From: Paramuribaculum intestinale
GTDB taxonomy: Bacteria > Bacteroidota > Bacteroidia > Bacteroidales > Muribaculaceae
DNA length: 49,798 nucleotides
Direction: 5' to 3'
NCBI RefSeq assembly: GCF_003024925.1
Contig: NZ_PUED01000002.1
Coordinates: 1 to 49,798, forward strand
In this document: positions 1-49,798 of the stretch, piece by piece
How positions within the stretch are numbered: position 1 is the first letter of the stretch
Layout: every line of letters starts with the position of its first letter
Notes under the pieces: generated by a model
Told to the model about the DNA's origin: nothing
What the model saw: only the letters and a program-made list of their open reading frames with translations
The model's database searches: none
Program-made: the position numbers and the translations under genes

Positions 1-1934
1 ATCTTAAGGTTCACCGCCAGCCCGCTCTGAAGCGTTCCCTCCAGATCGCCGGGACCGCGCATTTTCAGATCGGCTTCAGCCACGAGGAAACCGTCGGTAG
101 TGGAGGTCTTCACCTGCAGGCGTTTGCGCGTGTCGGCCGAAATATTCTGTTTAGTCATCAGTATGCAGTAGCTTTGGTCAGCACCCCGGCCGACACGTCC
201 GCGAAGCTGATGCAATTGGGATAGTCCGAAACGTTCGGCGTTTTCTATGATCATGACCGAAGCGTTAGGAACATTTACTCCGACCTCAATCACCGTTGTC
301 GCCACAAGAATATCAGCCTGATGCGTGGCAAACAGCTCCATCTGATGATCTTTCTCGGCCGGTTTCATACGTCCGTGGACAAAAGCCACACGATACGACG
401 GAAAATTGTCGCGGACAAATTCATATCCCTCTTCCAGACTTCGCATATCCACCTTTTCATTTTCTTTGATAAGCGGATATACGATATATGCCTGACGACC
501 GGCTTTGAGCTCGCGTCCCATGCCCTTGTAGACATCGATACGGTGGTCGTCAAACCGCAACATCGTAGTCACGGGCTTGCGTCCGGGCGGCAACTCGTCG
601 ATAACCGAAACATCAAGATCTCCATACACCGTCATCGCAAGCGTACGCGGTATTGGAGTAGCCGTCATAACCAGAATGTGGGGCGGAACAGTATTCTTTT
701 TCCATATTCTCGCACGCTGAGCCACCCCGAAACGGTGTTGCTCGTCTATGACTGTGAAGCCGAGATTGCGAAACACCACATTGTCCTCAATCACAGCATG
801 AGTGCCGATGAGTATATGCAGCGAGCCATCCTCAAGCTGCCGGTGGATAACAGCCCGCTGCGATGCGGGAGTTGATCCCGTCAGCATCTTCACGTTAATG
901 CCGATAGGCGCCACCAGCCGGCTTATGGTCTCGTAATGTTGCGCCGCCAATATCTCCGTCGGCGCCATCATGCACGCCTGTGTGGAATTGTCGAGAGCGA
1001 TCAACATGCACAGCAAAGCCACAAGAGTCTTGCCGCTGCCCACATCGCCCTGCAACAGGCGATTCATCTGCCGGCCCGATCCCATATCGGCCCGGATCTC
1101 CTTGATCACCCTCTTCTGCGCTCCCGTCAGTTCGAACGGCATGCATTCCTTGTAGAAAGTATTGAAATAATGGCCGATGTGGGGGAATCGCATTCCTCCG
1201 ACCGAAAGTTTTCGTCGACGGGTGTATTGAAGTATATCGAGCTGAAGATAAAACAGCTCGTCAAATTTCATTCGCGCCCTGGCCATATCGGCACACGATG
1301 GCGATGAAGGGCAATGAATGTCGCGTAGAGCTGTAGACAAAGGCGGAAGTCCGAGCCTACGCAGTATATCAGGTGGCATGGAATCTGTCACGCCTCCGAG
1401 GGCTATCCTGTCGACCACCGTACGGATCATCGTATGGATGACGCGTGAGTTCACCCCCTGATTACGCAGTTTCTCAGTCAACGGATACACCGGACGCAGA
1501 CTCCCCTCGCCATGCATATCCGACGGCGGCTCCACCTCGGGATGCACCATGCTCCAACGGCCACAGAATGAGGTGGGCTTTCCGAAAAGCACATAGTCGG
1601 TCATCGTGGCATAAAGTTCCTTCAGCTTCTTTATCTGCCGGAACCACACGACCTCCATCGTCGCCGTTCCGTCGGAAAACAACCCCGTAAGACGCGATTT
1701 CGCTCCCTCGCCCTGTATGGCAAACGACACGAAACGCCCTCTGACCTGCACCGCCGGCATCTCGCCGCTGAATGATGATATGGCATACATCCTTGTGCGG
1801 TCAATATAATGAGCGGGAAAATGACGGAGCAGATCGCCTACGCTCTTGATACCAAGCTCGGACGATAGCAGCGCCGCACGCTTCGGTCCGACACCTTTTA
1901 CGTATTTTATGTCGGTGGCATTCAGTCGTTGCAT
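1..1934 (-). CDS. recG: ATP-dependent DNA helicase RecG (3' end outside window)
   Basis: RecG remodels stalled replication forks and branch-migrates Holliday junctions in the cytoplasm. The reading frame starts with MQRLNATDIKYVKGVGPKRA, the usual RecG opening with a helix-hairpin-helix-like GVGPKRA. An OB-fold wedge domain follows, then a Walker A motif GDVGSGKT near residue 296, the motif II box DEQH near residue 395, the TATPIPRT motif, and the late RecG signature RGPGDLEGT shortly before the window edge. About 644 codons are present; family members have about 690-700 residues, so only the C-terminal tail is missing. The start codon lies inside the end of ispD (13-nt overlap, different frame), so the two genes are translationally linked with ispD first. 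No frameshift was seen. Confidence 0.95.
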   Translation of the reverse strand, partial: MQRLNATDIKYVKGVGPKRAALLSSELGIKSVGDLLRHFPAHYIDRTRMYAISSFSGEMPAVQVRGRFVSFAIQGEGAKSRLTGLFSDGTATMEVVWFRQIKKLKELYATMTDYVLFGKPTSFCGRWSMVHPEVEPPSDMHGEGSLRPVYPLTEKLRNQGVNSRVIHTMIRTVVDRIALGGVTDSMPPDILRRLGLPPLSTALRDIHCPSSPSCADMARARMKFDELFYLQLDILQYTRRRKLSVGGMRFPHIGHYFNTFYKECMPFELTGAQKRVIKEIRADMGSGRQMNRLLQGDVGSGKTLVALLCMLIALDNSTQACMMAPTEILAAQHYETISRLVAPIGINVKMLTGSTPASQRAVIHRQLEDGSLHILIGTHAVIEDNVVFRNLGFTVIDEQHRFGVAQRARIWKKNTVPPHILVMTATPIPRTLAMTVYGDLDVSVIDELPPGRKPVTTMLRFDDHRIDVYKGMGRELKAGRQAYIVYPLIKENEKVDMRSLEEGYEFVRDNFPSYRVAFVHGRMKPAEKDHQMELFATHQADILVATTVIEVGVNVPNASVMIIENAERFGLSQLHQLRGRVGRGADQSYCILMTKQNISADTRKRLQVKTSTTDGFLVAEADLKMRGPGDLEGTLQSGLAVNLK

Positions 1935-2605
1935 TGTCTGAGCAATAGTTCAGCTATGGCGATATCCGACGGATTTGTCACTTTGATATTTATCGGCGAT
2001 CCCTCGACCAGGCTCACATCATATCCAGCAGCCTCCATCACTGAAGCATCGTCGGTGAACGCCGGACTGTAGGGCATTCCGTAAGCCTGACGGAATTCCA
2101 TTCCTGAAAATCCCTGCGGAGTCTGTACGGCCACGTAGGCGGCACGATCGACGGCTTTCGAACTTCCATCTGCCCCGACATGCCTTATCGAATCGGAAAG
2201 AGCCACGACCGGCACTGCACCCTTTGCTCCTGATGCCACAGCCGCCACCACAGCTTCCACTACGCATCGTCCGACAAGCGGACGCGCGCCGTCGTGGACT
2301 GTGATTATATCCGCATCTGCTCCATACGCGTCGACAGCGTTTTTCACCGATTCCCACCGGGTGGAGCCACCGGCCACAATCGGCCCGGGATCGAAACCGG
2401 CCGACACGCACACCTCGGTCCAATATCCAATATAATCGGGATTAAGTACCGTTACGACCGTGCCGCCGCATCCAAAGCGCCTCATGGCGTCGACAGCAAG
2501 CATCAGCGCCGGACGCTCCCCTATCAGATGGAACTGTTTAGGCAACTCTGCCCCAAATCTACGGCCACTGCCTGCGGCCACCACAATATGGAGGATTCGA
2601 TTCAT
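1922..2605 (-). CDS. ispD: 2-C-methyl-D-erythritol 4-phosphate cytidylyltransferase
   Basis: IspD transfers CMP from CTP to MEP in the non-mevalonate isoprenoid pathway. The 227-residue length is normal. The N-terminal nucleotide-binding loop AAGSGRRFG followed by PKQ, the central VHDGARP motif and the late TDD motif are all visible. The ATG at 2605 is preceded only 4 nt upstream by a -7 promoter element, so the mRNA may be almost leaderless. The 3' end overlaps recG by 13 nt. The next enzyme but one acting on this intermediate, IspE, is encoded about 27 kb away in this window. The family assignment is secure from the motifs; the pathway role is established for the family. Confidence 0.96.
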   Translation of the reverse strand: MNRILHIVVAAGSGRRFGAELPKQFHLIGERPALMLAVDAMRRFGCGGTVVTVLNPDYIGYWTEVCVSAGFDPGPIVAGGSTRWESVKNAVDAYGADADIITVHDGARPLVGRCVVEAVVAAVASGAKGAVPVVALSDSIRHVGADGSSKAVDRAAYVAVQTPQGFSGMEFRQAYGMPYSPAFTDDASVMEAAGYDVSLVEGSPINIKVTNPSDIAIAELLLRQCND

Positions 2606-2609
2606 AGCG

Positions 2610-2617
2610 CAAAATTA
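2610..2617 (-). promoter_or_regulatory. Bacteroidetes-type -7 element of ispD-recG
   Basis: On the minus strand the octamer TAATTTTG matches the -7 consensus TAnnTTTG exactly. Its last base is 4 nt from the ispD ATG. No TTTG was found at the expected -33 distance, so the call rests on the -7 match and position alone. If used, transcription would begin at or within a few bases of the start codon. Confidence 0.45.
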
Positions 2618-2721
2618 CACAATTCCATGATCATCTCCATCTTTTTCGAAAAGCTTGGCAACATAAATTTTGCGGGGTGCATTTCGTTCGCATAATTTCT
2701 ACGATTTTTTCCACAAAAAAA

Positions 2722-2751
2722 TTGAATTATTAGAAATAATGTCTAATTTTG
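2722..2751 (+). promoter_or_regulatory. Promoter of the DUF349 gene (-33 TTG, -7 TAATTTTG)
   Basis: TTG at 2722-2724 and TAATTTTG at 2744-2751 are separated by 19 bp, as expected for the Bacteroidetes primary sigma factor. The DUF349 start codon is about 82 nt downstream, leaving a leader of about 75 nt. Confidence 0.65.
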
Positions 2752-2833
2752 GCATTTCAATGGATCATGCCGGCAAATGCCGACTGATCGGACATACCCT
2801 ATAGAATACCATCAACCAGTTAATTTCTAAATT

Positions 2834-4642
2834 ATGGAAATGCTTGACCGGGCCGAACAACTAAATGAAAAGGTTGCCACGCCTAACCTGCCAAACGAAG
2901 AGCTCCCAGGCAAAACACCGGAGGATGCCGAATGCGCCAGTGAAGAGAACGTCACCCGTGAGTCCCTGCTGAAGACCATTGAAATGATTGTCGCCGACGA
3001 TTCGGAGATTGTCGCCGATGACGTTGCCCGAATCAAGCAACAATTCTATACACTCCACAATGAGCTGACACTCCGCCGTAAAGATGAAGCCGGCGAAGAG
3101 GGCGAAGCATTTACTGACACCGAAGATCCGATCGAAGAACGGTTCAAGGCCGCCCTTGCCGCTATCAAAGAGAAGAAAGCGCGTCAGAGAGCCGAGATAG
3201 AAACACGTCAGGCCGCTAATCTTGACAAAAAGGAAGCCCTGATCAACGAACTTAAAACTCTTGGCGCCGACACTGACAATGTCAACCGTCACTATCAGCG
3301 TATCAAGGAGATACAGAGCGAATTCAAAGAGATCGGCGAGGTACCGCCACAGAATGCCACTGCGCTATGGAAAAACTATCAGGATGCCGTGGAAGCATTC
3401 TACGACCAGTGGAAAGTCAACAAGGAACTCCGCGACTATGACTTCAAGAAAAATCTGGCCGAAAAGCAGCTTCTTCTCGACGAGGCCCGCAAACTGACCG
3501 AAGAGCCTGACGTGATCACAGCATTCCGACGGCTGCAGAGCCTACATGACAAATGGAGAGAGATCGGGCCGGTGGCAAAGGATGTCCGTGAGGAAATATG
3601 GACCTCCTTCAAGGATGCCTCAGCTGAAATAAACAAAAAATATCAGGCACATTTCGAAGAACGTAAAGCACGCGAGCGGGAAAACGAAGAGATCAAGACA
3701 GCCTTGTGCGAACGGATAGAAGCTCTCGACTTCAGCAAGCCCTCGACGTATCAGGAATGGGACGCCATGACCAAGACTATACTTGAGGCACAGGAAGAAT
3801 GGAAAAAGGCCGGATTTGCCCCGCGAAAGACAAACACGGCACTGTTCAACCGCTTCAGGGCACTGTGTGATGACTTCTTCGGACGTAAATCGGAGTTTTT
3901 CAAAAAGACTAAAAACGAATTCGCCGAAAATCTTGCAAAGAAAACGTCATTATGCGAAAAAGCCGAGGTGCTGGCCGAAAGCACCGACTGGAAAAAGACT
4001 ACCGATGCCATTGTAGAACTTCAGAAAGAATGGAAAACGATCGGACCGGTGGCACGTAAACACAGCGATGCGATATGGCGGCGGTTTATCAAGGCATGCG
4101 ACACATTCTTTGACCGCAAGAAAAAGGTCAACGGCGACACACGCCGAGCCGAGCAAGCCAATCTGGCTACCAAACGCGAAATCATCAGCCGCCTGAATGT
4201 CATAGCGTCGGATGAAAACACCACACCGCGCGAACAGGCCATAGCAGAAGTACAGCAACTGCGCAAGCAATGGCAGGAAACCGGTCATGTGCCGTTCAAA
4301 GAGAAAGACAAGCTTCAGGACGCATATCGCGAAGTCGTAGGCACCCTCTTCGACAAGCTCGACATCAAGGAGAACCGCGCACGCATGGCCGACTTCCAGG
4401 CCGGCATAGAAGCGTCGGCCGGCGACTCCGGCAAACTGTCGCGCGAACGCGAACGTCTGGTCAGGGCATGCGAACAGCGCCGTCAGGAGTTGAAAACCTA
4501 TGAGAACAATATGGGCTTTTTCAATTCCAAATCGAAGAACGGCGACTCTATAGTCAGAGAAATGGAACGGAAGATGCAGCATCTCAAAGAAGAGATCGCA
4601 CAGATTTCAGAGAAGATAAAGATCATAGATTCGAATATCTGA
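2834..4642 (+). CDS. DUF349 repeat protein
   Basis: This 602-residue protein is almost entirely helical and charged. After an acidic N-terminal region (about residues 1-90) it has several DUF349 repeats, recognisable by W-containing motifs such as LWKNYQDAVEAFYDQW, LQSLHDKWREIGPV and LQKEWKTIGPVARK. The last 60 residues are a coiled coil. DUF349 proteins are common in Bacteroidetes and Actinobacteria; no reaction is established and I do not assign one. There is no signal peptide, so it should be cytoplasmic. The ATG at 2834 is the first after a good promoter, and a strong hairpin lies 67 nt after the stop, so it is probably monocistronic. Confidence 0.9.
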   Translation: MEMLDRAEQLNEKVATPNLPNEELPGKTPEDAECASEENVTRESLLKTIEMIVADDSEIVADDVARIKQQFYTLHNELTLRRKDEAGEEGEAFTDTEDPIEERFKAALAAIKEKKARQRAEIETRQAANLDKKEALINELKTLGADTDNVNRHYQRIKEIQSEFKEIGEVPPQNATALWKNYQDAVEAFYDQWKVNKELRDYDFKKNLAEKQLLLDEARKLTEEPDVITAFRRLQSLHDKWREIGPVAKDVREEIWTSFKDASAEINKKYQAHFEERKARERENEEIKTALCERIEALDFSKPSTYQEWDAMTKTILEAQEEWKKAGFAPRKTNTALFNRFRALCDDFFGRKSEFFKKTKNEFAENLAKKTSLCEKAEVLAESTDWKKTTDAIVELQKEWKTIGPVARKHSDAIWRRFIKACDTFFDRKKKVNGDTRRAEQANLATKREIISRLNVIASDENTTPREQAIAEVQQLRKQWQETGHVPFKEKDKLQDAYREVVGTLFDKLDIKENRARMADFQAGIEASAGDSGKLSRERERLVRACEQRRQELKTYENNMGFFNSKSKNGDSIVREMERKMQHLKEEIAQISEKIKIIDSNI

Positions 4643-4709
4643 TCCACCACTTCCCTGTCGACCTGGCCGACATTTCGATCTGAAGGTCAGCCCATAATGA
4701 CAAAACATC

Positions 4710-4747
4710 AAGACGCTGTGTCATACAATGATGTGACACAGCGTCTT
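4710..4747. terminator. Hairpin between convergent genes, probable bidirectional terminator
   Basis: A perfect 14-bp stem (4710-4723 with 4734-4747) encloses a 10-nt loop. It lies downstream of the DUF349 gene and downstream of the opposing glycosylphosphotransferase gene. Flanking T or A tracts are short, so termination is inferred from stem strength and position. Confidence 0.65.
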
Positions 4748-4760
4748 ACTATTTCGAACC

Positions 4761-4949
4761 TTAGAGCATGTTTGAATTTAACACGAATAAATATATATGG
4801 ACTTCTTTCTATCCCCTCAAAGGTCTTTTCGGGCGATTTGCGTCAAGCTGCATCGGTCACGATGCCCGCATCGCTCCCTCATCAACTCACGCCAATCTCT
4901 ACGAAAATCCTCTTTAAGTGAATAGACGTGAAATTCAAACATACTCTTA
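4761..4949. repeat. 189-bp near-palindromic intergenic element (copy 1)
   Basis: The ends are 19-bp inverted repeats (4761-4779 and 4931-4949, 17 of 19 matching). The two halves keep imperfect complementarity inward to a central hairpin CGATG-CCCG-CATCG at 4860-4873. The centre is flanked by CGGTCA on the left (4854-4859) and CTCCCTCATCA on the right. The second element at 28890-29058 has the same flanks and layout but a different stem sequence. There is no credible coding capacity; a short open frame across it is not supported. Together with the upstream hairpin it accounts for nearly all of the gene-free stretch 4643-5004. Confidence 0.75.
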
Positions 4950-5004
4950 ATTTTCGACAATGATCCACGTACTGACCGACGGGTAAACACCGCGCACTGA
5001 CGCG

Positions 5005-6402
5005 TCAATAGGCATTGTCATCGCCTTTTAATATATTAAACAATGTGCGGAAAATGATCTTTATATCGAGCAACAGCGACCAGTGTTCGATATACCACAC
5101 ATCGCACTCCACACGCTTCTCCATCTTCCACAGATGGTCGGTTCCACCTCTTAATCCATTGACCTGAGCCCATCCGGTGATACCCGGCTTGACAGTGTGT
5201 CGCATCATATAACGGTCGACCAGATCTCTGTAAACATCGGTATGCGATACCATGTGAGGTCTCGGCCCGACTATAGACATGTCGCCCTTGAGCACATTAA
5301 ACACCTGTGGCAGTTCGTCGAGCGACGTTTTCCGCAGAAAACGCCCCACTGCTGTGACTCTCGGATCGGTCTTGGCCACCGGCGACTCATCGTCCGATGG
5401 ATCATATCGCAAAGTACGGAACTTCAAGCAATTGAACGTGCGGCCTTTGAGTCCGGTGCGCAGCTGGCGATAGAATACCGGGCCAGGCGATGTCAGCTTA
5501 ATAGATATTGCTATGGGTATAAAAAAAACAGGGAACAACACCACTCCGACCAACGACGCCGTTATATCCAGCATCCGTTTCATAAATATATTAAACCGTG
5601 AGGCGAGCGGACTGTTCAAGGGTGTCATGACCGGCAGCCGTCCGATCTCATTGACTGCAAACCCACGGTTGACAAAACGCGTGAGCTGTGGCACGATGTG
5701 AAGCGTCACAGCATTATTGTCGGCCACTTCAATAGACTGGAGAAGCGCCGATTCATTGTCACCGGAAAGAGTGCAAAAAATCTCCTCTACGTCATTGGCT
5801 CTGACAAAGCCGCCCAAATCGCCGACAGGCATTACCGGCAGATCTGGGTCAACCGAACTTACGGCATTGTCGTCGAACACACCCGCTACGACATATCCAT
5901 AACCATCGTTGGCCATCATGTCGTAAAGCCGCAGAGCTGTATCATTCATCCCCACTATCACCACACGACGATGATTGCGTCCGCAACGACGTAGAAACTT
6001 CAGCAGCTGCAACGAAACTACGCAGGCTATCGGAAGCGATATGAACATCAGCGCATAGAACACAGCCAGAGTACTCCATTCCACATAAGGAGCGTCAATC
6101 AGATACAACAACACAACAAAAAAAACAGCATGAACGCCACATGCATTTATGGCACTGCGGGCAGTACGTTCCATTTTAAGCGCGCGCAATTCCTCCGGAC
6201 GTATCAACCGCCATCCAGCAATGATCCATGCAACCGATGCGACGATAATGACTTTGGGTGACATCCACACCCGAGCCTGAGCCATCCCGACCAACAATGA
6301 AGTCAGATAATACGATAACACCGCCATGACTATGGCCATGAACGACAAAGCCGGATTGATCAACCAGCCGTAACGTCTGCCACTATTTAATAATCCGGTC
6401 AT
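5005..6402 (-). CDS. Polyprenyl-phosphate sugar-1-phosphate transferase (WcaJ/exopolysaccharide initiation family)
   Basis: Enzymes of this family start surface polysaccharide synthesis by moving a sugar-1-phosphate from a UDP-sugar to undecaprenyl phosphate at the inner membrane. The 465-residue protein has four N-terminal membrane segments (about residues 15-135), a Rossmann-like CoA-binding_3 domain starting at RVVIVGMNDTA (about 146), a further membrane segment ITASLVGVVLFPVFFIP and the catalytic domain with KRMLDI, SPGPVFYRQ, KFRTL, LDELPQ and GDMSIVGPRP. All signature motifs look intact. No other capsule genes are adjacent, so the polysaccharide and the sugar cannot be named. The stop codon lies close to the palindromic element. 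Confidence 0.9.
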   Translation of the reverse strand: MTGLLNSGRRYGWLINPALSFMAIVMAVLSYYLTSLLVGMAQARVWMSPKVIIVASVAWIIAGWRLIRPEELRALKMERTARSAINACGVHAVFFVVLLYLIDAPYVEWSTLAVFYALMFISLPIACVVSLQLLKFLRRCGRNHRRVVIVGMNDTALRLYDMMANDGYGYVVAGVFDDNAVSSVDPDLPVMPVGDLGGFVRANDVEEIFCTLSGDNESALLQSIEVADNNAVTLHIVPQLTRFVNRGFAVNEIGRLPVMTPLNSPLASRFNIFMKRMLDITASLVGVVLFPVFFIPIAISIKLTSPGPVFYRQLRTGLKGRTFNCLKFRTLRYDPSDDESPVAKTDPRVTAVGRFLRKTSLDELPQVFNVLKGDMSIVGPRPHMVSHTDVYRDLVDRYMMRHTVKPGITGWAQVNGLRGGTDHLWKMEKRVECDVWYIEHWSLLLDIKIIFRTLFNILKGDDNAY

Positions 6403-6533
6403 GATACACTAATCGGTCCTGTTGGAATCTGTCGGGATTTCACTACGCTACATTCAATGAAGTATTCTCAGAGCCATTTTTCATATAAACGCAACACATT
6501 TCCACTTATTGCCATAATGAGCATATAAACCAC

Positions 6534-6580
6534 AAAAAAGATCGTGTCCCGCCGGTGAAACACCGATAGGGGACACGATC
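6534..6580 (-). terminator. Rho-independent terminator of the coiled-coil lipoprotein gene
   Basis: An 11-bp outer stem (6540-6550 with 6570-6580) and a 5-bp inner stem (6553-6557 with 6561-6565) are followed, reading the minus strand, by a run of six T (6534-6539). It lies 26 nt after the stop of the lipoprotein gene. Confidence 0.85.
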
Positions 6581-6605
6581 GTATATTATCTTTGCTATAA
6601 TTTGA

Positions 6606-7466
6606 TCAGTCAATCTTCACCACAAGGAAGTTGCTGACTTCCCAGAACTGTGTCGGATCTTTGATCACCAGCACCTTCTGTCCGTCCTGATCTTCGATAG
6701 AATAGCTTGCTGCGGGCTGCTTTGTCATCACCTCCGCCTTCTTGCTGTGAAGCGGTATGTTGTTAAGTGTGCGTTTGTCAGCCTTTATGAAGTAGGCTTT
6801 TTCGAAGTCACCTTCAAGTATTCTTGTCTTGCGAAGGAATCCGGTCTGTATAATCTTGTTTTTCTGCAGTTCCGATTTGTTGCCTACGGCATAGTAACAG
6901 GTGTTGAGCTCGTCATTGAGCTGTGTTGCTTCCTGACGCGCCACCTCTCGCTCTGTGGTGACAGTCGAGACTGTGGAGCTGAGCGAATCGACCTTCTGTC
7001 CAAGGCTTGCTATCTGCACATTGGCAGCCGAAAGCTGGTTGCGGAGAGTGGCCATTTCTGTTTCCTGCTCGGCGATCTGTGCCTTGAGGTTTTCTATGGT
7101 TTTGGTAAGAGTGGAATTCTGTACGCCGCTTTTACGCAGTTTTTCCTCAAGTTGAGCCAAACGGTCGCGGCGCTGCTGAAGCGCTTCCTGAATGGCCACC
7201 ATGTCGTTGCGCAGCTGATCTTTCTGCGAGCGTGCATCCGAGCCATTTCCTGGAGTAGCGATAATGTGTTCCAGATCCTTGATCTGTCCCATCCCGGCTG
7301 TAATGTCGTTGATAAGTGCAAACAACGAATCCTGCGTAGCGAGGGTTGCCTGAAGCTCTGAATTGAGCTGTACGTTCTGTTCTTCGGCTTTTTCAAGTTT
7401 TTCGCGTGTGCCACATGAAGTCATGACAGCAGCCACGGCAATAGCCATAAAGACTGTTCTCTTCAT
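6606..7466 (-). CDS. Coiled-coil lipoprotein, function unknown
   Basis: I chose the ATG at 7466, giving 286 residues, because it opens a lipoprotein signal MKRTVFMAIAVAAVMTSCG with a plausible lipobox cysteine at residue 18. The upstream frame overlaps rsmI and would bury the signal. Residues about 22-175 are a predicted coiled coil rich in Q, E, L and K. The C-terminal 100 residues look globular and end in WEVSNFLVVKID. The architecture resembles Bacteroides coiled-coil lipoproteins annotated as Cbp1-like adhesins, but I cannot establish homology by eye. It should sit in the outer membrane or periplasm. It follows rsmI on the same strand with a 47-nt gap and ends at a clear terminator. Confidence 0.85.
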   Translation of the reverse strand: MKRTVFMAIAVAAVMTSCGTREKLEKAEEQNVQLNSELQATLATQDSLFALINDITAGMGQIKDLEHIIATPGNGSDARSQKDQLRNDMVAIQEALQQRRDRLAQLEEKLRKSGVQNSTLTKTIENLKAQIAEQETEMATLRNQLSAANVQIASLGQKVDSLSSTVSTVTTEREVARQEATQLNDELNTCYYAVGNKSELQKNKIIQTGFLRKTRILEGDFEKAYFIKADKRTLNNIPLHSKKAEVMTKQPAASYSIEDQDGQKVLVIKDPTQFWEVSNFLVVKID

Positions 7467-7513
7467 AATAGTTGAATTGTTGATTTTTAGATACGCCACC
7501 GCCAGCAAATCAT

Positions 7514-8245
7514 TCATTCGTCGTCGGTGTCGTTTTTATATTTGTTTTTATGTTTTGGGCGTGGCGACAACTCTTTGTTGCCCGCTACGATAATAACGAT
7601 TTCTCCGCGCGGATTGTTTTGCGAAAAATATTCTGCCAGATCTCCCAATGTGCCTCTGCGGGTTTCTTCATGCAGTTTTGATATCTCACGGCTGACAGAG
7701 GCCTCACGTCCGACGCCACACACTGCGGCAAGATCTGATAACGTTCGGGCCAGCCGCAAAGGCGACTCATAGATAATTGTTGTCCGCGGATCAGCAGCGA
7801 TCTCTGCAAGTCGCGTGGCTCTCCCCTTTTTCTGCGGCAGGAATCCTTCGAAGCAGAACCGCTCACACGGAATGCCGCTATCGACCAACGCCGGCACAAA
7901 AGCTGTCGGCCCCGGCAATGTCACCACCTCAATTCCGCGACGTCGGCATTCTCTTGATATCAGGAATCCGGGATCGGATATGCCGGGAGTGCCGGCATCG
8001 GTTATAAGCGCGATATTCTCGCCGGCCTCCATACGGTCGACGAAAGACCCTACGGTCTGATGTTCATTAAATTTGTGGTGGCTTGCCACCGGAGTCGATA
8101 TCTCGAAATGACGCAGCAACACACCACTCGTGCGTGTGTCCTCGGCCAATATCACATCAGCTTCGCGCAGCACATCCACGGCACGCGGGGGCATATCGGA
8201 AAGGTTACCCACCGGAGTAGGCACCATATACAATCGTCCGGCCAT
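7514..8245 (-). CDS. rsmI: 16S rRNA (cytidine-1402-2'-O)-methyltransferase
   Basis: RsmI methylates the ribose of C1402 in 16S rRNA using S-adenosylmethionine. The tetrapyrrole-methylase fold is recognised from LYMVPTPVGNLSDMPPRA at the N terminus, ILAEDTRTSG, ITDAGTPGISDPG and LPGPTAFVPAL. Length from the ATG at 8245 is 243 residues. A TTG one codon earlier is possible, but the ATG overlaps the preceding stop as TGATG, a typical coupling arrangement. The C-terminal tail is short and lysine-rich. Confidence 0.95.
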   Translation of the reverse strand: MAGRLYMVPTPVGNLSDMPPRAVDVLREADVILAEDTRTSGVLLRHFEISTPVASHHKFNEHQTVGSFVDRMEAGENIALITDAGTPGISDPGFLISRECRRRGIEVVTLPGPTAFVPALVDSGIPCERFCFEGFLPQKKGRATRLAEIAADPRTTIIYESPLRLARTLSDLAAVCGVGREASVSREISKLHEETRRGTLGDLAEYFSQNNPRGEIVIIVAGNKELSPRPKHKNKYKNDTDDE

Positions 8246-8961
8246 CAATGGAAACGCTGAGTCACAATTGCCGTAAAGTCAACCACATCAGGGTTTTCAG
8301 GATCCAGACACAGATCATCGGACAGATATTCGATCACTTCGTCGGCCGACGACATTGAGGATACCAGACGCAGAGTGTCGTTGAAATCCTGACTGCTGCC
8401 CTTGAACAGTTCGCGTATAAATCTGAAACGGTCATTCAGCGTGAACACCGGATGTCCGGCCACAGGCGTAGATGCATAAGTCACTGAGACAGCGTCAGGC
8501 TCTGCCACATGACGGTCTGCTTGCCGATCTTCGACCATGGAGTCGCTGCTGTCGGCCACTTCCTCGGCGATCGCCGAATCAGCCACCGCCATGTCATCGG
8601 ACGAAACAGATCCGGACGCATGCACGTCGTCGCGACCGATATTGCCAGCCAACGGCTCTGACTCCACGGCTGTCTCAACATCTTTTTTCTCCATCGGCTC
8701 TAACTCCGGGTATTGTTCTTTAGAGCCTACGGACTCTACACATGACACCACTGGCGCTGAATCGGCCGCAGCCACTGCCTCAACGCTTTCATGCGAGCCG
8801 GCAATAACTTTTGTCAGTTCGAGCAGTGCCGATGCCTTATCATGCAAAATACAATTCACCTCCGGGTTGACAAGGTCACCGCGGCGTTGTATCAGAAGAG
8901 CAAGTCCTTCGATTTCGAGAGCGAGTGTAAGGATCTGCCCGGCCTTATCGTTATTATACAT
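8245..8961 (-). CDS. Conserved Bacteroidales protein with disordered middle
   Basis: From the ATG at 8961 the protein has 238 residues. Residues 1-50 (MYNNDKAGQILTLALEIEGL...) look helical. Residues about 60-165 are acidic, rich in S, D, E, V and A and probably disordered. The last 65 residues (TLNDRFRFIRELFKGSSQDF...) form a conserved-looking helical domain that I recall from uncharacterised Bacteroides proteins. No function is known to me. An upstream GTG start inside the neighbouring gene would add 44 unsupported residues and was rejected. The stop overlaps the rsmI start by one base, so the genes are coupled. Confidence 0.8.
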   Translation of the reverse strand: MYNNDKAGQILTLALEIEGLALLIQRRGDLVNPEVNCILHDKASALLELTKVIAGSHESVEAVAAADSAPVVSCVESVGSKEQYPELEPMEKKDVETAVESEPLAGNIGRDDVHASGSVSSDDMAVADSAIAEEVADSSDSMVEDRQADRHVAEPDAVSVTYASTPVAGHPVFTLNDRFRFIRELFKGSSQDFNDTLRLVSSMSSADEVIEYLSDDLCLDPENPDVVDFTAIVTQRFH

Positions 8962-9028
8962 ATCTTTAATGCTTTTGGTTTCAGACACAAAATTACCGAA
9001 AATTTTCAGAATGGCAACAAATCCACTA

Positions 9029-10522
9029 TCATACCCGTCGTTTCTTCTTCGATGACTTGCGGGATTTCTGCGATTTAGTCCGAGACGCCCCACCCTTTTT
9101 CTTAGGTGCTTTGGTCACTTGCTTGACCGGACGCACATAGTCTGGGGCAAACATAGAGAGCAACATATCCTCTATCCCGGTCTTCAAAGCTGTCCGTCCG
9201 CAAGTAAAACCGTTGACCATTATGACTATAACGTGCGTAGGCTGTCCGTCGCCACCAAGCATATAGCCGGCGTATGACTGCACTCCCCTCATGCTTCCGG
9301 TCTTCAACGCCACTCGCCCTTCAAGAGGTGTGTCACGAAGAAAACTCTTGAGAGTGCCGTCGCAGCCAGCTTTTGGAAACAGGCTGACATAGTCGGGAGC
9401 CTTGTAGTGTGATGCCATCCATGTGAAAACGTTTGCAAGAAACATTGGGGTCAGACGGTCGTTGCGCGACAGTCCGCTTCCATCCTCGATCACCACACGC
9501 CGCGTATCCACATCGCGCGTTTCCCACATGTCAAGCTCTGTCTTGACCGCCGATGCGCGTGACTGCCCCGGCGCTACCGACCGCAGCATGGCCTCAGCCA
9601 TCATATTGTCACTCCGATACATCAGACTGCGCAATATATCGACAAGTTCAGGCGACCGGTGGATATAGAGTGTGGACGCAACGTCATCGCCATCGGCCGA
9701 CACCGGAGCATCGGACATCTCCACCCCATTGTGGCGAAGTTTCTGCATCACTTCATGTCGCATCACCGCCGAAGGATCCGGCGTAGAGACGGTGATGCTT
9801 TCGCCATTGCGCCGTGGATTTCCACGCGATATTATGACGTTGGAATCCTTCTTGCGGTCAATCTTGAGCGATCCTTTTGCCGGGGTGTGCGACACTTGCA
9901 GTCCGGGCACATAAGGCACTGACTTTCGCGACGGGAGGGTCAGCACAAACTTGTTGTCACGGAAATTCGCCGCATGGTGCGATGTCCCGTAGGGCCACAC
10001 GATATCTTCGTCAGCCCATCCGTCGGGCACGCCCTCCTCAGGCATCAACGACGAATCAATCACCACCGTGCCTTCTACTCGTTTTATACCTGTTGCAACA
10101 ACGGCAGCGGCTATGCTGTCGGCGAATCCTCCGGCCTCATCGAAATAAGCCGACTCGACGGTAGGATCACCGACACAACGCACCACTATATCGCCCTTGA
10201 GTGTGCCGTCATCAGTTATCTTGCCCACCGCCTCAACCCGGGTTTCATAACGGTCACAGGAGTTCATGAGAGTCAGCACCGACGCCGATGTCAGTGCTTT
10301 GGTAATGCTGGCCGGCACAAAAGCAGCGTTGCTGTTTATATCACGCAACGTTTCGCCTGTCGCTATATCGGCTATGTATATACCAAGATGTGATTCGCCC
10401 ACACCGCTGACGCCGATCGGCGACGCCGGCCCGGCGGCTTTGACGGACACAGCCATGGCCATGGCCATGGCCATGGCCAACACGACAAATATCGATCTAC
10501 GTAATGTACTGTATTTTATCAT
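9029..10522 (-). CDS. dacB: D-alanyl-D-alanine carboxypeptidase/endopeptidase, PBP4 (DacB) family
   Basis: PBP4-type peptidases trim or cleave peptidoglycan peptides in the periplasm. The 497-residue protein carries the three penicillin-binding motifs: SITK at 72-75 (nucleophile Ser72), SDN at 304-306 and KTG at 407-409. The signal peptide (about residues 1-30) has the core AMAMAMAMA, encoded by a hexanucleotide tandem repeat. The C terminus ends in about 25 strongly basic residues (PKKKGGASRTKSQ... to RRV), beyond the last catalytic motif; such a tail could bind anionic wall or membrane polymers. The ATG at 10522 is supported by the signal peptide. The gene is divergent from a TetR regulator. 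Confidence 0.93.
   Translation of the reverse strand: MIKYSTLRRSIFVVLAMAMAMAMAVSVKAAGPASPIGVSGVGESHLGIYIADIATGETLRDINSNAAFVPASITKALTSASVLTLMNSCDRYETRVEAVGKITDDGTLKGDIVVRCVGDPTVESAYFDEAGGFADSIAAAVVATGIKRVEGTVVIDSSLMPEEGVPDGWADEDIVWPYGTSHHAANFRDNKFVLTLPSRKSVPYVPGLQVSHTPAKGSLKIDRKKDSNVIISRGNPRRNGESITVSTPDPSAVMRHEVMQKLRHNGVEMSDAPVSADGDDVASTLYIHRSPELVDILRSLMYRSDNMMAEAMLRSVAPGQSRASAVKTELDMWETRDVDTRRVVIEDGSGLSRNDRLTPMFLANVFTWMASHYKAPDYVSLFPKAGCDGTLKSFLRDTPLEGRVALKTGSMRGVQSYAGYMLGGDGQPTHVIVIMVNGFTCGRTALKTGIEDMLLSMFAPDYVRPVKQVTKAPKKKGGASRTKSQKSRKSSKKKRRV
10452..10479. repeat. Hexanucleotide tandem repeat in the dacB signal peptide
   Basis: The unit GCCATG is repeated 4.7 times without interruption, creating four CCATGG sites. 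On the coding strand it encodes alternating Met-Ala in the hydrophobic core. The unit is two codons long, so gain or loss of a copy would change signal length without shifting the frame. Confidence 0.9.
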
Positions 10523-10556
10523 CCGATAAGATTAGGTCAGAGTTGAAATTCAAGTC

Positions 10557-10648
10557 GCGAAATTACTAAAAAAGCCCCGTATATGCTTTCCAAAAACTAA
10601 AAAGACCCCCACAATAGATGTTAATTCGACAATTTTGAGTAATTTCGC
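10557..10648. promoter_or_regulatory. Divergent control region with inverted GCGAAATTA / TAATTTCGC
   Basis: A perfect 9-bp inverted repeat (10557-10565 and 10640-10648) lies between the divergent dacB and TetR-family genes. Each arm reads TAATTTCG toward its own gene, one base off the -7 consensus TAnnTTTG, 34 nt from the dacB ATG and 26 nt from the regulator ATG. It may be a pair of -7 elements, or two half-sites for the regulator. No -33 TTTG at the usual spacing was found for either. Confidence 0.4.
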
Positions 10649-10673
10649 ACATCGAAAGAGCAACTGTGCAGAT

Positions 10674-11306
10674 ATGGTACTGAAAACTCGCGAAAAGCTC
10701 ATAGATGTGGCTCGACAGCTTTTTGTGCACAAAGGCGTCGAAAACACTACGATGAACGACATTGCGGCCGCCTCTGACAAGGGGAGGCGCACCATCTACA
10801 CCTATTTCAAAAACAAGCTGGAGATTTACAATGCCGTCATAGAGCGCGAAAGCGAGCGGCAGGTGGAACGGATAAGGCTGACAGCACAGTCTGATCTTCC
10901 ACCGGAAGAGAAGCTTCGCCAGTTTCTCATCGGACGGTTCGACACCATCGACGATGTCGTGGCATATCACCCAGGCACCATAAGATCGCTCTTCACTCTT
11001 GACTTTAAGAGAGTGGAGCGCATAAGGCGGCTGGCCATTGTCAAGGAGCGTGAGATATTGCGCGAGATACTCCACGAGGGCGTCAGGAAAGGCATATTCT
11101 CACGATCACAGGCCGACCGCCTCGAAGCTATGCTGGCGATGGTGTTTCAGGGAGCCTACTACTGTATGATCAAAGGCAACATTGAGGAGGGGGCAGCCGA
11201 GATAGGATCACTGCGCCGCGACGTCATCGATTTTGTCATGGAGAGCATAGTCACGCCTCAGCACCATACCGACAAATCTGAGAACAACACCAATATCAAA
11301 CAATAA
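10674..11306 (+). CDS. TetR/AcrR family transcriptional regulator
   Basis: TetR regulators are homodimeric repressors with an N-terminal helix-turn-helix and a ligand-binding C-terminal domain. From the ATG at 10674 the protein has 210 residues. The signature TTMNDIAAASDKGRRTIYTY with YFKNK covers about residues 25-48. A TTG 39 nt upstream opens the same frame but is not needed and lies within the probable promoter. The gene is 12 nt upstream of fabG, a pairing I recall from other Bacteroidales, so lipid-related control is plausible but the ligand is unknown. The C-terminal domain gives no ligand clue. Confidence 0.92.
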   Translation: MVLKTREKLIDVARQLFVHKGVENTTMNDIAAASDKGRRTIYTYFKNKLEIYNAVIERESERQVERIRLTAQSDLPPEEKLRQFLIGRFDTIDDVVAYHPGTIRSLFTLDFKRVERIRRLAIVKEREILREILHEGVRKGIFSRSQADRLEAMLAMVFQGAYYCMIKGNIEEGAAEIGSLRRDVIDFVMESIVTPQHHTDKSENNTNIKQ

Positions 11307-11318
11307 TACACCTAAAAG

Positions 11319-12065
11319 ATGAAACTACTTGAAGGAAAAACAGCCATCGTCACCGGCGCCGCACGCGGCATCGGCAAGGCACTGGCAATCCGCTTCGCCC
11401 AGGAAGGCGCCAATATCGCCTTCACCGATCTGGTAATCGATGAAAACGGCAAAGCCACCGAAGAAGAGATAGCCGCTCTGGGCGTAAAAGTCAAAGGCTA
11501 CGCATCCAACGCCGCCGACTTCGAGCAGACAAAAGAGGTAGTAGATCAAATCCACAAGGATTTCGGCTCGATCGACATACTTGTGAACAACGCCGGCATA
11601 ACCAAAGACGGACTCATGATGCGCATGACCGAGCAGCAGTGGGATGCCGTCATAGCAGTCAACCTCAAGAGCGCGTTCAACTTCATCCACGCCACCCTAT
11701 CCATCATGATGCGCCAGCGCAGCGGCAGCATCATCAACATGGCATCGGTGGTAGGAGTACACGGCAATGCCGGCCAGTCGAACTATGCCGCCTCCAAAGC
11801 AGGCCTTATAGCTCTGGCCAAGAGCATAGCGCAGGAAGTAGGTTCACGCGGCATCCGCGCCAACGCCATTGCCCCCGGCTTCATCGAGACAGCCATGACA
11901 GCCGCTCTCCCCGACAACGTCCGCGCCGAATGGGTACAGAAGATACCCCTGCGCCGCGGAGGCAAGCCCGAGGATATCGCCGACGTGGCCACATTCCTCG
12001 CTTCTGACATGTCGAGCTATGTCACCGGCCAGGTGATACAGGTCGACGGCGGAATGAACATGTAA
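11319..12065 (+). CDS. fabG: 3-oxoacyl-[acyl-carrier-protein] reductase
   Basis: FabG performs the NADPH-dependent reduction of beta-ketoacyl-ACP in type II fatty acid synthesis. The 248-residue short-chain dehydrogenase shows the TGAARGIG cofactor loop (12-19), NNAG (90-93) and the catalytic set Asn117, Ser143, Tyr156, Lys160. The C-terminal GQVIQVDGGMNM is typical of FabG. It probably shares a transcript with the TetR regulator and ends at a strong terminator. Confidence 0.94.
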   Translation: MKLLEGKTAIVTGAARGIGKALAIRFAQEGANIAFTDLVIDENGKATEEEIAALGVKVKGYASNAADFEQTKEVVDQIHKDFGSIDILVNNAGITKDGLMMRMTEQQWDAVIAVNLKSAFNFIHATLSIMMRQRSGSIINMASVVGVHGNAGQSNYAASKAGLIALAKSIAQEVGSRGIRANAIAPGFIETAMTAALPDNVRAEWVQKIPLRRGGKPEDIADVATFLASDMSSYVTGQVIQVDGGMNM

Positions 12066-12094
12066 GCCAGACTTACCCAGACCGAAGCAGTCAC

Positions 12095-12141
12095 AATCCG
12101 TGCCGACTATGGGATATTTCCATCAGCGGCACGGATTTTTT
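12095..12141 (+). terminator. Rho-independent terminator after fabG
   Basis: An 11-bp perfect stem (12095-12105 with 12127-12137) is followed by a run of six T (12136-12141). It lies 30 nt after the fabG stop. Confidence 0.88.
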
Positions 12142-12146
12142 CATTA

Positions 12147-12178
12147 TTTGCAGAAATGCGGGATAATGCGTAACTTTG
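12147..12178 (+). promoter_or_regulatory. Promoter of the DUF4290-rimM gene group
   Basis: TTTG at 12147-12150 and TAACTTTG at 12171-12178 are both exact matches to the Bacteroidetes consensus and are 20 bp apart. The start codon of the DUF4290 gene is 22 nt downstream. Confidence 0.8.
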
Positions 12179-12200
12179 AGGAAATTTTCAAAACCTACTG

Positions 12201-12788
12201 ATGTTAAGATACAACACTCAGCTTGAACGGCTGAAACTGCCTGAATACGGACGCAACATACAGAACATGGTGGAGCATTGCCTCACCCTGACCGACCGCG
12301 ACGAGCGCAATGCCTGCGCAAGAAGCATCATAGAAGCCATGATCCGGCTGACGCCACAGGCCAAGAACGATCCCGACCACACGCGTAAACTCTGGGATCA
12401 TCTGGCCATTATCTCAGACTTCAGGCTTGACATCGACTATCCGTTCGATCAGGTAGAGAAGGATACGCTCCAGAGTACACCCGAGCGTGTGGCCTACGGC
12501 CTGCAGAATATCCGCTACCGTCATTACGGCAAATCGGTCGAACGCCTTGTCGCCACCGCTTCAGCCATGGAGCCGGGGCAGGAACGCGACACATTAGTCA
12601 GACTGATCGCAAACCACATGAAAAAACTCATGCTGGAGGTGAACTGCGACGGTGTTGACGACATGAAGATCTTCAAAGATCTTGCAGAATTGTCGCATGG
12701 AGAGATACGGATACATCCCGAAGAGATGAGACTTCACGAATTCAAGGCCGTACAACAGCCTACAGGCAAGAAACGACGCAAACGCTGA
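12201..12788 (+). CDS. DUF4290 domain protein
   Basis: The 195-residue protein begins MLRYNTQLERLKLPEYGRNI, the characteristic opening of DUF4290, a Bacteroidetes-specific family of unknown function. It is soluble, largely helical and ends in a basic stretch GKKRRKR. There is no signal peptide. It starts a run of same-strand genes and is 28 nt upstream of rimM. In the Bacteroidales genomes I remember, murA lies between these two genes; here it does not. Confidence 0.9.
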   Translation: MLRYNTQLERLKLPEYGRNIQNMVEHCLTLTDRDERNACARSIIEAMIRLTPQAKNDPDHTRKLWDHLAIISDFRLDIDYPFDQVEKDTLQSTPERVAYGLQNIRYRHYGKSVERLVATASAMEPGQERDTLVRLIANHMKKLMLEVNCDGVDDMKIFKDLAELSHGEIRIHPEEMRLHEFKAVQQPTGKKRRKR

Positions 12789-12816
12789 TCCTTCCATATC
12801 CGCAAAAACAGACTAC

Positions 12817-13347
12817 ATGATCAAGGCAAGCGAACTCACCGCCATAGGAGCCATCATCAAGCCCCACGGAGTTAAGGGCGAAATGGTGATCAACCTTCGT
12901 GACGACCGGATCGATATCGAACGCACCGAATGCATCGTAATGGATATAGATGGGATCTATGTGCCTTTTTTCATTGAAAACGTCCGTCAGAAAGGGCGCG
13001 AGTCGTATATAATAGCCATCGAAGGCATAACGTCCGACACTGCCGCGGCCGAATTCAACGGCAAGACAGTATATGCGCTGCGCGAACACATGGCCGAAAT
13101 GACCGACGAGAGCGACGACGGATTCTACGCATCCGATCTAATAGGATTCAAGGCCGTCAAGCCCGACGGCACTGCGATAGGTGTCATCGACGGAATAGAG
13201 GACAGCACTATCAATGTGCTCGCGATCATTCACGCCGATAATGACCGCACCGTCTACATGCCGCTTGCCGATGAATTCATAACCGATATTGATCCCGACA
13301 GACAGATTATCACTTTTGACGCTCCTGACGGAATCGAATCACTTTGA
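12817..13347 (+). CDS. rimM: Ribosome maturation factor RimM
   Basis: RimM binds ribosomal protein S19 and helps assemble the 30S subunit head. The 176-residue protein has the N-terminal RimM barrel with IGAIIKPHGVKGEM and a C-terminal PRC-barrel (YASDLIGFKAVKPDGTAIG... MPLADEFITDID). Length and motif order are normal. Confidence 0.94.
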   Translation: MIKASELTAIGAIIKPHGVKGEMVINLRDDRIDIERTECIVMDIDGIYVPFFIENVRQKGRESYIIAIEGITSDTAAAEFNGKTVYALREHMAEMTDESDDGFYASDLIGFKAVKPDGTAIGVIDGIEDSTINVLAIIHADNDRTVYMPLADEFITDIDPDRQIITFDAPDGIESL

Positions 13348-13400
13348 CAGACGCTATACAGATAAAGAATCCATTAAATAGTCTAAAAATCCCCTGCCAC

Positions 13401-13703
13401 ATGGAGTTCGACGAAACAAAAGCCATAGAATATATGCGCGAAGCCATAGGCCGGCGCGCCGAAGCCTATGATGACGACCAGTTGCTTAATCTCATCGACA
13501 TCATCTGGGACTTCTATGAAGAGAACGGATTGCTCGATATAGATGCCGACGAAGAGATCGACGATGAAGAAGCTGTGCTCGACGATCTTGTGGCTTACGC
13601 GCGACGCATGCTCCGCAAAGACAAGGAATCAAAGATCAACGATGACGACATCGCACCGCTCATCGAAGCCGAGATAGACTATGAAAACTCTCTCGACCAG
13701 TAA
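13401..13703 (+). CDS. Small acidic conserved protein, function unknown
   Basis: From the ATG at 13401 the protein has 100 residues (MEFDETKAIEYMREAIGRRA...). It is rich in D, E and I, with a helical pattern and no membrane segment or signal. I recall similar small acidic proteins in Bacteroides without a function. An earlier TTG overlapping the rimM stop would add 19 residues that do not resemble the family opening. The 3' end overlaps the next gene by 23 nt in another frame. Confidence 0.75.
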   Translation: MEFDETKAIEYMREAIGRRAEAYDDDQLLNLIDIIWDFYEENGLLDIDADEEIDDEEAVLDDLVAYARRMLRKDKESKINDDDIAPLIEAEIDYENSLDQ

Positions 13704-14379
13704 TTTCGCAGCCCGTTTTCTGACGGCGGTGGCACTTGTAGCGCTGCTCGCATGGCCCATGGATGCCGAAGCGCAGTTTTTCAAAAAGAAAGAGAACCGC
13801 TACACCGATCCTTACAAGGGATTTACAGAAGAGGCCTACATGGATATGGATTTTCTGCCCAACATCTCTACTCCAGAAGTACATAAAAAAGCAAAAAGCG
13901 GAGTAAAGAAAACCATAAGAGCCCTTGCCGAACAGCTGAAGAATAAAGTGACCGTGGATCTTGTGAGAGATGACGAGGTGGTGCTTGTCACATTTCCGAC
14001 CGACGATCTCTTCCTGCCCAACGACACCATGCTCACCACCGAAGGCACCGCTTTGCTCGCACCGCTGCTGCCACACATGAAGAATCCGATGATGTACAAG
14101 ATTGTGCTGGCCGTGCATACCGACGACACCGGATCAGAGCTCTACCGCGATGAACTCTCAACCTCACGCCTCAATTCGGTCTACGACTGGTTCATGCTTG
14201 CAGTCGAATCCGGACAGATTCAGGAAAACCTCATCATCATACCGTTCGCAATGTCGTCCACCATGCCGCTGGCCGACAACAACACTCGTGACAACCGCGC
14301 GCTCAACCGACGGCTGGAGGTGTATTTCATACCAGGGCCGCAGCTGATCGACGAGGCGTATAAAGGACAATTGAAATAA
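13681..14379 (+). CDS. OmpA-like envelope protein
   Basis: The 232-residue protein has a signal peptide ending near AEAQ (residue 31). The C-terminal half resembles an OmpA peptidoglycan-binding domain: VLAVHTDDTGSELYRDELSTSRLNSVYDWF aligns with the family's loop-helix, here described by its key residues H, D, S, R, and the closing DNNTRDNRALNRRLEVYF carries the NRR motif (shown here in short form as NRALNRRLEV). No beta-barrel is evident, so it is probably periplasmic or lipid-free envelope-associated. Partners are not apparent from context. Confidence 0.78.
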   Translation: MKTLSTSNFAARFLTAVALVALLAWPMDAEAQFFKKKENRYTDPYKGFTEEAYMDMDFLPNISTPEVHKKAKSGVKKTIRALAEQLKNKVTVDLVRDDEVVLVTFPTDDLFLPNDTMLTTEGTALLAPLLPHMKNPMMYKIVLAVHTDDTGSELYRDELSTSRLNSVYDWFMLAVESGQIQENLIIIPFAMSSTMPLADNNTRDNRALNRRLEVYFIPGPQLIDEAYKGQLK

Positions 14380-14409
14380 CAAAACAACATATCATCTTAA
14401 CATACGAAA

Positions 14410-15891
14410 ATGGCAACAGAACTCAAAGACCTCACCAAGAGAGCCGACAACTATTCGCAATGGTACAACGACCTCGTTATAAAAGCCGACCTTGCCGAAC
14501 AGTCGCCGGTGAGAGGATGCATGGTCATCAAGCCCTACGGCTATGCCATCTGGGAAAAAATGCAGCGTGAACTCGACCGGATGTTCAAGGAAACCGGCGT
14601 ACAGAACGCCTACTTCCCTCTGCTGATACCAAAGTCTTTTCTTTGTCGTGAAGCCGAACATGTGGAAGGCTTTGCCAAAGAGTGCGCCGTAGTGACCCAT
14701 TATCGTCTGAAAAACGATCCTGACGGACGCGGAGTGATTGTAGATCCTGACGCGCGCCTCGAAGAGGAACTTATAGTGCGTCCGACATCGGAAACAATAA
14801 TATGGGGCACCTACCGCAACTGGATACACAGTTACCGCGATCTGCCCATACTCTGCAACCAGTGGGCCAACGTTATGCGCTGGGAGATGCGCACGCGCAT
14901 GTTCCTCCGCACATCTGAATTCCTCTGGCAGGAGGGCCACTGCGCCCATGCGACAGCCGAAGAGTCGGAAGCGCGCACAGTGCAGATGATCAACCTCTAC
15001 GCCGACTTTGCCGAAAAGTATATGGCAATGCCGGTAATCAAGGGTGTCAAATCGGCCAACGAACGGTTTGCCGGAGCTGTCAACACTTATACCATCGAGG
15101 CTATGATGCAGGACGGCAAAGCCCTCCAGAGCGGCACGTCGCACAATCTCGGCCAGAATTTCGCCAAGGCGTTCGACGTGACGTTTGTCAACAAGGACAA
15201 CCAGCCCGAATATGTATGGGCCAACTCATGGGGAGTGTCGACTCGCCTGATGGGAGCGCTGATAATGAGCCATTCCGACGACAACGGCCTCGTACTTCCG
15301 CCCCACCTCGCCCCCATACAGGTAGTGATAGTGCCTATCTATAAAAACGCCGAACAGCTCAAGCAGATCAGCTCACACATCGAACCGATCCTGCTCCAGC
15401 TCAAGGAGATGGGCATCAGCGTGAAATATGACGATGCCGACAACCGCCGCCCGGGATTCAAGTTTGCCGACTACGAGCTTAAAGGCGTACCTGTGCGTCT
15501 GGTAGTCGGAGCGCGCGACATAGAAAAAGGCACCGTTGAGATCATGCGCCGCGACACGCTCGAGAAGAGCGAAGCCCCGCTCGAAGGCATAGCCGGCCAC
15601 GTAAAGGCTCTGCTCGAAGAGATACAGACCCATATCTACAGGAAAGCTCTTGCCCACCGGCAGGAAATGACACGCACCGTGGATACCTACGACGAATTCA
15701 AGAAAGAGATCGAGAAGGGCGGATTTATCCTCGCACATTGGGACGGCACAACCGAAACAGAGCTTAAGATTAAAGAGGACACCAAAGCCACACTCCGTTG
15801 CATTCCCCTTGACGGCGACACGACTCCGGGAGTATGCATGGTGACCGGACGTCCGTCGAAGCAGCGCGTGATCTTTGCCCGCAACTACTGA
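14410..15891 (+). CDS. proS: Prolyl-tRNA synthetase, short type without editing insertion
   Basis: ProS charges tRNA-Pro with proline. The 493-residue length and sequence ([18 protein letters not shown] at the N terminus, [20 protein letters not shown] for class II motif 2 region, [17 protein letters not shown] for the later active site) match the archaeal/eukaryotic-like type used by Bacteroidetes, which lacks the INS editing domain. The anticodon-binding domain follows from about residue 300 (IQVVIVPIY). A C-terminal zinc-binding-like domain without a clear cysteine set completes it. Confidence 0.95.
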
Positions 15892-15912
15892 TTCAACACC
15901 AACGTAAACACT

Positions 15913-15940
15913 ACCTGCGACCTGCAGAAGGGTCGCAGGT
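15913..15940 (+). terminator. Hairpin after proS, possible terminator
   Basis: A perfect 10-bp GC-rich stem (15913-15922 with 15931-15940) with an 8-nt loop lies 21 nt after the proS stop. It is followed by ATAATT and not by a long T run, so termination may be partial. Confidence 0.55.
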
Positions 15941-15955
15941 ATAATTCCCCACGCA

Positions 15956-16927
15956 ATGAGTTCGACCGACATTACGTCAGGCAAGAGCACACGTCTGGCC
16001 ATAGTGATCCCCTGCTACAACGAAGAGGAGGCACTGCCGCTGACTGTCGCACGGCTGACAGATATCATCGGATCTATGGTCGGCGACGGTCTGGTGTCGT
16101 CCGACAGTTACATAATGTGTTGCGACGACGGAAGCCGCGACGCCACATGGCGCACAATCCGCAATCTGCACGCTTCCAATCCGATGGTCAGGGGACTGTC
16201 GCTCGCCCACAACCGGGGACATCAGTATGCTCTGCTCGCCGGCCTGATGACAGTCCGAAACGAGTGTGACGCGGCCATAAGCATCGATGCCGACCTGCAG
16301 GATGACCCACGGGCCATGATAGAGATGGTGAAGCGCTTCCGCGAGGGTGCAGAAATTGTCTACGGTGTCAGGCGCAGCCGTCAGTCCGACACATGGTTCA
16401 AGCGCACCACGGCGCGAGGCTTCTATCGGTTTCAGCACAGCATGGGACTCGATACCGTATATGATCATGCCGACTACAGGCTTATGAGCGCACGAGCGCT
16501 CGAACTGCTTTCGTCATACGGCGAAAGCAATCTTTTCCTGCGAGGCATTGTGCCTCAGATTGGCCTGACCACAGCCGTAGTGGAATATGACCGTAACGAA
16601 CGTGTGGCTGGCGAATCAAAATATCCTCTCAAAAAAATGCTGAGTTTTTCGGTCGACGGCATCACTTCATTCTCGTCGCGTCCGATCAGAATGATTTTTT
16701 ATGTAGGGCTCGGCTTGCTGATCGCTGATATCGCCACAGCCATATACGTGTTGCTTTCATGGATTCACCACGACGTGGAACCGGGCTGGACCTCACTCAT
16801 GCTTTCGGTGTGGTTTCTGGGCAGCCTCATACTTATGGCGCTCGGCATCGTCGGCGAATATATCGGCAAGATTTTTATCGAGGTCAAACACCGTCCTCGA
16901 TATGCCATCAAAGAAATAATAAAATGA
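15956..16927 (+). CDS. Family 2 glycosyltransferase, polyprenyl-phosphate type (GtrB/DPM1-like)
   Basis: Such enzymes usually transfer a sugar to a polyprenyl phosphate on the cytoplasmic face of the inner membrane. The 323-residue protein has a GT-A domain with VIPCYNEEEALP near the start, CCDDGSRDAT, the metal motif DADLQDDP (about residues 109-116) and YDHADYRLMSARALE. Two C-terminal membrane helices (about 243-265 and 275-300) follow. The nucleotide sugar cannot be told from the sequence. The stop overlaps the next HU gene as ATGA. Confidence 0.88.
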   Translation: MSSTDITSGKSTRLAIVIPCYNEEEALPLTVARLTDIIGSMVGDGLVSSDSYIMCCDDGSRDATWRTIRNLHASNPMVRGLSLAHNRGHQYALLAGLMTVRNECDAAISIDADLQDDPRAMIEMVKRFREGAEIVYGVRRSRQSDTWFKRTTARGFYRFQHSMGLDTVYDHADYRLMSARALELLSSYGESNLFLRGIVPQIGLTTAVVEYDRNERVAGESKYPLKKMLSFSVDGITSFSSRPIRMIFYVGLGLLIADIATAIYVLLSWIHHDVEPGWTSLMLSVWFLGSLILMALGIVGEYIGKIFIEVKHRPRYAIKEIIK

Positions 16928-17196
16928 CTGACACCAAATCACTCGAAACACAGCTCTCAATGGAGAGCGGCCACAATGTCGACGTCATAGAGGCTGAAGT
17001 GAAGGCCATCGTCGATGCTTTGGGCGATTTCTGCGCCCAGGGCGATTCGGTGGCGATACCTGGATTCGGCACATTCCAGTCGGTAAAGACCGATGAACAC
17101 ATCGATACCGATGATGAAGGACGCCGTATGCTGATACCTCCATCCATTACCGTAGAATTCAAATCGAGCGTTGTGCTCCGCAAATCCCTTAACTGA
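16924..17196 (+). CDS. HU-family DNA-binding protein with acidic arm
   Basis: HU proteins are small DNA-bending dimers. The 90-residue protein starts at the ATG overlapping the glycosyltransferase stop. Helices at 1-40 and the IPGFGTF turn (about 42-48) fit the HU fold. The region that should form the basic DNA-binding arm is instead acidic (KTDEHIDTDDEGRR), although the closing IPPSITVEFKSS strand is kept. Classical sequence-independent DNA binding may therefore be reduced. It is coupled to the following membrane-anchored HU gene by a one-base overlap (TGATG). Confidence 0.85.
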   Translation: MTDTKSLETQLSMESGHNVDVIEAEVKAIVDALGDFCAQGDSVAIPGFGTFQSVKTDEHIDTDDEGRRMLIPPSITVEFKSSVVLRKSLN

Positions 17197-18113
17197 TGAA
17201 CGAAAAGATACCTTTGCGGGCACTCGCCGACAGAGTGGCTGAAACCACCGGACGCAGTTCGGCCGAAATGGAAACTCTGATCAAACGTCTGTTTGAACTC
17301 ATCGCCGAAGGACTCCACGAAGGACGAAAAGTGGAGGTGAAAGGCCTCGGCACATTCTCTCTGTCGGACAATCCGGCGGATCCGGTAGAGTTCAGCCCGG
17401 CGGATGCGTGGGCTGAAAGAATCAACGCCCCTTTCGCCATGTTTGAGCCTGAAGAACTTGCCGAAGAGGCAACTGAAAGCGACTTTAACGATATTCCGGC
17501 TGATACTTCAGCTTCCGTCACGACCGAACAAGACATAGAAGAGGAAACGCCCCTTCACGTATATGCGGCGACAGAGGAGGTCCTGACAGAAGAACCACTG
17601 CCAGAGGCAGTGACAGACACGGAGATTGCAACCGCTGAAACTGTCGCAGCCTGCGAGCAGCAGCCTGTGATGCATAAAGAGCCGACTGCCGCAGATGCGG
17701 CCGGAGTCGAGGAAGAGATCACAGTCCAGACAAAGATTATCGCCGAAACGGAGTCCGACAGCACACCAGGATTTATTGACGCCGACGAAACAGCCGAAAC
17801 GGACGAAACTGTCTCCAACGACAGCCTGCAACCCACATCTGAAGCGTATCCGGCCGAGATAGGGTTCCTGACCGACAACGCCGATACGACTGATAACGAG
17901 GATACTCATGAAGAATACATGGTGAGCACGGACGTTGACGACGCAGCTGCTGACAACGGATTCGGCAAAGGATTCATAGTCGGACTAATCGTCGGACTGG
18001 CCATAGGTGCTTTGGCGCTATGCTGCTATGTGATGTATTTCGTACACACCTCTGGTCAGCCTCAAACGATTGAGACCGAGCTAACTGAAAACTCTCCGGT
18101 CATTACCGAATGA
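17196..18113 (+). CDS. HU-domain protein with acidic linker and membrane anchor
   Basis: Residues 1-57 form the N-terminal part of an HU domain (LADRVAETTGRSSAEMETL, then EVKGLGTFSL). Residues about 85-252 are strongly acidic and low in complexity, so probably disordered. Residues 259-283 are a single membrane helix with glycines at 259, 263, 267 and 271, a GxxxG zipper that favours helix packing. About 22 residues follow. With no signal peptide, the likely topology places the HU domain in the cytoplasm. This would tether a DNA- or HU-binding module to the inner membrane. That role is an inference; HU fusions with membrane segments are known in Bacteroidetes but poorly described. Confidence 0.85.
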   Translation: MNEKIPLRALADRVAETTGRSSAEMETLIKRLFELIAEGLHEGRKVEVKGLGTFSLSDNPADPVEFSPADAWAERINAPFAMFEPEELAEEATESDFNDIPADTSASVTTEQDIEEETPLHVYAATEEVLTEEPLPEAVTDTEIATAETVAACEQQPVMHKEPTAADAAGVEEEITVQTKIIAETESDSTPGFIDADETAETDETVSNDSLQPTSEAYPAEIGFLTDNADTTDNEDTHEEYMVSTDVDDAAADNGFGKGFIVGLIVGLAIGALALCCYVMYFVHTSGQPQTIETELTENSPVITE

Positions 18114-18222
18114 CAGCCCGAACAACATCCAATATTTGTGAAATAATTAAAAGGTTTGTAAGAATAAACCTATAATAGCTAAATTTAACACACCGTTAGC
18201 CGCTCCCGGGTGTTATAATATA

Positions 18223-18230
18223 TAATTTTG
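18223..18230 (+). promoter_or_regulatory. Candidate -7 element of the Bat operon
   Basis: TAATTTTG matches the -7 consensus exactly, about 93 nt upstream of the moxR ATG, in the only sizeable gap (210 bp) before the operon. No good -33 box is at the expected distance. A weak hairpin (AACACACC paired with GGGTGTT, near 18188-18215) just upstream may end the HU transcript. Confidence 0.45.
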
Positions 18231-18323
18231 CGTAGGTCATTGTTGCTCACGTACAGTGGCCACGCAATCAGATTTTAGACTTCACATACGAACTAACCAC
18301 TTAACAAAGCCGCAAAACATCTT

Positions 18324-19319
18324 ATGAGCGAATCCGTTAACATCAGAGAGTTGAACGACCTCGTGGCGAGCAAGAACGATTTCGTACAGCTCATCACCAA
18401 AGGGATGGATCAGACAATCGTTGGGCAGAAGCATCTTGTTGACTCTCTGCTGATAGCATTGCTGGCCAATGGCCATGTGCTTCTTGAAGGCGTCCCCGGT
18501 CTGGCCAAGACACTCGCCATCAAGACACTTGCCCAGGTGATCGACGCCCGTTACAGCCGCATACAGTTCACTCCCGACCTTCTTCCTGCCGACGTCACCG
18601 GCACGATGATCTACAGTGTGCAGAAAGAGCAGTTCCAGATAAAGAAAGGCCCGATCTTCGCCAACTTCGTACTGGCCGACGAGATCAACCGTGCTCCGGC
18701 CAAGGTGCAGAGCGCCCTGCTCGAAGCCATGCAGGAGCGACAGGTGACCATAGGCGAACAGACATTCAAGCTCGACGAGCCGTTCCTGGTGATGGCCACA
18801 CAGAATCCTATCGAACAGGAAGGCACATATCCCCTGCCTGAAGCGCAGGTCGACCGTTTCCTTCTCAAGGTGATCATAGGTTATCCCAGCAAGGACGACG
18901 AACGCCAGATCATACGCCAGAACATCTCACCGCGCAAGATCGAAGTCAAACCACTTCTGCGTCCCGAAGAGATTCTCGACGCCCAGAAGATCGTAGAACA
19001 GATATATCTTGACGAAAAGATCGAACGCTATATTGTGGATATAGTGTTTGCCACACGTCGTCCGGAAGACTACAATCTGAAGGATCTCAGCGGCATCATT
19101 TCTTTCGGAGCATCTCCCCGCGCATCAATCGGCATGGCCAAAGCCGCCCGCTCCTACGCCTTCCTGCGTCAGAGAGGCTACGTGATACCCGAGGATGTCA
19201 GAGCAGTGTGTCACGACGTGATGCGCCACCGCATCGGGCTCAGCTATGAAGCCGAAGCCAACAATATCACTTCCGACGAGATCATATCGGAGATACTCGA
19301 CAAGGTCGAAGTGCCCTGA
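18324..19319 (+). CDS. moxR: MoxR-family AAA+ ATPase of the Bat operon
   Basis: MoxR ATPases act as chaperones for VWA-domain partners. The 331-residue protein has Walker A GVPGLAKT at 56-63, Walker B VLADEINRA near 116-124, the sensor region MATQNPIEQEGTYPLPEAQ and the DRF motif. It opens the operon and is followed after 45 nt by a DUF58 gene and later by two VWA genes, the standard arrangement for this family. Confidence 0.95.
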   Translation: MSESVNIRELNDLVASKNDFVQLITKGMDQTIVGQKHLVDSLLIALLANGHVLLEGVPGLAKTLAIKTLAQVIDARYSRIQFTPDLLPADVTGTMIYSVQKEQFQIKKGPIFANFVLADEINRAPAKVQSALLEAMQERQVTIGEQTFKLDEPFLVMATQNPIEQEGTYPLPEAQVDRFLLKVIIGYPSKDDERQIIRQNISPRKIEVKPLLRPEEILDAQKIVEQIYLDEKIERYIVDIVFATRRPEDYNLKDLSGIISFGASPRASIGMAKAARSYAFLRQRGYVIPEDVRAVCHDVMRHRIGLSYEAEANNITSDEIISEILDKVEVP

Positions 19320-19364
19320 CGCGAAGAAACTCCACACGACACTCACTATCCTACCGACTGATTG

Positions 19365-20243
19365 ATGGAAGCTACCGAGCTCATAAAAAAAGTCAGGAAG
19401 ATCGAGATCAAGACCCGCGGACTCTCCCAGAATATTTTTGCCGGAGAGTATCACACCGCATTCAAAGGTCGTGGAATGATCTTCTCTGAAGTGCGTGAAT
19501 ACCAGTATGGCGACGATGTGCGCGACATAGACTGGAACGTCACTGCGCGCCATAACCACCCGTATGTAAAAGTGTATGAGGAGGAACGCGAGCTGACAGT
19601 GATGCTTCTTGTCGATGTCAGCGGAAGCCGTCTGTTCGGAGCCTTAGGCGAGGAAAAGCGTGAGATGATAGCCGAAATCGCTGCCACGATCGCTTTCTCG
19701 GCCATACAGAACAACGATAAGATCGGTGTGTTATTCTTTTCCGACAAAATAGAGAAGTTTATCCCACCCAAAAAAGGCCGGAAACATATTCTCTTCATCA
19801 TCCGTGAACTGCTCGACTTCTCTCCTGAGAGCAAAGGCACAGATATAGGAGGAGCCTTGCGATATCTTACCGATGCTCTTAAAAAGCGCACCACCGCTTT
19901 TGTCATCTCCGACTTTATAGATGATGCCGAATCCTACCGTACATCACTGTCGGTAGCCGCCAACAAGCACGATCTGATAAGCATACAGGTTTTCGACAAA
20001 CGTGACACCCAGATTCCTGATATAGGACTGATTCGTGTGAAAGATCTCGAAACCGGAGGCGAACGATGGCTCGACACTTCGTCGAAGCGCACACGGCAGG
20101 CATTGAGCAAATGGTGGTATGACCGCCAACAGAAAATGACTGAAACGATGCGTCACAGCGGAGTCGACATAGCCTCGATTGCCACCGATGAGGATTACGT
20201 GCGCGCATTAATGGCTCTTTTCCAACGGCGTGGCGTAAGATGA
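19365..20243 (+). CDS. DUF58 (VWA-like) protein of the Bat operon
   Basis: The 292-residue protein shows the DUF58 signature YQYGDDVRDIDWNVTAR (48-62) followed by LVDVSGS (82-88), a metal-ion-dependent adhesion-like site. These proteins usually work with a MoxR ATPase. The ATG at 19365 is preferred; a TTG one codon earlier is also open. No membrane segment is present, so it is probably cytoplasmic or peripheral. Confidence 0.92.
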   Translation: MEATELIKKVRKIEIKTRGLSQNIFAGEYHTAFKGRGMIFSEVREYQYGDDVRDIDWNVTARHNHPYVKVYEEERELTVMLLVDVSGSRLFGALGEEKREMIAEIAATIAFSAIQNNDKIGVLFFSDKIEKFIPPKKGRKHILFIIRELLDFSPESKGTDIGGALRYLTDALKKRTTAFVISDFIDDAESYRTSLSVAANKHDLISIQVFDKRDTQIPDIGLIRVKDLETGGERWLDTSSKRTRQALSKWWYDRQQKMTETMRHSGVDIASIATDEDYVRALMALFQRRGVR

Positions 20244-20355
20244 CAGCGCGCAGTGCGGCAACCGCTGCATGATGCGTCAGGAATCATCACCACAAGCATC
20301 CGGACGACAGATCACACTCCACACCCACCAACATTACATTCCCAACCATAAAGAC

Positions 20356-21333
20356 ATGAATCTTTCGGCAAGACAACCACTGATACTCCTAACCGCAATA
20401 CTGCTTGCAGCCATAGGGGCAGGAGGCGCGGCAACCGCACAGGTCAAAGTAAGGGTAGCACTCGACTCGGCCTATATAGAGATGGGGCGCACCACGCCTC
20501 TTCATGTGGAAGTGACCGGAAAAATCGACGAAACGGGAGGTATCATGCTCCCCGACACTCTCTGGCGTGAAGTGGAGGTGGCCAAAGTGGGTGAACCGCT
20601 TGTGACCGATCTCGGCAACGGCAACAAAGAGCTGCGTCAGGAGGTGATACTCCAGGCTTTTGATTCGGGACTGTACACTCTGCCTCCGGTATTGTTCGTG
20701 CAGGACGGGCAAGTGACCGAAAGCAACCGCCCCGCCCTGAAAGTGATGCCGGTGGCCATTGATTCGCTATCCACGATCCATGACTATTACGACGCCCAGA
20801 ATCCGCCTCGCCATTTCTTTGACTTCCTCCCCGACTGGATGACCGACTATGGCCTGTGGATTTTGCTCGCACTGCTCGTCATCGGTGCTGCCCTGTATAT
20901 CTATTTCAAATGGATAAAGCAGGGACGGCTGCCGCTCGTACCTGCGAAAAAACCTGTCCCGCCCTACGAACTCGCCATGCAGCGTCTTGAAACTCTGCGC
21001 GCAGAGAATCTATGCGACAAGGGTCAGGAGAAGGAATACTATACACGACTCACCGACATACTTCGCAGCTATCTCGACACCCGTTTCGGCATCAACGCAA
21101 TGGAGATGACTTCATCGCAGATAGTCAAGTCATTGCGCAATAATGAGGAGACGCGAATGCCTGAAAAATACATGAGCCGTGTGCTTGAGATAGCCGACTT
21201 CGTAAAGTTTGCCAAGGCACGGCCGCTCCCCGAGGACAACGCCGCATCATTCCGTTCGGCCCTGCAGTTTGTAGAGGACACAAAACCCCTGCCGACCGAC
21301 ACCGAGAAAGATACAGCCGAAGACATCAAATAA
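20356..21333 (+). CDS. Bat-operon membrane protein with BatD-like C-terminal region
   Basis: From the ATG at 20356 the protein has 325 residues. A signal peptide or first membrane helix covers residues 1-28. A beta-rich periplasmic region follows, then a membrane helix at 165-186 (YGLWILLALLVIGAALYIYF). The cytoplasmic tail is helical (YELAMQRLETLRAEN, YYTRLTDILRSYLDTRFG, MTSSQIVKSL), similar in pattern to the tail of BatD and to DUF4381 proteins. It lies 112 nt after the DUF58 gene and 22 nt before batA. An upstream ATG would add 29 residues ahead of the signal and was rejected. Probably a structural partner of BatA/BatB. Confidence 0.85.
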   Translation: MNLSARQPLILLTAILLAAIGAGGAATAQVKVRVALDSAYIEMGRTTPLHVEVTGKIDETGGIMLPDTLWREVEVAKVGEPLVTDLGNGNKELRQEVILQAFDSGLYTLPPVLFVQDGQVTESNRPALKVMPVAIDSLSTIHDYYDAQNPPRHFFDFLPDWMTDYGLWILLALLVIGAALYIYFKWIKQGRLPLVPAKKPVPPYELAMQRLETLRAENLCDKGQEKEYYTRLTDILRSYLDTRFGINAMEMTSSQIVKSLRNNEETRMPEKYMSRVLEIADFVKFAKARPLPEDNAASFRSALQFVEDTKPLPTDTEKDTAEDIK

Positions 21334-21355
21334 TCTAACACGACTTTCTGATCAA

Positions 21356-22342
21356 ATGCAATTCGCACATCCTACATATCTATGGTTTCTGCTGTTGCTC
21401 ATACCGTATCTGGCATGGTATATACTCAACCGCAACCGCAAGCACGCCACCATGTCGGTGTCGATCATAGCGCCTTATGCAAAAAACGGACGTCCGCTGC
21501 GCGCATGGCTTCTCCACGGCCTGTTCGTCATGCGGGCACTGTGTCTGGCAGCATTGATCGTCATCCTTGCACGTCCGCAGGCATACGACCGCTGGAGCAC
21601 CTCCAACACTCAGGGCACAGATATAGTCATAGCGCTCGACATATCAACGAGTATGCTTGCGCGCGACTTCAAGCCCGACCGTTTTGAAGCAGCCAAGAAA
21701 GTGGCCTCGCAGTTTGTCAGCGGACGTGAAAGCGACAATATCGGAGTAGTGATCTTCGCCGGGGAGAGTTTCACTGCCGTGCCCATGACCACCGACAAGG
21801 CTCTTCTTGTCAACTACATCAACGACATCAAAATGGGAATGCTTCAGGACGCCACGGCAATCGGTGACGGTCTGGCCACTTCCATCAACCGTATAAAAGA
21901 CGGAAAAGCCAAGTCGAAAAGCATCATACTGCTCACCGACGGATCGAACAATACAGGCAATGTAGCTCCGGTCACGGCTGCCGAGATCGCCAAGAAATAC
22001 GGAATCAAGGTGTACACTATCGGCATCGGACGCAACGGCATGGCGCCGTTCCCTCAGGAGAATGCGTTCGGACGCATCGAGTATGTGAACCTTCCCGTAG
22101 TCATTGACGAAGCCACTCTCCGCGACATAGCCTCCATAACCGGCGGCAAATATTTCCGTGCCACCGACAACAATGTCCTAAAGCAGGTGTTTGACGAGAT
22201 TGACGCTCTTGAAAAGACAGTGCTTGACGTGCGCAATTTCAGTCACACTGAGGAAAACTACATGATGTGGGCCTGGATCGCATTCGCACTGCTGGCACTT
22301 GAGCTGCTGCTTCGATTCACCGTGCTCCGCACTATCCCGTAA
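21356..22342 (+). CDS. batA: BatA, von Willebrand factor A membrane protein
   Basis: BatA is one of two VWA proteins of the Bacteroides aerotolerance complex. The 328-residue protein has membrane helices at about 9-24 and 54-73, a VWA domain with the metal site DISTS (95-99), LLTDGSNNTG later in the domain and a C-terminal helix at about 303-323. The VWA domain between the second and third helices is expected in the periplasm. Spacing to batB is 30 nt. Confidence 0.94.
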   Translation: MQFAHPTYLWFLLLLIPYLAWYILNRNRKHATMSVSIIAPYAKNGRPLRAWLLHGLFVMRALCLAALIVILARPQAYDRWSTSNTQGTDIVIALDISTSMLARDFKPDRFEAAKKVASQFVSGRESDNIGVVIFAGESFTAVPMTTDKALLVNYINDIKMGMLQDATAIGDGLATSINRIKDGKAKSKSIILLTDGSNNTGNVAPVTAAEIAKKYGIKVYTIGIGRNGMAPFPQENAFGRIEYVNLPVVIDEATLRDIASITGGKYFRATDNNVLKQVFDEIDALEKTVLDVRNFSHTEENYMMWAWIAFALLALELLLRFTVLRTIP

Positions 22343-22372
22343 AGTCATAACACACTACACGCGTAAAACAAT

Positions 22373-23455
22373 ATGTTGAGCTTCGCATATCCTCAATTGC
22401 TATATCTGCTGCTGGCCATTCCAGTGATAGCAGCATTATATTTCCAGAGCCGTCTGAGTCGGCGCCGTCGGTTGCGCCGTTTCGGCCAGCTCAAGGTGGT
22501 CAGGGCAATGATGCCCGACTCATCGCGCTACATGGGCTGGATCAAGCTTACAATCGAATGCCTTGCTCTGGCATTCATCATCATAGCATTGGCGCGGCCT
22601 TATACTACCGGTGGCGACACTGCTTCACAAAAAGAGGAGGAAACGGTGTCGAGAGGTATTGAGGTGATGATATGCGTCGACGTGTCGAATTCGATGCTGG
22701 CGTCATCGACCGATGATCCCCGGGGTGTCAGCCGTCTGCAGCGCGCCAAATTCATTCTGGAGAAGCTCATCGACAAGATGCACGATGACAAGGTAGGTCT
22801 GATAGTTTTTGCCGGAGATGCCTATACACAGCTCCCGATCACATCCGACTATATTTCGGCCAAAATGTTTCTCAACGGCATCAATACCGATATGGTGCCC
22901 ACTCAAGGCACCGCTATAGGAGCTGCCATAGATATGGCCATCAATTCATTCACCCCCGACAGTGACTTCCGCAAGGCCATAATCGTGATCACTGACGGCG
23001 AAAATTTCGAAGACAATGCTGTGGAGGAAGCCCGACGCGCAGCCTCGGCAGGGATTCAGGTCGACGTGATCGGCATAGGAGGCGGCAAAGGCTCACCCAT
23101 ACCCATGAGCGGAGGCGAATATCTCAAAGACCAGCAAGGTCAGGTGGTGATGACCGCCCTCAACGAGTCTATGGCCAAAGAGATAGCTCAGGCGGGCGAC
23201 GGCGTGTATCTCTCGGGAGGATCTTCGTCGGTAGTGGGTGATCTTGACAGCCATCTTGACAAGCTTGGCAAGACGGAGTTCAAGCGTCGCACAGCCGCAT
23301 CGGCCGCCAACGAACTGTTCCCCATAGCCGCGATACTGGCCATAATGATGCTTGTGATCGACGGACTGCTCCCCTACTGCAAGATATCGTGGCTCCGCGA
23401 CATCAACTTCTTCACAAAACAAACCTCAGGAAAGAAAGATGAAAACGGCAAATAA
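22373..23455 (+). CDS. batB: BatB, von Willebrand factor A membrane protein
   Basis: A paralogue of BatA with 360 residues. Membrane helices cover about 8-24 and 57-75. The VWA domain has DVSNS (103-107) and the later VITDGENFED. A C-terminal helix (about 310-330, LFPIAAILAIMMLVIDGLLP) ends the membrane part. The final 17 nt overlap the start of batC in another frame, so translation is coupled. Confidence 0.94.
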   Translation: MLSFAYPQLLYLLLAIPVIAALYFQSRLSRRRRLRRFGQLKVVRAMMPDSSRYMGWIKLTIECLALAFIIIALARPYTTGGDTASQKEEETVSRGIEVMICVDVSNSMLASSTDDPRGVSRLQRAKFILEKLIDKMHDDKVGLIVFAGDAYTQLPITSDYISAKMFLNGINTDMVPTQGTAIGAAIDMAINSFTPDSDFRKAIIVITDGENFEDNAVEEARRAASAGIQVDVIGIGGGKGSPIPMSGGEYLKDQQGQVVMTALNESMAKEIAQAGDGVYLSGGSSSVVGDLDSHLDKLGKTEFKRRTAASAANELFPIAAILAIMMLVIDGLLPYCKISWLRDINFFTKQTSGKKDENGK

Positions 23456-24266
23456 GACTTTGGCTATGATATTGGTGGCTGCGGCCGGAATGCTTGGCAT
23501 TACCGCCCGTGCATCCGACAGTGACCAAGAGATCCTTCCCACCACCAAACAGGAACGCAATCTCATAAGGGAAGGCAACAGTCTTTACCGTCAGAAGCGT
23601 TTTGCCGAAGCTGAAGTGAAATACCGGAAAGCTTTGGAGGAGGTGCCACAGTCGGAAACTGCCCTCTTCAATCTTGCCGCGTCACTGATACGCCAAAGCG
23701 GATCGGCCGATCCCAACAGCGGAAACAATCCCATCAAGGATGCCTCGGAAATCCTGCGGCAGCTCGGCAAAGACGGATTCGACACCAATCTGTCGGGCAA
23801 GGCATTCTACAATCTCGGCAACATAGCGTTCAACAACAATGATTTTGCAGGCGCAGTGGATATGTACAAACACTCGCTTCGCAAGAATCCTGACGACGAC
23901 AAGGCGCGCCAGAATCTGCGCATAGCCCAGAAAAAGCTTGAACAACAGCAGCAGGACCAGCAGAATAATCAGGATAAACAGAATCAGGACCAGCAGCAGA
24001 ATCAGGACCAGCAGCAACAGCAGCAAGATAAACAGAATCAGGATCAGCAAAACCAGGATCAGCAGCAGAACCAGGATCAGCAACAGCAGCAGGACAAAAA
24101 AGATCAGCAGAAAAAGCAACAGCAGCAACAGCAAATGAGCAATTCCAACGCCGACAAGATATTGAAGGCGATGGAAAACGAAGAGGCTACCACACGCAAA
24201 CGTGTCGAGGCCGAAAAGAAAAAAGCTGCCGCCGCACGAAAGAAGCAGGTCACCAATCCATGGTAA
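23439..24266 (+). CDS. batC: BatC, TPR protein with long Gln-rich tract
   Basis: The 275-residue protein has a signal peptide (about 1-25), two to three TPR repeats (EGNSLYRQKRFAEAEVKYRK from residue 45, AFYNLGNIAFNNNDFAGAVD from 122) and then a tract of Gln, Asn, Asp and Lys at 169-232. A basic helical tail ends the protein. TPR repeats mediate protein contacts in the Bat complex. The Gln tract is built of repeated QNQDQQ units and is likely to vary in length between strains. Confidence 0.93.
   Translation: MKTANKTLAMILVAAAGMLGITARASDSDQEILPTTKQERNLIREGNSLYRQKRFAEAEVKYRKALEEVPQSETALFNLAASLIRQSGSADPNSGNNPIKDASEILRQLGKDGFDTNLSGKAFYNLGNIAFNNNDFAGAVDMYKHSLRKNPDDDKARQNLRIAQKKLEQQQQDQQNNQDKQNQDQQQNQDQQQQQQDKQNQDQQNQDQQQNQDQQQQQDKKDQQKKQQQQQQMSNSNADKILKAMENEEATTRKRVEAEKKKAAAARKKQVTNPW
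23943..24134. repeat. Degenerate CAG/CAA/GAC-rich tandem repeat in batC
   Basis: This 192-bp stretch consists almost only of CAG, CAA, AAT/AAC, GAT/GAC and AAA/AAG codons arranged as repeated CAGAATCAGGACCAGCAG-like units. It encodes the Gln-rich tract of BatC. The complementary strand shows a poly-Leu open frame that is only a shadow of the repeat. Confidence 0.9.
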
Positions 24267-24357
24267 TCATTGTCGCGCGGAATCTGTTCCTGACACTTAC
24301 AGCCGGAGAACATTTCGGCCGACAACATAATAAGACTTACACGACTTATCACGAAGC

Positions 24358-26190
24358 ATGATGAAAAAGTTTCTGACATTCATAGCGCTGACGATCATCG
24401 CATCGGCCGGACTGCGAGCCGAGGTAGCGTTCAAGGTCAAAGCCCCCGAACGCGTTATGGTCGGCGAACAGTTCTATATCACCTACTCGGTTGTCGACGG
24501 CAATCCGAGCCTGCGCTCGCTGCGTGTCCCGGAGATCCCCGGATGCAAACTGCTCTATGGACCGTCGGAGAGCAGAAGCCAGAGCTATGAGATGATCAAC
24601 GGCCGCACACGCTCCAATTCAAGAGTCGACTACACCTATGTGTACCGCGCTGAAAAGGAGGGTGCTGTCACTATCGGCGAGGCCTCCGTAGAGGCCGACG
24701 GACGACAGTTGTCGACCTCGCGACGCAAGCTCACCATCGTGGCCAACTCACAGTCGTCCTCCTCCGGACAAGGAAATGCCGGAAACGGCACTCCGGCCGT
24801 AAACATCGACGATATCTCCACCCAAAGCTCCGACCGTACCGTACAGTCCGATGACGTGTTTGTCCGGATCATTCTCAACAAGAGCACAGCCTACGAACAG
24901 GAGGCAATCGAGTGTACGATCAAGCTCTATACCAAATATTCCATCTCATCGTTCATGCCCACGAAGCAACCGAGCTTTGACGGTTTTCTCATAGAAGAGG
25001 TTCCGATACAGGCTCAGCTCAACGAGGTGGAAAACTATCGCGGCCAGAATTATATGACCGCACTTCTCAAACGCTGCATCATATTTCCGCAGAAATCCGG
25101 ACGCCTGACCATCAACTCGGGCAATTACGACATCAGCGTGGTGCAATACGACAATGTCAACATGGGTTTTTTCAACGTGCGCACGCCACAGGAGCGCGAC
25201 ATCAAAGTCAGCTCCAACTCCGCATCGATAGAGATCAAGTCTCTTCCATCGCCGCAGCCCGAAGGATTCAGCGGAGCGGTAGGAACATTCACCATCGACA
25301 GCCGTCTGGTGGGCAACAGCTTCCGCACCAATGATCCGGCCACGCTGATATATACTGTCACCGGCACCGGCAATATCAAATATGTAAAAGAGCCTGAGAT
25401 CGACTTCCCGTCGGAATTCGAACTGTACAATCCTCACACCGATTACGACACACGTGTCAACGGCAGCAACGTCAGCGGCACAATGACCGTGGAATACACA
25501 TTTGTGCCACAGGCCACCGGTCAGTTCAAGATCGGCAGCGACAGATTTGTGTATTTCAACCCGTCAAACGGCCAGTATGTCACACTGTCAACTCCGGTCT
25601 ATGACATCAAGGTCGCTCAGGGCACATCTGCGGCAGCATCGGCCGAACAGAAGGATATCGAAAGCAAAAACACCGACATACTCCATATCAAGACCGGCGA
25701 CAAGCATCCTGCCATGCATCGCAATTACGTGATCGGCACATGGTGGTATTGGGCGCTGATGGTGCTGATGGTAGCCGGTGTGGCCGGCGCGGCACTGGCA
25801 AGAGGCAAACGCGCACGCATGGCGTCGGACGAAAAGGGCACCCGCCTGATCAAGGCCAACAAGGTGGCACGCCGACGGCTTAAGCTTGCCAAACACCTTT
25901 CGGAAACCGGTCAGGACGAGAAATTCCATGAAGAGATCCTAAAAGCGATCTGGGGATATCTCAGCGACAAGCTCGGCATACCCGCCTCACAGCTCACCCG
26001 CGAAAACATCATGACCGTGCTCGCTGACGCCGGCGCGCCCGAAGAGGTCAGAGCCAATCTCGGCGAGGTGCTCGACGACTGCGAAATGGCACGCTACTCT
26101 CCGGCCGACACACGTCCGTCGACATCCGACATCTACCGTAAAGCCTCACAGGCCATCAACAGTATGGAAAATATCAAGTTCAGAAAATGA
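24358..26190 (+). CDS. batD: BatD, oxygen-tolerance envelope protein
   Basis: The 610-residue protein has a signal peptide (about 1-21), a long periplasmic beta-sandwich region with the BatD opening VAFKVKAPERVMVGEQFYI, one membrane helix at about 461-483 and a helical cytoplasmic tail ending in DIYRKASQAINSMENIKF. This matches the BatD family in order and length. Two ATG codons in tandem open the frame; either may be used. It overlaps batE by four bases (ATGA). Confidence 0.93.
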   Translation: MMKKFLTFIALTIIASAGLRAEVAFKVKAPERVMVGEQFYITYSVVDGNPSLRSLRVPEIPGCKLLYGPSESRSQSYEMINGRTRSNSRVDYTYVYRAEKEGAVTIGEASVEADGRQLSTSRRKLTIVANSQSSSSGQGNAGNGTPAVNIDDISTQSSDRTVQSDDVFVRIILNKSTAYEQEAIECTIKLYTKYSISSFMPTKQPSFDGFLIEEVPIQAQLNEVENYRGQNYMTALLKRCIIFPQKSGRLTINSGNYDISVVQYDNVNMGFFNVRTPQERDIKVSSNSASIEIKSLPSPQPEGFSGAVGTFTIDSRLVGNSFRTNDPATLIYTVTGTGNIKYVKEPEIDFPSEFELYNPHTDYDTRVNGSNVSGTMTVEYTFVPQATGQFKIGSDRFVYFNPSNGQYVTLSTPVYDIKVAQGTSAAASAEQKDIESKNTDILHIKTGDKHPAMHRNYVIGTWWYWALMVLMVAGVAGAALARGKRARMASDEKGTRLIKANKVARRRLKLAKHLSETGQDEKFHEEILKAIWGYLSDKLGIPASQLTRENIMTVLADAGAPEEVRANLGEVLDDCEMARYSPADTRPSTSDIYRKASQAINSMENIKFRK

Positions 26191-26972
26191 AAATCTTTCA
26201 GATCATATCACTGTCAGCAGCCCTGACACTCTCTGCCAGCAGCCTTACAGCCCGGACACTCGACCAGCAGGCCGACTCGGCATATTCCGCCGACAGATTT
26301 GAAGAAGCCGCCGCACTCTACCGTCAGGCGATAGACGAGTATGGCACCTCGCCCGAACTGTATTATAATCTCGGCAACTCCTACTATCGGCTCGGCGCAC
26401 CGGGTAAAGCCATCCTTGCCTACGAACGCGCACTGCGTATCGATCCGACTTTTTCCGACGCCCGCACCAATCTGGAATTTGTCAATGCCCGTCTGGCCGA
26501 CCGACAGGGTGAGCGCGGTTCATTCATGAGCAACGCCTTCGACCGATTTGCCACCCTTCTCACTCCCAACGGCTGGGCATGGGCGGCATTCGCAATATTC
26601 GCCCTTTGCATGGCATGCGTGGCTATGTATATACTCACCGACACCGTCATCATCAGAAAAGCCGGTTTTTTCGGAGGAATACTGCTGCTGCTGATCTCCG
26701 TCGGAGCCATACTGACGGCCTTCAGAGCACGCAAAATATCCACTGCCCACGACCTCGCTGTCATAATCGTGCCCTCGACCATACTGAGCACCTCGCCGCG
26801 TGAGCCCAAAGACCGCAACGAAGAGGCCATGCTGCTGCACGAAGGTGTGAAGCTCCAGATACTCGACTCGATTTCCGAACGCTCCGATACGACTGGCTTA
26901 AAATGGTTTGACGTGCAGATCGACAACAATCACCGCGCATGGATCAAATCGACAGCCGTAGAGAAAATATGA
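26187..26972 (+). CDS. batE: BatE, TPR and SH3-like membrane protein
   Basis: The 261-residue protein has a signal peptide (1-23), TPR repeats (ADSAYSADRFEEAAALYRQA and LYYNLGNSYYRLGAPGKAIL, residues 30-105), two membrane helices at about 129-150 and 159-179, and a C-terminal SH3-like domain ending DVQIDNNHRAWIKSTAVEKI. It is the last gene of the Bat operon. Confidence 0.92.
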   Translation: MKIFQIISLSAALTLSASSLTARTLDQQADSAYSADRFEEAAALYRQAIDEYGTSPELYYNLGNSYYRLGAPGKAILAYERALRIDPTFSDARTNLEFVNARLADRQGERGSFMSNAFDRFATLLTPNGWAWAAFAIFALCMACVAMYILTDTVIIRKAGFFGGILLLLISVGAILTAFRARKISTAHDLAVIIVPSTILSTSPREPKDRNEEAMLLHEGVKLQILDSISERSDTTGLKWFDVQIDNNHRAWIKSTAVEKI

Positions 26973-27097
26973 TTTTATGCTCTAAAACATATCAGGATTT
27001 TCGGCAAAATATTTGGCCATATTAAATATTGGGGCTATTTTTAAGCAGACAAAACAAACAAGAAAATATTCACTTCTAACCAATAAATCATTTTATT

Positions 27098-27355
27098 ATG
27101 GCTAAGACTATTACATTCAATGAGTTGCGCAAGCTCAAAGACAGCCTGCCCGACGGAGCGACACACCAGATCGCCGACAAGCTCAATATAACCGTACAGA
27201 CCGTAAGAAACTACTTCGGCGGAAGCAACTATGAGTTCGGCAAAAACGCCGGAGTTCATATCGAGCCGGGACCCGATGGCGGCATCGTGGTACTCGACGA
27301 CACCACTATCTACGATATGGCTCTCGAAATCCTCAAGGAGCAGAACAAGGATTGA
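27098..27355 (+). CDS. Small helix-turn-helix DNA-binding protein
   Basis: The 85-residue protein MAKTITFNELRKLKDSLPDG... has a clear helix-turn-helix at about residues 22-41 (HQIADKLNITVQTVRNYFGG) and a C-terminal acidic helix. It resembles short Bacteroidetes proteins annotated only as DNA-binding. It stands alone behind the Bat operon with a 125-nt gap. Target and role are unknown. Confidence 0.85.
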   Translation: MAKTITFNELRKLKDSLPDGATHQIADKLNITVQTVRNYFGGSNYEFGKNAGVHIEPGPDGGIVVLDDTTIYDMALEILKEQNKD

Positions 27356-27433
27356 GGTCACACCCCAAATCCACTCGGCAGAGAACGTCTCTCCACGTGA
27401 CTGCTGAAAACAGAACCATACTACGGCACAAAC

Positions 27434-27488
27434 GCCTTGACGCCGCCTGACGACGGCCAGCCGACCGCCTTGTCAGAGGCGTCAAGGC
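27434..27488. other. GC-rich hairpin in gene-free stretch 27356-27709
   Basis: Arms 27434-27451 and 27472-27488 pair over about 17 bp with one bulge and one mismatch, around a 20-nt loop. There is no T run on either strand. The rest of the 354-bp gap holds a pyrimidine-rich stretch (about 27540-27650) and no supported gene. The hairpin may end or process the transcript of the small HTH gene. Confidence 0.6.
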
Positions 27489-27709
27489 AAAGCCGAAAGA
27501 TTGCCGCAGACCGCCACCCTACTTTCGCGGCTACAATCAAGCCCCCACATACGCATTCTCCTTTCTCATTCCCCACCTTCCTCATTAATTCTCTCTTCCG
27601 GCGGTCATATTCCCCTCCACTCTCTCCACGATACAGTCCGGACAGTTCTCCTGCCCCGAAAGACACGTCTGAATCTCCTCACCGCAAATAAATCTATAGA
27701 ACCCCAGCC

Positions 27710-28828
27710 ATGGACGACCGACTGATAACTATTGCCATCCACACCTATGAGCGGGCACTCGAACTGAAATCGCTGCTTGAAAGCGAAGGGATCGAAGCTG
27801 TGCTGCAAAACGTCAACCTGTCGTCACCGATCATCTCTTCGGGAGTCAGAGTCAGAATCAAAGAACATGATCTTCCGGCAGCCTTACGGATCATAGAAAA
27901 CCGTGAAATATTCGTAGGTCCGGCCGTCACATCGTTGGATCTACCGCTCTCACGCCGGATTCTTGTGCCGGTGGATTTCACCCCGATGTCAATCAAAGCC
28001 TGCAAGGCCGCCTTCAGGATAGCACACGCCCATCAGGCTGAAATCGTGCTGCTCAACGCATTTGTCGATCCGGCTCTGACTGCCTCGATACAGCTATCCG
28101 ACACTCTCGACTTCGATGTCGCAGGAGCACAATTGCGCGAAAGCATAGCCAAAGCAGCCGAAAACTCCATGATCACACTGTGCGACGAACTAAAACACAT
28201 GATCAAGGAGGGTGAGATACCACCGGTGAAGTTCACCAGAGAGATCACTGAGGGAGTGCCCGAGGACGCCATCAACGCATGGGCAAAAAAACATCAGCCG
28301 ATGCTTATAGTCATGGCCACACGCGGCGCCGACAAGAAAGAGCGCGAACTGGTGGGAAGCGTCACTGCCGAAGTGCTCGATACAAGCCGCACACCCATAT
28401 TCACCATACCGGAATCAGCATCGACTGACACAATTGAACGCATGCGCCACATTGTATTCTTCTGCACTCTCACCCAGGAGGACATGCTCGGTCTTGACGC
28501 CTTGTCGCGGCTGTTCGACGAATCAATGCTTCGTGTCACGCTACTCCACATCAGAAGCCGCAAAGACGCGACACACGGCCTTACTGCCGCCGAGGACGCC
28601 CTGCTACGATACTGCCGCGAAAACTATCCGCTATGCACATTCGAGATGATGAGCGCGGCAAGCGATCAGTCGACTGAAAAACTTGACTCGATCGACCGCA
28701 CCGCGAAAATCAATATGCTTGCCGTGCTCAACAAGAAGAAAAACGTATTCGCGCGCCTCTTCAATCCCGGCATGGCTCATAGGCTGTTGTTCCGGGCCGA
28801 CATACCGATGATTGTTATTCCGGTTTGA
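27710..28828 (+). CDS. Universal stress protein, double domain, with DUF2007-like N terminus
   Basis: The 372-residue protein has three parts. Residues 1-75 (ITIAIHTYERALELKSLLES, then LSSPIISSGVRVRI) resemble DUF2007, a small putative signal-transducing domain. Residues 80-235 are a UspA domain starting RRILVPVDFTPMSIKACKAA and ending with MATRGADKKERELVGSVTAE, which holds the nucleotide-loop pattern G-x(9)-GS. Residues 243-372 are a second, more degenerate UspA domain. Such proteins are cytoplasmic; ATP binding by the first domain is possible. It is a single gene on its own. Confidence 0.88.
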   Translation: MDDRLITIAIHTYERALELKSLLESEGIEAVLQNVNLSSPIISSGVRVRIKEHDLPAALRIIENREIFVGPAVTSLDLPLSRRILVPVDFTPMSIKACKAAFRIAHAHQAEIVLLNAFVDPALTASIQLSDTLDFDVAGAQLRESIAKAAENSMITLCDELKHMIKEGEIPPVKFTREITEGVPEDAINAWAKKHQPMLIVMATRGADKKERELVGSVTAEVLDTSRTPIFTIPESASTDTIERMRHIVFFCTLTQEDMLGLDALSRLFDESMLRVTLLHIRSRKDATHGLTAAEDALLRYCRENYPLCTFEMMSAASDQSTEKLDSIDRTAKINMLAVLNKKKNVFARLFNPGMAHRLLFRADIPMIVIPV

Positions 28829-28889
28829 ACGATCGCAGATCTGACATCCACCGCACTCCGCCATCACAACCCATTCTTCCAAGGCAACG

Positions 28890-29058
28890 CTAAGAGATTA
28901 TCTAAAATTCATATCACTTTGCTTTTGAGAGTCTTTCCAGCGTCTTTTTGTTTGCTCCCCGGTCATGTAGCTACGGCTACACTCCCTCATCACAAACAAA
29001 AATCCATCTGACAATCCTTCTCAAAATCCGTATTATATAAATTTAGACAATCTCTAAG
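28890..29058. repeat. 169-bp near-palindromic intergenic element (copy 2)
   Basis: Ends 28890-28908 and 29040-29058 are inverted repeats with three differences. The halves stay alignable as reverse complements all the way to the central hairpin TGTAGC-TACG-GCTACA (28966-28981). The centre is flanked by CGGTCA (28960-28965) and CTCCCTCATCA (28982-28992), the same flanks as in the element at 4761-4949. It fills half of the gene-free stretch 28829-29175. Confidence 0.78.
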
Positions 29059-29114
29059 ATTAGCATGACTGCGTGGCTTCAGGTTGCGCCAGAATGATCC
29101 GTCAGTATATGAAC

Positions 29115-29165
29115 ATGGCCATGAGTCAGGATTTTTTACTTCCGACACATGGCCATAGGTTTTTG
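29115..29165. terminator. Imperfect hairpin between USP and rubredoxin genes
   Basis: Arms 29115-29131 and 29139-29156 share TGGCCATG and GTC blocks around an A/T loop. Reading plus, a run of five T follows (29160-29164), so it could stop the stress-protein transcript and also the rubredoxin transcript from the other side. The stem has several mismatches. Confidence 0.5.
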
Positions 29166-29175
29166 AAGTGAATTG

Positions 29176-29337
29176 TCACTTTACCGGAGCGAACTGATCC
29201 TTGCCCACTCCACACAACGGGCATACCCAGTCGTCGGGTAGATCTTCAAACGAGGTGCCCGGAGCGATACCATGTTCAGGATCTCCTACTGAGGGGTCAT
29301 ACACCCAATCGCATACTTCACATACGTACTTGTCCAT
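29176..29337 (-). CDS. Rubredoxin
   Basis: A 53-residue one-electron carrier with a single iron held by four cysteines. Both metal-binding pairs are present: C6-x2-C9 ([11 protein letters not shown]) and C39-x2-C42 ([15 protein letters not shown]). The spacing and the conserved Trp, Tyr, Pro and Asp residues match rubredoxin exactly. It serves anaerobe electron transfer, often to oxygen- or peroxide-reducing partners. The ATG is at 29337. It stands alone on the minus strand. A link to the nearby Bat and stress genes is only suggested by position. Confidence 0.95.
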
Positions 29338-29532
29338 AATAGATTTTTTTTAGTGTCGGTTGATAATCCTTTCACCTGACAAACACCTTCACACCGCAAA
29401 GTGTTCGGAAATGTCGCCCTGTCATGAACACAAGCCAGTCACCGTTTTTTGACATACTTCCAAACTGATTCCATTGTTATATTTGTAGAACGGTTGTCGC
29501 TTGTTTGCGATAAAATGGCTAAATTTGTCGGT

Positions 29533-30357
29533 ATGATAGTTTTTCCGAACGCAAAAATCAATCTCGGGCTGGCCATCACCGGACGGAGGCCCGACGGTTA
29601 TCATGATATAGAAACCGTGATGTATCCAGTAGGGTGGACTGATATACTTGAAATTGTGCCATCGAAATCAGGAGTGACCGAATTGTTCACTTCGGGGAGA
29701 CGCGTAGAGTGCCCGCCGGAGAGCAATCTGGTCATGAAGGCCTACCGTGCACTTGATGCCATCACGACGCTTCCGCCTGTCAGCATCTATCTCCACAAAG
29801 TGATTCCAGACGGCGCCGGGCTGGGCGGAGGTTCGGCCGACGCGGCTTTCGCGCTCAAGGCTCTCAATACGATGCTGAACCTCGGGCTTGACTACAAGCG
29901 GCTTGAGGAAATAGCCGCCACAATCGGCGCCGACTGCCCGTTTTTTATCCGCAACCGCCCAGTGACAGCCACCGGCACCGGCACGACATTCTCTCCGGCC
30001 GACATCTCGCTTGCCGGGTACAGCATAGTCATAGCAAAGCCTGCTGGATCAGTTTCGACCCGCGAAGCATATTCCGGCGTGAAATCCTATACTGCCCCTG
30101 GCAGGGTGGCAGAAGCTATCACACGCCCCATTTCTTCATGGGATGGATGCCTAATAAACGATTTTGAGGCATCGGTAGCCGCACAACTCCCCGAAATAAC
30201 CGCAATCAAACAGCAACTTGCCGACATGGGAGCCGTCTACACTTCCATGTCAGGATCCGGCTCGGCTGTCTACGGTCTGTTTGGATGTGACATTTTGTCA
30301 GACGATATTTCAGGTAAGTTCCCCGGCATGGACATCTATATCGGGCGGCTTGACTGA
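29533..30357 (+). CDS. ispE: 4-diphosphocytidyl-2-C-methyl-D-erythritol kinase
   Basis: IspE phosphorylates CDP-ME with ATP in the MEP pathway. The GHMP-kinase motifs are visible: PNAKINLGL at the N terminus, GAGLGGGSADAAFAL (the ATP loop) and MSGSGSAVYGLF near the C terminus. I chose the ATG at 29533 (274 residues), which starts MIVFPNAKINLGL like the family. An ATG six codons earlier and a far-upstream TTG are also in frame but add no family-like residues. Length is typical. Confidence 0.94.
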   Translation: MIVFPNAKINLGLAITGRRPDGYHDIETVMYPVGWTDILEIVPSKSGVTELFTSGRRVECPPESNLVMKAYRALDAITTLPPVSIYLHKVIPDGAGLGGGSADAAFALKALNTMLNLGLDYKRLEEIAATIGADCPFFIRNRPVTATGTGTTFSPADISLAGYSIVIAKPAGSVSTREAYSGVKSYTAPGRVAEAITRPISSWDGCLINDFEASVAAQLPEITAIKQQLADMGAVYTSMSGSGSAVYGLFGCDILSDDISGKFPGMDIYIGRLD

Positions 30358-30407
30358 CTGAACGTTATCCGCTCCCGTTTGTTATGTCAGATAAAGAGCC
30401 TTGCAGT

Positions 30408-30424
30408 TTGGCAAGATTTTTGCA
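30408..30424 (+). promoter_or_regulatory. Sigma-54-type promoter of grpE-dnaJ
   Basis: The 17-mer TTGGCAAGATTTTTGCA differs at one position from the sigma-54 consensus (TTGGCACG, three spacer bases, TTGCW). The invariant GG (30410-30411) and GC (30422-30423) are separated by exactly 10 bp. Transcription would begin near 30434, about 16 nt upstream of the GrpE ATG at 30450 and downstream of the alternative ATG at 30384. No enhancer site was identified. Confidence 0.65.
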
Positions 30425-30449
30425 CAGTATAAAAAAATTAGTGTCTAAT

Positions 30450-31049
30450 ATGAGCGATAAAAAGAAATCATCAGATAAAGCCGACGGAATGCAGTCCGAA
30501 GAGATACTGGATAATATCGGTGAATCGGTAGAGGAAACCGAAAATATGAGCGACCAGGATATCGAGAATGCCGAAATGAGCGAGATCGACAAGCTTGCCA
30601 AAGAGCTTGCCGAAGAGAAACTCAAGGTTGAGAAAGAGAAGAAGGAATATCTCTTTCTTATGGCTGAATTCGACAATTTCCGCAAACGCACCCTAAAAGA
30701 GAAGAGTGATATAATCCGCAACGCCAACGAACAGTCGATGAAAGGTCTGCTGCCTATCGTCGACGACTTCGAGCGCGGTCTCGACGCCACCAAGGATGTG
30801 GACGATCCCAACGCCATAAGAGAAGGCATGGAGATCATCTACAACAAACTCGTGAAATATCTCGAACAGAACGGAGTAAAGGCGATGGAAAGCAACGGCG
30901 CCGACTTCGATCCGGATATGCACGAAGCCATAGCCATGGTGCCGGTGGAGGATCAGAATCTTAAAGGCAAGGTGATCGACACGCCCACCAAAGGCTATAC
31001 TATCAACGACAAGGTGCTCCGTCATGCCAAAGTGGCTGTCGGACAGTGA
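30450..31049 (+). CDS. grpE: GrpE, nucleotide exchange factor for DnaK
   Basis: GrpE releases ADP from DnaK. From the ATG at 30450 the protein has 199 residues. It has an acidic N-terminal region, a long helix (about 50-95, LAEEKLKVEKEKKEYLFLMA), FDNFRKRT and the C-terminal beta domain ending VLRHAKVAVGQ. An in-frame ATG at 30384 would give 221 residues, but it precedes the sigma-54-like promoter and adds a sequence unlike GrpE. dnaJ follows after 25 nt. dnaK is not in the window. Confidence 0.94.
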   Translation: MSDKKKSSDKADGMQSEEILDNIGESVEETENMSDQDIENAEMSEIDKLAKELAEEKLKVEKEKKEYLFLMAEFDNFRKRTLKEKSDIIRNANEQSMKGLLPIVDDFERGLDATKDVDDPNAIREGMEIIYNKLVKYLEQNGVKAMESNGADFDPDMHEAIAMVPVEDQNLKGKVIDTPTKGYTINDKVLRHAKVAVGQ

Positions 31050-31074
31050 CTGTAATTATCGAGAGGCATAAGAG

Positions 31075-32238
31075 ATGGACAAGAGAGATTACTACGAAGT
31101 GCTCGGCGTAGCGAAGACAGCCACACCGGAAGAGCTTAAGAAAGCCTACCGCAAGCTGGCTATCAAATACCACCCCGACAAAAATCCAGGCGACAAGGAG
31201 GCCGAAGAGAAATTCAAGGAGGCAGCCGAAGCCTACGATGTGCTCTCCGACCCGGAGAAACGCCAGAAATACGATCAGTTCGGCCACAACATGGGGCCGC
31301 AGGGCTTCCCAGGCGGTGGATTCGGCGGCGGACACGGTTTCACGATGGAGGATATTTTCTCGCAGTTCGGCGACATATTCGGTGGCCATGGCGGTTTCGA
31401 TATGGGAGGCTTCGGCAGTGCTGCCGGCGGACGTCCACGCAAACGCCAGCGTCGCGGCGACGATCTGCGCATCACCTTGAAACTGTCGCTTGAGGATATA
31501 GCCAAGGGGATCAGTAAGACACTGAAACTAAAAGCCTTTGCAAAATGTGACCATTGCAATGGCACCGGAGCCAAAGACGGCACGGCGTTCGTCACCTGCC
31601 CCACATGTCATGGATCCGGCACGGTAATGCGCACTCAACAGACCATTTTCGGACTCAGCCAAAGCGCCGCAGTGTGTCCGGAGTGTAACGGCGATGGCAA
31701 GATCATCAAAGAAAACTGCACCTACTGCAACGGCACCGGAGTGCAGCACAAGGAGCAGGTGGTTTCGTTCAATATACCTGCAGGCGTGGCCGACGGCATG
31801 ACCCTTACCGTCAAGGGCAAAGGCAACGCGCCGATGCACGGCGGAGTCAATGGCGACCTGCTCGTGGTCATAGAGGAGATCAAACATCCGGAACTGATAC
31901 GCGACGGCAACGATGTGGTCTACAATCTGATGCTCGACTTCCCCACCGCCGCCCTCGGAGGATCGGTGGAGGTGCCAACAATCGGAGGCCGCGCGCGCTT
32001 GAAGATAGCTCCGGGAACACAGCCCGGCAAAATACTGCGTCTGCGCGGCAAGGGACTCCCCTCCACCGAAGGCTACGGCACAGGCGACGAGCTGGTCAAC
32101 GTGATGGTCTACGTGCCTGAAACGCTCAATGACGAGGAACGCAAACTTATAGAGCAGCTTGGCGACAAACCCGATATGAAGCCCAGCGACAGCGTGAAAG
32201 ACCGTATTTTCAGCAAATTACGCCACATCTTCGATTAA
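31075..32238 (+). CDS. dnaJ: Chaperone DnaJ
   Basis: DnaJ delivers substrates to DnaK and stimulates its ATPase. The 387-residue protein has the J domain with the HPD motif (YHPDKNPGD, about residues 31-40), a Gly/Phe-rich region (75-125), four CxxCxGxG zinc repeats ([32 protein letters not shown]) and the C-terminal substrate domain. It is a full-length type I DnaJ, co-transcribed with grpE, and is followed by a strong terminator. Confidence 0.97.
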
Positions 32239-32258
32239 CCGTCATATACCATTTTTTT

Positions 32259-32303
32259 TACGGAGCGACTCGTATAACACGTATGCCGCTCCGTATTTTT
32301 TTT
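32259..32303 (+). terminator. Rho-independent terminator after dnaJ
   Basis: A 9-bp stem (32259-32267 with 32287-32295) is followed by a run of eight T (32296-32303). It lies directly upstream of the cobU start region. Confidence 0.88.
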
Positions 32304-32304
32304 G

Positions 32305-32312
32305 TAATTTTG
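32305..32312 (+). promoter_or_regulatory. Candidate -7 element of cobU-cobT-cobS
   Basis: TAATTTTG matches the -7 consensus exactly and begins two bases after the dnaJ terminator T run. The cobU ATG is 8 nt downstream, so the transcript would be nearly leaderless. No good -33 box was found. The 82-bp gap leaves no room for a cobalamin riboswitch. Confidence 0.45.
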
Positions 32313-32320
32313 CCATTGCT

Positions 32321-32833
32321 ATGGCAAAAATCATCATGATCACAGGAGGTCAGCGATCTGGGAAAAGCGAGCTGGCCGAAAAAACCGCATTGCGTCTTTC
32401 GGCGACGCCTCTGTATGTGGCCACAGCCGTAATCACCGACGAAGAGATGGCACGACGCGTTGAATCACACCGATGCCGACGCGGACCGCAATGGCGTCTG
32501 GCCGAGGAGAAGCTGTGGCCGTCACGCTGCATTGTCGCCGGAGATACCGCACTGATCGACTGCGTCACCGTGTGGTCGACCAACATGCTGTTTCACTTCG
32601 ACGAGGATGCCGATAAGGCACTCAAAGCCATCATCCAAGAGCTTGACACCATTGCCGCCATGGAGAATGCCACCATAGTAGCAGTAACCAACGAGATCGG
32701 GCTTGGAGGCATAAGCCCCAATCCGCTGCAACGAAAATTCACCGACCTTCAAGGCCTTGTCAACCGGCATCTGGCCGATATTGCGTCGGAAGTATATCTA
32801 ACCATATCAGGTATTCCCGTAAAAATAAAATGA
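32321..32833 (+). CDS. cobU: Adenosylcobinamide kinase / adenosylcobinamide-phosphate guanylyltransferase
   Basis: CobU phosphorylates adenosylcobinamide and then attaches GMP, activating it for nucleotide-loop assembly of vitamin B12. The 170-residue protein has the P-loop GGQRSGKS (10-17), VESHRCRRG with the histidine that carries GMP (about His46), DCVTVW and TNEIGLGG. Length is standard. It overlaps cobT by four bases (ATGA). Confidence 0.95.
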
Positions 32834-33870
32834 TCACATTCGACCTCAGGCGTCCCGACCGCACGATAGAGCCGGCGCTGCGCCACAAAGTGGACAACCT
32901 TACCAAGCCGAAGGGCTCGCTCGGCAAGCTGGAGCATCTGGCCATACAGATCGGACTGATACAGCAGACTCTCACCCCGCGACTCTCCAATCCGTGCAAT
33001 ATACTGTTTGCCGCCGACCACGGAATCATAAGCGAAGGAGTCAGCGTTTCGCCCAAAGAGGTGACATGGCAACAGCTCGGCCATTTCGCCAAAGGAGGAG
33101 CCGGTATCAATTTCCTGTGCCGACAGCACGGTTTCCGTCTGGTGCTTGTGGACGCCGGGGTTGATTACGACATTCCGGCCGGACACGGCATAATCGACCG
33201 CAAGGTGGGACGCTCGACACGCAACTTCCTGCATGGTCCGGCAATGACACACGACGAACTCGACTTATGTCTGCGTCATGGCGCGGAAATCGTCGACATG
33301 GTGGCCGACGAAGGCTGCAACGTGGTCAGTTTCGGCGAGATGGGCAGCGGCAACACATCGGCCTCGTCGATGTGGATGCACGCATTCGCCGGCACACCGC
33401 TGCCGCAGTGCGTGGGCGCCGGAGCCGGTCTTGACCGATCAGGCATCGACCACAAACTCAACGTACTCACCCGCGCCTGGAAGAACTATTCAGGCGACGG
33501 TAGCGTGTCCGACCTTATGGCATGGTTCGGCGGCTACGAGATGGCGATGGCCGTCGGAGGAATGCTGCGTGCAGCCGAGCGCGGAATGGTGATCATTGTC
33601 GACGGATTCATCATGACCAGCTGCATGCTGGCCGCCTCACGGCTATATCCGGAAGTGACCGAATATGCCGTCTACGGCCATCAGGGCGACGAATCGGGCC
33701 ACCGTCTGGCTCTGGAAGCACTCGGAGCCATGCCTCTGCTCCACCTCGACCTGCGCCTTGGCGAAGGGAGCGGCGCAGTCTGCGCCTATCCCATCCTTCA
33801 GTCGGCGGTGAGGATGATCAACGAGATGGATTCGTTTGCCGACGTCAACGTGACAAAATATTTCGACTGA
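32830..33870 (+). CDS. cobT: Nicotinate-nucleotide-dimethylbenzimidazole phosphoribosyltransferase
   Basis: CobT makes the alpha-ribazole phosphate used as the lower ligand of cobalamin. The 346-residue protein shows [12 protein letters not shown] near residue 25-36, [24 protein letters not shown] and [18 protein letters not shown] with the C-terminal catalytic glutamate region. Length and order fit. It overlaps cobS by one base. Confidence 0.95.
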
Positions 33871-34619
33871 TGCAACGCCTTGCAGCAGCAATATCGTTTT
33901 TCACCAGACTTCCTCTATGGAGGATGATCGAGATAGATCCGCGCCACTATGAGCGTGTCGTGGAGTTGTGGCCTGTGGCCGGATGGCTTACCGGAGGATT
34001 GAGCGCGCTGACGTTATGGCTTGCATCTCTGGTCTTCGACGCGCCTGTGGCGGCACTTCTCGCACTCACATCCCGCACCCTTTTCACCGGCGCTCTGCAC
34101 GAGGACGGACTCGCCGACTTCGCCGACGGCATGGGAGGAGGCACGTCGCGCGAACGGATTCTTGCCATCATGAAGGATTCACACATCGGCACATACGGAG
34201 TCATCGCTCTTGCCCTGTATTATATGCTGGCGGCAGCCGCGATAGCCTCTCTGCCGGTGGCTGTAGCCTGCGCCACAGTCTTCGCGGCCGATGTGTGGAG
34301 CAAATACTGCGCCGGAATGATCATCAACGCCATGCCATACGCACGTCAGCGCGAAGAGGCAAAGAATCTGACTGTCTACACACGTATCCGCCCGGCCACA
34401 CTGCTCACCGGATTTCTCCTGTCGGCATGGCCGCTGACGCTGCTCCATTGGCCGCTGGCACTGGCCTCGCTCGCGCCGGTCATCGCCGCAGCGCTTCTGA
34501 TCATGTATATCCGCCACAAGATCGGAGGATATACAGGCGACTGCTGCGGAGCGATCTTCATCATCTCCGAACTCTGTTTTCTGCTCACTGCAGCGGCTCT
34601 GCACCGAACATTAGGCTGA
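33870..34619 (+). CDS. cobS: Adenosylcobinamide-GDP ribazoletransferase
   Basis: CobS is the inner-membrane enzyme that joins adenosylcobinamide-GDP and alpha-ribazole (phosphate). I chose the ATG at 33870, overlapping the cobT stop (TGATG), giving 249 residues that begin [18 protein letters not shown] like the family. The motif HEDGLADFADGMGGG, TYG and GGYTGDCCGA are present, with five to six membrane helices. A longer frame running back into cobT is an artefact. The alpha-ribazole phosphatase gene cobC is not adjacent. Confidence 0.94.
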   Translation: MQRLAAAISFFTRLPLWRMIEIDPRHYERVVELWPVAGWLTGGLSALTLWLASLVFDAPVAALLALTSRTLFTGALHEDGLADFADGMGGGTSRERILAIMKDSHIGTYGVIALALYYMLAAAAIASLPVAVACATVFAADVWSKYCAGMIINAMPYARQREEAKNLTVYTRIRPATLLTGFLLSAWPLTLLHWPLALASLAPVIAAALLIMYIRHKIGGYTGDCCGAIFIISELCFLLTAAALHRTLG

Positions 34620-34658
34620 AAAGGCGTGTTATAACGTCAATCAATACATAGTGAAGAC

Positions 34659-35591
34659 ATGCAACAACACATAGCCCGGCATCTGACCGACCTCATAGGC
34701 AACACACCCCTGCTTCACCTCAAGCGTTTTTCCGACGCTATGGGAATAAAAGCCGACATAATAGCCAAACTCGAATATTTCAATCCCGGAGGAAGCGTCA
34801 AAGACCGCGTGGCATTCAGCATGATCACCGAGGCCGAACGTTCCGGGGTGCTCCGCCCGGGCGGCGTGATAGTCGAGCCTACCAGCGGCAACACAGGAGT
34901 GGGACTTGCATGGATAGGATCGTCGAAAGGGTATAAGGTGATACTCACCATGCCCGATACCATGAGCAAGGAGCGCCGCGAGCTTCTTAAAGCCTACGGA
35001 GCGCAGATCGTGCTCACTCCGGGCGCCGACGGAATGGCCGGTGCCATAGCCAGAGCCGAAGAAATCAGGATTTCCACACCGGGAGCCATCGTGCTCGGAC
35101 AGTTTACCAACCCTGCCAATCCGGCCGCGCACGAAGCCACTACCGGCCCAGAGATCTGGAACGCTACCAAAGGGAAAGTGGACATATTCATATCCGGCGT
35201 AGGCACCGGCGGCACGATCACCGGCACCGGACGCTATCTCAAGAGCCGCAACCGGAATGTGAGGATTGTGGCGGTAGAACCGCGTGAATCGGCCGTGCTT
35301 TCAGGTGAGAATCCGGGGCCGCACGGCATACAGGGGATAGGCGCCGGTTTTACTCCTGTCATTTATGATCCCTCGGTAGTCGACGAGATAGTCACCGTAT
35401 ATACAGACTATGCCAGAACCATGACACGCCAGATAGCCCGTCAGGAAGGTCTGCTCGTCGGCATATCGTCGGGAGCTGCACTCGCCGCGGCCCTCGAGAT
35501 AGGCCGTCGACCCGAATCAGAAGGCAAAACGATCGTAGCGCTGCTACCCGACACGGGTGAACGCTATCTCTCGACCGGTGTATATGACTGA
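34659..35591 (+). CDS. cysK: Cysteine synthase A
   Basis: CysK forms cysteine from O-acetylserine and sulfide using pyridoxal phosphate. The 310-residue protein has the PLP lysine in PGGSVKDR (Lys48), the phosphate loop EPTSGNTGVGLA and GVGTGGTITGTGRYLK, which binds the PLP phosphate. The C-terminal LPDTGERYLSTG is also typical. It lies 39 nt after cobS; a shared transcript is possible but functionally unexplained. Confidence 0.95.
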   Translation: MQQHIARHLTDLIGNTPLLHLKRFSDAMGIKADIIAKLEYFNPGGSVKDRVAFSMITEAERSGVLRPGGVIVEPTSGNTGVGLAWIGSSKGYKVILTMPDTMSKERRELLKAYGAQIVLTPGADGMAGAIARAEEIRISTPGAIVLGQFTNPANPAAHEATTGPEIWNATKGKVDIFISGVGTGGTITGTGRYLKSRNRNVRIVAVEPRESAVLSGENPGPHGIQGIGAGFTPVIYDPSVVDEIVTVYTDYARTMTRQIARQEGLLVGISSGAALAAALEIGRRPESEGKTIVALLPDTGERYLSTGVYD

Positions 35592-35613
35592 ACCGACCGG
35601 CAGACGCAAGCCA

Positions 35614-36378
35614 TCAGTCCCTCGGGTTGCGACGGTATATAAACCGCGCCAGACCCACTATATAGCGTCTGAAACCAGGACGATATGACAGCAGGCGGTC
35701 AAACCATCCAAGATAAGGATTGAGCAGCTTGATTTCCAAGCCGACAAAAATCATTGCAAACAATGTGCCAGGCCCCACAATATTCCAGGCCCAGCGACCA
35801 AAAAACAGATAACTGCTGACCACCGCCAACACCACCAGAACAGTATCCACCACTATCTTCACACGTGGGAAAGCCACTCCCGTGACACGGCTCAACGCCA
35901 CCGGGAATCCCTCGCCAGGCATGGTCACCGAACCGCAGCGCACCTCAAGGGCTATCCCCACGCCCATCACCGCACAACCGGCAAACTGAGTGGCTATCCG
36001 CGAGATCACTGTCGCACATTCAAGCCAATCGGTGAGCATCATGTTGATGTCGATCAACCAACCGAACACAAAACCTATCACAAGCTGAGACAGCTGCATG
36101 GGATTGAACCGGCTACGCAGGACGGCTATCTGAAGACCCACCAGCACGAAATTCATCACTATCGTATAGCCTCCCACCGTCAGAGCCGGCGCGAGCCCCC
36201 GCGCCCCGGCGATAGAGAGCGACAGCGGCAACGACGATATGACACTGCTGCCGAGATCGGACTTGATACACAACACTACACCAAGAGTCATCAGATAGAT
36301 TGAAACAAGCAGAAGAGCATGCTGCCATACGAATGACAAGACAGCCTCTTTGCGCGACAACGTTGTTGAAATCTCCAT
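35614..36378 (-). CDS. YczE/DUF6198-like integral membrane protein
   Basis: The 254-residue protein has about six membrane helices, among them ALLLVSIYLMTLGVVLCIKS, GGYTIVMNFVLVGLQIAVL and VDTVLVVLAVVSSYLFFG. The stretch SDLGSSVISSLPLSLS and the MPGEGFPVALSRVTG loop fit the YczE/YitT-related family, whose function is unknown. A short basic tail follows the last helix. It converges with cysK, only 22 nt apart, without a clear terminator between them. Confidence 0.8.
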   Translation of the reverse strand: MEISTTLSRKEAVLSFVWQHALLLVSIYLMTLGVVLCIKSDLGSSVISSLPLSLSIAGARGLAPALTVGGYTIVMNFVLVGLQIAVLRSRFNPMQLSQLVIGFVFGWLIDINMMLTDWLECATVISRIATQFAGCAVMGVGIALEVRCGSVTMPGEGFPVALSRVTGVAFPRVKIVVDTVLVVLAVVSSYLFFGRWAWNIVGPGTLFAMIFVGLEIKLLNPYLGWFDRLLSYRPGFRRYIVGLARFIYRRNPRD

Positions 36379-36596
36379 AAAAAACTTAATATTGAATATC
36401 TACTCAGGACAGCGCCTCACCGGCGTTTCCACCTGCAAAACTACAAAAAAATCCGCTGACAGCCGAAAGCCTCCCACAATGTAGACAGTACTACCAAAGT
36501 CGGGCGTTTCACGACTGTATTTTGCGAATGTCAGACTACCCCCGTGGCCGCTAACGGTTATTTGGACGGATATATAAGATTTTTATAAGAAAAAAC

Positions 36597-36627
36597 TTGT
36601 AGACGGAACTATAAATCACTAAATTTG
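36597..36627 (+). promoter_or_regulatory. Promoter of galE
   Basis: TTG at 36597-36599 and TAAATTTG at 36620-36627 are spaced by 20 bp; the -7 match is exact. The galE ATG is 40 nt downstream. The rest of the intergenic stretch 36379-36667 shows no other supported feature. Confidence 0.72.
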
Positions 36628-36667
36628 CAGTATAAAACCAAAACATCAAAAACAGCAAGTCTAAGTC

Positions 36668-37705
36668 ATGAGCAAAGAAAGAATACTGGTCACCGGCGGC
36701 ACCGGTTACATCGGCTCGCATACAACAGTCGAGCTTCAGAATGCAGGATATGACGTTGTCATTGTCGACAATCTCTCCAACTCCAATGTTGAAGTGCTCG
36801 ACGGCATAGAGAAAATCACCGGCAAGCGTCCGGCTTTTGTAGAGGCCGACTGCACCGACCTCGCTGCCATGCAGAAACTGTTTGCCGACTATCCCGGCAT
36901 CAAAGGCATCATCAACTTTGCCGCAAGCAAGGCTGTAGGCGAATCGGTTGAGAAACCCATACTCTACTATCGCAACAATCTCAACACCCTGCTCAACCTG
37001 CTCGATATCATGGGTCCCAACGGAGTCAAGGGCATCGTGTTCTCATCGTCGTGCACCGTCTATGGCGAACCCGACGTGAACCCCGTCACAGAGCAGTCGC
37101 CCATAAAGAAAGCCACTTCTCCCTACGGAAACACCAAGCAGATCTCCGAAGAGATAATAACGGACGTCATCACTTCCGGCGCACCGTTCAAAAGCGTCAT
37201 ACTCCGCTATTTCAATCCCGTCGGCGCGCATCCCAGCGCAGAGATAGGCGAACTGCCCAACGGTGTGCCCCAGAACCTCATACCGTTTGTCACCCAGACG
37301 GCGATCGGCATCCGCAAAGAGCTTTCGGTGTTTGGCAACGACTACGACACTCCCGACGGATCGTGCATCCGCGACTTCATCAATGTTGTGGATCTCGCCA
37401 AAGCCCATGTGATAGCCATACAGCGCATGCTTGAGGACAAGAGCCAGGACAAGATCGAGATCTTCAACCTCGGCACAGGCATCGGACTGTCGGTGCTCGA
37501 ACTCATAGAGTCATTCGAGCGCGCCACAGGCGTGAAGGTGCCTCACAAGATCGTGGGACGCCGCACCGGCGACATCGAAAAAGTATGGGCCAATCCCGAA
37601 CATGCCAACAATGTGCTCGGATGGAAGGCCGAAACGCCTATCGACGACACTATGCGTTCGGCATGGGCATGGCAGTGCAAGCTCCGCGAGCGCGGCATAA
37701 TGTGA
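36668..37705 (+). CDS. galE: UDP-glucose 4-epimerase
   Basis: GalE interconverts UDP-glucose and UDP-galactose with bound NAD, supplying precursors for surface glycans. The 345-residue protein has the Rossmann motif TGGTGYIGSH (9-18), SSSCTVYGEP (127-135) and the catalytic pair Tyr153 and Lys157 in SPYGNTK. RYFNPVGAHPS is also conserved. The N- and C-termini match the family and no odd features were seen. Confidence 0.95.
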   Translation: MSKERILVTGGTGYIGSHTTVELQNAGYDVVIVDNLSNSNVEVLDGIEKITGKRPAFVEADCTDLAAMQKLFADYPGIKGIINFAASKAVGESVEKPILYYRNNLNTLLNLLDIMGPNGVKGIVFSSSCTVYGEPDVNPVTEQSPIKKATSPYGNTKQISEEIITDVITSGAPFKSVILRYFNPVGAHPSAEIGELPNGVPQNLIPFVTQTAIGIRKELSVFGNDYDTPDGSCIRDFINVVDLAKAHVIAIQRMLEDKSQDKIEIFNLGTGIGLSVLELIESFERATGVKVPHKIVGRRTGDIEKVWANPEHANNVLGWKAETPIDDTMRSAWAWQCKLRERGIM

Positions 37706-37724
37706 TGCAGGTCGACCACACCGT

Positions 37725-38996
37725 ATGACGACAATGCGATCAGCCTGCGTCAAAGAAATCATAGCTGTGGCGGCAATCCTTTTCGGACTGCCGCCATACG
37801 CTTTATCACAACCCACCGGCACGAAAAACCCGGCTGAACCGGACTCAACACTGACCGTAAGCCTGCTGACTGCCGCACCCGGCGACGACATCTATGAGCT
37901 CGAAGGACATGCAGCCCTGAGGCTCAAAAGCTCCACCTATGACATGACCGTCAACTGGGGACTGTTTGACTTCGATTCACCCAATTTTGTCTACCGGTTT
38001 GTCAAGGGTGAAACCGACTATATGGCCGGTGCGATACCGACAGCCTATTTCATCGAGCAATACCGTCGTGAAGGCCGACGACTCAAAGAGCAGACATTCA
38101 ACCTCACGCCGGAGGAAGCCGGCCGTCTGCGCGAGCTTGTCGAGATCAATCTTATGCCTGAAAACCGTACGTATCGATACAACTACATCAGGGACAACTG
38201 TTCGACCCGCTGCATAGACATCGTGGAGCGTGCCATCGGCGACTCCGTGTATCTGGGCGCACCGGCCGGTGAACTGGCCGGAAATGTCAGCTTCCGCGAC
38301 ATGATGGCCTACCACCACCGCAACTATCCATGGTATCAGTTCGGCATAGATCTTGCCCTTGGCAATGGCATTGACCATACGCTCACCAACCGTCAGAAAG
38401 CATTTGCTCCCACGGTGCTCGAATGTCAGGCCGAGCAGGCTCTGCGTCCAGACGGCACCCCGTTGACGCTCGGCACGGAAATACTTGTGGCGGGCGACGA
38501 GCATGGCACTGCCCTCGCCCCGACACCATGGTGGATAACACCACTGGCCGTATGCTGGGCTATCTTTGCCGTAGTCATTTCACTGACCGTCGCCGACATA
38601 AACCGCGGATCTGTCAGCCGATGGCTTGACTCGCTGCTGTTCGGCGCGATGGGACTGACCGGATGCGTCATCGCATTTCTCATTTTCATCTCGGTTCACG
38701 AAGCCACGTCGCCCAACTGGCTTATACTGTGGCTCAACCCGTTATGCTTCATACCGGCAATACTGGAATGGTCGCGACGCTGTCGTGCCTTTCTTATTTG
38801 CTATCATTTTGTTAACTTTGCAGCGATTTTGACAATGACGATTTTAATGACCGTCGGCGAACAAAATTGCAACTCAGCGTTTATTCCTTTGATAGCATGT
38901 AGCGCGCTACGTTCGACAAGCTATATCTACATTTCGCTATGCGGAAAAAGAAAAGAACTGACATACAGCATAAAATACTCTGTGCGGTACTCCTGA
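37725..38996 (+). CDS. Lnb-type (DUF4105) membrane protein, candidate lipoprotein N-acyltransferase
   Basis: The 423-residue protein has a signal peptide (about 1-29), a periplasmic domain of the DUF4105/Lnb N-terminal type (about 40-270) and four to five C-terminal membrane helices (from about residue 277). A likely Cys-His active site is visible: His62 in ELEGHAALRL and Cys159 in YIRDNCSTRC. A Bacteroides family with this domain has been reported to N-acylate lipoproteins, which fits the lack of a normal Lnt-type gene in these bacteria; the specific role here is an inference. The last 58 nt overlap the following gene in another frame. Confidence 0.8.
   Translation: MTTMRSACVKEIIAVAAILFGLPPYALSQPTGTKNPAEPDSTLTVSLLTAAPGDDIYELEGHAALRLKSSTYDMTVNWGLFDFDSPNFVYRFVKGETDYMAGAIPTAYFIEQYRREGRRLKEQTFNLTPEEAGRLRELVEINLMPENRTYRYNYIRDNCSTRCIDIVERAIGDSVYLGAPAGELAGNVSFRDMMAYHHRNYPWYQFGIDLALGNGIDHTLTNRQKAFAPTVLECQAEQALRPDGTPLTLGTEILVAGDEHGTALAPTPWWITPLAVCWAIFAVVISLTVADINRGSVSRWLDSLLFGAMGLTGCVIAFLIFISVHEATSPNWLILWLNPLCFIPAILEWSRRCRAFLICYHFVNFAAILTMTILMTVGEQNCNSAFIPLIACSALRSTSYIYISLCGKRKELTYSIKYSVRYS
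38790..38820 (+). promoter_or_regulatory. Possible internal promoter for the phosphatase-fold gene
   Basis: TTTC at 38790-38793 and TAACTTTG at 38813-38820 have a 19-bp spacer; the -7 match is exact and the -33 box has one mismatch. It lies inside an AT-rich part of the Lnb-like gene, about 120 nt upstream of the next start codon. Confidence 0.35.
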
Positions 38997-40546
38997 CTCT
39001 TGTCACTGCATCAGCCGGCGCCCAGACCGCTCCCAAGCGGCCTCAGATGGTGGTAGGCATAATGGTGGAGGGACTCAGTCAGGATTATCTCGACCTGCTG
39101 CATAATCATTTCACCGACGGCGGTTTCAAGCGCCTGATGCGCGACGGAGCCACACTGAGCAACGTCGACTACGGTCCGGGAGTGGATGCCGCCGCCGCCA
39201 CAGCAATAATCTATACGGGAGCGGCTCCCAGCGTCAACGGCATTCCGGCGGAATACGTATATGACCGCGAGCGTCGCCGCAGCCGCAGCATACTGCTCGA
39301 CACAGCCAAGATAGGAAATTTCACAAACGAAACCTATTCACCCGCCGCCATACTCGTATCGACTCTCGGCGATGAAGTGAGGCTCGACGCCGCAGGCACA
39401 GGGTGGGTCTACAGCGTGGCTCCTGATCCGGCGCAGGCCATAATCATGACCGGACACGCCGGCAACAGCGGGTTCTGGATCAATGATCACACCGGCTCAT
39501 GGGCAACGACCACACACTACAAGGATGTGCCGAGAAGCATTTCCTCGCGCAATTACCGCCGGCCGATATCCACCGTGCTCGACACCCTAAAGTGGGAGCC
39601 ACTTCTGACGCCGGCACAGTATCCCGACGTACCCGACTATAAACGGCAATACCCTTTCCGCCACTATTTCGGACGGAAGGACGTTGACCGCTACCGACAG
39701 TACAAAGCCTCGGCCAAAGCCAACGAAGAGGTGACATCGATAGCCGAAGAGTATCTTTCGACCATGGCGCTGGGCACTCGCGGCCCGGTGGATATGGTCA
39801 ACATCGGATATTCTCTCTCGCCCTATCCCTACACTGCCGACGGCGACAACCGCATGGAAACCATTGACGCATATCTGCGCCTCGACCGCGATCTGGCCAG
39901 GCTGATGAAAGCCATCGACCACCGCACCGGAGCCGGAAACTCGCTGATATTCCTTGCCGGCTATCCCGCCCGCCCGACATCGAGGCGCGACGACGAGAAA
40001 TGGGGACTGCCCTCAGGCGAATTCTCGCCACGAAAAGCCATCTCGCTCCTCAACATGTATCTCATCGCTCTCCACGGCAACGGCGACTGGGTGACAGGAT
40101 ACTTCAACCGCAACTTCTACCTCAACCAGCGGCTTATCAAGGAGAACCGTCTTGACGCTTCAGATGTCAGAGCCGAGGCTGCCGAATTCCTTGCACGGAT
40201 GAGCGGCGTCAGCGGGGTGTACACTATCGACGACATCATCGCATCACGCGCAGGCGACAACGCCAACGAACTGAAACGCAACACCCTGGTGAAATACGCC
40301 GGCGACGTGGTGGTAAACATCACTCCCGGCTGGTCAGTGACCGACGACACTGTCAGCGGAGCTGTCAACGCTCCGCAAGTGGCTCGCGAAGCCTTCTTCC
40401 CTTCCACCGTCATAGTCATGGGACCGGGAGTGAAGCCACAGACCATTGACGAGAAAATCGACGCAAGGCGCATTGCTCCCACCGTTTGCCGGCTTCTTCG
40501 CATCCGTTCGCCCGGAGCGGCATCCCTTCCTGCCGTCAGACTCTGA
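38939..40546 (+). CDS. Alkaline-phosphatase-fold protein with degenerate active site
   Basis: The 535-residue protein has a signal peptide (1-28, ...VTASAGAQ) and the opening MVVGIMVEGLSQDYLDLLHN that marks type I phosphodiesterase/PafA-like phosphatases. The middle MTGHAGNSGFWI and the C-terminal TVIVMGPGVKPQTIDEKIDA (before RRIAPTVCRLL) also align with the fold. The nucleophile region reads GVDAAAATAIIYTG where active members have a Thr or Ser in TGPGHAS, and the DHG metal motif appears as LAGYPAR. It is therefore probably inactive as a classical phosphatase. I recall similar Bacteroides proteins with the same loss. It sits after the Lnb-like gene, with secA 182 nt downstream. Confidence 0.82.
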   Translation: MRKKKRTDIQHKILCAVLLTLVTASAGAQTAPKRPQMVVGIMVEGLSQDYLDLLHNHFTDGGFKRLMRDGATLSNVDYGPGVDAAAATAIIYTGAAPSVNGIPAEYVYDRERRRSRSILLDTAKIGNFTNETYSPAAILVSTLGDEVRLDAAGTGWVYSVAPDPAQAIIMTGHAGNSGFWINDHTGSWATTTHYKDVPRSISSRNYRRPISTVLDTLKWEPLLTPAQYPDVPDYKRQYPFRHYFGRKDVDRYRQYKASAKANEEVTSIAEEYLSTMALGTRGPVDMVNIGYSLSPYPYTADGDNRMETIDAYLRLDRDLARLMKAIDHRTGAGNSLIFLAGYPARPTSRRDDEKWGLPSGEFSPRKAISLLNMYLIALHGNGDWVTGYFNRNFYLNQRLIKENRLDASDVRAEAAEFLARMSGVSGVYTIDDIIASRAGDNANELKRNTLVKYAGDVVVNITPGWSVTDDTVSGAVNAPQVAREAFFPSTVIVMGPGVKPQTIDEKIDARRIAPTVCRLLRIRSPGAASLPAVRL

Positions 40547-40651
40547 GGCATCATCACCGATCAAAGCAGGAGCGCGCCTGATGACGCATGACAGAATATC
40601 ACCTTATGACTTGATGCAGATATCTGTCGGAATACAGGCTGACTCCACGAT

Positions 40652-40678
40652 GGGATCTATTGTGCGACACAATATCCC
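40652..40678 (+). other. Hairpin in the secA leader region
   Basis: GGGAT and ATTGTG (with a CT bulge) pair with CACAAT and ATCCC around a CGA loop, 11 bp in all, ending 50 nt before the secA ATG. It has no T run. It could be a transcript end for the upstream gene or part of the secA leader. Confidence 0.5.
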
Positions 40679-40728
40679 TTACGCGACATAAACGCAAACA
40701 TCATATTCATCAGAATCAAAATAACAAC

Positions 40729-43700
40729 ATGTCACTAAACTCATTTTTAAGCAAGATATTCGGCAACAAATCACAGCGCGATCTCAAGGAGATACAGCCA
40801 ATCATCGACAAAATCAAAGCTTGCGGAGAAAAAGTAAAAACGCTCGACAACGATGCGCTCCGACAGACCATCAGCGATGTGCGCGCTGACATCAAGAAGG
40901 CCATAGAAACCGATGAAACAGCGATCGCCGGACTCAAGACCGAGATCGAGACCCTGCCGTTCGACAAGCGTCAGCCGCTGTGGGATGAAATAGACCGTCA
41001 TGAAAAAAACATACTCGACACGATAGAGAACAAGCTCAACGAGCACCTTCCGGTAGTGTTCGCTACCATGCGCGAAACCGCCGCACGCTTTGCCGCCAAT
41101 CCGACCGTTGAGGTTACAGCCACACAGATGGACCGCGATCTGGCCGCCGCAGGCAAGGAGTTTGTCAGCATCGAAGGCGACAAGGCCATCTGGAAAAACC
41201 ACTGGCTTGCCGGAGGCAACGAGATCACCTGGGATATGGTCCACTACGACGTGCAGCTCATAGGCGGCGTGGTGCTCCATCAGGGCAAGATCGCCGAGAT
41301 GGCTACCGGTGAGGGCAAAACTCTTGTAGCCACACTGCCGGTATTCCTGCGCTCGCTCTCCGGACGCGGCGTGCACGTGGTGACCGTCAACGACTATCTG
41401 TCGAAACGCGACTCCGAATGGATGGGACCGCTCTATATGTTCCACGGATCGAGCGTAGACTGCATCGATAAGCATCAGCCTAACTCCACCGGACGACGCG
41501 ACGCATATAACTGCGACATCACTTTCGGCACCAACAACGAATTCGGCTTCGACTACCTGCGCGACAATATGGCTCTCTCGCCTTCCGATCTCGTGCAGCG
41601 CAAACACTACTATGCGATTGTCGACGAGGTAGACTCGGTGCTTATCGACGACGCCCGTACACCGCTCATCATCTCCGGTCCGGTGGCGAGAGGCGACGAC
41701 CAGATGTTCAACGAATACCGGCCCAACGTAGAGAAAGTTGTCGCCGCCCAGCGCAAACTCGTCACACAGATGCTTACCGACGCAAAGGCGAAGCTCGCAT
41801 CGGACGACAAAGATACCCGCAAAGCCGGCGCTCTCGAACTGTTCCGGTCGTTCAAGGGTCTGCCCAAGAACGGCGCGCTGATCAAGTTCCTCAGCCAGGA
41901 GGGTATGAAGAACATACTGCTCGAAACCGAAGGCTATTATCTTCAGGACAATTCGCGCGAGATGCCCAAGGCCACGGAACCGCTATATTTCGTCATTGAC
42001 GAGAAAAACCGCAGTGTGGATCTTACCGACAAGGGTATCGACATGCTTACCGGCACATCGGCCGACCCCGACTTCTTCGTGCTCCCCGACATAGCCGCCC
42101 AGCTCTCGGAGGCCGAGACTATCGCCGACGCCGCAGAGCGCCAGCAGAAAAAGGATGAGCTGATGCAGAACTATGCCGTCAAGGCCGAGCGTGTACATAC
42201 CGTCACACAGCTGCTCAAAGCCTACACCCTCTTTGAGAAGGATGTGGAATATGTGATCGACGACAACAAGATCAAGATCGTCGACGAACAGACCGGACGC
42301 ATCATGGAGGGCCGGCGCTACTCCGACGGACTCCACCAGGCCATAGAGGCCAAAGAGGGAGTGAAGGTTGAGGCTGCCACGCAGACCTTCGCCACCATCA
42401 CCCTGCAGAACTACTTCAGAATGTATCACAAGCTTGCCGGCATGACCGGTACGGCCGAGACCGAGGCCGGAGAGCTGTGGGATATATACAAGCTCGACGT
42501 CGTGACCATCCCGACGAACCGTCCGGTGGCACGCATCGACATGAACGACCGCGTCTACAAGACCAAGAAAGAGAAATATGCCGCAGTGATCGACGAGATC
42601 GTCAAGCTGCGCGAGGAGGGACGTCCGGTGCTCGTGGGCACCACCTCGGTGGAGATCTCCGAGCTGCTCAAGCGCATGCTCGACATGCGCCGCATACCCT
42701 GTCAGGTGCTCAACGCCAAACTTCACCAGAAAGAGGCCGACATCGTGGCACAGGCCGGCAAGACAGGTACTGTCACCATTGCCACCAACATGGCAGGCCG
42801 AGGCACCGACATCAAGCTCCCCGAAGAAGTGAAGAAGGCCGGAGGTCTGGCCATCATCGGCACCGAACGCCATGAGAGCCGCCGTGTGGACCGTCAGCTC
42901 CGCGGACGTTCCGGCCGTCAGGGCGATCCGGGATCGTCGGTGTTCTACGTATCGTTCGAGGACACTCTGATGCGCCTGTTCGCCACCGACCATGTCACCA
43001 AAGTGCTCGACCGCCTCGGCCTCAAAGAGGGCGAAATGATAGAGAGCGGCATGGTGACCCGCGCCATCGAGAAGGCTCAGAAACGCGTGGAAGAGAACAA
43101 CTTCGGCATACGCAAACGCCTCCTCGAATATGACGACGTCATGAACAAGCAGCGTACCTACATCTATTCGCGACGCCATCATGCCCTGCTCGGCGAACGT
43201 ATAGGCATCGACATCGCCAATATGTTCTATGACTATATCGAGAACCTCATCACGACCTACGACTCACCTGCCGCATTCGGCGATCTGTCGCTTGAACTTT
43301 TCAAGACCCTTACGATCGAGGCACCCTTCACCGAAGAGGAATTCCGCAGCATGAGCAAGGAAGAAGCCATCGACCGCGTGCATCAGGCGGCTATCGAAGC
43401 TTTCGACCGCAAAAACGACCGTATCCGCGAAGTAGCCATGCCGGTGATCAAGGACTGCGTCGAAAACCGTGGTCTGAACTCCATGATACTCGTGCCTATC
43501 ACCGACGGCAAACGCGTGTTCAGCCTTCCGGTCAATATCATCGACGCCTACAATTCCGACGGCCGCGCCATCGTCAAGGAGTGGCACAAGGCTATCATGC
43601 TCGTGAGCATCGACGAACTCTGGAAGGAGCATCTGCGTGAGCTCGACCAGCTCAAGCAGTCGGTGCAGAACGTATCATACGAGCAGAAGGATCCTCTGGT

Positions 43701-44079
43701 AATCTACAAGGTAGAGTCGTTCCACCTCTTCGAGAATATGCTCAACAATCTCAACGTGAAGGTGATCTCGGCTCTGATGCGCGGACAGCTCTACATACAG
43801 CAGCGTCCGGCTCAGCAGCAGCCCGAAGGCGCTCAGCAACAGGCGCCCCAGCCCGAAGTGCAGCGCGCCATGCCCGAAAGCCACCGTCAGGCCAGCAACT
43901 ACCGCGAGAGCCGCGGCAATCTGCCCGGTGAAGCCGAGCAGCGTGCCGCAGCAGCGTCCAGCCAGGGAGAGCAGCAGCGTCCCATGCCCGTCAAGGCCGG
44001 CCCGAAAATCGGCCGCAACGATCTCTGCCCCTGCGGCAGCGGCAAGAAATACAAAAACTGCCACGGACAGGGTCTTTAA
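40729..44079 (+). CDS. secA: Preprotein translocase ATPase SecA
   Basis: SecA drives protein export through SecYEG. From the ATG at 40729 the protein has 1116 residues ([19 protein letters not shown]...), the long form usual in Bacteroidetes. Visible motifs: MATGEGKT (Walker A), [15 protein letters not shown] (DEAD-like box), [30 protein letters not shown], and [10 protein letters not shown]. The C-terminal region has a Q/P-rich linker (about 1030-1090) and ends with the zinc motif [15 protein letters not shown], which binds SecB or the ribosome in other species. An earlier in-frame start adds 23 residues rich in H and N and was rejected. Confidence 0.96.
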
Positions 44080-44166
44080 TCATCGTAAATACAAAATCAC
44101 AAAACGCAGAAGACTGATCCGCTAAAAACGGTCAGCTTACATCACAACATTCCAATCACACGAGAC

Positions 44167-45084
44167 ATGAATTCACTCAGCAACAAGCCCAAGCTCCTAT
44201 GGCTTGCCATAGGGCTTGTGGCACTTCTGGTGATAGCAGTGGCAGTAAGCCTGTTTCAGGTGACCTCACTGAAACTTGAAGTCAACCAGCAGAAAGCCGA
44301 AAACGAACAGCTCCAGCTCACCAACGACCAATTGCAGCTGGCCAACGAGTACGAGGCCATCAACTCGCAGTTTGCACAGTATGAGAACCAGGCCACGCAG
44401 ATGGCCGGCGACACCATACTGGCCAAGTACACCGCTGCCAAAAACAAAGTGGAACAGCTGCTGCAGGAACTCAACTCCGAGAAGGTGAAGAGCCAGAAGC
44501 GCATATCGCAGCTACAGAACGAGATATCCACTCTGCGCGGACTCCTGCGCCACTATATAGCCCAGGTGGACTCGCTCGGCAAGGAGAATGCCGGACTGCG
44601 GGCCGAGAACGCGGAGATACGCAACGAGAACCGCTCACTGTCGAACCGCATGCAGGAGGTGACCCGCAAAAACGAGACCCTCAGCGAACGGATGACACTG
44701 GCCGAGAAACTCAACGTCACAGGCGTGGCTCTCACCCCGCTCAAGAAAAACGGCAAACAGGAGAAAAAAATCACCAAAGCCAAACAGCTCATGGTGACAT
44801 TCACCATACCGCAGAACAACTCCACTCCCGTGGGACAGAAAACCGTGTATCTGCGGATAACTTCGCCCGAAGGCGCTCTTCTCGGCAATGCCGGCACATT
44901 TGATTTCGAAGGATCAAACGTGGCATGCACAGCCAAGAAGCAGATCGAATACGCAGGTGAGGAAATACCGGGCGTTACAATCTACTGGGATGTGAACACA
45001 GCTCTTTCGGCCGGCGAATATACGGTAGAACTGTTTGCCGACAATTACCGTCTGGCATCGCGACGCTTCACCTTCAAGAAATGA
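44167..45084 (+). CDS. Membrane-anchored coiled-coil protein, function unknown
   Basis: The 305-residue protein has one N-terminal membrane helix (about 10-31), a coiled coil over about 32-185 (repeats rich in Q, N, E, L), and a C-terminal domain of about 110 residues with a beta pattern (QLMVTFTIPQNNSTPVGQK, KTVYLRIT, GVTIYWDVNTAL, GEYTVELFADNYRLASRRF). The C-terminal part should be periplasmic. I know no function for it. It is coupled to mgtC by an ATGA overlap. Confidence 0.82.
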   Translation: MNSLSNKPKLLWLAIGLVALLVIAVAVSLFQVTSLKLEVNQQKAENEQLQLTNDQLQLANEYEAINSQFAQYENQATQMAGDTILAKYTAAKNKVEQLLQELNSEKVKSQKRISQLQNEISTLRGLLRHYIAQVDSLGKENAGLRAENAEIRNENRSLSNRMQEVTRKNETLSERMTLAEKLNVTGVALTPLKKNGKQEKKITKAKQLMVTFTIPQNNSTPVGQKTVYLRITSPEGALLGNAGTFDFEGSNVACTAKKQIEYAGEEIPGVTIYWDVNTALSAGEYTVELFADNYRLASRRFTFKK

Positions 45085-45806
45085 TCGAGGCACTGCAACA
45101 TTTTTACGAAGCCGTCAACTCCGTCGAGGTCACTACGACCTCGGCGGTGTTCAAATTATGCGTAAGCCTGTTGCTCGGCAGCTGCGTCGGGATGGAGCGC
45201 AAGCGCAAAGGACAGATCGCCGGCATACGCACATTCGCCCTCATCTCCATGGGAGCCACGCTGGCCATGCTGCTCTCGATCTACGTGCCGCAGGAATACC
45301 TCGGGCTGAAAAACGGCGACCCCGGACGTATCGCCGCGCAGGTGATCACCGGCATCGGTTTCCTCGGCGCCGGAGCCATCATACAGATGAAAGGATCGGT
45401 GCGCGGACTGACCACCGCCGCCGGCATCTGGATGGTGGCCACGATAGGCATGGCCGTGGGCGTAGGCATGTATCTGGTGTCGGTCGTGGCCACCGGACTG
45501 ATGCTCGTCATACTCGTACTGCTCGAACAACTGGAGCACCGCATCCATGTCGGATGGGAGACACGCATAGTGCGCATACGCATCGGAGCGATCGTCAAGG
45601 ATATAGAAGCCTACCGCCACTGTCTGTCGGAACAGAATATCACACTGACCAATGTGTTTGTGGAGTATGATTTCGAAACGCCCTGCACGCGCCTCAATCT
45701 GGTGGTGCTCGCCAAAAACACCACCGATTTCGTCAAAGTGTTCGGACTGCTCCGACAACTTAATCCCACACAGGGCATCTCGCTCGCCAATCAAGTGACC
45801 ATATGA
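45081..45806 (+). CDS. MgtC/SapB family membrane protein
   Basis: The 241-residue protein has four to five membrane helices and the family motifs GSCVGMERKRKGQIAG, GIGFLGAGAII and GLTTAAGIWMVATIGMAVG. A soluble C-terminal region (about 150-241) resembles an ACT-like fold. MgtC proteins are linked to growth at low magnesium and to control of F-type ATPase in some pathogens; the role here is unknown. It overlaps both neighbours as ATGA, so the three genes form a coupled unit. Confidence 0.88.
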   Translation: MIEALQHFYEAVNSVEVTTTSAVFKLCVSLLLGSCVGMERKRKGQIAGIRTFALISMGATLAMLLSIYVPQEYLGLKNGDPGRIAAQVITGIGFLGAGAIIQMKGSVRGLTTAAGIWMVATIGMAVGVGMYLVSVVATGLMLVILVLLEQLEHRIHVGWETRIVRIRIGAIVKDIEAYRHCLSEQNITLTNVFVEYDFETPCTRLNLVVLAKNTTDFVKVFGLLRQLNPTQGISLANQVTI

Positions 45807-48043
45807 TCCTCGCCACAATAGCCGCAGAATCTCTGCCCATCGAAAGCCTGATACGCGATCTGGCATTCATACTCATACTCGGCGCCGTGGTGACGGTGCT
45901 GTTCAAATGGTTGCGTCAGCCTGTCGTGCTCGGCTATATCGTAGCCGGATTTCTGGCGAGCCCCCACTTCGAGTATCTGCCGTCGGTGACTACCGACAGC
46001 AATATCGAGTTCTGGGCTCAGATAGGCATCGTGGTGCTGCTCTTCTCGCTTGGACTTGAATTCAGCTTCAAGAAACTTGTCAATGCCGGAGGGTCGGCTG
46101 TGGTGACGGCTATGATCATCGTCGCGGGCATGATGTGCGGTGGGTTTGTTGTCGGACATATTCTCGGTTTCTCGGCCATCAACTGCCTTTTCCTCGGCGG
46201 CATGCTGTCCATGTCGTCGACCACTATAATCATCAAGGCCTTCAACGATCTGGGGCTTCAGCACAAGAAATTCGCCTCGCTGGTGTTTGCTGTGCTGATA
46301 GTGGAGGATCTTTTTGCAGTGGTGATGATGGTGTTGCTGTCGTCGATAGCTGTCAATTCCACCGTCAAAGGTGGCGAGATGCTGTTTAGCGTCATGAAGC
46401 TGGTGTTTTTCCTCATCATGTGGTTTGCCACCGGAGTGTTCGTTCTCCCTTCGTTGCTCAACAAGGTGCGTCGCTATCTGAATTCCGAAACACTTCTGAT
46501 CATGTCGATGGGACTGTGCCTCGGCATGGCCGTTTTTTCGGTCTGCTGCGGATTCTCGCTTGCATTGGGAGCGTTCGTGATGGGCTCTATCCTTGCCGGC
46601 ACGAGTTTTGCCGAACGGATCGAGCGCGTAGTCACTCCGGTAAAGGATCTGTTCGGATCAGTATTCTTCATATCCGTCGGCATGATGGTGGATCCGCACA
46701 TCATCACGCAATACTGGGCGCCGATCCTTGTGCTGTCGGGAGTCGTGATCTTCGGCATGATACTGTTCGGCACCTTCGGCATGCTCGTCACTGGCCAAAA
46801 CCTGAAGGTGGCCATCGAAGCCGGATTCTCCCTGACACAGATCGGCGAATTCGCTTTCATCATAGCCACCCTCGGCATGAGCCTCGGAGTGCTCGATCCT
46901 ACCATCTATCCGATAGTCGTGGCCGTGTCGGTGCTGACCACCTTCACCACGCCATACTTCATACGCATGGCCGATCCGGCCTACGGGATCATCCGCCGCC
47001 TGCTCCCCCGCCGCCTGCACTTCCTAATTGACCGCTACACCGAAAGCGCAGCCGCCGAGAGCGAAACAGGACGCCTGTGGCGCTCACTGATACACCGCTA
47101 TCTGTGGAGGGTGATGCTCTACTCCGCCGTATTGGTGGCTATGGCTCTGATATCACAGAAATGGGTGCTTCCATGGCTTACAGGCGTCAGCGAAGTTTGG
47201 GGGCCGCTTCTCTGCGCGCTGCTGACACTGGCCGCCATGACACCATTTCTCATCGCCCTGTCGTTTCCGGCATCGAAACGCACCGAACGGCAGCGTCTGA
47301 TCGAAGCCAACGCCAAATTCGACGTGCCACTGGTGGTGATGACATTCTTCAGGCTTCTGATAGGCCTGGCTATCATCATCTATACCCTGTCGGTGACATT
47401 CTCAGTGGCCGTAGGATTCATATTCGGCATTTTCATCTTCATGCTGCTTGTATTCGGCTTCTCGCGCAACGTCAGGCGCCGCATGCGCGGCATCGAGTCG
47501 CGGTTTATCGACAATCTCAACGAGCGAGAACTCAGGCGCAGCGGACGCCGCAACAACGTCGTGGGCAATCTTCATATGGCTTTCATGACCGTGGGCTACG
47601 ACTGCCCGTTTGTCGGCGAGCGGCTTCAGGACTCTGATCTGCGCCGCAGATACGGTGTCAGCATAGCCAACATACAGCGTGGAGCGCAAGTGCTGCCGGT
47701 GCCGTCGGGCGACACCCGCATATTTCCCGGCGACGTGCTCGGCGTGATCGGCACCGACGAGGAAATACAGAAACTTCTGCCCATCGTCGAGGCAACGGAC
47801 AGCAACGAAGCCGCCGGACCGTCGGCCCACGACTTCAAGATGACTACCGTGCAGATCTCGGCATCATCACCGCTGGCCGGAAAGACAGTGGGAGAGGCCC
47901 GGCTGAGCAAGGACTACTCTACCCTGCTTGTAGCCATAGACCGCAATGGAGAATTCATCACCCCGGTGGCCTCGACCCGGTTTGAACCTCACGACATCAT
48001 CTGGGCCGTAGCGCCCAAAAAACAGATTGCCCGCCTCAAATGA
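45803..48043 (+). CDS. CPA2-type cation:proton antiporter with two TrkA_C domains
   Basis: The 746-residue protein has about 12 N-terminal membrane helices (to about residue 400) with the family stretches VVLGYIVAGFLASP, IGIVVLLFSLGLEFS, SMSSTTIIIKAF and GAFVMGSILAGTSF, and extra helices around 440-560. The C-terminus has two TrkA_C-like regulatory domains (about 588-665 and 680-746). The nucleotide-binding TrkA_N Rossmann domain found in KefB/KefC is absent. Likely exchanges K+ or Na+ for protons across the inner membrane; the ion is not determinable from the sequence. Confidence 0.87.
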   Translation: MILATIAAESLPIESLIRDLAFILILGAVVTVLFKWLRQPVVLGYIVAGFLASPHFEYLPSVTTDSNIEFWAQIGIVVLLFSLGLEFSFKKLVNAGGSAVVTAMIIVAGMMCGGFVVGHILGFSAINCLFLGGMLSMSSTTIIIKAFNDLGLQHKKFASLVFAVLIVEDLFAVVMMVLLSSIAVNSTVKGGEMLFSVMKLVFFLIMWFATGVFVLPSLLNKVRRYLNSETLLIMSMGLCLGMAVFSVCCGFSLALGAFVMGSILAGTSFAERIERVVTPVKDLFGSVFFISVGMMVDPHIITQYWAPILVLSGVVIFGMILFGTFGMLVTGQNLKVAIEAGFSLTQIGEFAFIIATLGMSLGVLDPTIYPIVVAVSVLTTFTTPYFIRMADPAYGIIRRLLPRRLHFLIDRYTESAAAESETGRLWRSLIHRYLWRVMLYSAVLVAMALISQKWVLPWLTGVSEVWGPLLCALLTLAAMTPFLIALSFPASKRTERQRLIEANAKFDVPLVVMTFFRLLIGLAIIIYTLSVTFSVAVGFIFGIFIFMLLVFGFSRNVRRRMRGIESRFIDNLNERELRRSGRRNNVVGNLHMAFMTVGYDCPFVGERLQDSDLRRRYGVSIANIQRGAQVLPVPSGDTRIFPGDVLGVIGTDEEIQKLLPIVEATDSNEAAGPSAHDFKMTTVQISASSPLAGKTVGEARLSKDYSTLLVAIDRNGEFITPVASTRFEPHDIIWAVAPKKQIARLK

Positions 48044-48110
48044 CTCCTCAAATGATAGCGCCACGGTCAAAAACACCTCCACGCACAGCGGCAAGATGAC
48101 AAAAATTTCA

Positions 48111-48118
48111 TAATTTTG
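48111..48118 (+). promoter_or_regulatory. Candidate -7 element of guaA
   Basis: TAATTTTG is an exact -7 match 40 nt upstream of the guaA ATG, in the 115-bp gap after the antiporter gene. No -33 TTTG lies at the usual distance. Confidence 0.45.
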
Positions 48119-48158
48119 CAACCTACACCAAAGCGATAATTCTTTTACACCAATCCTT

Positions 48159-49682
48159 ATGCAGGAAAAGATCATAATCCTCGATTTCGGATCGCAGACC
48201 ACACAGCTAATCGGACGCCGTGTGCGCGAGCTGAATACCTACTGCGAGATCGTACCCTACAACAAGTTTCCCCACGGCGACGAGTCAGTGATAGGCGTCA
48301 TCCTCTCCGGTTCGCCATTCTCAGTTTATGACGAAAAAGCGTTCCGCACCGATCTGTCATCGATATGGGGGCGTCTTCCCATTTTGGGCATATGCTACGG
48401 AGCGCAGTTCATAGCCTACACCAACGGAGGCAAGGTAGAGCCGGCCGGCAGCCGCGAATACGGACGCGCACGCCTCGAATATGTCGACGAATCCGACCAG
48501 CTGCTCCGCGGCATACGTCCGGGAAGCCAGGTGTGGATGAGCCATGGCGACACCATCACCGGCATATCCGACAAATTCGAAATCATAGCCTCCACGGCTG
48601 ATGTACCCGTTGCCGCCTACCGCTCCAAAGAGGAGAAAGTGTGGGGCGTGCAGTTCCACCCAGAAGTATACCACAGTGAGTGCGGCACGCAGCTGCTCTC
48701 CAACTTCGTCAAGGGCATCTGCGGATCGAAATGCGACTGGAACGCCGCGTCGTTCATAGAATCGACCGTGGCCGCGCTCAAAGAGCAGCTCGGAGACGAC
48801 AAGGTGGTGCTCGGCCTGAGCGGCGGTGTCGATTCCTCGGTAGCGGCCGTGCTCCTCAACAAGGCGATAGGCAAGAATCTCACCTGCATATTCGTTGACC
48901 ACGGCATGCTCCGCAAGGACGAGTTCAGCGACGTGATGCGCGACTATGAGGGACTTGGCCTCAATGTGATCGGAGTCGACGCTTCGGCAAAGTTCTTCAA
49001 GGAACTCGCCGGAGTGACCGATCCCGAAAAGAAACGCAAGATCATCGGCAAAGGATTTATCGACGTGTTTGACGAAGAGGCACATAAGCTCACCGATGTG
49101 AAGTGGCTCGGACAGGGCACAATATATCCCGACTGCATCGAATCGCTCTCTATCACCGGCACCACCATCAAGAGCCACCACAATGTGGGCGGACTTCCCG
49201 AGAAAATGAACCTCAGACTGTGCGAACCCCTGCGTCTGCTATTCAAGGACGAAGTGCGCGCCGTCGGACGCCAGCTCGGAATGCCCGAACATCTCATCAG
49301 CCGTCATCCGTTCCCGGGGCCTGGGCTGGCAGTCAGAATTCTCGGCGACATCACTCCTGAAAAGGTGGCCGTGCTGCAGGAGGCCGATGCCATATTCATA
49401 CAGGGTCTCCGCGACCATGGCCTCTACGATTCGGTATGGCAAGCCGGAGTGATACTCCTTCCCGTGCAGAGCGTAGGAGTGATGGGCGACGAACGCACCT
49501 ACGAACGCGCCGTGGCTCTGCGCGCTGTCACATCGACCGACGCCATGACCGCCGACTGGGCACGACTCCCCTACGACTTTCTCGCCGAGGTGTCAAACAA
49601 GATCATCAATAAGGTAAAAGGCGTGAACCGCGTCACCTACGACATTTCCTCAAAACCGCCGTCGACGATCGAGTGGGAGTGA
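48159..49682 (+). CDS. guaA: GMP synthase (glutamine-hydrolysing)
   Basis: GuaA converts XMP to GMP with ATP and glutamine. The 507-residue protein has a class I glutamine amidotransferase domain with Cys79 in LGICYGAQ and the His-Glu pair in QFHPEV, then the ATP pyrophosphatase loop [11 protein letters not shown] (about 213-223) and the C-terminal dimer domain ending KPPSTIEWE. Motif order and length are normal. Confidence 0.96.
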
Positions 49683-49683
49683 T

Positions 49684-49798
49684 ATGAATATAGTCCTCAA
49701 TATCATCTGGGTAGTGTTCGGCGGACTGATGATAGCCATCGAATATGCCGTGGCGAGCATCGGCATGATGGTGACAATCATCGGCATACCGTTCGGAC
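49684..49798 (+). CDS. YccF-family membrane protein (5' part only)
   Basis: The frame starts one base after the guaA stop: MNIVLNIIWVVFGGLMIAIE, then VTIIGIPFG. This is the typical opening of YccF (DUF307) inner-membrane proteins, whose function is unknown. Only 38 codons lie in the window. The close spacing suggests co-transcription with guaA. Confidence 0.8.
   Translation, partial: MNIVLNIIWVVFGGLMIAIEYAVASIGMMVTIIGIPFG

Follow-up and report, generated by a model that had tools for sequence, protein, structure and literature searches.

Evidence for a conserved tandem-G.A hairpin module, probably acting as RNA, in putative IS5-type MITEs of Paramuribaculum intestinale and other Bacteroidales

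Introduction

The order to which the bacterium studied here belongs also includes Porphyromonas gingivalis. The nearest precedents for the elements described below are the IS5-family MITEs of that species (MITE239/293, MITE700, MITEPgRS and BrickBuilt), which, in the accessible part of the source, are likewise non-coding, present in around 10-20 copies and equipped with terminal inverted repeats (TIRs) that match IS5-family insertion sequences (ISs) (PMC4596501). BrickBuilt, compared by description, differs in its GAGACCTTTGCA-type ends and tandem 23-nt repeats, and a conserved tandem-GA core is not described for the P. gingivalis MITEs in the available part of that text (PMC4596501). Correia/NEMIS and ERIC elements, from different hosts, are of the MITE type and have folding transcripts for which RNase III or RNase E effects were reported; a core common to different arms and TIRs is not reported in the accessible part of the source (PMC10969869).

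REP, REPIN and BIME sequences resemble the present elements in being short stem-loops with a tag, in whose stems complementary changes occur, as set out in the available part of the source (PMC3733652). REP/RAYT systems differ from the elements studied here, which have DDE-type ends and target site duplications (TSDs), lengths of 161-183 bp as against 20-40 bp, a tandem G.A core and no RAYT linkage; the REP tag is GTAG or CGTC where GGAG is found here, and REPs are without TIRs and TSDs. Palindromic Bacteroidetes candidates outlined in the accessible part of a further source could be related (PMC8040213).

The window analysed here is the whole stretch of 49,798 nt from Paramuribaculum intestinale (assembly GCF_003024925.1, contig NZ_PUED01000002.1, positions 1 to 49,798, forward strand). 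It contains two elements, A and B, and our overall reading, to which a probability of about 0.7 is assigned, is that they are trans-mobilised MITEs with a probably RNA-level, undescribed end module.

Elements A and B in the window

The features of the two elements are as follows.

4764..4946, folded strand (the GAGGGAG strand) minus: element A, a 183-bp MITE, defined by direct reading and copy search
4761..4763, no strand: left target duplication of element A, TTA, 3 bp, from direct reading and the table of TSDs
4947..4949, no strand: right target duplication of element A, TTA, from direct reading
4764..4779, plus strand: terminal inverted repeat of element A, GAGCATGTTTGAATTT
4931..4946, minus strand: terminal inverted repeat of element A, GAGTATGTTTGAATTT, the 5' end of the folded strand
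4845..4888, minus strand: core hairpin of A, GATGAGGGAG-CGATG-CGGG-CATCG-TGACCGATGC, matched by covariance model R1 with 56.7 bits
28894..29054, folded strand minus: element B, a 161-bp MITE
28891..28893, no strand: left target duplication of element B, TAA, from direct reading
29055..29057, no strand: right target duplication of element B, TAA, from direct reading
28951..28996, minus strand: core hairpin of B, GATGAGGGAG-TGTAGC-CGTA-GCTACA-TGACCGGGGA, matched by R1 with 59.5 bits

On the plus strand element A reads TTA, GAGCATGTTTGAATTT ... AAATTCAAACATACTC, TTA. An earlier, sequence-only reading had described A as a near-palindrome whose 19-bp ends match at 17 of 19 positions; direct reading gave the same figure, the 19 bp including the 3-bp duplication. 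The centre that it gave for A, CGGTCA-CGATG-CCCG-CATCG-CTCCCTCATCA, was likewise found by direct reading, as was the second copy, which has the stem TGTAGC/GCTACA and the same flanks inside TAA duplications. The flanks GAGGGAG and TGACCGA are not loops; they are opposed as a helix with tandem G.A pairs on the minus strand, where the conserved part of both elements lies. Two tandem motifs are present in both window copies, apart from a GG that replaces one GA in B, and the outermost third motif of A is lost (GC for GA). The core of B has a G after CCG where related genomes have A, and in its outer part the core deviates from the ideal in both copies.

Folded as RNA, the minus strand of element A reaches -71.5 kcal/mol vs -43.7 kcal/mol for the plus strand, with z values of -7.3 (0/200 shuffles as good) and -3.8 (1/200). 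The corresponding values for element B are -62.8 vs -36.9 kcal/mol, with z values of -10.0 and -5.8 (0/200 shuffles as good on either strand). The covariance models of Rfam 15 gave no match in the window at the gathering score and only sub-threshold matches (E 0.07-7.2) on elements A and B. A scan of window positions 4600-5050, around element A, found no intrinsic terminator. No clear promoter was found at the element, the matches to the pattern TTTG..TAnnTTTG with one mismatch allowed being scattered and uninformative.

Copies and target duplications in the own genome

The assembly of the own genome comprises 2.87 Mb in 378 contigs. The further copies that the sequence-only reading had expected were found in number: family A occupies 22 places below E 1e-24, of which 13 are near full length, and family B 14 places below 1e-34, of which 10 are; contig ends cut many of the others short. 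The core model gave 35 matches at E 0.01. The stem pairing is retained across the copies by compensatory changes. Both ends could be read in 20 copies (12 of A and 8 of B; L020, with a single shared junction, was excluded), and identical 3-bp flanks, all of them TNA, were present in 15 of these (A 9/12, B 6/8).

In one nested insertion an A copy flanked by TTA at either end interrupts a second A copy, whose two parts align gap-free across the junction. An A copy adjoins a B copy on contig C16 and sits in the end of a B copy on contig C127; on contig C90 A adjoins A. Elements A and B are thus short (161 and 183 bp), non-coding and dispersed, with TIRs and TSDs, and from this sequence anatomy they are almost certainly MITEs of the IS5 type.

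Cognate insertion sequences

ISs that have their ends in common with MITEs were found in related genomes. In genome G092 (a single contig) an 868-bp IS and a 161-bp MITE have a common 13-bp end, GAGATTGTCTAAA, and TNA duplications, and in G501 the end GAAACTGTTTTGAATT is common to an 899-bp IS and a 192-bp MITE. An intact-looking IS in G162, from the genus of the window, has the ends GAGAGTGTTTGAATTT, equal to the end of several family A copies (e.g. L010), and unequal flanks (TAA and TTA); its transposase is of the IS5_3 type, with a 273-aa open frame and a score over the cut-off. The IS5_3 cut-off (NCBIfam NF033580, 110 bits) was passed by five of seven transposases, with 178, 230, 171, 175 and 179 bits; those of L350 and L353 were set aside as matches to IS4-type models (129.8 bits, above the cut-off of 115, and 128.9 bits, below the cut-off of 250, respectively). 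The cognate ISs are like DUF4096-type IS5 ISs in their NF033580 transposase, length of 0.87-0.9 kb, TNA duplications and GAG/GAA...CTC/TTC ends, and presumably belong near the IS427/IS1031-like subgroup, its TNA target included.

Four of the six intact ISs of G092 (a seventh place, L344, is not intact) adjoin a MITE on the 3' side of the transposase. Two of these four composites, L424 and L425, have equal outer TSDs and a different inner junction, which indicates that the IS had moved jointly with the MITE; in the other two pairs all three triplets are equal and hence uninformative. For a wider count 58 loci were scanned for TIR-bounded units, 14 of them giving none at two mismatches per end. 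Matching flanks were found for 36 of 55 units (G092 12/17, G501 11/14, G007 6/10, G003 7/14), the non-matching units including TIR-pattern artefacts, four composite halves and members of the GAAGTGAT family of G007, in which one of five flanks matched and that one was not TNA. The sequence-only reading had proposed a mobile family with a RAYT/IS200-like mover: mobility is borne out by the TNA duplications, the nested insertion and the IS-MITE composites, whereas the ends are those of DDE IS5-family elements and the proposed mover is not supported.

A complete cognate IS was not found in the fragmented assembly of the own genome, where C-terminal transposase fragments with the related end GAAACTGTTTAAATTT lie at two contig ends. 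The PF01609 transposases of this genome (DDE_Tnp_1_3 on C86 and C10, DDE_Tnp_1_assoc on C5, DUF4372 on C344) were considered as partners and rejected, their loci being without matching ends or cores. The IS5-type ISs of G092 and G162 contain no core, so that transposition itself seems not to need it.

Structure and covariation of the core hairpin

Twelve cores aligned without structure gave 94.9% paired cells and a covariation of 0.756, with at most 48.3% and 0.200 for slid pairings. Covariation was also seen with 38 distinct cores. In 61 distinct cores, whose alignment was built by the model and hence leans towards the model structure, both partners varied in 11 of 12 pairs and pairing is kept in 92.9% of cells (31-47% when slid), the covariation score being 0.732 vs at most 0.206 for the slid pairing; 223 cells, which are not independent events, changed on both sides.

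The core helix is continuous: its two GA/GA tandems are separated by one or two standard pairs, and between the second tandem and the variable stem lies a G that mostly faces U. The eight columns of the tandem motifs (GA facing GA) keep their letter in 58-61 of the 61 rows, while the variable pair between the tandems is GC in 42 rows, AU in 15, CG in one and other in three. Column 38 of the alignment holds T in 51 rows, C in 9 and A in one, and faces a near-constant G (59/61). Covarying stem, GA facing GA twice and one or two standard pairs in between together define a double tandem-GA hairpin module, in which the G.A pairs, judged from their sequence, would be sheared. With strong covariation over 61 distinct cores and the strand asymmetry described below, the structure of the central hairpin is very probably under selection, as the sequence-only reading had suggested.

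Two other readings of this region were dropped. An open frame on the minus strand crosses core B and was considered by eye as a peptide; this was discarded because the stems covary in register with the pairing. A hammerhead or kink-turn reading of GAUGA/GAAGA was discarded because the loop is symmetric and GAUGA is there in most family A copies.

Strand asymmetry

Folding of both strands was compared for 25 modules of 120 nt, which are related and not independent. In 25/25 modules the better fold is that of the core strand, by a mean of 17.2 kcal/mol with RNA parameters and of 6.3 kcal/mol (again 25/25) with DNA parameters. When the arms were aligned blindly as DNA, 68 G.U pairs fell on the core strand vs 16 on the other, and by module the lean was one way in 21 cases, the other way in one and tied in three; the p-values of this comparison call for caution because the modules are related, and part of the G.U excess could come from a strand-biased mutation pattern. 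The asymmetry in folding and in G.U pairs speaks for a structure formed by the core strand as a single strand. RNA would be a simpler reading of it than single-stranded DNA, and we consider it probable, on these sequence comparisons, that the hairpin is selected as RNA.

Architecture across relatives

Terminal repeats vary between families and the core is constant. Of 21 modules measured, 18 were compared, those of G161 (66 nt), G326 (69) and G190 (32, its end having been improperly located) being left out. In these 18 the GA core begins 62-67 nt from the 5' end of the element, the distance being 66 nt in 12 of them, whereas the 3' side extends over 65 to >1000 nt. Identity between arms is 43% in register vs 30% when shifted and falls to 21% in some pairs; with this residual homology, the 66-nt spacing is partly a matter of ancestry.

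G007 and G003 contain elements of 322-602 bp with two cores that face inward, and at L288 a transposase remnant lies between two inward cores. In G216 a 1119-bp IS5-type IS has an inward module at both ends (L453), and we know of no described IS5 member with such an arrangement. Its reading frame is interrupted or frameshifted, and in its second copy, L462, one of the two module matches is weak (E 0.022). The left module of this IS appears to end just before the transposase start, as estimated from the position of the first matched transposase residues.

Within the Bacteroidales the elements form part of a single old superfamily, which comprises ISs of the IS5 type as well as MITEs. Covariation and strand asymmetry show that selection acts on the module as a structure of one strand, namely the one read 5' to 3' when going inward from the element end.

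Distribution and gene context

The exact core pattern occurs in 23 of 247 genomes of the family, the own genome included, in part by chance: the reversed pattern gave one match each in two genomes, and at least L129, L138, L142, L143 and L149 read as chance matches. With model R1 at E 0.01, matches were obtained in 20 of the 34 genomes in the genus, counting the own genome, with up to 63 matches per genome. In the order the model matched 8 of 393 genomes (own included) at 0.001, the match in G337 (L285) being GC-rich and probably due to chance, and in the class 2 of 395 at 0.0001, namely the own genome and G501, which is from the same order; absence from the other genomes of order and class is weak evidence because only 15 candidates were scored per genome and weak matches were lost. 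A scan of the whole contig collection with the core pattern gave at least 119 stretches with titles mostly from unrelated phyla and was rejected as chance. Element B had no match in the plasmid or phage collections.

The elements are mostly intergenic. Orientation relative to host genes was counted at 72 loci with a crude ORF caller (five rows flagged INSIDE), three loci without a core match being left out and at least L062, L281 and L298 being anchored on spurious core matches. No preference was found, the upstream gene being co-directed in 30, opposed in 36 and unresolved in 3 of 69 cases, and accordingly no host cis-regulatory role was seen. The chromosome of G092 carries cores in both orientations (7 forward, 9 reverse; origin position not mapped).

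Interpretation

Our preferred account is the following. An IS5-family DDE transposase (DUF4096 and DDE_Tnp_1; NCBIfam transpos_IS5_3) would act in trans on the MITEs, cutting at their GAG...CTC ends and inserting them into TNA with duplication of 3 bp; the enzyme step is suggested by the matching ends, and insertion and duplication are shown by the sequence anatomy. The end module comprises the TIR, about 66 nt of arm and the hairpin core with two tandem G.A/A.G motifs. The position of the left module just before the transposase start in G216 led us to propose an action on transcripts from outside. A transcript entering the element from outside would fold into the hairpin, which in the parent IS, just before the transposase start, would damp externally driven expression, and the MITEs would inherit and keep the module. 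In the fold-back leaders of other ISs (IS10/IS50) the structure of the read-through transcript lowers transposase expression. The likeness to these lies in the presumed job only, and here the module is also kept in gene-less MITEs; such fold-back control of impinging transcripts is accordingly offered as a conjecture that is rather doubtful.

The evidence also bears on other explanations. The elements might be ordinary IS5-type MITEs whose hairpin is a functionless by-product of the palindrome, kept by descent from active masters; MITE anatomy is indeed complete, the arms retain residual homology, orientation to host genes is unbiased, and the transcripts of other bacterial MITEs are described as folding stably in the accessible part of one source (PMC10969869). 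A by-product, however, fits poorly with pairing that is kept in 61 distinct cores through double-changed cells (223, not independent), with fixed GA columns, with preference for the core strand in every module folded and with the same core between different terminal repeats, and we regard this account as unlikely. A similarly low probability is given to a module that works as single-stranded DNA, a strand-specific hairpin in replication or transposition that serves, for instance, in timing or targeting at forks. Tandem G.A pairs are stable in DNA too, DNA parameters prefer the same strand in 25/25 modules, and the core lies at a near-fixed distance from the transposon 5' end; yet the column-38 wobble is kept although G.C occurs there, and G.U is favoured in the arms, which suits RNA better, while the coreless ISs of G092 and G162 make the module seemingly unneeded for the chemistry, and core orientations in G092 are mixed (origin not mapped).

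A regulatory RNA or 3'-end element in the service of the host (a terminator, a processing site or a protein sponge), which transposition would have spread and the host then retained, would agree with the mostly intergenic location, the strongly conserved structure and the up to 63 core matches per genome, but lack of orientation bias relative to neighbouring genes, patchy presence (20/34 genomes of the genus) and lack of a U-tract terminator in the scan at element A make it slightly less likely still. The sequence-only reading had pointed to REP-like repeats moved by a RAYT (Y1) transposase, which here would recognise a GGAG-tagged hairpin. With GGGAG directly 5' of its short stem the hairpin is reminiscent of tagged REP stem-loops, the stems of REPs are likewise reported to contain GT pairs in the available part of the source (PMC3733652), and a second repeat class with the same core occurs in head-to-tail arrays (L290). 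Against these resemblances stand the TIRs and TNA duplications of the window elements and the outcome of a Y1 search in 15 genomes, 11 of which gave 24 matches (21 of them over the cut-off and one of them in the own genome): except for one match at a chance-level E of 0.78, no core lay within about 1.5 kb of any of the 24 Y1_Tnp matches, or within the shorter stretch available where a contig ended sooner on one side, and G452, G206, G216 and G161 have cores and no Y1_Tnp match at E 0.01. A RAYT origin is thus very improbable.

We therefore return to trans-mobilised MITEs with an end module that probably acts as RNA. By a literature search and Rfam the module is probably undescribed. As to its biochemical job, which we infer from sequence comparison, a broader proposal is put forward tentatively, at somewhat below even odds: IS5-type transposons of Bacteroidales may carry an undescribed RNA module (two sheared tandem G.A motifs about 66 nt from the end, facing inward, at one or both ends) that would be bound by a specific factor and control incoming RNA, and whose portable part would also have been taken up by a second, non-IS5 palindrome class. 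Bacterial MITEs are usually seen as leftover ends; here, diverse MITEs and ISs with different TIRs, and with some arm pairs near chance identity, keep one non-Watson-Crick module with compensatory evolution. It thereby becomes testable whether the end of a DDE transposon has a function as RNA (or single-stranded DNA), with the help of a covariance model, which gives as many as 63 matches in a genome, and of a natural experiment in which the same core occurs with different ends, with one or two modules, and with and without a transposase.

Further observations

In family B the five nucleotides after TGACCG (28955-28959, minus strand), which lie in the 3' side of the G.A region, are highly variable among copies whose identity to the window copy is otherwise 95-99%. 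The variants are GGGAG, AGGGG, AAGAA, TGGAG, AGGAA, GGAAG, AAGAG and AGGAG, mostly A/G exchanges; relaxed pairing, gene conversion or a local mutation process could account for them.

Ends and interior seem to have been exchanged between families in G231 and G634, where family A-like closing arms are found with GAAACTGTTTAAATTT-type ends (L390, L391, L408). A viral contig, IMGVR_UViG_3300014964_000198 (L489), ends in 27 residues identical to the C-terminus of the G092 IS5 transposase; beyond this single locus no transposase locus was found in the viral contigs.

The second class of palindromes with the same core (L148, L150, L151:2126-2164, L283 and L290) is roughly 110-140 bp long and has ends like GTCAGAAYGG ... 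CCRTTATSAC, TNA ends not being seen. In G452 these palindromes are arranged head-to-tail with a spacing of about 138 bp.

End pairs of family A alone, at C17:8432-8469 (38 bp) and C113:21607-21669 (63 bp), are internally deleted remnants; on C17 the end of an IS5-type IS follows directly after the A remnant, across TAA. A perfect 14-bp hairpin, AAGACGCTGTGTCA / TGACACAGCGTCTT, lies shortly before element A (window 4710-4747), and a similar hairpin, GCGCTGTGTCA / TGACACAGCGC, adjoins the A remnant in contig C17.
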